Virus record (IMG/VR): IMGVR_UViG_3300039151_000187
Coordinates: 1 to 33,000 of that record
Reading direction: 5' to 3' (one strand)
Source: a virus
DNA: 33,000 bases
Shown here: positions 1 to 33,000 of the stretch, piece by piece
How positions within the stretch are numbered: the first letter of the stretch is position 1
Layout: every line of letters begins with the position of its first letter
The notes under the pieces: generated by a model
What the model was told of the DNA's origin: nothing
Database searches by the model: none
What the model saw: only the letters and a program-made list of their open reading frames with translations
Made by a program: the position numbers and the translations under genes

Positions 1-1
1 T

Positions 2-265
2 AGACGCGAGACAGGTATCTCGACCCATAACCTTGAATTGTTCTTGGATAATATTTATGAAGTCACAAAAGGGAGGAAACTAAATTTTGAATATCTTTTA
101 TTTGGAACCTTACCAAAATATAATAATATTTATAAAACAGATTCACCCACTCGTTACATGAAGGAAGGGAGTAAACAAGATCACTTTGAGGAGCGATTAG
201 AGATCGCTTTGGATAGTGAAAGCATCCAAAAAAAGCTAAAAGAAGTATTGCTGTTGTCACAATAG
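2..265 (+). CDS. HTH (XRE-type) regulator, C-terminal part, cut by window edge
   Basis: The reading frame is open from base 2 to a stop at 263-265, so about 87 residues of the C-terminal part are present and the start lies outside the window. The segment TGISTHNLELFLDN followed by GRKLNFEYLLFG resembles the recognition-helix and last-helix part of Cro/CI-type HTH domains, where a YLLFG motif closes the domain. A charged tail of about 45 residues follows. It could be the phage repressor or a host gene flanking the integration site; with the N-terminus missing I cannot decide. An inverted repeat related to the phage promoter box overlaps its stop codon. Confidence 0.4.
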   Translation, partial: RRETGISTHNLELFLDNIYEVTKGRKLNFEYLLFGTLPKYNNIYKTDSPTRYMKEGSKQDHFEERLEIALDSESIQKKLKEVLLLSQ

Positions 266-270
266 TGACA
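255..270. promoter_or_regulatory. Perfect inverted repeat TGTCAC-AATA-GTGACA, operator-like
   Basis: Six-base arms TGTCAC and GTGACA are separated by AATA and lie across the stop codon of the HTH fragment. The half site is the same as the core of the phage promoter box (TTGTCACACC) seen before five late transcription units. No CAnnTTTG box is found at the required distance on either strand, so this is more likely a protein binding site than another member of that promoter family. The functional reading is inference. Confidence 0.35.
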
Positions 271-307
271 CAAAACATTTTGTAACCCCTGTTATTACAG
301 TGTTGTT

Positions 308-328
308 TAAAATCCTGTCGCGATCACT
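308..328 (+). other. Possible attachment site half (tRNA 3'-end-like sequence)
   Basis: The stretch AAATCCTGTCGCGATCAC can be read as the 3' end of a tRNA: end of a T loop, T-stem 3' strand CCTGT, acceptor strand CGCGATC and discriminator A. No matching 5' part of a tRNA lies upstream, so this would be a duplicated 3' fragment, as left by tyrosine integrases that use tRNA genes. It is 73 bases before the integrase start, the usual place for att. Tentative: the second copy and the intact tRNA would be outside the window. Confidence 0.3.
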
Positions 329-400
329 TATAACCATCGCAACGGTTAATTTTAAAGGCTAGGGTTTTGATAAACAGACGTTTAACTTAACCCTTTTTTT

Positions 401-1585
401 ATGGTCACGACTACAATAAGCCTATTTAAACTTAAAAATGACACAAGTAATGACACAAAAAAAATCCTTGTGCCAATTACAACTCATTTTGCCATTAGAA
501 ACTATGTTAGAAAGACCGATGGCAGATCACCTCTAACTCTTCATGTATCCCAAAGTGGTAAAAGAAAGCGTATAGCGTTGGACCTACATACGTTTCACAA
601 AGAATGGAATCCCAAAAAAGAACGATGTAAGAAGGATCTAGATGTAAATCTGATTCTGGAAAATATCCAAAAAAGGATTACAGAAATTAAAACCCAATAC
701 CGGCTTAATAATTCCTATCTCACTTTAGACAAATTTTTATACGAATTTGAAAAGGGATTTAGTCGTTTCGATTTTATCGAATTCTACGAGCTTATGGTGG
801 AAGAACAATCCCATACTTACACCTCTGGAACCTACAGGCGGTATAAAAGTGTATGCAATAAGATGAAAGCTTACCAAAAGCAATGGTATTTTGCAGACAT
901 CACTGTCTCTTTTCTAGAGAGATATTGCAACCACCTCAGAAAAAGGAATCGAGAAAGCACAGTAATGGCTAACATGTCTGCTATAAGAAAGTTTCTCTAT
1001 GATGCTAAGAGAAATGAAATACAGATGCCTCTCAATATCCAAGATCTAAAAATCAAAGAAATAAAAACAGTCCCTACAACTCTGGAAGTAAAGGAACTGG
1101 AACTAATTTGGAAATATTATTTTTCAGAATTTATACCAAAATTTCAAAAGTTAACCGTTGGTTACTTTCTTATGAGCTGTTTTACTGGTTTAAGAGTTTC
1201 TGATCTACTTCAGATGAAAAGACAGAAAAAAGAAAGCCAGTATAAAATAATAAGTCAAAAAACACAAAAGCCAATCACCATTAATCTTTCAAAAAAAGCA
1301 CGAGTGGTTTTAGAAGAAGAACCCAAACTATTTATGGAAACCCTTACAGACCAGTACATGAATAAGAAGCTAAAGTTGGTAGGAACACATCTAGGCATCC
1401 ACAAGAACTTAACCATGCACGTGGGACGCCATACTTTCGCAACCAACTATATAAGAATGGGTGGCAACCAAACCGACTTACAAAACCTACTAGGCCATAG
1501 CTCTGGAAGAATGACAGAGAGATATATAAATATAGCTTATGAAGAATCGAGCAGAAACATAAACCTAATAGATAATATCTTTTAG
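401..1585 (+). CDS. int: Phage tyrosine integrase
   Basis: Site-specific recombinase of the tyrosine family, 394 residues, as expected for Bacteroidetes phage and transposon integrases. An N-terminal arm-type DNA-binding domain (about 30-110) and a SAM-like core-binding domain (about 120-215) precede the catalytic domain. The full catalytic set is visible: Arg265 in TGLRVSD, probable Lys287, His340 and Arg343 in HVGRH, His366 in LLGHSS and the nucleophile Tyr375 in MTERYIN. It should cut and join DNA at the attachment site for integration and, with a helper, excision. It is the only gene of the left end on the plus strand and its stop codon overlaps the stop of the convergent tail gene by four bases, with no terminator between them. 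The ATG at 401 follows a T-rich leader. Intact and probably active. Confidence 0.95.
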   Translation: MVTTTISLFKLKNDTSNDTKKILVPITTHFAIRNYVRKTDGRSPLTLHVSQSGKRKRIALDLHTFHKEWNPKKERCKKDLDVNLILENIQKRITEIKTQYRLNNSYLTLDKFLYEFEKGFSRFDFIEFYELMVEEQSHTYTSGTYRRYKSVCNKMKAYQKQWYFADITVSFLERYCNHLRKRNRESTVMANMSAIRKFLYDAKRNEIQMPLNIQDLKIKEIKTVPTTLEVKELELIWKYYFSEFIPKFQKLTVGYFLMSCFTGLRVSDLLQMKRQKKESQYKIISQKTQKPITINLSKKARVVLEEEPKLFMETLTDQYMNKKLKLVGTHLGIHKNLTMHVGRHTFATNYIRMGGNQTDLQNLLGHSSGRMTERYINIAYEESSRNINLIDNIF

Positions 1586-3555
1586 GCCTCAGTTTCTATA
1601 TCAACCTCGGTGAAATCTTTATCTACAATCCTTACTATAAGTTGCTTAATGAAATGATTCTGGCCATAAGCAAAGCTTTTCTTTCTTACACTTAAGGAAA
1701 GAGCCTCTTCAATAGACATAACATTGGACCATTTAAAGGTTTGGCTAAATAACCGGAACCTTAACCAATCTCTATGGTCTTCTTCGAACACACTTGGAAT
1801 AAGTAACGAAGTGGGATCTAAAGAAAAGTTACCAATTACAGAATCATCGTCATGGTAAAAAACTGAAATAACGCTTTGGTGATTATCTTCATAAAATGTA
1901 GAGGTAAGACCATCGACAAGCTTGTTAAGAACAGGAAAGAGACCAATATTTATCTCTTGAGTATTTTCATCTTTTTGAAAGCCTTCTGTTTGTGCGCCTT
2001 CTCTAGAAAATAACAGCTTCTTGTAATCTAAATCATCTTGTTTTTCTTGAAATTGAAGTAAGAAGGATTTTTTTTCATTTGGCTCGCGCGTAGGAAACCT
2101 AACTTCTGTGTGCCTCAGATCTTGTGATGCTGGCAGATTAATAGACTCTGTAATCTTATTCATTATAACCTCATGGTTGTTTATATCTACCGTAATATCC
2201 AAATTCCGCCAAGCCATTACTGCCTTTACCAAATCTCCAAAGGTTTTGTCGGGCATCGTCTCGCTAAGCTTTACTTTATTGGATATATTAAGAGCTGGCA
2301 CAAAGACACCAAATTCACGGCTTGCGATTTTTGTTAGTGAAAGGTCTACAATAGATGTTTCAGTAACAGTTGACTGAGTTTCAAGAGCGCCCTCTTCAAA
2401 AGTAAAACAGCTAACACCATATATTTTTAAGTTTGTTGGAGTAGTTGTAAAAAGATTGAATTCTATAGAAATAGTTTCGAATTTTCTCAAAGGGAGAACA
2501 AACGGATCGTTATTCATAGAATATAATAAATTATCTCCAATATATATCCTTACATCAGAATCTAAATAATGTTCACTAAAAAGAGTAACATTTCCAGCTA
2601 AAATATATTTACCTGGTTCGTTAAGTTCAATACTTCTATAATACCAACCTTCAGATATTAATCCGGGGAAACGTTGATTAAGTAATAAATTTTGAATTGG
2701 AATTGGGACACCAGACCAATCTATGTTAATTACAAATTCACCATTATTATGATCCAAACCATAGGATTCATGACCTGTGTCTATATCGACAAAGGCAGTT
2801 AAATCTAGTGTGGTAATAGAAATGTCTTGTTGATTTCCAGAAAAGTTAATATAGTATTCAGAAATCTTTCCAAATAGTAGCTTTTGAAGCTTATCGTCTG
2901 CTAGTATGTCACCAGAGAGAGTAAACCCAGCATCTTCAAAACCAACTTGGAGAACATGCAATACATAAGGAAAAGGTTGTAATACTGTCCTGTTTAAAGC
3001 TGTATTTGTTTCGGTATTAAATGTGTTTTCGACAAATTGTTCATCTTCAAATAGGTTAATAACCCCTTCAAAAGCGTCAAACCTTCCAAAATCGTTATCC
3101 AGAATATCTAGTGGCACTAAGACAGCAGGATATTTATAATTACTTTCTGGCCAATAAGTTTCGGTAAGGCTATTGGCATCTTGCCGTAAACCAAATACAT
3201 CTTTATCCTCTAGGGGTAATCTACTTAACTCTTTAGAGAAATTGGGGTATTCATCAAAACCATATTTAAAACTAAGATCTATCTGTAAACCTGTAATTTT
3301 TTCAATAGATAAAACAGCGTCATAAGAGGTATTCATCTTATATATTTTAACATCAAAAGTGCTAGATTCTATTTGAGAATTAAGATGTGATATCATGTTA
3401 AATACTTGGTCTAGCTCCTTGGTAAGAATTATCGATATAGGCAAAGTAAAGTTGATAGAGACCCCATCCACAAACCATTGGTTCTGCTCGGTAAAATCAA
3501 GATTTTTATCTAATAGATTTATCTGAAAATCTTTATGAATAATTTTGTAAATCAT
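1582..3555 (-). CDS. Large tail protein (baseplate or tail-tip type)
   Basis: A 657-residue protein, the last gene of the tape-measure transcription unit. It starts inside the end of the previous tail gene (23-base overlap), which implies translational coupling. I see no enzyme motif; the sequence is rich in beta-strand-like stretches and aromatic residues. Its place directly after the tape measure and the distal-tail-like protein, together with its size, points to a tail-tip or baseplate component of a flavobacterial siphovirus, but that rests on gene order and not on a recognised domain. Its stop overlaps the integrase stop by four bases. Confidence 0.65.
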   Translation of the reverse strand: MIYKIIHKDFQINLLDKNLDFTEQNQWFVDGVSINFTLPISIILTKELDQVFNMISHLNSQIESSTFDVKIYKMNTSYDAVLSIEKITGLQIDLSFKYGFDEYPNFSKELSRLPLEDKDVFGLRQDANSLTETYWPESNYKYPAVLVPLDILDNDFGRFDAFEGVINLFEDEQFVENTFNTETNTALNRTVLQPFPYVLHVLQVGFEDAGFTLSGDILADDKLQKLLFGKISEYYINFSGNQQDISITTLDLTAFVDIDTGHESYGLDHNNGEFVINIDWSGVPIPIQNLLLNQRFPGLISEGWYYRSIELNEPGKYILAGNVTLFSEHYLDSDVRIYIGDNLLYSMNNDPFVLPLRKFETISIEFNLFTTTPTNLKIYGVSCFTFEEGALETQSTVTETSIVDLSLTKIASREFGVFVPALNISNKVKLSETMPDKTFGDLVKAVMAWRNLDITVDINNHEVIMNKITESINLPASQDLRHTEVRFPTREPNEKKSFLLQFQEKQDDLDYKKLLFSREGAQTEGFQKDENTQEINIGLFPVLNKLVDGLTSTFYEDNHQSVISVFYHDDDSVIGNFSLDPTSLLIPSVFEEDHRDWLRFRLFSQTFKWSNVMSIEEALSLSVRKKSFAYGQNHFIKQLIVRIVDKDFTEVDIETEA

Positions 3556-5752
3556 TGGTAGGGTTTATTTGGAATTCAACATCATACTGGTAAAGATCTA
3601 AGTCTGAATCGTAATTAACCATATTATAAGCCATTGGTACAAGCTCGACTAGAGGTTCTGTAGAATTGCCCAAGAGCCAACAGTTTTTTGAATTTTGGAC
3701 CTGCTCTAAATAAATCTGATTGCTTGCGGGTATATAGCCAGTGTTCATCACTAAAGTTAAAGTTCTAAGAGATTTTTCATTTTTAATAGATTCTACAAGA
3801 TTTATAACATCCTTGGATTGTATAATCTCATTTTCTGAAGAGAATCTCCAATCACCGCAAAAATCAAAAAGCTGAGGAACGCTATACTCGTCTTCGTAAA
3901 CCACTTGGTTAAAGCTTTTTCCCTCTGGGTATACAATAAAGCTTACTCGCTGTGCAAATTTCTTAATAAAACCGATTTCTTTAGGATGAAATTGGTAGAT
4001 GATCTCATCACCTATCTCAAATTTAGAAAATTCTACAAGCAGGCCATAAAGTCTTTCGATTTTAATTTCTTCTTCATAAGAATCATGTAGTTTTCCGTTT
4101 TTAAATATTTCTAAAACAACTTTTTCCCTGGTAACAAAATTGATAAGTCTAAATGATGATTTGGTTACTTTTTGCTCTACGTCTTTATCTCTAAGAAGAG
4201 CCAAGTTTTCCTCAAAAAAGGGATTACGACCAGTTATAAAACGGATTAATTTATTCTCTTGCTGGTCAACAAGAGAATTATCTGAAGCATTGTAGAGTCT
4301 GCATTTTACATTTACGGATGAAGGCTTATAATATTCTATAAGGTTAGTGTTTATTCCTTGTTGTAAAATATTTCCAAGTAGCTTAAAAACAGAATTTGCA
4401 TCAAGACTTCTAAGAGATCTCTTGACGATCTCACCGATATGTATCTCTGCTTTATTCTCAAAAAAACCAATTCTGTATTGAAAATTTTTTGGTAAAGTAG
4501 TAGCGTAAGGATAACCTATTGGCGAGACTTCTACATCTACTGTAACATAGCTTTCTTGTGGCGAATTATTGTAAACTCTACTAATTGCTGTGTTTTCATC
4601 TGTAAAATTAAGCCCAGACTTAGACAGACCAATTTCAAAACGCTCGGCAACCTTAAGCCTTACAGGGATCTTATACTCTTCTTCATTTGCAGTAAGTACT
4701 ATATCATTTTCGTATAAACCAGGAGGCAAATACTCTTGATCAATAAGGTGGACCACAATTTCAAAAGAATTGGTTCCAGAATAATGAGATAGAGATAACC
4801 AAGAAGGGGAACTTAAACTCCAACTTCCTGTTCCATCGATTTTTAAAAATTGATATATGTCGATTTCTGTACCAAGAACAACCAGAAAATTAAGCATTTG
4901 CGGCTGAAATGTAAATTCAGGACTACTGGAAACCATAATATCTCCAGTTAAGGACTTTCTACCCGCATAATTATTGCCAAAATAAACGTCTAAAACACTT
5001 TCTGAGGTTCTTAACTCATCCACTCTGGCATCTGCAGACTCTTTGAGTTTAATTTGCAATTGTGAGGTGTTGGTGTATCTGTAAGCTGTTCTGCCTAACC
5101 ATGTAATAGGATTGGGTACAGTATCCCCAACTAATTCAAAATCATTTTGAAGAGTAACCAAAACGCCTGGTCTAGAATACAGCATTGCAGTTACGACCGG
5201 TCTTTCTGTTTCGCCAAGAATATAATTAAAATTAACGACACTTGGATTAAGATAGAAATTACCAGCATCTACTTTTTGAACAGCAATGCGGATATATACG
5301 CTATATAAATTCTCCCACTCTCCTGTAGATATTCTATTACCTTGAATAATGTAACGCATTACAATATCTAATTTGTTGTCACTATCGGCAGTAGAATCTT
5401 CGAGATCTTCATAAGAAAAAACATCTTCGAAAACTAAATTGTCTTCATCTATAATAACTCCTTCTTGTGAAATATCACTGGTTAAAATAATATGCTCGAA
5501 AGAAGAATTAGACCCAAACTTTAAAGATTTAATTTTGTATTGTGAATAAACTGTGTTACCAAGAGTAATGTTGTAATTGGGTAGCGTTATAACATTGGTT
5601 TTATCGGGGATCTCTTGGTTAGTACCAGGGAAAAAATAAAATGTATTCTCATCTGGAAAACCATACATTGAAAAATGCCAATTGGTTCTTGTAATCCCTC
5701 CTAATGGGTCAAAATCTGTTATAACTGGGGTAAGGTCTGGATAGTATGGCAT
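3533..5752 (-). CDS. Minor tail protein with BACON-like domain
   Basis: 739 residues, three bases downstream of the tape measure gene. Residues about 284-368 look like a BACON/Ig-type beta sandwich: a PQMLNF start, PSWLSLS followed by SGTNSFEI, and a LYENDIVLTAN strand ending IPVRLKV. A second related strand pattern starts near 168 (LNPSVVNFNY). Such domains are common in tail and carbohydrate-binding proteins of Bacteroidetes phages. Position after the tape measure suggests a distal tail or tail-tip role, perhaps contacting the cell surface. No catalytic motif is visible. Assignment to the tail is firm from context; the exact role is inference. Confidence 0.65.
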   Translation of the reverse strand: MPYYPDLTPVITDFDPLGGITRTNWHFSMYGFPDENTFYFFPGTNQEIPDKTNVITLPNYNITLGNTVYSQYKIKSLKFGSNSSFEHIILTSDISQEGVIIDEDNLVFEDVFSYEDLEDSTADSDNKLDIVMRYIIQGNRISTGEWENLYSVYIRIAVQKVDAGNFYLNPSVVNFNYILGETERPVVTAMLYSRPGVLVTLQNDFELVGDTVPNPITWLGRTAYRYTNTSQLQIKLKESADARVDELRTSESVLDVYFGNNYAGRKSLTGDIMVSSSPEFTFQPQMLNFLVVLGTEIDIYQFLKIDGTGSWSLSSPSWLSLSHYSGTNSFEIVVHLIDQEYLPPGLYENDIVLTANEEEYKIPVRLKVAERFEIGLSKSGLNFTDENTAISRVYNNSPQESYVTVDVEVSPIGYPYATTLPKNFQYRIGFFENKAEIHIGEIVKRSLRSLDANSVFKLLGNILQQGINTNLIEYYKPSSVNVKCRLYNASDNSLVDQQENKLIRFITGRNPFFEENLALLRDKDVEQKVTKSSFRLINFVTREKVVLEIFKNGKLHDSYEEEIKIERLYGLLVEFSKFEIGDEIIYQFHPKEIGFIKKFAQRVSFIVYPEGKSFNQVVYEDEYSVPQLFDFCGDWRFSSENEIIQSKDVINLVESIKNEKSLRTLTLVMNTGYIPASNQIYLEQVQNSKNCWLLGNSTEPLVELVPMAYNMVNYDSDLDLYQYDVEFQINPTNDLQNYS

Positions 5753-5755
5753 TAT

Positions 5756-8700
5756 TTATAATTTTGAAGATTCTTTTCTTTTTTTGAATTTATCTAAGGC
5801 TTCTTGAAGTTCCCTGGCATTGGACTCATTGGCAATAACTTTGGCAATGATGCCATCTTTAATGAGAGTATCGAGTAATTTAGAATTTTTACTAACCATT
5901 ATAAAAAGGGCATTAAGTAGCTCATCATTTTTACTTGTAGAGCTGTCTTCTTTATAAAAACCATCTTGAAAGCCACGAACTGTAGACAGCTGTCTATTAA
6001 GAGTTTCCTTAAGATCTGGTGTAAGCTTGGCATAATCACCACCAGTAATAATCATTTCTGGAGCTCGCTTTCCTTCTTCTCCAGCAAGAAACATAGTGGG
6101 CTGGTTTACAATACCAGATCTAGACATACCACCGTTCACGGCATTAAACATCTTGCCATCTTGCTCACGCTTTACAGGGAATTTTTCCCTGTAAAAGCCT
6201 TCTTCATAACCTGGTGTAGATAATACCATTGCTGCTTGTGCAACACCCAAAGCAGAAACAAAACCCGTAAGTATACCTGCACTAATACCAAAATCAAACT
6301 TTGGTACTTGCGCCCAAATACTCATAATAGCCTGGGCAGTATTTATAGCAATGGAAGCAAGAGCCATAGTTTGTTCACGCTCTGCCTGTTTCTTAGCAAG
6401 CTCTTCTTTTTTCTTTTCAAGATCTAGATCCATATTAGCAACAGCATCGTTATACTGCCGCTCATTAATATATCCTGAGTCTAGTCTATCCTTAAGAATC
6501 TGCTTTTCGCGATTGTTATTTTGCTCAAGCTGTTGCATCCTAGCGTTTTCATTTTTGCTACGCATATTGGAAAACATAGCAAAAGCATTATTAGCTGCGG
6601 CTGCTACCATTACAACACTTTCTAGAACATTCTCTAGGTTACTGAAATTGGTAAACATCGTATCATATTGCTCCGGTGTAAAGCCAAGGATATCTGTATT
6701 ACCACCTAGACCTAGATCGCCAAGGGCATCTCCTTGGCCACCATTACTCATTTGAGCTAGGAGAAGATTAATTTGTGAAATCTCTAAACCTAAGACCTTG
6801 AGTCTAGCTACAATTTGATTCTTTTGTTCTTCTGTAAGAAGTTCAATATCAAAACCTTTGAAGGTATCTGTGTCTGTTATATTTTGAATGTATCCTTTAA
6901 GCTCTTGGATATGAGCTTTCTCTTTTGCTAGATCCTCTCTTCTAAATTCATCTTTAAGCTTAAGAGTATCTTCCTCTGAACTTGCTACAGCCCTTAATTT
7001 TTCATTACGAGCTTCTTGTATTAAAACTTGCTCTTGCAAATATTGATCTTCTCTAAGTCTTACTTCATCCTCAATTCCATCACTAAATATTTGGGATCTC
7101 TTTTGCTGATGAATTTCATCTTGGGTTTCAATATTTTTATTGATCTGCTCATTTTGAAGAAGTAGCCTATTGGCTTGCTTTATTTTCTTCTTATTTTTAA
7201 GGTCTTCAATTTGTTCCTGTGAAACCAGCTGGCCTTCTAAATCTTCTATTGCTCTCTTATTTCTCAAATCTTCAATAGCTAATTCTTTTTCTAGGCCTTC
7301 TTGCATGACCTCCAACATAGAATCTTGATTATCTCTAGTTAATTGTAATAGTTGATCTGCAAATTGCTTTTCAGAATTAAGACTGTCTTGGTTGTTTTGT
7401 GTGGTTCTCACGCGTTCCCATTTGCCATTTTTATAGACAAATGAAATATCACCTATTTTCTTGGTTTCACCTTCTTTTGGTCCAGTACTGCCTTGTGAAG
7501 GATTAAAAAAAGCTTCGACATCTTCAGGATCAAAATTAAGATCTTTTAGTTTTTGGATTAAATCATCTCTACTTTCTATTTGCTCACTCAGACCTAAATT
7601 TATTTCTGATAATTGTTTTCTAGCGTCATTCAATTCCTGTATGCCAGGCAAAGAATTGAAAGCAGATGCGGATGCATTAACACGATTAGAGTCGGATTGA
7701 AGGGCACCACGACCACCATCTGGATTTAATTTTCTAAAGTTTTTTAATCTAAGCTCTACTTCTCTTTGAGCTATTTTTTGTTCCTCTTTTCTACTCTCAA
7801 TAGAATCCTTAGCACCTTGCAATCTAGAGGCTAATGTCGAAGCTTCTTCATCTGCTTGTAGTCTTTTTAGCTTTATCTGTTCTTTTACGGCTTCAGTATT
7901 AAGCTTAAAGGCACCAGTCTCTTCATCTATCATTAATACAGATTCACCAAGACGATCTTTAAGAAGCAAAGTAATAGTTTCTAACCTTTCCTTCACTTCT
8001 ATTGTAGGCTCAACACCATCCTTGGTTAACTCTTTGTATTCTTGTAATAGTCTAGAACTTTCCCTGGCTAACGATCTATTGTTTTGAGCGGCCTTAAATG
8101 TTTGCACATTTTGTTTTTCAAAAGCTTCAGACACATCATCTACAATTCCAAACAGATCTGCAAAACCACGAATAAAACCTTCAAGTGGAGCTTTTAATCC
8201 TGCTAAAAAACCATTTAAAGACTTATTAATTTTCTCTATAACAGCAGCAAAATTTTGATTTTTCAGGTTGTACTCATTAGTAAGAGATGTATTTTCTCTT
8301 AAGGCTACGCCAGCTTGTTCTTGTCTTTTTCTTAAAAGTTCTGTATTACTAGCAAGAGCTGCTATAGCTTGCATACCTCTAGTCCCTCCTAGTTCTATAC
8401 CTTCTAGACGTTTGGCCATGGTTTCCATGGAGGGATTGCCTTTGTTAATCCCCTCCAGAAAAACGATAAGCGCTTCGTTGGCATCTTCTTCTAAAAGTTT
8501 GGAAAACTCTGCTATGGAAAGACCTGCTATACTGGCAAAGTCACTCACGTTTTCACCCATAGAAAGCAAGGTTTTGTTAATAGCAGTAGCAGAAATTTCG
8601 CGGCTTTGCCCAAGCTCATCAAAAGCTGCAGCTAGACCCACTATTTTATCAGCTTGTATATCTGCAAGGTCTGAGACCCCAGCAGTACGCTTCATGAAAT

Positions 8701-9628
8701 CTACAAGAAAATCGGCGGTATTGGCACCAGAAGCAGATATTTCATTAATGGCAGAGCCTAAAGACTGCATAGACTTTTCAAAATTTCTTCCAGTCTGCTC
8801 ACCAACTTGAAAAATGTTGGTCATTTTCCCAACCTCTCGTATGGCCTCATCGGACAGATCGTCGCCCAAAGCAACCTTCATTTCGTTAGCACTTTCTACA
8901 AAACCTCTAATATTTTCAACACCTCTTATTCCTAGACGCCCTGCTTCTTCCGAAAGGGCAAGGAGCTCCATACGGGTACTTCTTGTATCAAAATCTCCAA
9001 AACTTTTGGTAAGATCCTCAACTTCATCTTTAGTAAGGCTTGTCGTTTTTTGAACATTGCTTTGAGCGTCTGCCAATTCAGAATTAAAATCGATAACTCT
9101 TTGTATAGAAAAGACAATACCGGTAAGACCAGCAATAACTGAAACTCCTAAGGCTGTATAACGGTTAAAACCATCTGCTAACCCACGAAGAGAAAATTTA
9201 GCAGCATTGGCTTGAGTGGCGAGCTGTTTTATTCTAGAATTGGTTGCAGTAAGATCCAGTTGCAAACGTTTATACTCTGCAGATCCTGGTATCATATTTC
9301 GCAGCTGCAGTTTAAGCTGTGATGCACGCCTTTGCAATTGTGCCATGGTAAGACCAGTCACCCCTATTTGGTTTTGCAACTCTTTCATTCTGGCCTTATT
9401 GCCATCGAGAGTAGAATTGTTTTGTTTAATAGCGGCAGTAAGCTTCTTATACTCAGCAGTGTTTTGCTTACCCTGGGCGCGGAGTTTATCTCGCTCTGCT
9501 CTTAGGTTTTTGTTGGTAGCTGTAAGTTTCCTAGTATCAGAATCTAATTGTTGAAGCTCTTTTTGTGCTGGGTCCCCATTTATAATGATGGAAAACCTCA
9601 TTTCCTCGTCTACTACACGCTTTCCCAT
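5756..9628 (-). CDS. Tail tape measure protein
   Basis: 1290 residues, the longest gene of the window. Residues 20-145 are a charged coiled coil, 158-178 is a hydrophobic segment, and the region starting FNSELADAQSNVQKTT (about 181 on) is a TP901/PhageMin_Tail-type core. Long coiled coils of E/K/Q follow (about 480-980), then another hydrophobic helical stretch (TMALASIAINTAQAIMSIWA) and a Gly-rich C-terminal part. It sets tail length; by the usual rule of about 1.5 Angstrom per residue the tail would be near 190 nm. Several long plus-strand frames run through it antisense and are shadows. It is the first gene of its unit: a promoter of the phage family lies at 9645-9681, giving a leader of only about a dozen bases. 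Confidence 0.92.
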   Translation of the reverse strand: MGKRVVDEEMRFSIIINGDPAQKELQQLDSDTRKLTATNKNLRAERDKLRAQGKQNTAEYKKLTAAIKQNNSTLDGNKARMKELQNQIGVTGLTMAQLQRRASQLKLQLRNMIPGSAEYKRLQLDLTATNSRIKQLATQANAAKFSLRGLADGFNRYTALGVSVIAGLTGIVFSIQRVIDFNSELADAQSNVQKTTSLTKDEVEDLTKSFGDFDTRSTRMELLALSEEAGRLGIRGVENIRGFVESANEMKVALGDDLSDEAIREVGKMTNIFQVGEQTGRNFEKSMQSLGSAINEISASGANTADFLVDFMKRTAGVSDLADIQADKIVGLAAAFDELGQSREISATAINKTLLSMGENVSDFASIAGLSIAEFSKLLEEDANEALIVFLEGINKGNPSMETMAKRLEGIELGGTRGMQAIAALASNTELLRKRQEQAGVALRENTSLTNEYNLKNQNFAAVIEKINKSLNGFLAGLKAPLEGFIRGFADLFGIVDDVSEAFEKQNVQTFKAAQNNRSLARESSRLLQEYKELTKDGVEPTIEVKERLETITLLLKDRLGESVLMIDEETGAFKLNTEAVKEQIKLKRLQADEEASTLASRLQGAKDSIESRKEEQKIAQREVELRLKNFRKLNPDGGRGALQSDSNRVNASASAFNSLPGIQELNDARKQLSEINLGLSEQIESRDDLIQKLKDLNFDPEDVEAFFNPSQGSTGPKEGETKKIGDISFVYKNGKWERVRTTQNNQDSLNSEKQFADQLLQLTRDNQDSMLEVMQEGLEKELAIEDLRNKRAIEDLEGQLVSQEQIEDLKNKKKIKQANRLLLQNEQINKNIETQDEIHQQKRSQIFSDGIEDEVRLREDQYLQEQVLIQEARNEKLRAVASSEEDTLKLKDEFRREDLAKEKAHIQELKGYIQNITDTDTFKGFDIELLTEEQKNQIVARLKVLGLEISQINLLLAQMSNGGQGDALGDLGLGGNTDILGFTPEQYDTMFTNFSNLENVLESVVMVAAAANNAFAMFSNMRSKNENARMQQLEQNNNREKQILKDRLDSGYINERQYNDAVANMDLDLEKKKEELAKKQAEREQTMALASIAINTAQAIMSIWAQVPKFDFGISAGILTGFVSALGVAQAAMVLSTPGYEEGFYREKFPVKREQDGKMFNAVNGGMSRSGIVNQPTMFLAGEEGKRAPEMIITGGDYAKLTPDLKETLNRQLSTVRGFQDGFYKEDSSTSKNDELLNALFIMVSKNSKLLDTLIKDGIIAKVIANESNARELQEALDKFKKRKESSKL

Positions 9629-9644
9629 TTTTTGAACTTTTGCT

Positions 9645-9681
9645 CAAATTTGCGGTAATCGATAGGTTATAGGTGTGACAA
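9645..9681 (-). promoter_or_regulatory. Phage promoter P1 (tape measure unit)
   Basis: On the minus strand the box TTGTCACACC (9681-9672) is followed after exactly 19 bases by CAAATTTG (9652-9645), a variant of the Bacteroidetes -7 box TAnnTTTG. The ATG at 9628 is 17 bases further. The same two boxes with the same spacing occur at four other places, each before the first gene of a minus-strand unit. The upstream bases CACTTGTCACACC, and the TAACC just after them, also match P2. Confidence 0.75.
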
Positions 9682-9709
9682 GTGGTGAGAGATGGGCTGT
9701 GAAGTAATA

Positions 9710-10003
9710 TTAAATGTTAGTGATGTTTTCCCATTCACTTATAACATAATCAATTTGTGATTTGTATTCTAAAAAGTAAGCGTAATATCCTTCAAATTGA
9801 TCTACAGAATTAATGACCGTAGCATGATCACGTCCAGATAAGTCAGAAAGTCTAAGTAAGGTATAATGATGTTTACGCAACAAGAAAAAATAGACACTTC
9901 TAGCTACAATAATATTTGTCTTTCGAGAACGAAGAAACAAATCCTCTATTTGGAAGCTTTCTTTTACAATGGTCTCAAGCTGATTATGTTTTAGGAATGA
10001 CAT
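9710..10003 (-). CDS. DnaA domain IV-like DNA-binding protein
   Basis: 97 residues that resemble only the C-terminal DNA-binding domain of the replication initiator DnaA. Residues 20-72 include the helix-turn-helix and the signature GRDHATVINSV (57-67), close to the DnaA signature GRDHSTV. The AAA+ ATPase domain is absent, so it cannot act as an initiator by itself; it may bind DnaA boxes of phage or host to recruit or block replication. It is the last gene before promoter P1 and probably belongs to the unit of small genes to its right, separated from the next gene by a short hairpin. Confidence 0.75.
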   Translation of the reverse strand: MSFLKHNQLETIVKESFQIEDLFLRSRKTNIIVARSVYFFLLRKHHYTLLRLSDLSGRDHATVINSVDQFEGYYAYFLEYKSQIDYVISEWENITNI

Positions 10004-10030
10004 TAAATTTAGGGTTTAAATGGATTATTT

Positions 10031-10048
10031 GAGCACCATTTGGTGCTC
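10031..10048. repeat. Short perfect hairpin between two early-type genes
   Basis: GAGCACC and GGTGCTC form a 7-bp stem around ATTT (8 bp if the next A-T pair is counted). There is no T run on either side, so it is not a typical intrinsic terminator. It lies in the 73-base gap between the DnaA-like gene and the gene to its right and may affect mRNA stability or bind a regulator. Confidence 0.4.
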
Positions 10049-10076
10049 GTTTAGCAACCTCTATAAGTGCTTTTCG

Positions 10077-10448
10077 TCATAATTCAAAACACTTCTTGAA
10101 AATGTCATAGTCATCTAAATCAATATTTTCTTTTATTGCTTGATCGATTTTTATCGTGCTAACGGTTAGATATTTTCTAAATATTTTTGATTGATAAATT
10201 TTAACATCTTTATATTTCAAATTATCAAATCGTGTTCTTTCAGCAGAGTTTTTTGAATTGTGTGCATCGACCTCTTTTTTGACCATTTTTAGTAAAACAA
10301 AAACATCAGATAAAGCTGTTTTATTCCTCAATTCCCTGTGCATATCATCATAAGCTCTATTAATATTGATATAATCCTTGTATATTTTACTACTTACAAT
10401 TAATTTTGCTATTTGAAATCTTCTGTATTCTAAATTTAAATCTTGCAT
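10077..10448 (-). CDS. Hypothetical protein, 123 aa
   Basis: Not recognised. A charged, probably all-helical protein, rich in Lys, Asp and Ile, without membrane segment or signal peptide. It lies 13 bases after the previous gene in the run of small genes that also holds the KilA-N and DnaA-like proteins, so a role in regulation or replication is possible but unsupported by any motif. Confidence 0.6.
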   Translation of the reverse strand: MQDLNLEYRRFQIAKLIVSSKIYKDYININRAYDDMHRELRNKTALSDVFVLLKMVKKEVDAHNSKNSAERTRFDNLKYKDVKIYQSKIFRKYLTVSTIKIDQAIKENIDLDDYDIFKKCFEL

Positions 10449-10461
10449 AGTTTTTTATGAT

Positions 10462-10734
10462 TTATGATTCTATTTTTTGATAGTTTTTTCTAACTACTGT
10501 TTCAAATCTGTTTTGCATGTCTTGTAAGTAGGTGTTGGACCTTAAGTATGTCGATTTCCCAAAGGTTGAGTCTATAACTCTTTCCATTTTGGGTAAAAGA
10601 AGCTCTATAACTTTTACCATTTCTAGAGCTTCTGGGCCATCTGCTTTTACAGATTCCAAATCGTCCATAAGACACATGAGGTGAGTCATGATCTTATGGG
10701 ATTTGATAGCCATTTGTTTGCTAGTTTTTTTCAT
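10462..10734 (-). CDS. Hypothetical protein, 90 aa
   Basis: Not recognised. Helical protein with a Met-rich N-terminal half (KIMTHLMCLMDDLE) and a basic C-terminus. Its start overlaps the stop of the KilA-N gene by four bases, so the two are translated together. No known domain is visible. Confidence 0.6.
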   Translation of the reverse strand: MKKTSKQMAIKSHKIMTHLMCLMDDLESVKADGPEALEMVKVIELLLPKMERVIDSTFGKSTYLRSNTYLQDMQNRFETVVRKNYQKIES

Positions 10735-11285
10735 GTGCTTGTTTTAGAACTTCCGAATAATTTCAATTGGTTCTGGATAGCTTTTGTTTTAGCATTTTTA
10801 GCCTGTTTAAATTGACTTTCCCTTTCAAAGTATTCAATCACCATTTCAGAAGTAGGATTCTCAATAATTTGAACTTTAATAATTTCCATTTTTTGCTTAG
10901 CTTCTTCTTGACGAGCATGTGCTTCCCAATGCTTTTTATAATTCCCAAAGAGAATATCTTGAATGCAGCTGTAAACCCATATTTCAAAATCTACATCTAG
11001 CCAAGCAGCAAATTTTAAAGCGACCATCTCATCCATAAAAGTTCCTGCTTTATTGTTTGAATAAACCAAATCAATTTCATTATATCGTGGCACATCTGCC
11101 ACGATATTTAATTTTTCAAGTAAACGATTTAAGTACTTTTTGGTTGACTTTAATCTTAAAAAGTCCTTTGTTTCTTTTCCGAATAGTTTTGCCATTTCAG
11201 TGGCATTTACCATCACATTGGCATCTGTTGGGTTTACCAAAAAATGTATTTGGGTTTCCTGGTAAATAAATTCTAGTGTTTTCAT
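10731..11285 (-). CDS. KilA-N domain protein
   Basis: 184 residues with a KilA-N DNA-binding domain at about 20-110: VNATEMAKLFG at 26-36, then a basic helix with LKSTKKYLNRL, and the typical GTFMDEMVALKFAAWLD block at 81-97. The C-terminal third is a charged helix. KilA-N proteins of phages are usually early regulators or antirepressors. It opens a group of four small genes and follows a 32-base palindrome at 11337-11368 that may control it. The N-terminal position of the domain and absence of a second antirepressor domain are normal for short members. Confidence 0.8.
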   Translation of the reverse strand: MKTLEFIYQETQIHFLVNPTDANVMVNATEMAKLFGKETKDFLRLKSTKKYLNRLLEKLNIVADVPRYNEIDLVYSNNKAGTFMDEMVALKFAAWLDVDFEIWVYSCIQDILFGNYKKHWEAHARQEEAKQKMEIIKVQIIENPTSEMVIEYFERESQFKQAKNAKTKAIQNQLKLFGSSKTST

Positions 11286-11336
11286 GATTTCTGTTTATTT
11301 AGTTAATATTAATTATAGTTAGAATTGGTAAGTTTC

Positions 11337-11368
11337 AATATATCGACTCACATCTGAGCCGATATATT
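11337..11368. promoter_or_regulatory. 32-base interrupted palindrome, operator-like
   Basis: AATATATCG and CGATATATT are perfect inverted arms; inside them CTCA and TGAG pair again around CATC, with one mismatched base between arm and inner arm on each side. It lies about 50 bases before the KilA-N start, in the only untranslated gap of this gene group. No T run follows it, so an operator or a leader hairpin is more likely than a terminator. Confidence 0.5.
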
Positions 11369-11423
11369 TAAGCTAAAGCATTCCAATACCAAGTCTTTTT
11401 GTTAGTAGTAGCCTTTTTCATTT

Positions 11424-11600
11424 CTAATGTCCTTGCCCAAAATGGGGTAGACTACTTTCATCCTCACGAATTAGAGTAGCTGCAGCAGACATTTTTCTTT
11501 CCACCTCTAGAGAGAGTTCCAAGAGTTCTGTATAGGTGCAGGAGTTGACGTACTGGGTAGGTGTGATCTCTATTTGTATCACTTTTTCAAGCTTTGGCAT
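11424..11600 (-). CDS. Small hypothetical protein, 58 aa
   Basis: An open frame from ATG at 11600 to TAG at 11424, beginning MPKLEKVIQIEITPTQYV and ending PHFGQGH. It overlaps the last 14 bases of the preceding gene, as seen for several gene pairs here, and fills what would otherwise be a gap of 300 bases. The composition is that of a soluble acidic protein, with no recognised domain. A further frame of 17 codons (11368-11421) follows and may or may not be translated. Confidence 0.6.
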   Translation of the reverse strand: MPKLEKVIQIEITPTQYVNSCTYTELLELSLEVERKMSAAATLIREDESSLPHFGQGH

Positions 11601-11835
11601 AAGGCACGGTATTAAGGAGGTGAGTAAACGTTTTGTTACAATCCAGACAATCTTCTATAGCCTCTGGTTGGGCTTTAGCATTGCAAGAAGTTATAAAAGC
11701 TAAAATCTTCTCCAGGTTAAATGTCTTGAGCTTTAACTTCTTTCTTTGCGATAATGATCGGTAGTGAATTACATATGTCGCTTTACTAAGCGTAAGGGTG
11801 AGAGAGCAATGACGCTTTGATGTTTCTAAATACAT
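11587..11835 (-). CDS. Hypothetical protein, 82 aa
   Basis: Not recognised. It has a beta-like N-terminal part (CSLTLTLSKATYVIHY), a basic stretch (RKKLKLK) and a C-terminal part with three cysteines, two of them as CLDC near residue 63. The cysteines could bind metal, but there are too few for a classical zinc finger. It lies six bases after the 60-aa gene and overlaps the next one. Confidence 0.55.
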   Translation of the reverse strand: MYLETSKRHCSLTLTLSKATYVIHYRSLSQRKKLKLKTFNLEKILAFITSCNAKAQPEAIEDCLDCNKTFTHLLNTVPYAKA

Positions 11836-11841
11836 GATTCT

Positions 11842-12024
11842 TTAAGAATTAAGAGTAAAAAGATTTGGAATAAATACTGCTGTAATATACTCATCTTCAT
11901 CGACTAAGACAAGAAAGTTCTTATCTGCTTCTCGATGCCATAGGCTTCCTTCATCGATCTCCACACCCTGGTGTGTTGCTACAGGGTGTAGATTACGATA
12001 AGCGATGTATTTCGCTTTAGACAT
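11842..12024 (-). CDS. Hypothetical protein, 60 aa
   Basis: Not recognised. A small protein with a compact beta-like pattern (VEIDEGSLWHREADKNFLVLVDEDEYITAVFIP) suggesting a small barrel. Its start overlaps the stop of the 106-aa gene by eight bases. Probably co-translated with its neighbours in the small-gene cluster. Confidence 0.55.
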   Translation of the reverse strand: MSKAKYIAYRNLHPVATHQGVEIDEGSLWHREADKNFLVLVDEDEYITAVFIPNLFTLNS

Positions 12025-12337
12025 GATCCATAGGGTTTTCTAGTGCGGTAAAATGTAACATACCGCGCAGGTCGTAAACAGATTCCTCTTTGCCAGGATC
12101 CTTAAGATAATCTAGAAGGGCGCAGACCATAAAGATGTCTTCTCCTATGGTATCTACAGTGTGAGAATAGGCTTGGTCTTCGCCATCTACAGATTCTAAA
12201 AAGCCTTTGAAAGCGATAAGGAGTGATTTCTGCACTGTGGCAGGGCCTTCGTGTAGGTTGTAAAACTCTGTAAGGACTAGATCCCTAATTTCTTGTTTTT
12301 GTTCTTCTGTGAGTGGTTGTTCGCTTTTGTGAGACAT
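12017..12337 (-). CDS. Hypothetical protein, 106 aa
   Basis: Not recognised. Acidic helical protein (DGEDQAYSHTVDTIGEDIFMVCALLDYL) starting MSHKSEQPLTEEQKQE. It is the first gene after the exported DUF4468-like gene in transcription order and is preceded by a structured element of about 67 bases at 12358-12424, so its expression may be set by an RNA structure or a binding site. A 65-codon frame overlapping its start (12277-12474) runs through that element and is rejected. Confidence 0.6.
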   Translation of the reverse strand: MSHKSEQPLTEEQKQEIRDLVLTEFYNLHEGPATVQKSLLIAFKGFLESVDGEDQAYSHTVDTIGEDIFMVCALLDYLKDPGKEESVYDLRGMLHFTALENPMDHV

Positions 12338-12357
12338 AATATATTTAATTTAAATGA

Positions 12358-12424
12358 CCCGAGAGTGGTGTCCCACAAAAGCACACTTTTGAAGTAGCCA
12401 GACTTAAACTGGTTCTCTCTCGGG
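12358..12424 (-). promoter_or_regulatory. Cloverleaf-like structured element before the gene at 12337
   Basis: Closing stem CCCGAGA/TCTCGGG (12358-12364 with 12418-12424; 8 bp if the next pair is counted) holds three further hairpins: GTGG/CCAC around four bases (12365-12376), CAAAAG/CTTTTG around four bases (12376-12391) and CCAG/CTGG around seven bases (12398-12412). Together they form a four-way junction. It is not a tRNA: no TTC loop, no seven-base anticodon loop. On the minus strand it ends about 20 bases before the ATG, so it would sit in the 5' leader. Confidence 0.5.
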
Positions 12425-12533
12425 CTGATTTTTAAAAAGGTTTTCATTGTAAGTGTAATTGTGAGACAATACAAACATACAATAAATAATTGAATACGTA
12501 AGTTAAACGCAAGTAAAGCGTAAAGGATTTATT

Positions 12534-12977
12534 TTACCAATCGTCTACAGTTTCTATATTGGAAATGATTAAGGGTAATTCCTCATTAATGAAGCCTACC
12601 CATTTGCGAGTAGATCTTTTCTTAAGGGTTTCTATAGCTACAGAGCCATAGCGGACATCTTTTACCTTAAAATTGTTAACTAAAAGCTTATACCTATTCT
12701 CTTTAAATTCTAGAAGTAAGTTGTAATGCACTTCCATTGCAGAGCCAAAAATCATTTTAGTGACAAAATTGTCTGCCTTTATGAAATCTGTACCACTTTC
12801 TATATTGGTATAGTTAAGCTTTCTAAGCTGAGTTAGAAATAAATCGATCTTTGCTGGTTTTTCTACATCTAGATCTTTAACGTGAGAATACTCGTAAAGG
12901 TTTATTTCCTCGTTTAGTTTTACCTCCTGTGAATAAAGGTTTGCTGTAATTAAAAGTAAAATGATAGTAGCTTTCAT
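12534..12977 (-). CDS. Exported DUF4468-like protein (probable moron)
   Basis: 147 residues with a clear signal peptide (MKATIILLLITANLYSQE, cleavage probably after YS or SQ). The mature part resembles DUF4468 proteins with a TBP-like fold, which are exported proteins common in Bacteroidetes: alternating beta strands including MEVHYNLLLEFKENRYKLLVNNF. It has no place in a virion or replication pathway and looks like a lysogenic conversion gene (moron) inserted between the neck genes and the small-gene cluster. A host-type promoter box, TACATTTG, lies 27 bases upstream of the ATG, so it can be expressed independently of late transcription. The family call is moderate, the signal peptide firm. 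Confidence 0.65.
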   Translation of the reverse strand: MKATIILLLITANLYSQEVKLNEEINLYEYSHVKDLDVEKPAKIDLFLTQLRKLNYTNIESGTDFIKADNFVTKMIFGSAMEVHYNLLLEFKENRYKLLVNNFKVKDVRYGSVAIETLKKRSTRKWVGFINEELPLIISNIETVDDW

Positions 12978-13003
12978 AAAAAATTAAGGTTCAAGTTAAA
13001 CCT

Positions 13004-13011
13004 CAAATGTA
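13004..13011 (-). promoter_or_regulatory. Host-type -7 box (TACATTTG) for the exported moron
   Basis: On the minus strand TACATTTG is an exact match to the Bacteroidetes -7 consensus TAnnTTTG. A T-rich stretch (GGTTTT) lies about 20 bases further upstream where the -33 element is expected. The start of the exported protein is 27 bases downstream. Unlike the phage promoters it has no TGTCACAC box, fitting expression in the lysogen. Confidence 0.4.
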
Positions 13012-13036
13012 TGCCTAAAAAAACAAATATAAAACC

Positions 13037-13345
13037 CTAGATATCTGTGGTAATAGCATCTGCTTCCAAGATGCAAAGCAAAGCAGAAACATAAAGCCTT
13101 TGGGAAAGAAAGGCAATGGCATTTTCTTTATCCTGTTTTTTGAGATCTTTTACTTGTTTGGCTCGAACCAGTGTAGAATTGTTAATATTTTTTAGTGCTT
13201 CTTGGACAGAGATGTGGTTGCTATCCATAATTTGGCGCAAAATCTTAATGTAAGGTTTAATGACCTCTGGATAATTACTAGCGTATCGCTTTTTGATGTC
13301 GAGATGTACAGCAATAAATTCTAAACTGGCTTTTGTGGTGCTCAT
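13037..13345 (-). CDS. Hypothetical protein, 102 aa
   Basis: Not recognised. Soluble helical protein starting MSTTKASLEFIAVHLDIKKRYA. It is the last of the run of virion assembly genes that begins at the portal; 13 bases separate it from the neck-like gene to its right. In many siphoviruses the genes at this place encode tail completion or assembly factors, but no motif supports a choice here. Confidence 0.55.
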   Translation of the reverse strand: MSTTKASLEFIAVHLDIKKRYASNYPEVIKPYIKILRQIMDSNHISVQEALKNINNSTLVRAKQVKDLKKQDKENAIAFLSQRLYVSALLCILEADAITTDI

Positions 13346-13358
13346 AATTCAAATATAA

Positions 13359-13727
13359 TTATATTTTAAGATTGTGGAGTTTCATAATCTCCTCTTTGGT
13401 TTCTTGGGTAAATCCATAAGAAAGCCGTCCTATGATGTTATTGGCATAACCAAAAAGAATAGTGTTGTGAACTTTGTAATTCTTCTTTTTTATCATTCCC
13501 TTGTTAGTCTGTCGGGACTTCATATCAATAAAACGATTGGTCAAAGGAAACGTATAGAGCAATGTTTTATCCTTTACAACAAAGCTTCTTCCTCTATTGG
13601 TTTGGTTGGAAAACCCAGACATGTTACTATCAATTTCAGAATTAATATCCTGCCCCTCCTCTTCAAGTACTTGAGAAATAAACTTGCCTTCTAGCACTTT
13701 GCCTAGGTTTGTCTTTCGCTCTATCAT
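13359..13727 (-). CDS. Putative neck or head-tail joining protein, 122 aa
   Basis: No recognised domain. The protein begins with a helical part (MIERKTNLGKVLEGKFISQVLEEEG), and continues with a beta-rich middle (RSFVVKDKTLLYTFPLT) and a basic patch. It overlaps the preceding gene by four bases (ATGA). By position between portal/adaptor and tail genes it is a candidate neck or tail-attachment protein (like the HK97 gp10 group). This rests on gene order. Confidence 0.5.
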   Translation of the reverse strand: MIERKTNLGKVLEGKFISQVLEEEGQDINSEIDSNMSGFSNQTNRGRSFVVKDKTLLYTFPLTNRFIDMKSRQTNKGMIKKKNYKVHNTILFGYANNIIGRLSYGFTQETKEEIMKLHNLKI

Positions 13728-14224
13728 TGCAGTTTAATCTTAAAGTTTATGGACCACCCCACATAAGTCTTCATCATACTTACTGGTGTTTTCTGGATGG
13801 ACTTTACCTCTAAATGACTCATAAAGTAACACGCCACATCCTCATCTGGTAAGGTATCATCTTCTGTAGAGAATGTATAAAAAAGCCCTTCTGTGCCTTC
13901 TTTGTGGCGTTGCATCATTAAATCTAGCTGGTAGGCAAGATTGTATAGCGTGTTTTTGACTTGCATTTCTTCTTTAAGAGTGATGCGGTCTGATATCTTT
14001 TTAACAATAAGAAACTGCATATACGCAACATCTTGCCACTGGTCTTGGTTGCCTTCTTTTGGTATTTCGGGTTCCACTATAAAAAGACCAATATCATGTT
14101 GAGTAAAAGCTTTTAAATGTTCTAGAATTTGTGAATCGTCTGAAACTACGTCAAACACGCTAAGACTAGGAAAGTCTTGCTGGAGCATAAGACCGTAAGT
14201 GTATAATTGGATAAGTAAATTCAT
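13724..14224 (-). CDS. Putative tail terminator/completion protein, 166 aa
   Basis: No domain recognised with certainty. Size, mixed alpha/beta pattern, and the arrangement of helix-strand elements (LEHLKAFTQHDIGLFIVEP, then a long YMQFLIVKKIS strand and C-terminal strand VGWSINFKIKL) are like tail terminator proteins of siphoviruses. One-base overlap with the stop of the preceding gene and four-base overlap with the next one show tight coupling. The assignment is an inference from order and size. Confidence 0.45.
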   Translation of the reverse strand: MNLLIQLYTYGLMLQQDFPSLSVFDVVSDDSQILEHLKAFTQHDIGLFIVEPEIPKEGNQDQWQDVAYMQFLIVKKISDRITLKEEMQVKNTLYNLAYQLDLMMQRHKEGTEGLFYTFSTEDDTLPDEDVACYFMSHLEVKSIQKTPVSMMKTYVGWSINFKIKLQ

Positions 14225-15096
14225 TATTTCTTAGTTTTTTGCTTTCGCTGTTGCTCTTCTTGTTGCTTTTCACTCTCCAGGTCCCTTACTTTGATGTCGT
14301 ACATCCTAGCGAAGATATCCCACATATTGGAGTCTCTTACTTGGTTGTATGTTCCAAAAACACCACTTTCTGCCAAAACAAAAGCAGTAGACTTCATCCC
14401 TATACTTGGGTAAGATGTGTATTTTTTATAATTCTTTGGTTTAAGAAATAAAATGGATAAATCACACAAATTACCCTCTATCATAATCATAGAGTTATTA
14501 ATGATTTGTTGAAAAGTGGTAAATACGAGGTAGGCGCCATGGACGTAACCAAAAAAGGTCTTTTTGAGTTCTTTAGCGATTTTGGGAGTGTTTTTGGAAT
14601 TATAAGCGCCCTTAATATAAAGGGTAGCACAGAGATCATAGAGCAATTGAGTGTCTGGATCTTCAACAAAATTTCCAAAAATGTCCAAGGCATCTAGGTA
14701 CTGGCCAAAGGTCATATTTGCAAAATTATCTTCAGGGCCTTTAAGTTTGCCTTTCAGTACAGGGATGTGCTTCATAGGGTTTCCCCTAAACTCTTGGCGG
14801 AGCTGTATCTTATCATCTTCCAGATGGTCAAAAAAAGAATCTACCAAAATCGATAGTTGATAAATATTGGTATTCATCGTACCTCTTTCTAGACTGTTAA
14901 GCTTAGTGTTTTGGCCAACCTCTAGGTTAAGAAGCTTATAGACTGAGTTGTATCGCATTTGCTCATAGGTGATCTGTTTGTTTTGATACTGAAAGAACAA
15001 AAAGGCCATGTGGGCAAATTGATCATTATCACATTCGCCTAAATGCTGGGGCATGTATAGCCTTTTCTTTCTCTCTGGAATTTCTATTTCGTGCAT
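14224..15096 (-). CDS. Phage structural-region protein, 290 aa, function unknown
   Basis: Not recognised. Mostly helical, with aromatic-rich N-terminal half (HMAFLFFQYQNKQITYEQMRY) and a charged C-terminal tail rich in Gln, Glu and Lys (from about 270). It sits in the middle of the portal-adaptor-neck run with no gap to its neighbours, and probably is a virion or assembly protein of a Bacteroidetes-specific type. Confidence 0.55.
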   Translation of the reverse strand: MHEIEIPERKKRLYMPQHLGECDNDQFAHMAFLFFQYQNKQITYEQMRYNSVYKLLNLEVGQNTKLNSLERGTMNTNIYQLSILVDSFFDHLEDDKIQLRQEFRGNPMKHIPVLKGKLKGPEDNFANMTFGQYLDALDIFGNFVEDPDTQLLYDLCATLYIKGAYNSKNTPKIAKELKKTFFGYVHGAYLVFTTFQQIINNSMIMIEGNLCDLSILFLKPKNYKKYTSYPSIGMKSTAFVLAESGVFGTYNQVRDSNMWDIFARMYDIKVRDLESEKQQEEQQRKQKTKK

Positions 15097-15399
15097 CTAT
15101 TTCCAGCTTAGACATTTGGTTAAGATAATATTGTTCTGAAGCATTTCTTTACTGAAATGTTTATTGACATAATTGTAAATGAGCTGTCTATTATGGCCTT
15201 TCACCGGTATGTATTTTGAACGTTTGTTAAAGCTAATACCAAAAGCTTTGTTGAGTTGGTTGGAAATTTCTTTTTTAAGCTGGTAGCGATTGTGTGTAGA
15301 ATCGATAGCTGCTTTTTCTAGTTTAAGGTTAAGCTTATCTATTTTGTTGCCAAATAGATAGAACCAAAAGCTTTTTAGGTAATGAGCAAAGTATTTCAT
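15097..15399 (-). CDS. Hypothetical protein, about 100 aa
   Basis: Not recognised. Basic helical protein with an aromatic N-terminus (MKYFAHYLKSFWFYLFG). Two ATG starts are possible: 15432, overlapping the adaptor gene by 23 bases (111 aa), or 15399, ten bases after its stop. I prefer the second because the start then looks natural, but there is no ribosome binding site to decide. Part of the portal-to-neck unit; stop directly abuts the next start. Confidence 0.5.
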   Translation of the reverse strand: MKYFAHYLKSFWFYLFGNKIDKLNLKLEKAAIDSTHNRYQLKKEISNQLNKAFGISFNKRSKYIPVKGHNRQLIYNYVNKHFSKEMLQNNIILTKCLSWK

Positions 15400-15409
15400 A
15401 AGGGAATAA

Positions 15410-16456
15410 TTAAACAGTAAATGATTTATCATCGTCGTTGTGTTGGACTTCGGTTCTTAGGTGGAAATCCTCCATATTGGTGACTTCTTGTTGGTTGTCT
15501 ACGTTAAGCTCTGCTATTTTATTCTGAATAAGGATAAGAACGTCTTCGCCATCTTTACTAAACTCTTGTGCTACCAATTGTGTTTCAAGCTTTTCAGGAG
15601 TCTTGCGAGCTTTAATAGTATTACGATCACCAACATAGGATTGCAAAAGACCTTCTGGAAATAAGGTGACTTTAAGGCGTTTCATGGCCCAAGCCATAGA
15701 AAAATAAACGCAAGCCTCTTCAGTTAATTTTAATACATCTTCTTCCAAAGGATCAAGAGAAATAAGATCACCTTCACCTTCTTGTTCTTCATCTGGAGCT
15801 TGTCCTGGATAATACTCTATATATTGTACTTCAGATTGTTGGAGGTAAGCTTTAAGCTTAAGAAATAACTGCTGTCCAATAATAGGGTGTATGTGTTTTC
15901 TTTCTGCTTGCTTAAGACCTGGTTCTAGCTTAAGTAAAAGCAATCTGGAATTAACAGGAAAATGATCATCAAAAATGCTTGTGCTGTGTACAAAAAGACT
16001 ACGCATCTTCTTGTATGTATCAGACTGTTGCCAAACATTGAATTTATTTAAGAAGAAAATTAGGTTATCAAATTCTCTGTAGTAGCCACGCTCTAGATTT
16101 TCATTATCCCTATTTATCATCCACTCAAAAGGGTTGGCTTCATCCTCTTTTTTGGTCATTTTACGACCATTATTTCCATGCCTTAGATCACTAGAAGGGG
16201 CATATAACTTGTAAGCATATAAAAGTATTGGCATTCGGAAATGATATAAAATATCATTTTCTAGAGCTGTTATTTCTTCACTTTCAAAAGCCTTAATAGC
16301 TAAATTAAAAGTTTCGACCCCTATCACTTTCTCTATCTCCTTTTGTGCAGATATAATGTGAGGCTTCATATAGATATACTTGGTATCTCTATCCAGAAAC
16401 GGAAGAAACTCGTCTATATAAGTTGGGAATTCTGAGGCTTTAAATATAAGTTTCAT
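15410..16456 (-). CDS. Putative head-tail adaptor (DUF6712-like), 348 aa
   Basis: 348 residues directly after the portal, one base between them. The helical N-terminal half starts with MKLIFKASEFPTYIDEF, and a second half repeats a similar helical pattern (KHIHPIIGQQLFLKLKAYL) ending in an acidic tail. This looks like the DUF6712 proteins found beside portals in Bacteroidetes phages, which probably play the head-tail connector role. The two-part layout is visible; the family name is from memory of such proteins and not certain. Confidence 0.5.
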   Translation of the reverse strand: MKLIFKASEFPTYIDEFLPFLDRDTKYIYMKPHIISAQKEIEKVIGVETFNLAIKAFESEEITALENDILYHFRMPILLYAYKLYAPSSDLRHGNNGRKMTKKEDEANPFEWMINRDNENLERGYYREFDNLIFFLNKFNVWQQSDTYKKMRSLFVHSTSIFDDHFPVNSRLLLLKLEPGLKQAERKHIHPIIGQQLFLKLKAYLQQSEVQYIEYYPGQAPDEEQEGEGDLISLDPLEEDVLKLTEEACVYFSMAWAMKRLKVTLFPEGLLQSYVGDRNTIKARKTPEKLETQLVAQEFSKDGEDVLILIQNKIAELNVDNQQEVTNMEDFHLRTEVQHNDDDKSFTV

Positions 16457-16457
16457 A

Positions 16458-17834
16458 TTATATAGTTTCTTTTAGTCTGTCACCAGAGTGAATTTCCTCC
16501 TCTGCCTTGGCTGCCATATGGTAAAAACCTACACAAACTTTCTTATTTGGAAAATTAGCTTTAAGGGCATAGTTTAAGGGCTTGGTTATAATCTTTTCAG
16601 GTATGGAAATACCAGTAGCTAAGTAATTTTTAAGAGCGTATAGTTGCTCTGATCCAGAGTTACTCCTTGCAGATTCATTAATGTTACCAAGAGCACCATT
16701 TAATCCTATACCAGCAGATACGGCCCTGTCTGCTCTATCTGATATTTTAATTTGACTATCAATAAATTCTTTAATATTTTGCTCTATGACCTTTATTTTC
16801 CATCCTGTCTCTGTAAGATTAATGCCATCGACTTCCATTACAGATTCCGTATGAAGAAACTTACCAACATTTTTATCTCCAGCTAAAACTTTACCGATTT
16901 TCCTAAAAAACTCTTGCTTCCATTTTGTAAAGTATTCCTCCTTAAAAGTCCTTTTTTCTTCCACATATTGTTCCTTCATTTGCTCTTTCTTATTCGCCCA
17001 AAATGCACCAGGACTTTCTATATGATATTTAATGTTAAGAGAATTATCTGAAAATGCTTTCAGTAAAAAGGGTATAGCAGTAGCACGACGTATCCATTCT
17101 AATGATCCATAGATGTCCGGTACTGTGTAGTAGTCTTGGCAAAAAGAATACATAGATGAATAGTAGGCAGATATTCTATGAGCAAATGGATTTTTAAAAT
17201 CAAACAACCTGTAAGCTTGATAGTTCTTAACTGAGTTAATATGATGGAAACCCCAATCTGTTACTACGCAATGGGTGGCGTCTAACTCATTAATGTTGGT
17301 ATCTACAACGGCAAGGCGAGATCTATCTGCCTTGCAATGCTCAAGCTTAAGAAATTTAGGCCTTCCTATTCTTCCTCCTCTACCTTGGATGAACTTAGTA
17401 AAGCCGCTCTCTATGTGGTTATAATCTACGATCTGCTTCATGAGATAAGACTCGTAATCCCATGACTCAAGCCACTGCTTTACTTCTTCATCTTCTGTCC
17501 ATTCTCTTACATATACGCCCTTTACTACTTTGTCTACATAAAGTTGTGGCCCCTGCCCATAGACAAGATCTCTCTTCTTGGCAAGTAGTCCAGGGGCTGT
17601 TGGGTTGTTAGCAATAATGTTCTTAATCTGGGTAGGTAGATCATTATAGTCACCATACGGAAAGATCCTGTAGCCACCTATGTGTGCCCTCCTATCCCAA
17701 TTCAACGACTCAGACTTAGGTCGCTGATCCTTAAACTCCCTCGGATTAGTTTCTGAAATGGCATAGCTAAAAGCTACGTCATCACACTCTACCGTACCTG
17801 CATAACCACCTTCACTTGTGTTTATATTAAACAT
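16458..17834 (-). CDS. Portal protein
   Basis: 458 residues, the size of siphovirus portals. The N-terminal wing has GDYNDLPTQIKNIIANNPTAPGLLAKKRDLVYGQG, a pattern typical of Bacteroidetes phage portals; a helical clip/stem region follows, then a long charged helix (about 300-345), and a C-terminal crown part with the ALGNINESARSNSGSEQ loop often seen in this group. It forms the ring at the head vertex through which DNA is packed by the terminase. It overlaps the small gene before it by 13 bases and is the second gene of the P2 unit, separated from terminase by the accessory region. Confidence 0.8.
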   Translation of the reverse strand: MFNINTSEGGYAGTVECDDVAFSYAISETNPREFKDQRPKSESLNWDRRAHIGGYRIFPYGDYNDLPTQIKNIIANNPTAPGLLAKKRDLVYGQGPQLYVDKVVKGVYVREWTEDEEVKQWLESWDYESYLMKQIVDYNHIESGFTKFIQGRGGRIGRPKFLKLEHCKADRSRLAVVDTNINELDATHCVVTDWGFHHINSVKNYQAYRLFDFKNPFAHRISAYYSSMYSFCQDYYTVPDIYGSLEWIRRATAIPFLLKAFSDNSLNIKYHIESPGAFWANKKEQMKEQYVEEKRTFKEEYFTKWKQEFFRKIGKVLAGDKNVGKFLHTESVMEVDGINLTETGWKIKVIEQNIKEFIDSQIKISDRADRAVSAGIGLNGALGNINESARSNSGSEQLYALKNYLATGISIPEKIITKPLNYALKANFPNKKVCVGFYHMAAKAEEEIHSGDRLKETI

Positions 17835-18097
17835 ATTTTGTTGAATTTTAAAAGTAATGGCAAGTAGAACTGTCGTTCTTCACCTGTGTTTACATCTTTA
17901 TATGCAATGAGCATATCGCTCTTAGTAGACTGGTTCTTCTTGTAGCCTTTTCGTAGTAAAGCTTTATCAACAACCTTAGTTCCTTTGGATATGCCTGTGG
18001 TCTGGTTGTAGGTTTGATAAGTAATTGAGAAGGGTATGCCTGCGTGAGACATCTCTCTCATTTGCTTCACTGCTACTTTAGCCCTATTGATACTCAT
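17822..18097 (-). CDS. Small protein upstream of portal, 91 aa
   Basis: Not recognised as a named family. Beta-rich small protein (FSITYQTYNQTTGISKGTKVVDKALLRKGYKK and RQFYLPLLLKFN) encoded as first gene of the P2 unit. The portal gene starts inside it. Such small proteins are often conserved beside portals in flavobacterial phages; a role in early head or connector assembly is guesswork. Confidence 0.55.
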   Translation of the reverse strand: MSINRAKVAVKQMREMSHAGIPFSITYQTYNQTTGISKGTKVVDKALLRKGYKKNQSTKSDMLIAYKDVNTGEERQFYLPLLLKFNKICLI

Positions 18098-18113
18098 TAG
18101 TTAGAAGTTTCTA

Positions 18114-18150
18114 CAAGTATAGAGTAGAGTGCTGGTTAAGGGTGTGACAA
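18114..18150 (-). promoter_or_regulatory. Phage promoter P2 (portal/neck unit)
   Basis: Minus strand: TTGTCACACC (18150-18141), 19 bases, TATACTTG (18121-18114), then 17 bases to the ATG at 18097. Identical spacing to the other four sites. The -7 box here keeps the TA start of the host consensus. The flank CACTTGTCACACC is the same as in P1. Confidence 0.75.
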
Positions 18151-18488
18151 GTGAGCTAATAACCCTGTTTATATAGGTTGGTTGGGCGCGGTGGCGGAGT
18201 GGTGCGCCATATTTCTAAGCCCAGTGGGGGCGGCGCACTCGCTTTTTAGGGATTGAGCGGGGTGGGATCTCGAGAACTTAACCCTAAAACATTGGAAATG
18301 TTTTAGGGTTAAGTTGCTGATAATCAGCGTGTTAACAAATTTAGGTTTTAGTCAATTAGGGTAAACACAGAGTTTTTTTAATGAAACACACAAAGGTTAA
18401 CAATGTCTTAAATTCTCTATTATATTAGAATATAGAGAGGTGAAAATTAGGCTAATACACTGATAATCAGTATATTTATATAACAAAA
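18151..18488. other. Divergent intergenic region with palindromes and a GC-rich patch
   Basis: No gene is visible between the P2 unit (-) and the radC operon (+). The region holds a GC-rich patch unlike the rest of the window (about 18180-18265) with inverted arms GTGCGCC (18202-18208) and GGCGCAC (18232-18238), the 19-bp palindrome at 18275-18315, and two copies of the palindrome CTGATAATCAG (18317-18327 and 18460-18470) 143 bases apart. It must contain the promoter of the radC operon, but no clear TAnnTTTG box on the plus strand is seen. A control region, an origin or a packaging-related site are all possible. Confidence 0.5.
18275..18315. repeat. Perfect 19-bp inverted repeat with GGA loop
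   Basis: AACTTAACCCTAAAACATT, then GGA, then its exact reverse complement. No T run follows on either strand, so it is not a standard terminator. The first 11 bases (AACTTAACCCT) recur at 384-394 just before the integrase, which suggests a shared regulator half site. Confidence 0.7.
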
Positions 18489-18514
18489 AAACACACTGCG
18501 ACAACAGTGTGTTT
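18482..18514 (-). terminator. Intrinsic terminator-like hairpin, minus strand
   Basis: AAACACACTG and CAGTGTGTTT form a 10-bp stem (18489-18498 with 18505-18514) around CGACAA. On the minus strand the stem is followed by a run of seven T. It would stop leftward transcription before it enters the P2 control region. In the other direction it lies 25 bases before the first gene of the radC operon. Confidence 0.55.
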
Positions 18515-18538
18515 AGGTAACCTTTAAAAAATTGAACT

Positions 18539-18766
18539 ATGCAAAAGTCAAATCTTTCACGCAAAGATACCCAAAACACTCTGAAAGACAGGGTACAAAA
18601 AATACTAAAATTAAGCGGTTTTGAACATTGTTTTTCTGAAGCCGATTTTATTTGTTTTTCTAGGCAAACAAAAGGCAACTTTTCTCAAGCCTTTGACATC
18701 TCCCAGATGTTTATAGAGGAAAATCAAAACACAATTAACGACTATACCTCTATTTATGAAAACTAA
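18539..18766 (+). CDS. Hypothetical protein, 75 aa, first gene of radC operon
   Basis: Not recognised. Helical protein with many Gln, Asn and Ser (MQKSNLSRKDTQNTLKDRVQ ... EENQNTINDYTSIYEN) and two cysteines. The radC-like gene starts inside its last codons (11-base overlap), so they form a translationally coupled pair. Small partner genes of this kind precede radC in several Bacteroidetes mobile elements; its role is unknown. Confidence 0.6.
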   Translation: MQKSNLSRKDTQNTLKDRVQKILKLSGFEHCFSEADFICFSRQTKGNFSQAFDISQMFIEENQNTINDYTSIYEN

Positions 18767-19229
18767 AGAAAACGAAAAAAACCTAAAAAGTGAGCTAAGC
18801 GAAATACAGGAAATTTCAATAAGCTACAAGCCTAGAAATATCTTAGGAAACAAGATTGGATCTTCTTTTGATGTTGAAAAAATACTGCGCCTATTCTTTG
18901 AGGATGAAATGGATTATAGAGAGAATTTTTTTGTTGCTATTCTCAATAATCAAAATGAAATTTTGGGAGTAAAAAGAATTTCAACCGGTGGCATGACCAG
19001 CACAGTAGTAGATATTCGATTAATTTTTCAAACTGCAATTTTAGGACATGCCACCAGCATAATTGTAGCTCACAATCACCCTAGCGGAGCTCTCAATCCG
19101 AGTGAACCCGACAAAACTATAACCAATAAAATTAAAACTGCTGGAAGCTACTTGGACATAAAACTTTTGGACCATTTAATTTTTAGCCGTGAAGGTTATT
19201 TCAGTTTTGCAGATGAAGGAATGTTATAA
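18756..19229 (+). CDS. radC: RadC-like JAB/MPN-domain protein
   Basis: 157 residues, the short form of RadC (DUF2466) carried by Bacteroidetes mobile elements, without the N-terminal helix-hairpin-helix domain of chromosomal RadC. The JAMM metal site is complete: Glu56 in RENFFVAILN, His106 and His108 in HNHPSG, Ser116 and Asp119 in SEPD. Despite the name, a role in DNA repair is not established for the family; a metal-dependent peptidase or nuclease-like activity is possible. It is convergent to the accessory genes on its right and is followed by a strong terminator. With its partner it interrupts the otherwise leftward virion genes. Confidence 0.88.
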   Translation: MKTKENEKNLKSELSEIQEISISYKPRNILGNKIGSSFDVEKILRLFFEDEMDYRENFFVAILNNQNEILGVKRISTGGMTSTVVDIRLIFQTAILGHATSIIVAHNHPSGALNPSEPDKTITNKIKTAGSYLDIKLLDHLIFSREGYFSFADEGML

Positions 19230-19238
19230 AATAAATCG

Positions 19239-19264
19239 GGGGCCAGAATGAGGCCCCTTTTTTA
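19239..19264 (+). terminator. Intrinsic terminator of the radC operon
   Basis: GGGGCC and GGCCCC (19239-19244 with 19252-19257) pair around seven bases and are followed by TTTTTT at the 3' side on the plus strand. It begins 10 bases after the radC stop. Confidence 0.85.
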
Positions 19265-19267
19265 TTC

Positions 19268-19292
19268 AAAAAAAATCGGGCTTACGCCCGAT
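19268..19292 (-). terminator. Intrinsic terminator of the leftward accessory genes
   Basis: ATCGGGC and GCCCGAT (19275-19281 with 19286-19292) pair around TTAC; on the minus strand the stem is followed by a run of T from 19275 to 19268. It stops leftward transcription arriving from terminase and the accessory genes, back to back with the radC terminator. Confidence 0.8.
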
Positions 19293-19370
19293 GTTCATTG
19301 CTTATCTTCAAGTTCATTAAGGCATGAACTTTCTAAACGCGCAATGGTAAAAAATCTATTTGATAACGAT

Positions 19371-19434
19371 GTATAAAACACATTAAAACGTGTTTTTATA
19401 CGGACGTTGTAATCACATTAAAACGTGTTACAAC
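19371..19434. repeat. Two tandem attC-like hairpins
   Basis: Hairpin one has arms GTATAAAACAC and GTGTTTTTATAC (19371-19401), hairpin two has GTTGTAATCAC and GTGTTACAAC (19406-19434). Both have the same loop ATTAAAAC, and in both one arm carries one extra base, as in folded integron attC sites. A copy of 19381-19408 recurs at 20433-20460 with one change. They lie at the end of the accessory gene group. Confidence 0.55.
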
Positions 19435-19451
19435 AATGTATATAAATAATG

Positions 19452-19619
19452 CTAAGGTCTTTCGTACTTTGATTTTTTAGCGTTATTCATCCAAGAATTA
19501 AAATGCTTGTTTATTGCATCCCAATCACCTATAAATCCATATTTTACTATTTGGTATCTAAGTTCTCTACAAACCTTGTCCGCATTTTCAATTCTTTTTT
19601 GTTCTCGTGTCTTTGCCAT
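19452..19619 (-). CDS. Small hypothetical protein, 55 aa
   Basis: Not recognised. Basic helical protein MAKTREQKRIENADKV... ending KKSKYERP. I choose the ATG at 19619; a GTG seven codons earlier is possible but would leave only 17 bases to the cREC gene. It lies between the cREC gene and the tandem attC-like hairpins and may be part of the same cassette. Confidence 0.55.
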   Translation of the reverse strand: MAKTREQKRIENADKVCRELRYQIVKYGFIGDWDAINKHFNSWMNNAKKSKYERP

Positions 19620-19657
19620 TTTTATGTTTTTAATCCGCACTATTCATATACTAAACG

Positions 19658-20077
19658 TTAACTACAATGCTTGGGATAGTTATCTAACAACCCTTTTATA
19701 TTATCGGCACCAACAGGGTTTGCAGAGTGTACAAATATTTCAGGCAATTTATTTTTATTGTCCATACAATAATCTACTAACCATTTAGCACAGTCCATAC
19801 CTGTTTTCTCTTGGTAATTTTGACCACGCCACTCTTGAAACTTCTTACTTTCATCATAATTATTCCAAAAGTATTCAGGCGTATAATGTTCATCCGCTAA
19901 ATCGTGGTCAAAAGAAATAGCATCAGGTAGTCCAAAAAGTTCTATCCATTTAACAAACTGTTTGTAGTTTAAAACCCAATTTATATTATAGTGTTTGCCA
20001 TTTTTACGTGTTGGCACTTTGCCTTCTTCGTTTATATAAGGGTTTCTAATATCATCTAACCAAAGTAAATTTTTCAT
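19658..20077 (-). CDS. cREC-domain protein (cyclic-phosphate processing receiver domain)
   Basis: 139 residues matching the cREC group of receiver-like domains. Visible signatures are LWLDDIRNP at 5-13 (Asp8, Asp9), ISFDHDLAD at 54-62 (Asp57, His58, Asp59), GMDCAKWLVDYC at 93-104 and the end block VHSANPVGADNI at 116-127. The family has been predicted to process cyclic phosphate ends of RNA and is found with RNA repair or conflict systems and in phages. It stands alone here, between attC-like elements, and could be an anti-defence or RNA repair gene carried as cargo. The domain call is good; the function is predicted only. Confidence 0.75.
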   Translation of the reverse strand: MKNLLWLDDIRNPYINEEGKVPTRKNGKHYNINWVLNYKQFVKWIELFGLPDAISFDHDLADEHYTPEYFWNNYDESKKFQEWRGQNYQEKTGMDCAKWLVDYCMDNKNKLPEIFVHSANPVGADNIKGLLDNYPKHCS

Positions 20078-20116
20078 TCTATTTATGTTTTTTATTAATT
20101 AAGTCGCACAGTAGTT

Positions 20117-20199
20117 AACACCGTGTATAGCAAATAGCCTATTAAGGTTTGCTTATTAATTCAATCTTTGTGCTTCGGCTACTTGCCATACACAAACCG
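20117..20199. repeat. attC-like imperfect inverted repeat
   Basis: Arms GTGTATAGCAAATAGCC (20123-20139) and GGCTACTTGCCATACAC (20177-20193) match at 15 of 17 pairs around a loop of 37 bases; the ends carry AACACC and AAACCGTT. Size and shape are like integron cassette recombination sites. It fills the 134-base gap between the cREC gene and the 67-aa gene. Confidence 0.55.
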
Positions 20200-20211
20200 T
20201 TATATACAAAA

Positions 20212-20415
20212 CTAAGTTTCGTCATCACAGATATCTTCTCGTTCATTTAATATTTGAAGCAATCTTTCAGGAGTTAATATCCATCCTGCCAACATTTCGT
20301 CTGTTCCAAATTTTCCACAATCAGATGTGAAGTCTATTTGTATTGTTTTTTCTTTTGTAATTTTTATATCACAAGTCAAAGTTTGTTCTTCTTTTGGTTT
20401 GTATAATAAACTCAT
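20212..20415 (-). CDS. Hypothetical protein, 67 aa
   Basis: Not recognised. Small acidic protein, beta-rich first half (LTCDIKITKEKTIQIDFTSDCG) and helical second half ending EREDICDDET. It is flanked by two attC-like elements (20117-20199 and 20433-20460), which makes it look like one integron-type gene cassette. Confidence 0.6.
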   Translation of the reverse strand: MSLLYKPKEEQTLTCDIKITKEKTIQIDFTSDCGKFGTDEMLAGWILTPERLLQILNEREDICDDET

Positions 20416-20432
20416 AAATTTTATTTTTTAGT

Positions 20433-20460
20433 CATTAAAACGTGTTTTTATACGGGCGTT
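20433..20460. repeat. Second copy of the attC-like arm at 19381-19408
   Basis: 27 of 28 bases are the same as 19381-19408, including CATTAAAACGTG and the following TATACGG and CGTT. Only one arm and the loop of the hairpin are present here, so it looks like the outer half of a cassette site. Together with the tandem hairpins it brackets the three accessory genes. Confidence 0.6.
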
Positions 20461-20489
20461 ATCAACCTTATTTCTAAAAGCTTCAATCT

Positions 20490-20696
20490 CTAAACTTCCA
20501 AATGAAGCTCGAGGTCCAAAGCATTTGCCAATAGAATAGAATGGTGAAGAGAAAACAAACCTTTGCCGCTCATATTCCTATAAAAAGTGGATTGTTTCAT
20601 CCCGATTATCTTAGGAAGTTCTATAAGATAAATCCTTTTTTTCGCAGCTGTGTTTTTGATCTCTTCTAGAAATTGATCGTTTGTTTTAAGTTTCAT
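20490..20696 (-). CDS. Small HTH regulator, 68 aa
   Basis: A compact HTH of the Cro/CI type: helices LIELPKIIGMKQSTFYRNMSG at about 24-44 form the turn and recognition helix, and LHHSILLANALDLEL closes the domain. Without an extra effector domain it would act as a simple DNA-binding repressor or activator. It has its own host-type -7 box at 20716-20723 and lies directly after the large terminase, at the border of the accessory region. It may control the accessory genes or be a candidate regulator of the phage promoter family; nothing in the sequence decides. Confidence 0.65.
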   Translation of the reverse strand: MKLKTNDQFLEEIKNTAAKKRIYLIELPKIIGMKQSTFYRNMSGKGLFSLHHSILLANALDLELHLEV

Positions 20697-20715
20697 TTGG
20701 CTAATTGTATAAAAC

Positions 20716-20723
20716 CAAATATA
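20716..20723 (-). promoter_or_regulatory. Host-type -7 box (TATATTTG) for the HTH gene
   Basis: On the minus strand TATATTTG fits TAnnTTTG exactly and lies 20 bases before the ATG at 20696. The -33 element is not clear, and the region is AT-rich, so a chance match is possible. Confidence 0.4.
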
Positions 20724-20753
20724 GTTAATTATTACAACATATTAGAATTAATA

Positions 20754-22442
20754 CTAATAAACCTCTGGATCACTAGTGTGGTAAATGCTACGACCATTAC
20801 TAATCTTCACCCAGTTTTTTCTATAAAGCAAGTATTTAAACGCGTCAGAATAGTTGGTCGAATACATGGGCAGCTGCTTAATAGGTAACTTTTCGCTAGA
20901 CTTGTCCTTTTTGATCACCGTTTGCCCTTTGGCGTTTTTGGTGACTTTTGTTTTGGCAAGCTCGAGAGAAGATTTCAGGTTTGGACATTGCAAAGCATCT
21001 ATAATAAGCTCCGGTAATTTTGGATAATAATTACCCATGAGCTTTTTGGCAAATAAGTATTCTTCTTCCTGGAGTATGTTCGCCTGATTTTTAGAATTGA
21101 GAACCACTGTCCATCCTGTTTTGGCACCTTCGTAATTCTCGATATGGTCCTTGATCTCATTCGCAAAATCTCGCTTAATCATCTGGTATTGATTTCCTGC
21201 CCGGTCATACCATAAATACAAAACTTTGTTTTTTTGGTACTTAAAGAAATCTATAAACTTCTTGGCCAACTCCTTGCTAGATTCCGGGGCAAGGGTGTGA
21301 AACTCCTTAATTATTCTATAAAGCCGATCGTTTCCCTGGCCCATTACCAAACTGGTCTGGTTTCCAAAATCCATACCTCCTTCTATAGGTGCTTTATGAT
21401 TTAGGTATCTAAGCGCTAAAGAGGAAGCTTCAAAAGTTTCGGTAAGTTTTTTACTCTCGTAAAATTGATTATTTACACCATCGTAATAAAAGTGATCTTC
21501 ATTCAAATTGATATAAAAACGCTCTCCTTTTTCAATATTGGGCTTGAAGGATAATATACTGGCCTTGGCTTCTTCTTGTCCTAGATCCTTAAGGGAATTG
21601 ATAAAATAGTCCGCACCCAAAATGGTTGCATTGGCCAAAGAGGAACTTATATGAAAAAAGGTAAGACTCTTTCTTACTCTGTTGTGACGCTCCATCCATC
21701 GTACGAGATTTTTATCGAGTTTCTTTACCCTATCATAATGGCCTTTGTCATGAGCCTCTTTCATTTCTATACGAATCTCATTTATGACGATACCCACTTG
21801 TAAGGCATGTAAGAATTTATCCTGGTCCATTTCTTTAGCCCCTTTCAATATCCAATCTTGATCGCCCATGGTGACATTGGGCATATCTGTAGTAAATGTG
21901 GTGCCAAGGTAAAAAGGAGATGTGGAGGCTTCTGGAAACCCTCGCAATGCAGGCATTAATTTGTTGAGCTTTTTGGATTTTAGATATTTTGCTTCATCAC
22001 CAAATACATGCTGATAAGAATCTCCCGCAACAGAAGAAACCTGATCTAAGGAGCCAAGCTTTATCAAATTTCCTAAGTAGGTGGATATAGTATGCTTAAA
22101 TTTGAGAACAGGCTTGTAGTTTTTTTGAAAGTGATCTGGAGGTGCAACATCTGTAACATAGTGAACGCCTTCTATCCATCCTTTACGATTGAAGCCTTCC
22201 AGAATAGAAGGCACAACATTTTCTAAAGCATTTGTATAAGTATCACTCACTATGGCAAAGCGAGCTCTGGGCATTTCGTAGCAAACATCCATAATTCTAT
22301 CGGCTAGAATATCTGTAGTTTTGGAAGTACCACGGCCAGCTACAATCTTTACGTGTTGTGGCTTGGATAGATCTATAACTTGTTTTATTACGGTAGCGTA
22401 ACGCTTTTCTGTATTACTTTTCTTGTAACCTTGGGTTTTCAT
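20754..22442 (-). CDS. terL: Terminase large subunit
   Basis: 562 residues, the packaging motor and nuclease. The ATPase domain has Walker A AGRGTSKT (35-42) and Walker B HVFGDE (145-150). The RNase H-like nuclease domain has Asp358 in EGGMDFGNQTS, Asp413 in LWYDRAG, and a late Asp533 in SDAFKYLL, the three expected metal ligands. It cuts concatemeric DNA and drives it through the portal. It overlaps the preceding gene by 29 bases. Unusually, the portal is not next to it but about 2.9 kb away, beyond the accessory region. Confidence 0.93.
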   Translation of the reverse strand: MKTQGYKKSNTEKRYATVIKQVIDLSKPQHVKIVAGRGTSKTTDILADRIMDVCYEMPRARFAIVSDTYTNALENVVPSILEGFNRKGWIEGVHYVTDVAPPDHFQKNYKPVLKFKHTISTYLGNLIKLGSLDQVSSVAGDSYQHVFGDEAKYLKSKKLNKLMPALRGFPEASTSPFYLGTTFTTDMPNVTMGDQDWILKGAKEMDQDKFLHALQVGIVINEIRIEMKEAHDKGHYDRVKKLDKNLVRWMERHNRVRKSLTFFHISSSLANATILGADYFINSLKDLGQEEAKASILSFKPNIEKGERFYINLNEDHFYYDGVNNQFYESKKLTETFEASSLALRYLNHKAPIEGGMDFGNQTSLVMGQGNDRLYRIIKEFHTLAPESSKELAKKFIDFFKYQKNKVLYLWYDRAGNQYQMIKRDFANEIKDHIENYEGAKTGWTVVLNSKNQANILQEEEYLFAKKLMGNYYPKLPELIIDALQCPNLKSSLELAKTKVTKNAKGQTVIKKDKSSEKLPIKQLPMYSTNYSDAFKYLLYRKNWVKISNGRSIYHTSDPEVY

Positions 22443-23043
22443 GGTCTGGTTTAAATAATTTAAAAGGCAATAAATCTGCTTCCTCTCTTAAAGAATTTCG
22501 TTCTTTTTCGCTCAATTCTGGATATTCATCTATAAATCTTGCCAGCTTGTACCTATCTGGTTTTGGTAGGCCCAAGAATTCTGCATCTACAGAATACATT
22601 TTGAAGGGTTTGGCCAAAAGTTCTTCGGGAAACTCCATGGCATCTTCTTTATTGATTTCTAGTATTTCTGCGATGTCTTTTATTTTACCTAAAGCCATAA
22701 CAACATCCTTGGAGCTTTCTGCAAGCTTCAGGGCAAGTGTTATTCCATTTTCTAGCTTTTCTGCTAATCTATTCTTGTGAGCTTGTTTGCTGACTTGCCG
22801 CTCTGCATAGAAATACTCCGTCATCATATCGTACCACTTGTTGGCGAGATAGTAAGAATAACCATCTACTTTTTCCAAATGCTTTATAATGTGATCTCTA
22901 CTTTGCCACCTCAAATACATGCCATGTATTTTCTCTAGCTTAGATAGTGTTTCCACGACCTCACTAGGAGCGTCCTTACGGCTTCCATTGTGAATAAAGT
23001 CCTGTATGTCTTCTAGAGTGATATCTTCAATCTTCATGGCCAA
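22414..23043 (-). CDS. Terminase-linked hypothetical protein, 209 aa
   Basis: Not recognised. Long helical protein (EDITLEDIQDFIHNGSRKDAP, then KLEKIHGMYLRWQSRDHIIKHLE) lying between small and large terminase and overlapping both (17 and 29 bases). The overlaps suggest it is made in fixed ratio with them and takes part in packaging, possibly as a second recognition subunit. No enzyme motif is seen. Confidence 0.6.
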   Translation of the reverse strand: MAMKIEDITLEDIQDFIHNGSRKDAPSEVVETLSKLEKIHGMYLRWQSRDHIIKHLEKVDGYSYYLANKWYDMMTEYFYAERQVSKQAHKNRLAEKLENGITLALKLAESSKDVVMALGKIKDIAEILEINKEDAMEFPEELLAKPFKMYSVDAEFLGLPKPDRYKLARFIDEYPELSEKERNSLREEADLLPFKLFKPDHENPRLQEK

Positions 23044-23377
23044 ATAGTATGTCGTTCTTTAAATTTTCTACCCTTTGCACTCTTGCTATTTTCTTAAATT
23101 CTTGTGCTGCAGTAATATTTCCACTTTTGGCATGGGTAAGAAGTCCTTCAGCAATAAGAAATTCTGCCTCGAGCAACCCTTTGTCATAATGATGCCTTAC
23201 TAGGGAGGTATTTATTTTCCACTCTTTTATAAAATGGGTCTCGTTGACACCCAAATACTTTGCTATGCTTCTTGGGGCATAGTTTGCAGCTGCTAGTGTT
23301 TCAATTTCGCTGTATTGCTCCTCCGATAGCCTTAGCTCTGATTTTAACATCGGTAAAAATCTTTCTTCTGAATTCAT
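23027..23377 (-). CDS. Terminase small subunit-like protein
   Basis: An HTH at about residues 20-42 (AANYAPRSIAKYLGVNETHF) followed by helices (AEFLIAEGLLTHAKSGNITAAQEFKKIA) is the pattern of phage small terminase subunits, which bind the packaging site. The longest frame begins at 23515 but would run 215 bases into the PLD-like gene; ATG 23377 (116 aa, MNSEERF) or 23350 are better, and still overlap it by 77 or 50 bases. It lies two genes before the large terminase. Moderately sure. Confidence 0.6.
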   Translation of the reverse strand: MNSEERFLPMLKSELRLSEEQYSEIETLAAANYAPRSIAKYLGVNETHFIKEWKINTSLVRHHYDKGLLEAEFLIAEGLLTHAKSGNITAAQEFKKIARVQRVENLKNDILFGHED

Positions 23378-23921
23378 AAGTTTCTTTTGAATTATAAAAT
23401 AGGTACTGCTCGTAGTGGGCATTTTCACTATGATTTCCAGATCCTTCAATACCAAAATAAGCATCTTGCGTCTTAATAAGTGTGACTTTGGCATGTGACC
23501 AGGAATAGTTGACAATAAAATTTGCTCTACTACTTACCTGGGCTGCTAGGAGCTCCATAGTGGTAGGATTTCTTTTAATAAGAGAATCTGAAATCATTAA
23601 AGTGATTTGGTCGCAGTAGCCCTTATCGTACAGTTCTATCAAGGCGTCTATAACCCTTCTACTTATAGAATATGTACAAATGTAAAGATGCTGTATATTA
23701 TGATTTTGAGCTATAAAGGGGATAAAAGTAAACGCATTAAAAGAGTTGTCTGTTTGCAAAAAAAAGAACTCTTCCACAGTAGGAAGCCTTTTGAGATCTT
23801 TGTCCAGATGGGCTATTTTTTCAAAATGCTTATTGATGTATTTGGACTTAAAGACAGAAGACATCTCATCTTTCGCCTCTTCTTTTGGCAGTTGCTGCAA
23901 ATCAAAGAATCTGTTTTTCAT
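23301..23921 (-). CDS. Phospholipase D-like (HKD-type) protein
   Basis: 206 residues. The C-terminal half has an HKD-like motif: His143 and Lys145 in WSHAKVTLIK, Asp153, then a FGIEGSGNHSENAHYEQY block (156-173) typical of PLD-family nucleases, where Gly-Ser and Asn follow the motif. Only one motif is present, so an active enzyme would need to dimerise, as known for the Nuc-type nucleases. The gene sits within the packaging group and overlaps both neighbours, so it could process DNA ends in packaging. Function is inference. Confidence 0.7.
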   Translation of the reverse strand: MKNRFFDLQQLPKEEAKDEMSSVFKSKYINKHFEKIAHLDKDLKRLPTVEEFFFLQTDNSFNAFTFIPFIAQNHNIQHLYICTYSISRRVIDALIELYDKGYCDQITLMISDSLIKRNPTTMELLAAQVSSRANFIVNYSWSHAKVTLIKTQDAYFGIEGSGNHSENAHYEQYLFYNSKETYEFRRKIFTDVKIRAKAIGGAIQRN

Positions 23922-24318
23922 TGAGCTTAGTTTTTAGAAGTTGGCGTTTAGTCTCTTTTAATTTTAAGTTTCTAAGAGCCTCTTCATCTAGAGGATCTAC
24001 TTTTAGTTTAGTCCTTAACCTAGAGATTTGAGAACTCATATTTTTGTAGAGCTTCAGGGCGTCTAGATCACACATATTAGTAATGCCAGCCCTAAGGTTT
24101 TCATCGTCAAAAATAGAATGCTTACCCAATATCTCCCCTTTCTCCTGGTAATGCAAAAGCTCATTAAATGCCAATTGATTTTCTTGATACGCCAAGACTA
24201 TACTTTGGGCAATTTTAAAAGAATCCTCTGGGCTAAAAGATTTATTTTCTAGATCTAGAACAAGTTTTTTTCTATTCTCATTTACAAATATAAAAGCCGA
24301 AATCATATCCGAGGTCAA
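23902..24318 (-). CDS. Hypothetical protein, 138 aa, possibly expressed by frameshift
   Basis: Not recognised; helical, charged, ending KRQLLKTKLNEKQIL. The first start is TTG at 24318, with the first ATG at 24306. The same frame is open upstream to 24402 and would encode a natural-looking lead-in, RELFPFLNKPNVPDKLK, which suggests that the true protein begins earlier. As no start codon exists there, fusion with the upstream gene by -1 frameshifting at the A9 run (24400-24392), or a sequencing error in that run, should be considered. It overlaps the PLD-like gene by 20 bases. Confidence 0.55.
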   Translation of the reverse strand: MTSDMISAFIFVNENRKKLVLDLENKSFSPEDSFKIAQSIVLAYQENQLAFNELLHYQEKGEILGKHSIFDDENLRAGITNMCDLDALKLYKNMSSQISRLRTKLKVDPLDEEALRNLKLKETKRQLLKTKLNEKQIL

Positions 24319-24371
24319 AATCTTGAGCTTGTCCGGAACGTTCGGCTTATTAAGAAATGGAAATAGCTCTC

Positions 24372-24884
24372 TTATGCTTCGTTGGCCAAGCTTTTTTTTT
24401 GCTCAGTCAAAAATGCTTTAAGCGTTTCTGCCCTTTTGTTTGGAAAATCGATATTAAGCTCGTTGGCTAAACCAAAAGCAAGTTTTTTAATATCGTTGTA
24501 TTCTGCATTTTCGATATCGATAACTTTAAGCTGTTGATTGTACTCCTCAAGTTGTAACTTGTCTTCCTCTTCTTCTTTATCCGCCTTAGTTTCTTCTACT
24601 TCTTTTTCTTCTGAATTGGAATCGTCTTGACTTGGAGCAGGAGCTTTTTTAGCCGGTGTTTTTTCAAACGCATTCAGATCTGCCAGTGATATGCTGTAAG
24701 CTTTTTTGACATCGTAGACGATAGCTTTTAAGTTCTTGTCTGAGTAGCCCACTCTATTGTAATGCGCGGTAAGTGCAAAGTTTTTCACTGGGGCTTGATT
24801 GAGCGCCATAAGCAACGTGGAGAACTTTTGTCTCTTGTCTTGTTTTTCATCCCTTAGGATACTTACTACTTTTTTCTTTTCCAT
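24372..24884 (-). CDS. Hypothetical protein, 170 aa, first gene of packaging unit
   Basis: Not recognised. Residues 1-75 are basic and helical, 76-110 is a low-complexity acidic linker (many Glu, Asp, Lys, Pro), and 111-170 is a small C-terminal helical domain. It is the first gene of the P3 unit, 38 bases after the -7 box. Near its end it carries nine A in a row; a -1 slip there would continue into the downstream frame and give a fusion of about 327 residues. Confidence 0.6.
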   Translation of the reverse strand: MEKKKVVSILRDEKQDKRQKFSTLLMALNQAPVKNFALTAHYNRVGYSDKNLKAIVYDVKKAYSISLADLNAFEKTPAKKAPAPSQDDSNSEEKEVEETKADKEEEEDKLQLEEYNQQLKVIDIENAEYNDIKKLAFGLANELNIDFPNKRAETLKAFLTEQKKSLANEA

Positions 24885-24921
24885 AACATAAGGCTTATTA
24901 ATAATATTAGTGATTAGATCT

Positions 24922-24958
24922 CAAAGATGCCCATAAGTAAGACTGTAAGGTGTGACAA
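24922..24958 (-). promoter_or_regulatory. Phage promoter P3 (packaging unit)
   Basis: Minus strand: TTGTCACACC (24958-24949), 19 bases, CATCTTTG (24929-24922). The ATG at 24884 is 38 bases further, the longest leader of the five. It follows directly after the terminator of the capsid unit. Confidence 0.75.
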
Positions 24959-24960
24959 CC

Positions 24961-24993
24961 AAAAAAGCCACTACAGAATGTGTAGTGGCTTTT
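24961..24993 (-). terminator. Intrinsic terminator of the capsid unit
   Basis: AAAAGCCACTACA and TGTAGTGGCTTTT form a perfect 13-bp stem around GAATG; on the minus strand a T run follows. It lies 19 bases after the stop of the structural gene. Confidence 0.88.
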
Positions 24994-25011
24994 ATAAAGT
25001 TTACTTTGTTT

Positions 25012-25824
25012 CTATGAACGCGAACGCTCAATTAAGAACGTATCTGTTCCTGCGATAAACACCTCGAAGGTGATTCTAGCATTGTCCAGACCGATAAAGC
25101 TCGTTCCATCTTTAAGAAGAAACTTAGCGTCTGTTCCTGCAGCATCAGAAATAACTGCTGGATCTGCACCACCGCCACCTATAACGCTTACAAAGGTTCC
25201 AGAAGTAAGATCGAAATCTGTAATACCTACAGATTCACCAGATGAAGAGCTTGGTAGTTTTACCAGGGCACCATTGGCGATTAAGAATTCTAGATCTACA
25301 GCTGCAGCTTCAAAAACATTAGCAACAGGATCTGGTCCAGCAAATAACCCAGGCATAAGATTATCGTTACTCATGTTGGAGAATGTGAGTTCGTAATGAG
25401 TGGTGTCGTTGTCCATAATAAGATTAGCTCTCATCTTAATTGGCGCAAGTAAAGAACCAATTACACTTTTTAGTGCAGAACCACCGCCAAAAAGAACAAT
25501 CGCCTCGATATCCATTTGTCCACCAATAAATTCTCTTATTTCTAAACCATCCCCAGGGAATCGTGTAGAAAGTGTTTTTTGAATGCTCGCGGCATCCTCA
25601 TCTCCATCAGTTTCAAAACCGAAGTTTTGAAAAGAACCTGTATTGTACATTTTAAAGGGTTCTTTTCCTTGCTTCATCTCAAATAATCCTTCTAGCAAAA
25701 CCCCTAAAGCATTAGCTTGAGGTGCTGAAGCAATATCTTCAACTTTCATTATAGTAATGAAAGGCGACTTAGCAACTGGTCCTCCTGGACTAGATTTCTG
25801 TCTGTCCTTATCTATTAATTTCAT
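25012..25824 (-). CDS. Structural protein after the major capsid gene, about 270 aa
   Basis: A Gly- and Ala-rich protein with beta-like strands (FITIMKVEDIASAP, then MRANLIMDNDTTHYELTFSNMS) and Ser-rich linkers near 190-205, starting MKLIDKDRQKSSPGG. It follows the capsid protein and has no motif of its own; a major tail tube or a head-decoration protein are the likeliest roles, as it is between capsid and packaging genes with a strong terminator on each side. The start is ATG 25824: the longer frame from TTG 25854 would translate the T run of the upstream terminator hairpin. High expression is expected from its layout. Confidence 0.6.
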   Translation of the reverse strand: MKLIDKDRQKSSPGGPVAKSPFITIMKVEDIASAPQANALGVLLEGLFEMKQGKEPFKMYNTGSFQNFGFETDGDEDAASIQKTLSTRFPGDGLEIREFIGGQMDIEAIVLFGGGSALKSVIGSLLAPIKMRANLIMDNDTTHYELTFSNMSNDNLMPGLFAGPDPVANVFEAAAVDLEFLIANGALVKLPSSSSGESVGITDFDLTSGTFVSVIGGGGADPAVISDAAGTDAKFLLKDGTSFIGLDNARITFEVFIAGTDTFLIERSRS

Positions 25825-25839
25825 TGTTTTTTGTGTGTT

Positions 25840-25874
25840 AAAAATTAAAAGCAAGGCGACTGGTGCCGCCTTGC
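25840..25874 (-). terminator. Hairpin with T run between capsid and next structural gene
   Basis: GCAAGGCG and CGCCTTGC (25851-25858 with 25867-25874) pair around eight bases; on the minus strand it is followed by TTTTAATTTTT. No promoter follows before the next gene, so it probably gives partial termination or protects mRNA ends and lowers the amount of the downstream product. Confidence 0.7.
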
Positions 25875-25884
25875 CTATAAATTA

Positions 25885-28092
25885 TTATGCTATTGTTCTA
25901 GAGAATTCTGTAAATACTCCATCAATAAGAGTCAATACCAAAGTATCACCTGGCTTAACAACCGCCTCTGTAACTACAGAAACATTTCCTGCAATATTAT
26001 TTACAGTCAAGTTAGCTTCACCAGAGTTAAGCAGAGTTAATTTTTGCTGCTCTGTTCCATTTTCTATTCCTGTAAGGGTCGTTGCCTCACCATTAAAGAT
26101 TTGTGTAATACCATCAAGTAGATCTACTGTAGCAGAATCGAAAGTGAAGTTTTCTGCAGGAGTATTTACTGCTTCTGTGGTTCTCTTAACTTCTCTAAGC
26201 GTAAGCCCAGCAGTAACCACCAAGGTTAATGTACCGCCAGAACTAAGATCGTAATCTGCGTTAGATGCCAAATCAAAATTTGCATTGTTTTTCACGCTAG
26301 ACGTAACCCCAGATGTGTTTCCTCTTATTCTTATAGTTTGTCCTTCAAAAAGGTTGGCTTTTTCCAAAGTCGCAATGTCGGTTTCGAAACCAGGTACAAT
26401 GCTTAAATTAGAATAAGTAACCTTCAATTTTCCAGACTTATCGTCATGAAAAGGAATGTAGAAATCGCTCTTGAAAGGGAAAACACCATTGGTCCATACG
26501 GTTTGCACCTTGAAGGCATCTGGATCATCATCTGTTACTTCTGTACCTAAGTGAATAAATGCACAAGCAAACTTATAGTCTGCATGGCCATAGATAATTC
26601 TCTTAAGTCTCTCAAAAGTTAATAATCCTTTTTCGTTAGGGACATCTTCCATGATTTCGATATTATCATCGAACGTAATAATGTGGACATTTGTACCATT
26701 AAGATCATGCAACGGCTCAATACGTATATTCTCGTAGTTCTCTATGGTGAGACGATCCTCTGATGTGAAATCATTTTCCACACCTCTTAATTGTCTATAT
26801 CTCGTTTTGTACCATCTCTCATGATCTTTTGGCATATAGTACACAAGATTGGAAGCTTCTTTGCTTTCTTCTTTTATATTTTTTTCAATAACAAGTTGTG
26901 CGTAATCCACGATGTTTTCTGGAGTTGGTAAACCAATAGAAGGCACTTTTACTTTCTTGTCTATATAGACGCCTTTGTACAGCTGATAAAGTAAACCATT
27001 CTGGCGGTTAATAGCTCTACCGGCTACTGTAGCATCATCTGGTGTAGCAACATAAACGCCTTTTATAGCGGACATTCTATCCTCGGCCTTAGCTTTTTTC
27101 ATAAGCTCTGTCACCAAAAACTGAACGAACGTCATCTTGTAAGGAGTGGATCCTTCCATGCTCATTATACCTTGTAACCAGCTTTTCTCATACTTTTGTA
27201 AATCGTCTCCTACCCATTCTAAATCGATACTAACATCAAATATTTCACGAGTTTCTGGCTGGATTCTTTGGTTGTTTTTGGCTAACCAAGGCAATTTTCT
27301 TGCTTGTGTAATCTCGTCTGAAACTATTTTACCATCACTTATTCTGTCTTTTACACCAAACCTAGTTTGCCAAAAGCTTGGAAGCTCAATCATATCTCTG
27401 TGTAGAGATTCTATAGTGCTTGGGTTTTCTCTGTAGAAAAGCTCAACATCGCCATTAAGACGTTGCAGGTTGATCTCCCCAGCTGTGCCATCCCAAGAAG
27501 TTAGACTATTGGTAAGTCCAGCTGCTCTTTGGTTCCATGGTCTGCCTGTGAATTCGTTAAGAGCTTGGCCATCACCAAAAAGATGTGTGGCAGAGTGCTT
27601 TAAATTCTTCATATCTCCATTTTTATTAAGTGGAATCACTGGATCTGGCTCAGGATCTTCTATGAGCTTGGCGATCATTATGTCTGTCCTTTTCTGGTAG
27701 GCTTTAAAATCTGAGATAAGGCCTTCCAGACTTGCATCTGTAGATGGAGTTTCTCCATTCTTGGCTTTAGGCGTATCGCCTTTACCATCTTTTGCAGATC
27801 CTTTATTCGCCATATCGCGAATTTCTTCTTCGGTATAGCCAGAAGCTTCTAAACTTGCTTTAAATTCTGCTCGAGCATCTTCTATAAGCTTTTTACTCGA
27901 TTCTTCGTCTAGTACGTTCTTTGCTTCTTTGTTTATGGCTTCAACCATAGTTTTAAAGTCTTTCTCACCGAGTGCCTCGATGATCTTATCTTCTTGGTCT
28001 TTTGAGAGATCCAATTTACCCTCTTTTATGGGGGTTTTTTGAATCCCCAAAATAGCCCAGAGAAAACCAATAGTCTTGCTTAATCGCTTCAT
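25885..28092 (-). CDS. Major capsid protein with fused scaffold-like and C-terminal extension regions
   Basis: 735 residues, about twice the size of an HK97-type capsid protein. Residues 1-150 are a charged helical region with a low-complexity linker (KGSAKDGKGDTPKAKNGETP), like a scaffold or delta domain to be removed by the S49 protease encoded just upstream. The middle part (about 170-560) is the probable capsid fold. The last 150 residues or so are Ser, Thr, Asn, Gly-rich beta sequence (LSSGGTLTLVVTAGLTLREV), like a fused decoration domain. It is 20 bases after the protease gene. The assignment rests on position, size and layout rather than on a visible signature. Confidence 0.75.
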   Translation of the reverse strand: MKRLSKTIGFLWAILGIQKTPIKEGKLDLSKDQEDKIIEALGEKDFKTMVEAINKEAKNVLDEESSKKLIEDARAEFKASLEASGYTEEEIRDMANKGSAKDGKGDTPKAKNGETPSTDASLEGLISDFKAYQKRTDIMIAKLIEDPEPDPVIPLNKNGDMKNLKHSATHLFGDGQALNEFTGRPWNQRAAGLTNSLTSWDGTAGEINLQRLNGDVELFYRENPSTIESLHRDMIELPSFWQTRFGVKDRISDGKIVSDEITQARKLPWLAKNNQRIQPETREIFDVSIDLEWVGDDLQKYEKSWLQGIMSMEGSTPYKMTFVQFLVTELMKKAKAEDRMSAIKGVYVATPDDATVAGRAINRQNGLLYQLYKGVYIDKKVKVPSIGLPTPENIVDYAQLVIEKNIKEESKEASNLVYYMPKDHERWYKTRYRQLRGVENDFTSEDRLTIENYENIRIEPLHDLNGTNVHIITFDDNIEIMEDVPNEKGLLTFERLKRIIYGHADYKFACAFIHLGTEVTDDDPDAFKVQTVWTNGVFPFKSDFYIPFHDDKSGKLKVTYSNLSIVPGFETDIATLEKANLFEGQTIRIRGNTSGVTSSVKNNANFDLASNADYDLSSGGTLTLVVTAGLTLREVKRTTEAVNTPAENFTFDSATVDLLDGITQIFNGEATTLTGIENGTEQQKLTLLNSGEANLTVNNIAGNVSVVTEAVVKPGDTLVLTLIDGVFTEFSRTIA

Positions 28093-28112
28093 TTCAAAAT
28101 ATTTATTGAGGG

Positions 28113-28994
28113 TTAATAATTAGTTACTTCACTTATTTCGGCCAGTAAAAGAGCGCGTTCTACGGCCTTTTGCATATTGCCAATGCTGTCTATCATATTG
28201 TATTCTTCTGCCAATTCTGCCTTAAAGGTTTTGCCAGATAGAACACCAACTTCTTCTATAAGGTTAGGACGAGCTGCGCGAACATCTGCTTGAAACTTCT
28301 TGGCAGATGGGGACAAGTAATCTTCCTTAATCATATCGTACTTACCTTCTCTAGCTAATAAAAATGCTTTGTTCTTGTGTTCGCTTTCTGGTGCAAAAAT
28401 CTCATGGATTTTATATCCTTTTTCTTTAAGAGCTTCGCTGTTATCGATAAAAGAAACCATTACCCCTACGCTACCTATTTCAGCTGAAATAGAATTTCTA
28501 GCCATGATGTGATCTGATACTAAGCAAGCAGCCCAATAATGTGCAGAGGCGCATAAATCTACAAGAGCCACAATAGGCTTTGTCTTTTGCGGTTGAAATT
28601 CTTGAAATGCGGAAACAGCAGAAACACTTCCTCCTGGACCATCTATATTTAAAATTATAGCTTTTACTGCAGGAAGATCCATGGCCAATTTCATCTCATT
28701 AATAAGAGAGTCTGCTCCCTTGGTACAAAGACCACTATACTTCATCATGGGACCGATAGCGGAAACTACAGCGACAACTTCTTGTCTTGTATTTTCTTCT
28801 ATAACATCCATAGCACTTACAGCTTTGCCACTTTCGTTAAGGAAAGTAATACCAGCACTTTCTTGGGTAGTAGGCAATTCTATAGCGTTACGCTCTATAA
28901 GATTTACAGCTGTAGGAAGCCACAGTGAAAGAGAGTCTACATGGAAAGCCCATTCTCCTCGGGAAATTTCAAATAATGCTTTGTTAACGTCCAT
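28113..28994 (-). CDS. S49-family phage head maturation protease
   Basis: 293 residues with the SppA/S49 fold. The oxyanion region is IDGPGGSVSA (118-126), the catalytic serine is Ser150 in DLCASAHYWAA, and the lysine of the dyad is probably Lys207 or Lys209 in SEHKNKA. The sequence between (SAEIGSVGVMVSFID) is typical for the family. Single-domain S49 enzymes beside capsid genes cut scaffold segments from the procapsid. It has no signal peptide or membrane segment, unlike cellular SppA. It is the first gene of the P4 unit and is followed at once by the capsid gene. Confidence 0.88.
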   Translation of the reverse strand: MDVNKALFEISRGEWAFHVDSLSLWLPTAVNLIERNAIELPTTQESAGITFLNESGKAVSAMDVIEENTRQEVVAVVSAIGPMMKYSGLCTKGADSLINEMKLAMDLPAVKAIILNIDGPGGSVSAVSAFQEFQPQKTKPIVALVDLCASAHYWAACLVSDHIMARNSISAEIGSVGVMVSFIDNSEALKEKGYKIHEIFAPESEHKNKAFLLAREGKYDMIKEDYLSPSAKKFQADVRAARPNLIEEVGVLSGKTFKAELAEEYNMIDSIGNMQKAVERALLLAEISEVTNY

Positions 28995-29011
28995 AATCTA
29001 CATTTGTTTAT

Positions 29012-29048
29012 CAAAAATGCGATATATGTCGGTCTAGTGGTGTGACAC
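29012..29048 (-). promoter_or_regulatory. Phage promoter P4 (capsid unit)
   Basis: Minus strand: GTGTCACACC (29048-29039), 19 bases, CATTTTTG (29019-29012), 18 bases to the ATG at 28994. It follows 12 bases after the lysis terminator hairpin and its T run. Confidence 0.75.
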
Positions 29049-29059
29049 GTTTTTAAGCA

Positions 29060-29090
29060 ATAAAAAAGGCTCTCGCTAGGAGAGCCTTAA
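29060..29090 (-). terminator. Intrinsic terminator of the lysis cassette
   Basis: AAGGCTCTC and GAGAGCCTT (29066-29074 with 29080-29088) form a perfect 9-bp stem around GCTAG; on the minus strand six T follow. Located 60 bases after the last lysis gene and directly before promoter P4. Confidence 0.88.
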
Positions 29091-29148
29091 ACTTAAACAA
29101 AATTAAACATGAGAATTACTCAGTAAATATACTACATATGTCGCAATA

Positions 29149-29346
29149 TTAGAACCTGATTAATGTATAAGTTAATCCAAAACAAATATATGGCGAAAAA
29201 CCATCTGCGGTGTAAGCGACTCCTACTTGTGGACCAATGATAAAGCGATAGTTTTTGACTTGTATCTCAGTTTTTACATTAACGTTTTTTCTCAACGTCT
29301 GAGCTTCCAAAAAAGAAACCAAAAATTGATAATGCGACGCCTTCAA
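29149..29346 (-). CDS. Spanin-like or membrane-associated lysis protein, 65 aa
   Basis: The C-terminal half (KNYRFIIGPQVGVAYTADG followed by FSPYICFGLTYTLIRF) has the repeating aromatic/Gly strand pattern of the C-terminal part of DUF6808-like phage proteins that accompany holins in Bacteroidetes phages and may be spanins. The frame overlaps the holin gene by 68 bases in another phase; a later TTG start (about 29295) would shorten the protein and nearly remove the overlap. There is no N-terminal membrane anchor, so an outer membrane or fibre-like lysis factor is uncertain. Confidence 0.5.
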   Translation of the reverse strand: MKASHYQFLVSFLEAQTLRKNVNVKTEIQVKNYRFIIGPQVGVAYTADGFSPYICFGLTYTLIRF

Positions 29347-29782
29347 CTATTCCTATTAAGTGTATAAATATTTCCTTGTTTGATGCAGGAATATCTAAGA
29401 ACACGATTGAATAAACCACAAAGGCAAAAACGCCTAAGCCAATAAATCCAGACACGTTGTACAACAAATCTTTTTTTCCTGACTTAGCAATTTCAACTTG
29501 TCTATTTCTCGCTGAATTTCTGTCAGCAACCTGGATTTCGTATTCCTTAATGTCTAATTCCAGCTCGGCTAAAAGCATGTCTTTATCCATTTGAGAAATA
29601 TCAGGAGAGTCACTTATCTTGTTAGCTAAGGTTCCTAAAGCTGTTACGCCGGTCAAACTTCCTGCGAGCTGTAAAAGTTCTGGAGCAACTTCTTTGCCTT
29701 GTTTAATCAACCACCGGAATCCGTCACCGACCTTAGAGGTTCCGTTCTTTTCTTTGTAAGATTTTTCTTTGCGATTTTCCAT
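29279..29782 (-). CDS. Holin (3TM-like family)
   Basis: 167 residues with a charged N-terminus, a hydrophobic stretch at about 33-54 (PELLQLAGSLTGVTALGTLA), a charged middle helix (65-100), and two strong membrane segments at about 107-129 (GFIGLGVFAFVVYSIVF) and 139-159 (FIHLIGIVEGVALSIFGFFFG). This is the layout of the 3TM holins seen in many proteobacterial and Bacteroidetes phages, with positively charged C-terminus (VEKKR). It is part of the lysis cassette between endolysin and the spanin-like gene. Confidence 0.75.
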   Translation of the reverse strand: MENRKEKSYKEKNGTSKVGDGFRWLIKQGKEVAPELLQLAGSLTGVTALGTLANKISDSPDISQMDKDMLLAELELDIKEYEIQVADRNSARNRQVEIAKSGKKDLLYNVSGFIGLGVFAFVVYSIVFLDIPASNKEIFIHLIGIVEGVALSIFGFFFGSSDVEKKR

Positions 29783-29788
29783 TTTCTA

Positions 29789-29962
29789 TTATTTATCGAT
29801 AAAATCAGCAACTTTATTCTGTGCTTCTGCAAGAAGAACAACTGCATCTGTCAAATCTTCGTCACATCCCATATCCTCTGTTATTTTTATTGCTTGGTAT
29901 ATTATTTTTTCTGCAAAGCTCCACTTTTCTTGTATTGCTCTTCTTGGTATTTCATCACTCAT
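29789..29962 (-). CDS. Small helical protein of the lysis cassette, 57 aa
   Basis: An open frame from ATG 29962 to TAA 29789, between endolysin and holin genes, with six bases before the holin start. The protein (MSDEIPRRAIQEKWSFAEK ... AQNKVADFIDK) is acidic, all-helical and soluble, with one cysteine. It fills a gap that is otherwise covered only by shadow frames on the other strand. A chaperone-like or counter-defence role is possible because phages often carry such small genes, but no family is recognised. Confidence 0.6.
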   Translation of the reverse strand: MSDEIPRRAIQEKWSFAEKIIYQAIKITEDMGCDEDLTDAVVLLAEAQNKVADFIDK

Positions 29963-29987
29963 AATTAATGTTTTGATTTATTTTTTT

Positions 29988-30491
29988 CTAGATATCAAAT
30001 TGATAAACTCTAGGGTTTTTTGGATCGTCGCAAACATCTTTATGTACCCAAGAAATTTGCTCACCATTTAGTTTTCTTTCAAGGCGTATTGGATTTGGAA
30101 TAAGAATAGATCTTTCATCTAACCAGGCTCTATGCTCTTCTGCAGTTTGTCCATCCACATCATAATCCAATGCCATAGCTAAAACATGGCCGCTTAACCA
30201 GGCATCATTATCTCTAGCTCTTTTTTGTACCATCGGAGTAGATGTATCTCTGAGGCCACGCTCATCGAATCGACCACCCCACATCCAAGTATTAATCGTG
30301 ATTTTTGCATTTACAGTTTCTCTTATCCATAGAATATTTTGGAGTAAACGAATGTCAAATCTGGATAAGAAAAAGTAATTTCCCTTATGCTTAAACTTAT
30401 TATAAACACCAGGGCTTACTAGTTCTCTAATATCGAAATAAACTAAAAGTTTGTCGTAAAGCTCTTTGGTAGTAAGTGATTTAATTTTCAT
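29988..30491 (-). CDS. Endolysin, peptidase M15 family
   Basis: 167 residues, a single M15-type zinc peptidase domain that should cut peptide cross-links of peptidoglycan at lysis. The family motif SxHxxGxAxD appears as SGHVLAMALD with His102 and Asp109 as zinc ligands (the usual Gly is Ala105), and the third ligand is His150 in SWVHKD. There is no signal peptide, so export depends on the holin. It overlaps the membrane protein gene before it by four bases. The WGGRFDERGLRD loop before the motif is typical of phage members. Confidence 0.82.
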   Translation of the reverse strand: MKIKSLTTKELYDKLLVYFDIRELVSPGVYNKFKHKGNYFFLSRFDIRLLQNILWIRETVNAKITINTWMWGGRFDERGLRDTSTPMVQKRARDNDAWLSGHVLAMALDYDVDGQTAEEHRAWLDERSILIPNPIRLERKLNGEQISWVHKDVCDDPKNPRVYQFDI

Positions 30492-30850
30492 TTTCCTGAA
30501 TATTTTCTGTTAATATTTTGTTCGTTAAGCTCAGATTTTAGCTCGGCTCTTACTTCTTTGGGAAGCTCATTCATTTTAAGCTCAAGCATAGTATGGAATT
30601 CTCTATTGGATTGGGTGTCCCGCTCTTGAATATCGATAAGGCGCTGATTTATTCTATTTTGCTCGAGGTTTGTTTTGTAGTTATGATCTATTTGAGTTTT
30701 GGCAACATTTCGCCATTCTGCACCATCCTCATTTATCTTATTATACATTTTGTAAGAAATAAAACAAATTCCTATAAGAACAATTCCTAAAACACCATAG
30801 TCTAGTAACTTATCTGAAGTATTTTCGAGCTGTAAAAATAGAAAGATCAT
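30488..30850 (-). CDS. Membrane protein of the lysis cassette, 120 aa
   Basis: One membrane segment at about 16-35 (LDYGVLGIVLIGICFISYKMY) with a short N-terminal periplasmic-like part and a long charged coiled-coil C-terminal part (KTNLEQNRINQRLIDIQERDTQ). This shape fits a pinholin-like or inner membrane spanin (i-spanin) protein. As first gene of the P5 lysis unit it is directly upstream of endolysin with a four-base overlap. The exact lysis role is not decided by the sequence. Confidence 0.65.
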   Translation of the reverse strand: MIFLFLQLENTSDKLLDYGVLGIVLIGICFISYKMYNKINEDGAEWRNVAKTQIDHNYKTNLEQNRINQRLIDIQERDTQSNREFHTMLELKMNELPKEVRAELKSELNEQNINRKYSGK

Positions 30851-30869
30851 CGTATAAAGATTTAGAAAA

Positions 30870-30906
30870 CAAAGCTGAGAACTTAAGATAAATTAAAGTG
30901 TGACAC
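30870..30906 (-). promoter_or_regulatory. Phage promoter P5 (lysis unit)
   Basis: Minus strand: GTGTCACACT (30906-30897), 19 bases, CAGCTTTG (30877-30870), 20 bases to the ATG at 30850. The upstream box is the centre of an inverted repeat AAGTGT-G-ACACTT, so a dimeric activator could bind here. Confidence 0.7.
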
Positions 30907-31485
30907 TTAGTTTGTCTTGATGTTTCGCCTTGATTTTTTGGTGCAAAAAAAACTTAATCTCTTGTTCTCATTGACGTATCTATAGTACGCACGCCTTAAG
31001 GCTTCTGGATCTACATCGAAATCGTAAAGCGAATATTTTTGCATAAAAAGATCTATGCCTTTGCGAAGTCCTTTTTCTGAATCTCCGTTTTGGTGTCCTT
31101 CCAAATAAAATAAAAGAGATTGAGAAAAGATTCCCTCAAAATGATCGTTGATAATTTCCACACCTTCGTTGGGCAAATGAAGAAAAGAATATTCACCTGA
31201 AGCATATTTATAGATTTGGCCTTCCCATTGTTTTTTGGTGTATGAATTTTTAACCCGGATAAAGACTGAAAACTTTTGTAAGTCTCGTTCTGGCTTATAA
31301 GCCTTATCACACATCATCCGGATGATCTTACCAAAACTATTGTGAAGTGAAATGTCTACAATTTTGGCCATAACCCCATCGAATAAAGCCTGGTCTTTAA
31401 CCGCAAATTCCTTCTCTATAAAAGGGATAAGATATGGCCTTATTTTACAAGGAAGGAGCTGGTGATTTTTTTCTATGGTGATCAT
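30907..31485 (-). CDS. Hypothetical phage protein, 192 aa
   Basis: Not recognised. Mixed alpha/beta, basic C-terminus (FFCTKKSRRNIKTN), with no membrane segment. It is separated from the receptor-region genes by about 100 bases and its stop lies at the P5 box. Its length and cysteines (three) suggest a soluble protein; a role in tail-fibre assembly or late regulation is open. Being just before the lysis promoter, it could also be a late regulator, but no HTH is visible. Confidence 0.6.
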   Translation of the reverse strand: MITIEKNHQLLPCKIRPYLIPFIEKEFAVKDQALFDGVMAKIVDISLHNSFGKIIRMMCDKAYKPERDLQKFSVFIRVKNSYTKKQWEGQIYKYASGEYSFLHLPNEGVEIINDHFEGIFSQSLLFYLEGHQNGDSEKGLRKGIDLFMQKYSLYDFDVDPEALRRAYYRYVNENKRLSFFCTKKSRRNIKTN

Positions 31486-31586
31486 TTATAGTTTTATACA
31501 GACATTAAAAAAGTAATGCTATCGCAGATATCTTTAAAATTCGTTGCTTTGGTATATGATTTTCTAATTTTAAAATTTATTTATTT

Positions 31587-31793
31587 TTATACTTCTGAAG
31601 CTATCGGATTATAAGAAATCACTTGAAGCTCTTTTAAACTATCCCTTATTTCAAAGAACTTATCATCAGTCAATACTTCTTTTCCTATTATGTGATTATC
31701 ATCTGCATCTAAGGTGAAATCAATTATATGATTACCATTTGCGAATCCTTGTAAGGCTTCATATTGCTGTGTATTTGCTTTAAGTACTTCCAT
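31587..31793 (-). CDS. Small acidic protein, 68 aa
   Basis: Not recognised. Acidic (pattern DFTLDADDNHII), overlapping the stop of the fibre-like gene by one base (TAATG), so translationally coupled. Small genes after fibre genes sometimes encode fibre chaperones; that is only an analogy here. Confidence 0.6.
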   Translation of the reverse strand: MEVLKANTQQYEALQGFANGNHIIDFTLDADDNHIIGKEVLTDDKFFEIRDSLKELQVISYNPIASEV

Positions 31794-32566
31794 TATAAGG
31801 CATTTAAATAAGTGTTAATAATTGTATTGTAGTCGTTTTTTTCTTGGTCTGTGAAACTTGACCTTGCAGAAAATGCTTTTATGTTTCCATTTCCATAATT
31901 TCCTCCAAGCCTAAAAATTAAAGCAGGATTTGATGTTAAAGTTGTAGAATTTGAGGTCTCAGTTATTATAAATTCATCCTTTAAAACAACTTGTGTGCTA
32001 TTTATTCTATCTATGTGAAGATTCCCACCATTTTGATAATTAATATTTGTAGGAAATGAAGAACTATTTAGTTCAGAATCAGCTTTATCCTTTTGCCTTA
32101 TTCTTACTCCTCCCTGATTTACATCAGAGTTGCCTAAAATAATATCGGAAGAAGGCGTAGTTGTACCTACATTCACACTATAACCAGCATCATCTAATAA
32201 GAAATTAACTCCATCAGTAGCACTTTTGAATTTTGTATCAATATATGCAGTTCCACCCCCGTCAATTCCTCCATTAGTTGTAAAACTTGGAGAATTAAAA
32301 GCGGTCATTTTTATTAATCTCTTCCAACAAATTAATGCAAAATTAAAACTAGCATCAGTTGCAAAGACTCCAAAAGCATCTTTTTTGTTCCAAAGACCTT
32401 TATCTTTTAGGCTTACAACAACATTGTTTTGTAGAATCTGTTGATTTGCACTTGGCAACGTATCTCCCTCAGAAGTTGCAAAGTCTAAAACTGCTTGGTA
32501 AGCTGGGTCAAAGCCACCCAATATAAACCTCTGATTAGCTAAGCTAAGTCCAATTCCTAATTTCAT
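31793..32566 (-). CDS. Putative tail fibre / receptor-binding protein, 257 aa
   Basis: Beta-rich, Gly/Ser/Asn/Thr-rich protein. It starts with a short segment (MKLGIGLSLANQRF) and ends in a helix (FTDQEKNDYNTIINTYLNAL) often seen at the end of LamG/concanavalin-like proteins of Bacteroidetes phages. The middle part contains strand repeats (GGIDGGGTAYIDTKF, NGGNLHIDRINSTQVVL) typical for carbohydrate-binding jelly-roll folds. It would bind host surface glycans. The family is not certain, but a surface-exposed virion role fits. Confidence 0.55.
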   Translation of the reverse strand: MKLGIGLSLANQRFILGGFDPAYQAVLDFATSEGDTLPSANQQILQNNVVVSLKDKGLWNKKDAFGVFATDASFNFALICWKRLIKMTAFNSPSFTTNGGIDGGGTAYIDTKFKSATDGVNFLLDDAGYSVNVGTTTPSSDIILGNSDVNQGGVRIRQKDKADSELNSSSFPTNINYQNGGNLHIDRINSTQVVLKDEFIITETSNSTTLTSNPALIFRLGGNYGNGNIKAFSARSSFTDQEKNDYNTIINTYLNAL

Positions 32567-32572
32567 AATAGT

Positions 32573-32848
32573 TTATTTTGTAGGGTAACAAGCGAGTTCG
32601 CCAACGACCTCTCTAATATTAGAAAATGGACCAAGTATCGATTGGCCTTTGTCAAGATTCCAAGCGAATGTTTTATCGCCGATGCCTGATAGATCTGCAA
32701 TGAATGAGCTATTATTTTCTCCGGCTTGGATACCTACAAATTTTACTCCGCGCTTGGATCTAACCCCGGTTGTAAGTTTTACGATACCATATTGGCCAGA
32801 CGTTGCTGTGTTATAGATGTCTTCGTGTTTTAAATTAGATTCTGTCAT
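32573..32848 (-). CDS. Hypothetical phage protein, 91 aa
   Basis: Not recognised. Small beta-rich protein (YGIVKLTTGVRSKRGVKFVGIQAGENNSSFIADLSGIGD). Such proteins with GVKFVGIQ-like strands are often small structural or decoration proteins. It lies six bases before the fibre-like gene, in the same operon. Confidence 0.55.
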   Translation of the reverse strand: MTESNLKHEDIYNTATSGQYGIVKLTTGVRSKRGVKFVGIQAGENNSSFIADLSGIGDKTFAWNLDKGQSILGPFSNIREVVGELACYPTK

Positions 32849-32917
32849 AATGTTTATTTGATTTTAATTGTGTTTGTTTTTGTAGCCTCGTTAGCTGGTT
32901 AATTTATTTTATCTGTA

Positions 32918-32998
32918 TTAAACTGGTTTTAAAGTTCCTGTTAAAACAGCTACATTATTGCCTTGCGTTCTTATTCTCCAGGAACAATGCTGACCAGC
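32918..32998 (-). CDS. C-terminal end of a gene cut by the right window edge
   Basis: The frame from the right edge is open until TAA at 32918 and gives 26 residues ending NNVAVLTGTLKPV. The strand-like composition fits another structural or fibre protein of the same leftward operon. Too short for more. Confidence 0.45.
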   Translation of the reverse strand, partial: AGQHCSWRIRTQGNNVAVLTGTLKPV

Positions 32999-33000
32999 TG

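Follow-up and report, generated by a model that had tools for sequence, protein, structure and literature searches.

The cos site of phage lambda yields a 12-nt 5′ overhang, GGGCGGCGACCT (PMC9611059), and an HK97-type site is named as 3′ cos in the PhageTerm paper, which also describes how ends fare in sequencing: 5′ overhangs are filled in and 3′ overhangs trimmed away when libraries are made, and assemblers put cos ends at contig limits (PMC5557969). Because 3′ overhangs are removed, loss of a core without shared ends is the expected trace of a 3′ cos. The paper on Cellulophaga phage Ingeline gives Polaribacter phage Leef as Cos 3′ by PhageTerm and lists the ends of Ingeline as not determined (PMC8776804). 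The genome of Flavobacterium phage laban is called circular on the basis of shared k-mers (PMC7077304).

Here we describe a locus in the virus record IMGVR_UViG_3300039151_000187, of which 33,000 bases (the window, a partial genome) were analyzed. Sequence comparisons make it very likely that a gene-free gap in the window, at 18098–18538, holds the cos packaging site of this phage. The signal found there is common to dozens of related viruses of Bacteroidota bacteria.

Gene organization around the gap

The first-pass annotation had reported 441 bases without a gene, and we find exactly such a gap between a leftward gene for a 91-aa protein and a rightward gene for a 75-aa protein. The genes relevant here are:

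16458–17834, minus strand: portal protein gene (48% identity to laban6-1, 40% to 6H and 37% to the portal annotated in Ingeline)
17822–18097, minus strand: 91-aa gene adjoining the proposed cos site (phrog_26140, function unannotated)
18539–18766, rightward: 75-aa gene
20754–22442, minus strand: TerL, large terminase gene (phrog_2)
23027–23377, minus strand: TerS candidate, second gene upstream of TerL (helix-turn-helix plus helical hairpin; weak HTH_38 match)

The Flavobacterium phages laban6-1 and 6H, relatives of the window by portal, belong to the Duneviridae. G+C content is 0.55 at 18150–18249, compared to 0.32–0.40 across 1.5-kb stretches of the window. Four other IMG/VR contigs contain the gap or part of it, three of them at 93–95% over ∼1150 nt and the fourth (L014) at 64% over 851 nt.

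Homologues of the TerS candidate were found in 71 of the 82 TerL loci searched. Its structural model (pLDDT 89.8) shows a helix-turn-helix and a helical hairpin, a layout described for TerS (PMC9611059). The best PDB structure matches, both weak, were a Bacillus cereus phage protein (2ao9) and Sf6 TerS; no Foldseek match had an E value below 0.24, the best Z score was 5.0 over 60 residues at 3.4 Å, and searching PDB sequences with the TerS alignment gave nothing below E 0.19. The protein encoded just upstream (23301–23921) shows a weak match to PLD-like nucleases (E 1.3e-4, below Pfam's cut-off).

Gene content between TerL and the gap differs among relatives. This interval contains a RadC-like gene in the window (18539–19229), a methyltransferase gene and a SymE-like gene in laban (L016, 3688–5555), and DUF932 and SymE-like genes in FPSV-F7 (L110, 3159–4891), and it looks like a cargo site adjoining cos. 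A 41-nt stretch of the gap (18393–18433) recurs in inverted orientation, with 83% identity, closer to TerL in two relatives (L010, 3362–3401); a shared operator or promoter for cargo genes is one possible explanation. The two ends of contig IMGVR_UViG_3300028300_000053 (L005, L013) overlap by 1.77 kb, and since they are only 89.6% identical, the overlap represents neither a clean terminal repeat nor a clean circular genome.

A two-part signal conserved next to the portal operon

The gaps of laban, 6H and Ingeline have in common the sequence CATATNTCT followed by a G+C-rich core. In the window, this signal spans 18208–18266 and consists of CATATNTCT, ∼38 nt with an inner GYA box, and then AGCG(G/T)GNCGG:

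18208–18216, plus strand: CATATTTCT box (CATATNTCT), proposed terminase recognition element, strict in 42 of 68 portal loci and degenerate in 5 more
18233–18242, plus strand: inner box GCGCACTCGC, the window version of the GYA(A).. or TGCAATTGCA-like box, with an invariant G and A
18256–18266, plus strand: core AGCGGGGTGGG, proposed cosN with a staggered cut and a predicted 11-nt 3′ overhang, which aligns with the 11 nt lost in linear Ingeline

The arrangement CATATNTCT-N(34-44)-AGCGKG occurs once in the window (18208–18261), where 0.01 occurrences are expected, and one of 100 dinucleotide shuffles contained it once.

Scanning IMG/VR by portal alignment yielded 72 loci, of which 68 were examined; L112, L113, L171 and L174, which are second ends or truncated, were excluded. 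The signal adjoins the portal operon in 47 of these 68 portal-selected loci, as it does in phages 6H, laban and Ingeline, and the box is followed by the core in each of the 47, except where the contig stops there (L121, L169). Neither a box nor a fitting core was seen in the remaining 21, and the 11 of these that were inspected further have no ORF-free gap of at least 120 nt within 1.6 kb upstream of the portal gene, excepting the first part of the portal gene itself in four cases. For GTDB genomes, the core was present in 13 of 40 portal loci, L311 was cut at the core, and no element was found in 26, two of which offer <40 nt to inspect.

We aligned 44 distinct copies (of 48), including those of the window, 6H, laban, Ingeline_8 and L189. 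Box-to-core spacing is 46–49 nt in these copies, where 35–75 nt was permitted by the selection, and, counting back from the core, position −21 is G and position −19 is A in all 44, neither position being part of the selection pattern. Thus, the spacing and these two nucleotides were not prescribed by the way copies were chosen. Six core columns are also invariant, although some of these were already fixed by the selection. One caveat here is that the 44 copies were picked by a looser core pattern, and hence the count of 39/44 versus 0/22,000 shuffles, as well as the invariance of some core columns, is partly circular.

The box–core pattern was found in 68 IMG/VR stretches and in 5 of 397 genomes (one family), compared to 0 for the reversed pattern. 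In the stored stretch, a portal gene accompanies the pattern at 60 of these 73 places, and TerL, with or without the 91-aa gene, at another 5. A total of 65/73 thus lie beside portal, TerL or 91-aa genes, indicative of a conserved, lineage-specific site near terminase genes. The other 8 places, with none of these genes in the stored stretch, were considered as cos-carrying satellites, and no satellite was found. Seven of them fall inside ORFs of at least 110 aa and look like chance; five of the seven (L354, L375, L386, L417 and L418) are near-identical in sequence and hence represent one gene family. The eighth is a cos-like element beside a 1549-aa ORF at L366 9685–9742, with no portal gene there, and the L158 contig of the same isolate has a portal gene without the element. 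In the one Porphyromonas phage inspected, TTAGCGGGACG is found in the TerL–portal gap.

No account of the element was found in the open-access literature searched, including passages of PMC8776804, PMC10367356, PMC7077304, PMC7761591, PMC9611059 and PMC5557969.

DNA ends at the core

Ingeline is represented by seven linear records (Ingeline_1 to _7) and a circular one (Ingeline_8). In all seven linear records, the true sequence continues up to the base before AGCG and resumes 11 (or 12) nt later, and the intervening nucleotides are carried by Ingeline_8. Read in window orientation, the linear records show ..GACCTG, then 7–8 G/C-only bases that differ among records, and then GTTAAATC. Ingeline_8 reads GACCTG-AGCGTGGCGGT-GTTAAATC, such that 11 nt are absent from the linear records, or 12 should the G preceding TTAAATC be noise. 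Both ends are fixed in 7/7 cases.

An independent full-length example is the 47,219-bp contig NZ_JAIXUB010000022.1, binned as a Flavobacterium MAG, in which the portal match lies 455 nt inside one end and TerL ∼3.2 kb inside the other. The portal-side end stops 49 nt past the box start, where the core should begin. The TerL-side end is without a core and seems to start just past it, a placement made only by likeness to other copies. No bases are common to the two ends, and no uncut copy was seen.

Several other contigs end close by. L009 stops 48 nt past the box start, at the same base as the 47-kb contig on its portal side. L251 begins a single base ahead of the core and L014 8 nt ahead of it, and FPSV-D35 breaks off 7 nt before reaching it. 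FPSV-D17 and 1H were dropped as end evidence, as their breaks are not at the core. With Ingeline excluded, 47 metagenome contig ends were counted in the TerL–portal interval (some from near-duplicate contigs), and 3 of them lie within 10 nt of the core; the number expected is 0.39 (P = 0.008), 0.66 (P = 0.03) or 0.99 (P = 0.08) for assumed spans of 2.5, 1.5 and 1 kb, respectively. Most of the weight of the end evidence is therefore carried by Ingeline and the 47-kb contig.

Relatives of the window phage therefore combine a conserved signal with fixed ends at its core and a loss of ∼11 nt at linear ends. By extension, the window phage is presumably cut in the same way, and the overhangs, of ∼11 nt, are probably at the 3′ ends. 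Counting against a cos site are the relatives without the element (21 of 68 portal loci, 26 of 40 genome loci), the breaks of FPSV-D17 and 1H away from the core, the published descriptions of the laban genome as circular and of the Ingeline ends as not determined, the absence of this core from Leef and the weak fold matches of the TerS candidate. A packaging or recombination site had been among the functions suggested for the gap from its palindromes. The packaging half of this suggestion is supported, in that related phages have their fixed DNA ends in the gap, but the signal consists of box and core, and the palindromes are mostly not key to it. A start site for headful (pac) packaging would also be expected near terminase genes and gives one fixed end, in line with the location of the element. 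However, the two ends of Ingeline lie on either side of one short core, as also seems to be the case for the 47-kb contig, and we therefore regard a pac site as highly unlikely.

Cos also accounts better for the element than does a phage attachment site or a lysis-lysogeny switch, the latter proposed in the first-pass annotation. These related readings draw on the palindromes, the divergent genes and the presence of an integrase gene (401–1585). However, the integrase gene is 17 kb away in the linear record, and the two genes flanking the gap give no repressor-like match. Moreover, box and core are uncut in bacterial contigs of 0.2–0.9 Mb (L312, L314, L316, L326), which argues against an attachment site. 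We consider either function extremely improbable.

Transcription signals in the gap

Two features of the gap point to transcriptional control:

18114–18149, minus strand: leftward promoter-like site (TGTCACAC ... TATACTTG) for the 91-aa/portal operon
18489–18514, minus strand: hairpin resembling a terminator of leftward transcription, with a T run after it on the minus strand

The consensus for the −7 element in Bacteroidetes is TAnnTTTG. In the window, TGTCACAC ... (T/C)TTG occurs with fixed spacing at five places on the minus strand (9674, 18143, 24951, 29041 and 30899), each 46–67 nt before a leftward start. The probability of five such sites by chance is ∼2.6e-8, calculated for a list of 40 starts and with the motif chosen after the fact. 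These sites probably represent the late promoter of the phage. TGTGACA is present to the left of the box in 25 of 41 relatives. One promoter-like site was identified in the gap; the earlier remark that the two flanking promoters do not explain the combination of elements was a fair one.

The hairpin at 18489–18514, also noted previously, would stop leftward transcription coming from the TerL side. It appears in L014 with other bases (as judged by eye), and it is the one terminator-like site in 17900–18700, where 0.5 is expected.

Inverted repeats and palindromes

The remaining symmetrical elements named in the first-pass annotation are all present. Apart from a GC-rich inverted repeat at 18202–18238 (GTGCGCC at 18202, GGCGCAC at 18232), these are:

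18275–18293 and 18297–18315, unstranded: perfect 19-bp inverted repeat with a 3-nt loop, on the TerL side of the core
18317–18327, unstranded: CTGATAATCAG copy 1, possible operator, not exactly kept in relatives
18460–18470, unstranded: CTGATAATCAG copy 2, possible operator, with an exact match in three close relatives and none in L014

None of 60 mononucleotide shuffles of the surrounding 110 nt gave a stem as good as the 19-bp repeat. The stem is kept in three close relatives, with variation in the loop (GGA in the window, AAA in L010 and L013, TCC in L011) and in the last base of the arms, nearest the loop. The change from GGA to TCC in L011 looks as if the loop (window 18293–18299) had been inverted. 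L014 has a different stem of 13 bp at this position (read by eye). To the left of the stem, the strip GATTGAGCGGG is kept in 5/5 sequences (the window and four close relatives). A scan for GATTGAGCGGGKTNGG returned 89 stretches; among those listed with A+T above 45%, the hairpin after GATTGAGCGGGKTNGG was seen only in close relatives.

Across the aligned copies, the hairpin beside the core beat all 60 shuffles in 15/44, versus 7/44 on the left side, and is thus frequent rather than universal. The best stem of Ingeline at this place is weak, 43 of 60 shuffles being as good. Arms of the hairpin often contain AACC/GGTT, with the outer pairs changing. In many relatives, the hairpin resembles a two-way terminator; in the window, it is without a T run. 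The 19-bp hairpin may act as a terminator or insulator, or as a packaging structure. We consider it doubtful that the packaging signal extends to the hairpin next to cosN, as a position-conserved, sequence-variable stem on the TerL side whose structure is read by terminase or motor; if it does, this design of cos would include a structural arm.

These hairpins bear on another reading of the gap, namely that it serves transcription control only (divergent promoters, operators and terminators) and that the fixed ends are assembly breaks at hairpins. The divergent genes, the promoter-like site and the terminator-like hairpin are all consistent with this, as is the hairpin beside the core in many copies. 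However, the ends lie at the core and not in the hairpin, the sharpest ends are those of Ingeline, with its weak stem, and box, spacing and core are better kept than the hairpin. These data argue for a cos site and render a purely transcriptional role improbable.

The two CTGATAATCAG copies are odd-centred 5+1+5 palindromes, 143 nt apart as reported earlier, and imperfectly kept in close relatives. By our estimate, a pair of 11-nt sequences in 441 nt is not far beyond chance. Three close relatives retain the exact second copy of CTGATAATCAG and the 19-bp stem. The GC-rich repeat and the CTGATAATCAG sites are outside the family-wide signal, which comprises box and core.

Inverted repeats in a gene-free gap might also suggest an origin of replication, another of the earlier proposals. 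It gained no support here: GC skew shows no turning point at 18.2 kb (a weak test, at 1.5-kb resolution on a partial genome), a search for direct repeats in 17900–18800 gave two-copy families only, and the fixed ends would be left unexplained. An origin is accordingly very improbable. A structured RNA was considered as well and rejected. The region 18120–18340 folds better than 200 shuffles on both strands (z = −5.5, −6.1); since the longest helix in each fold is the 19-bp stem, these z-scores are no separate evidence. Rfam gave 8 matches up to E 5 in 17600–19300, none of which reached the gathering score.

A model for packaging

In the model that we favor, cleavage at cos, the TerS candidate and TerL would recognize the CATATTTCT box and the inner box in concatemeric DNA, and the terminase would make a staggered cut across AGCGGGGTGGG, leaving ∼11-nt 3′ overhangs. 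The polarity of the overhangs and the assignment of each protein to a box are predictions of the model. One genome would be packaged between successive cos sites, and, by analogy with lambda, the portal-side end may enter first. The leftward promoter-like site would serve the portal operon, and the role of the hairpin on the TerL side is probably to terminate transcription at cos or to insulate the site from it.

From these results comes a cos consensus that can be tested in Duneviridae-like phages of Bacteroidota. Such a consensus lets genome ends be set in metagenomic contigs, makes cos-based vectors for Bacteroidota hosts possible, and allows satellites that borrow the site to be sought.

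Comparison with known packaging sites

Leef (Helgolandviridae) has a homologous TerL, and its record ends 83 nt after this gene. The end sequence of Leef is without the CATATNTCT/AGCGKGNCGG element, and five annotated genes lie between the record end and portal. Lambda cos resembles the site described here in having a G+C-rich core of similar length next to the terminase genes, on which TerS and TerL act in the case of lambda. However, lambda overhangs are 5′, whereas the ends here look 3′. More similar in this respect is the HK97-type 3′ cos, where the ends are likewise fixed and the bases between them are lost in linear assemblies without shared terminal bases. The likeness to HK97 is one of description rather than sequence: the site here lies between TerL (plus cargo genes) and portal, and its box, inner box and core are particular to the clade of the window. 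A cos site is a known kind of site, and the one proposed here is ordinary in kind and useful in detail.
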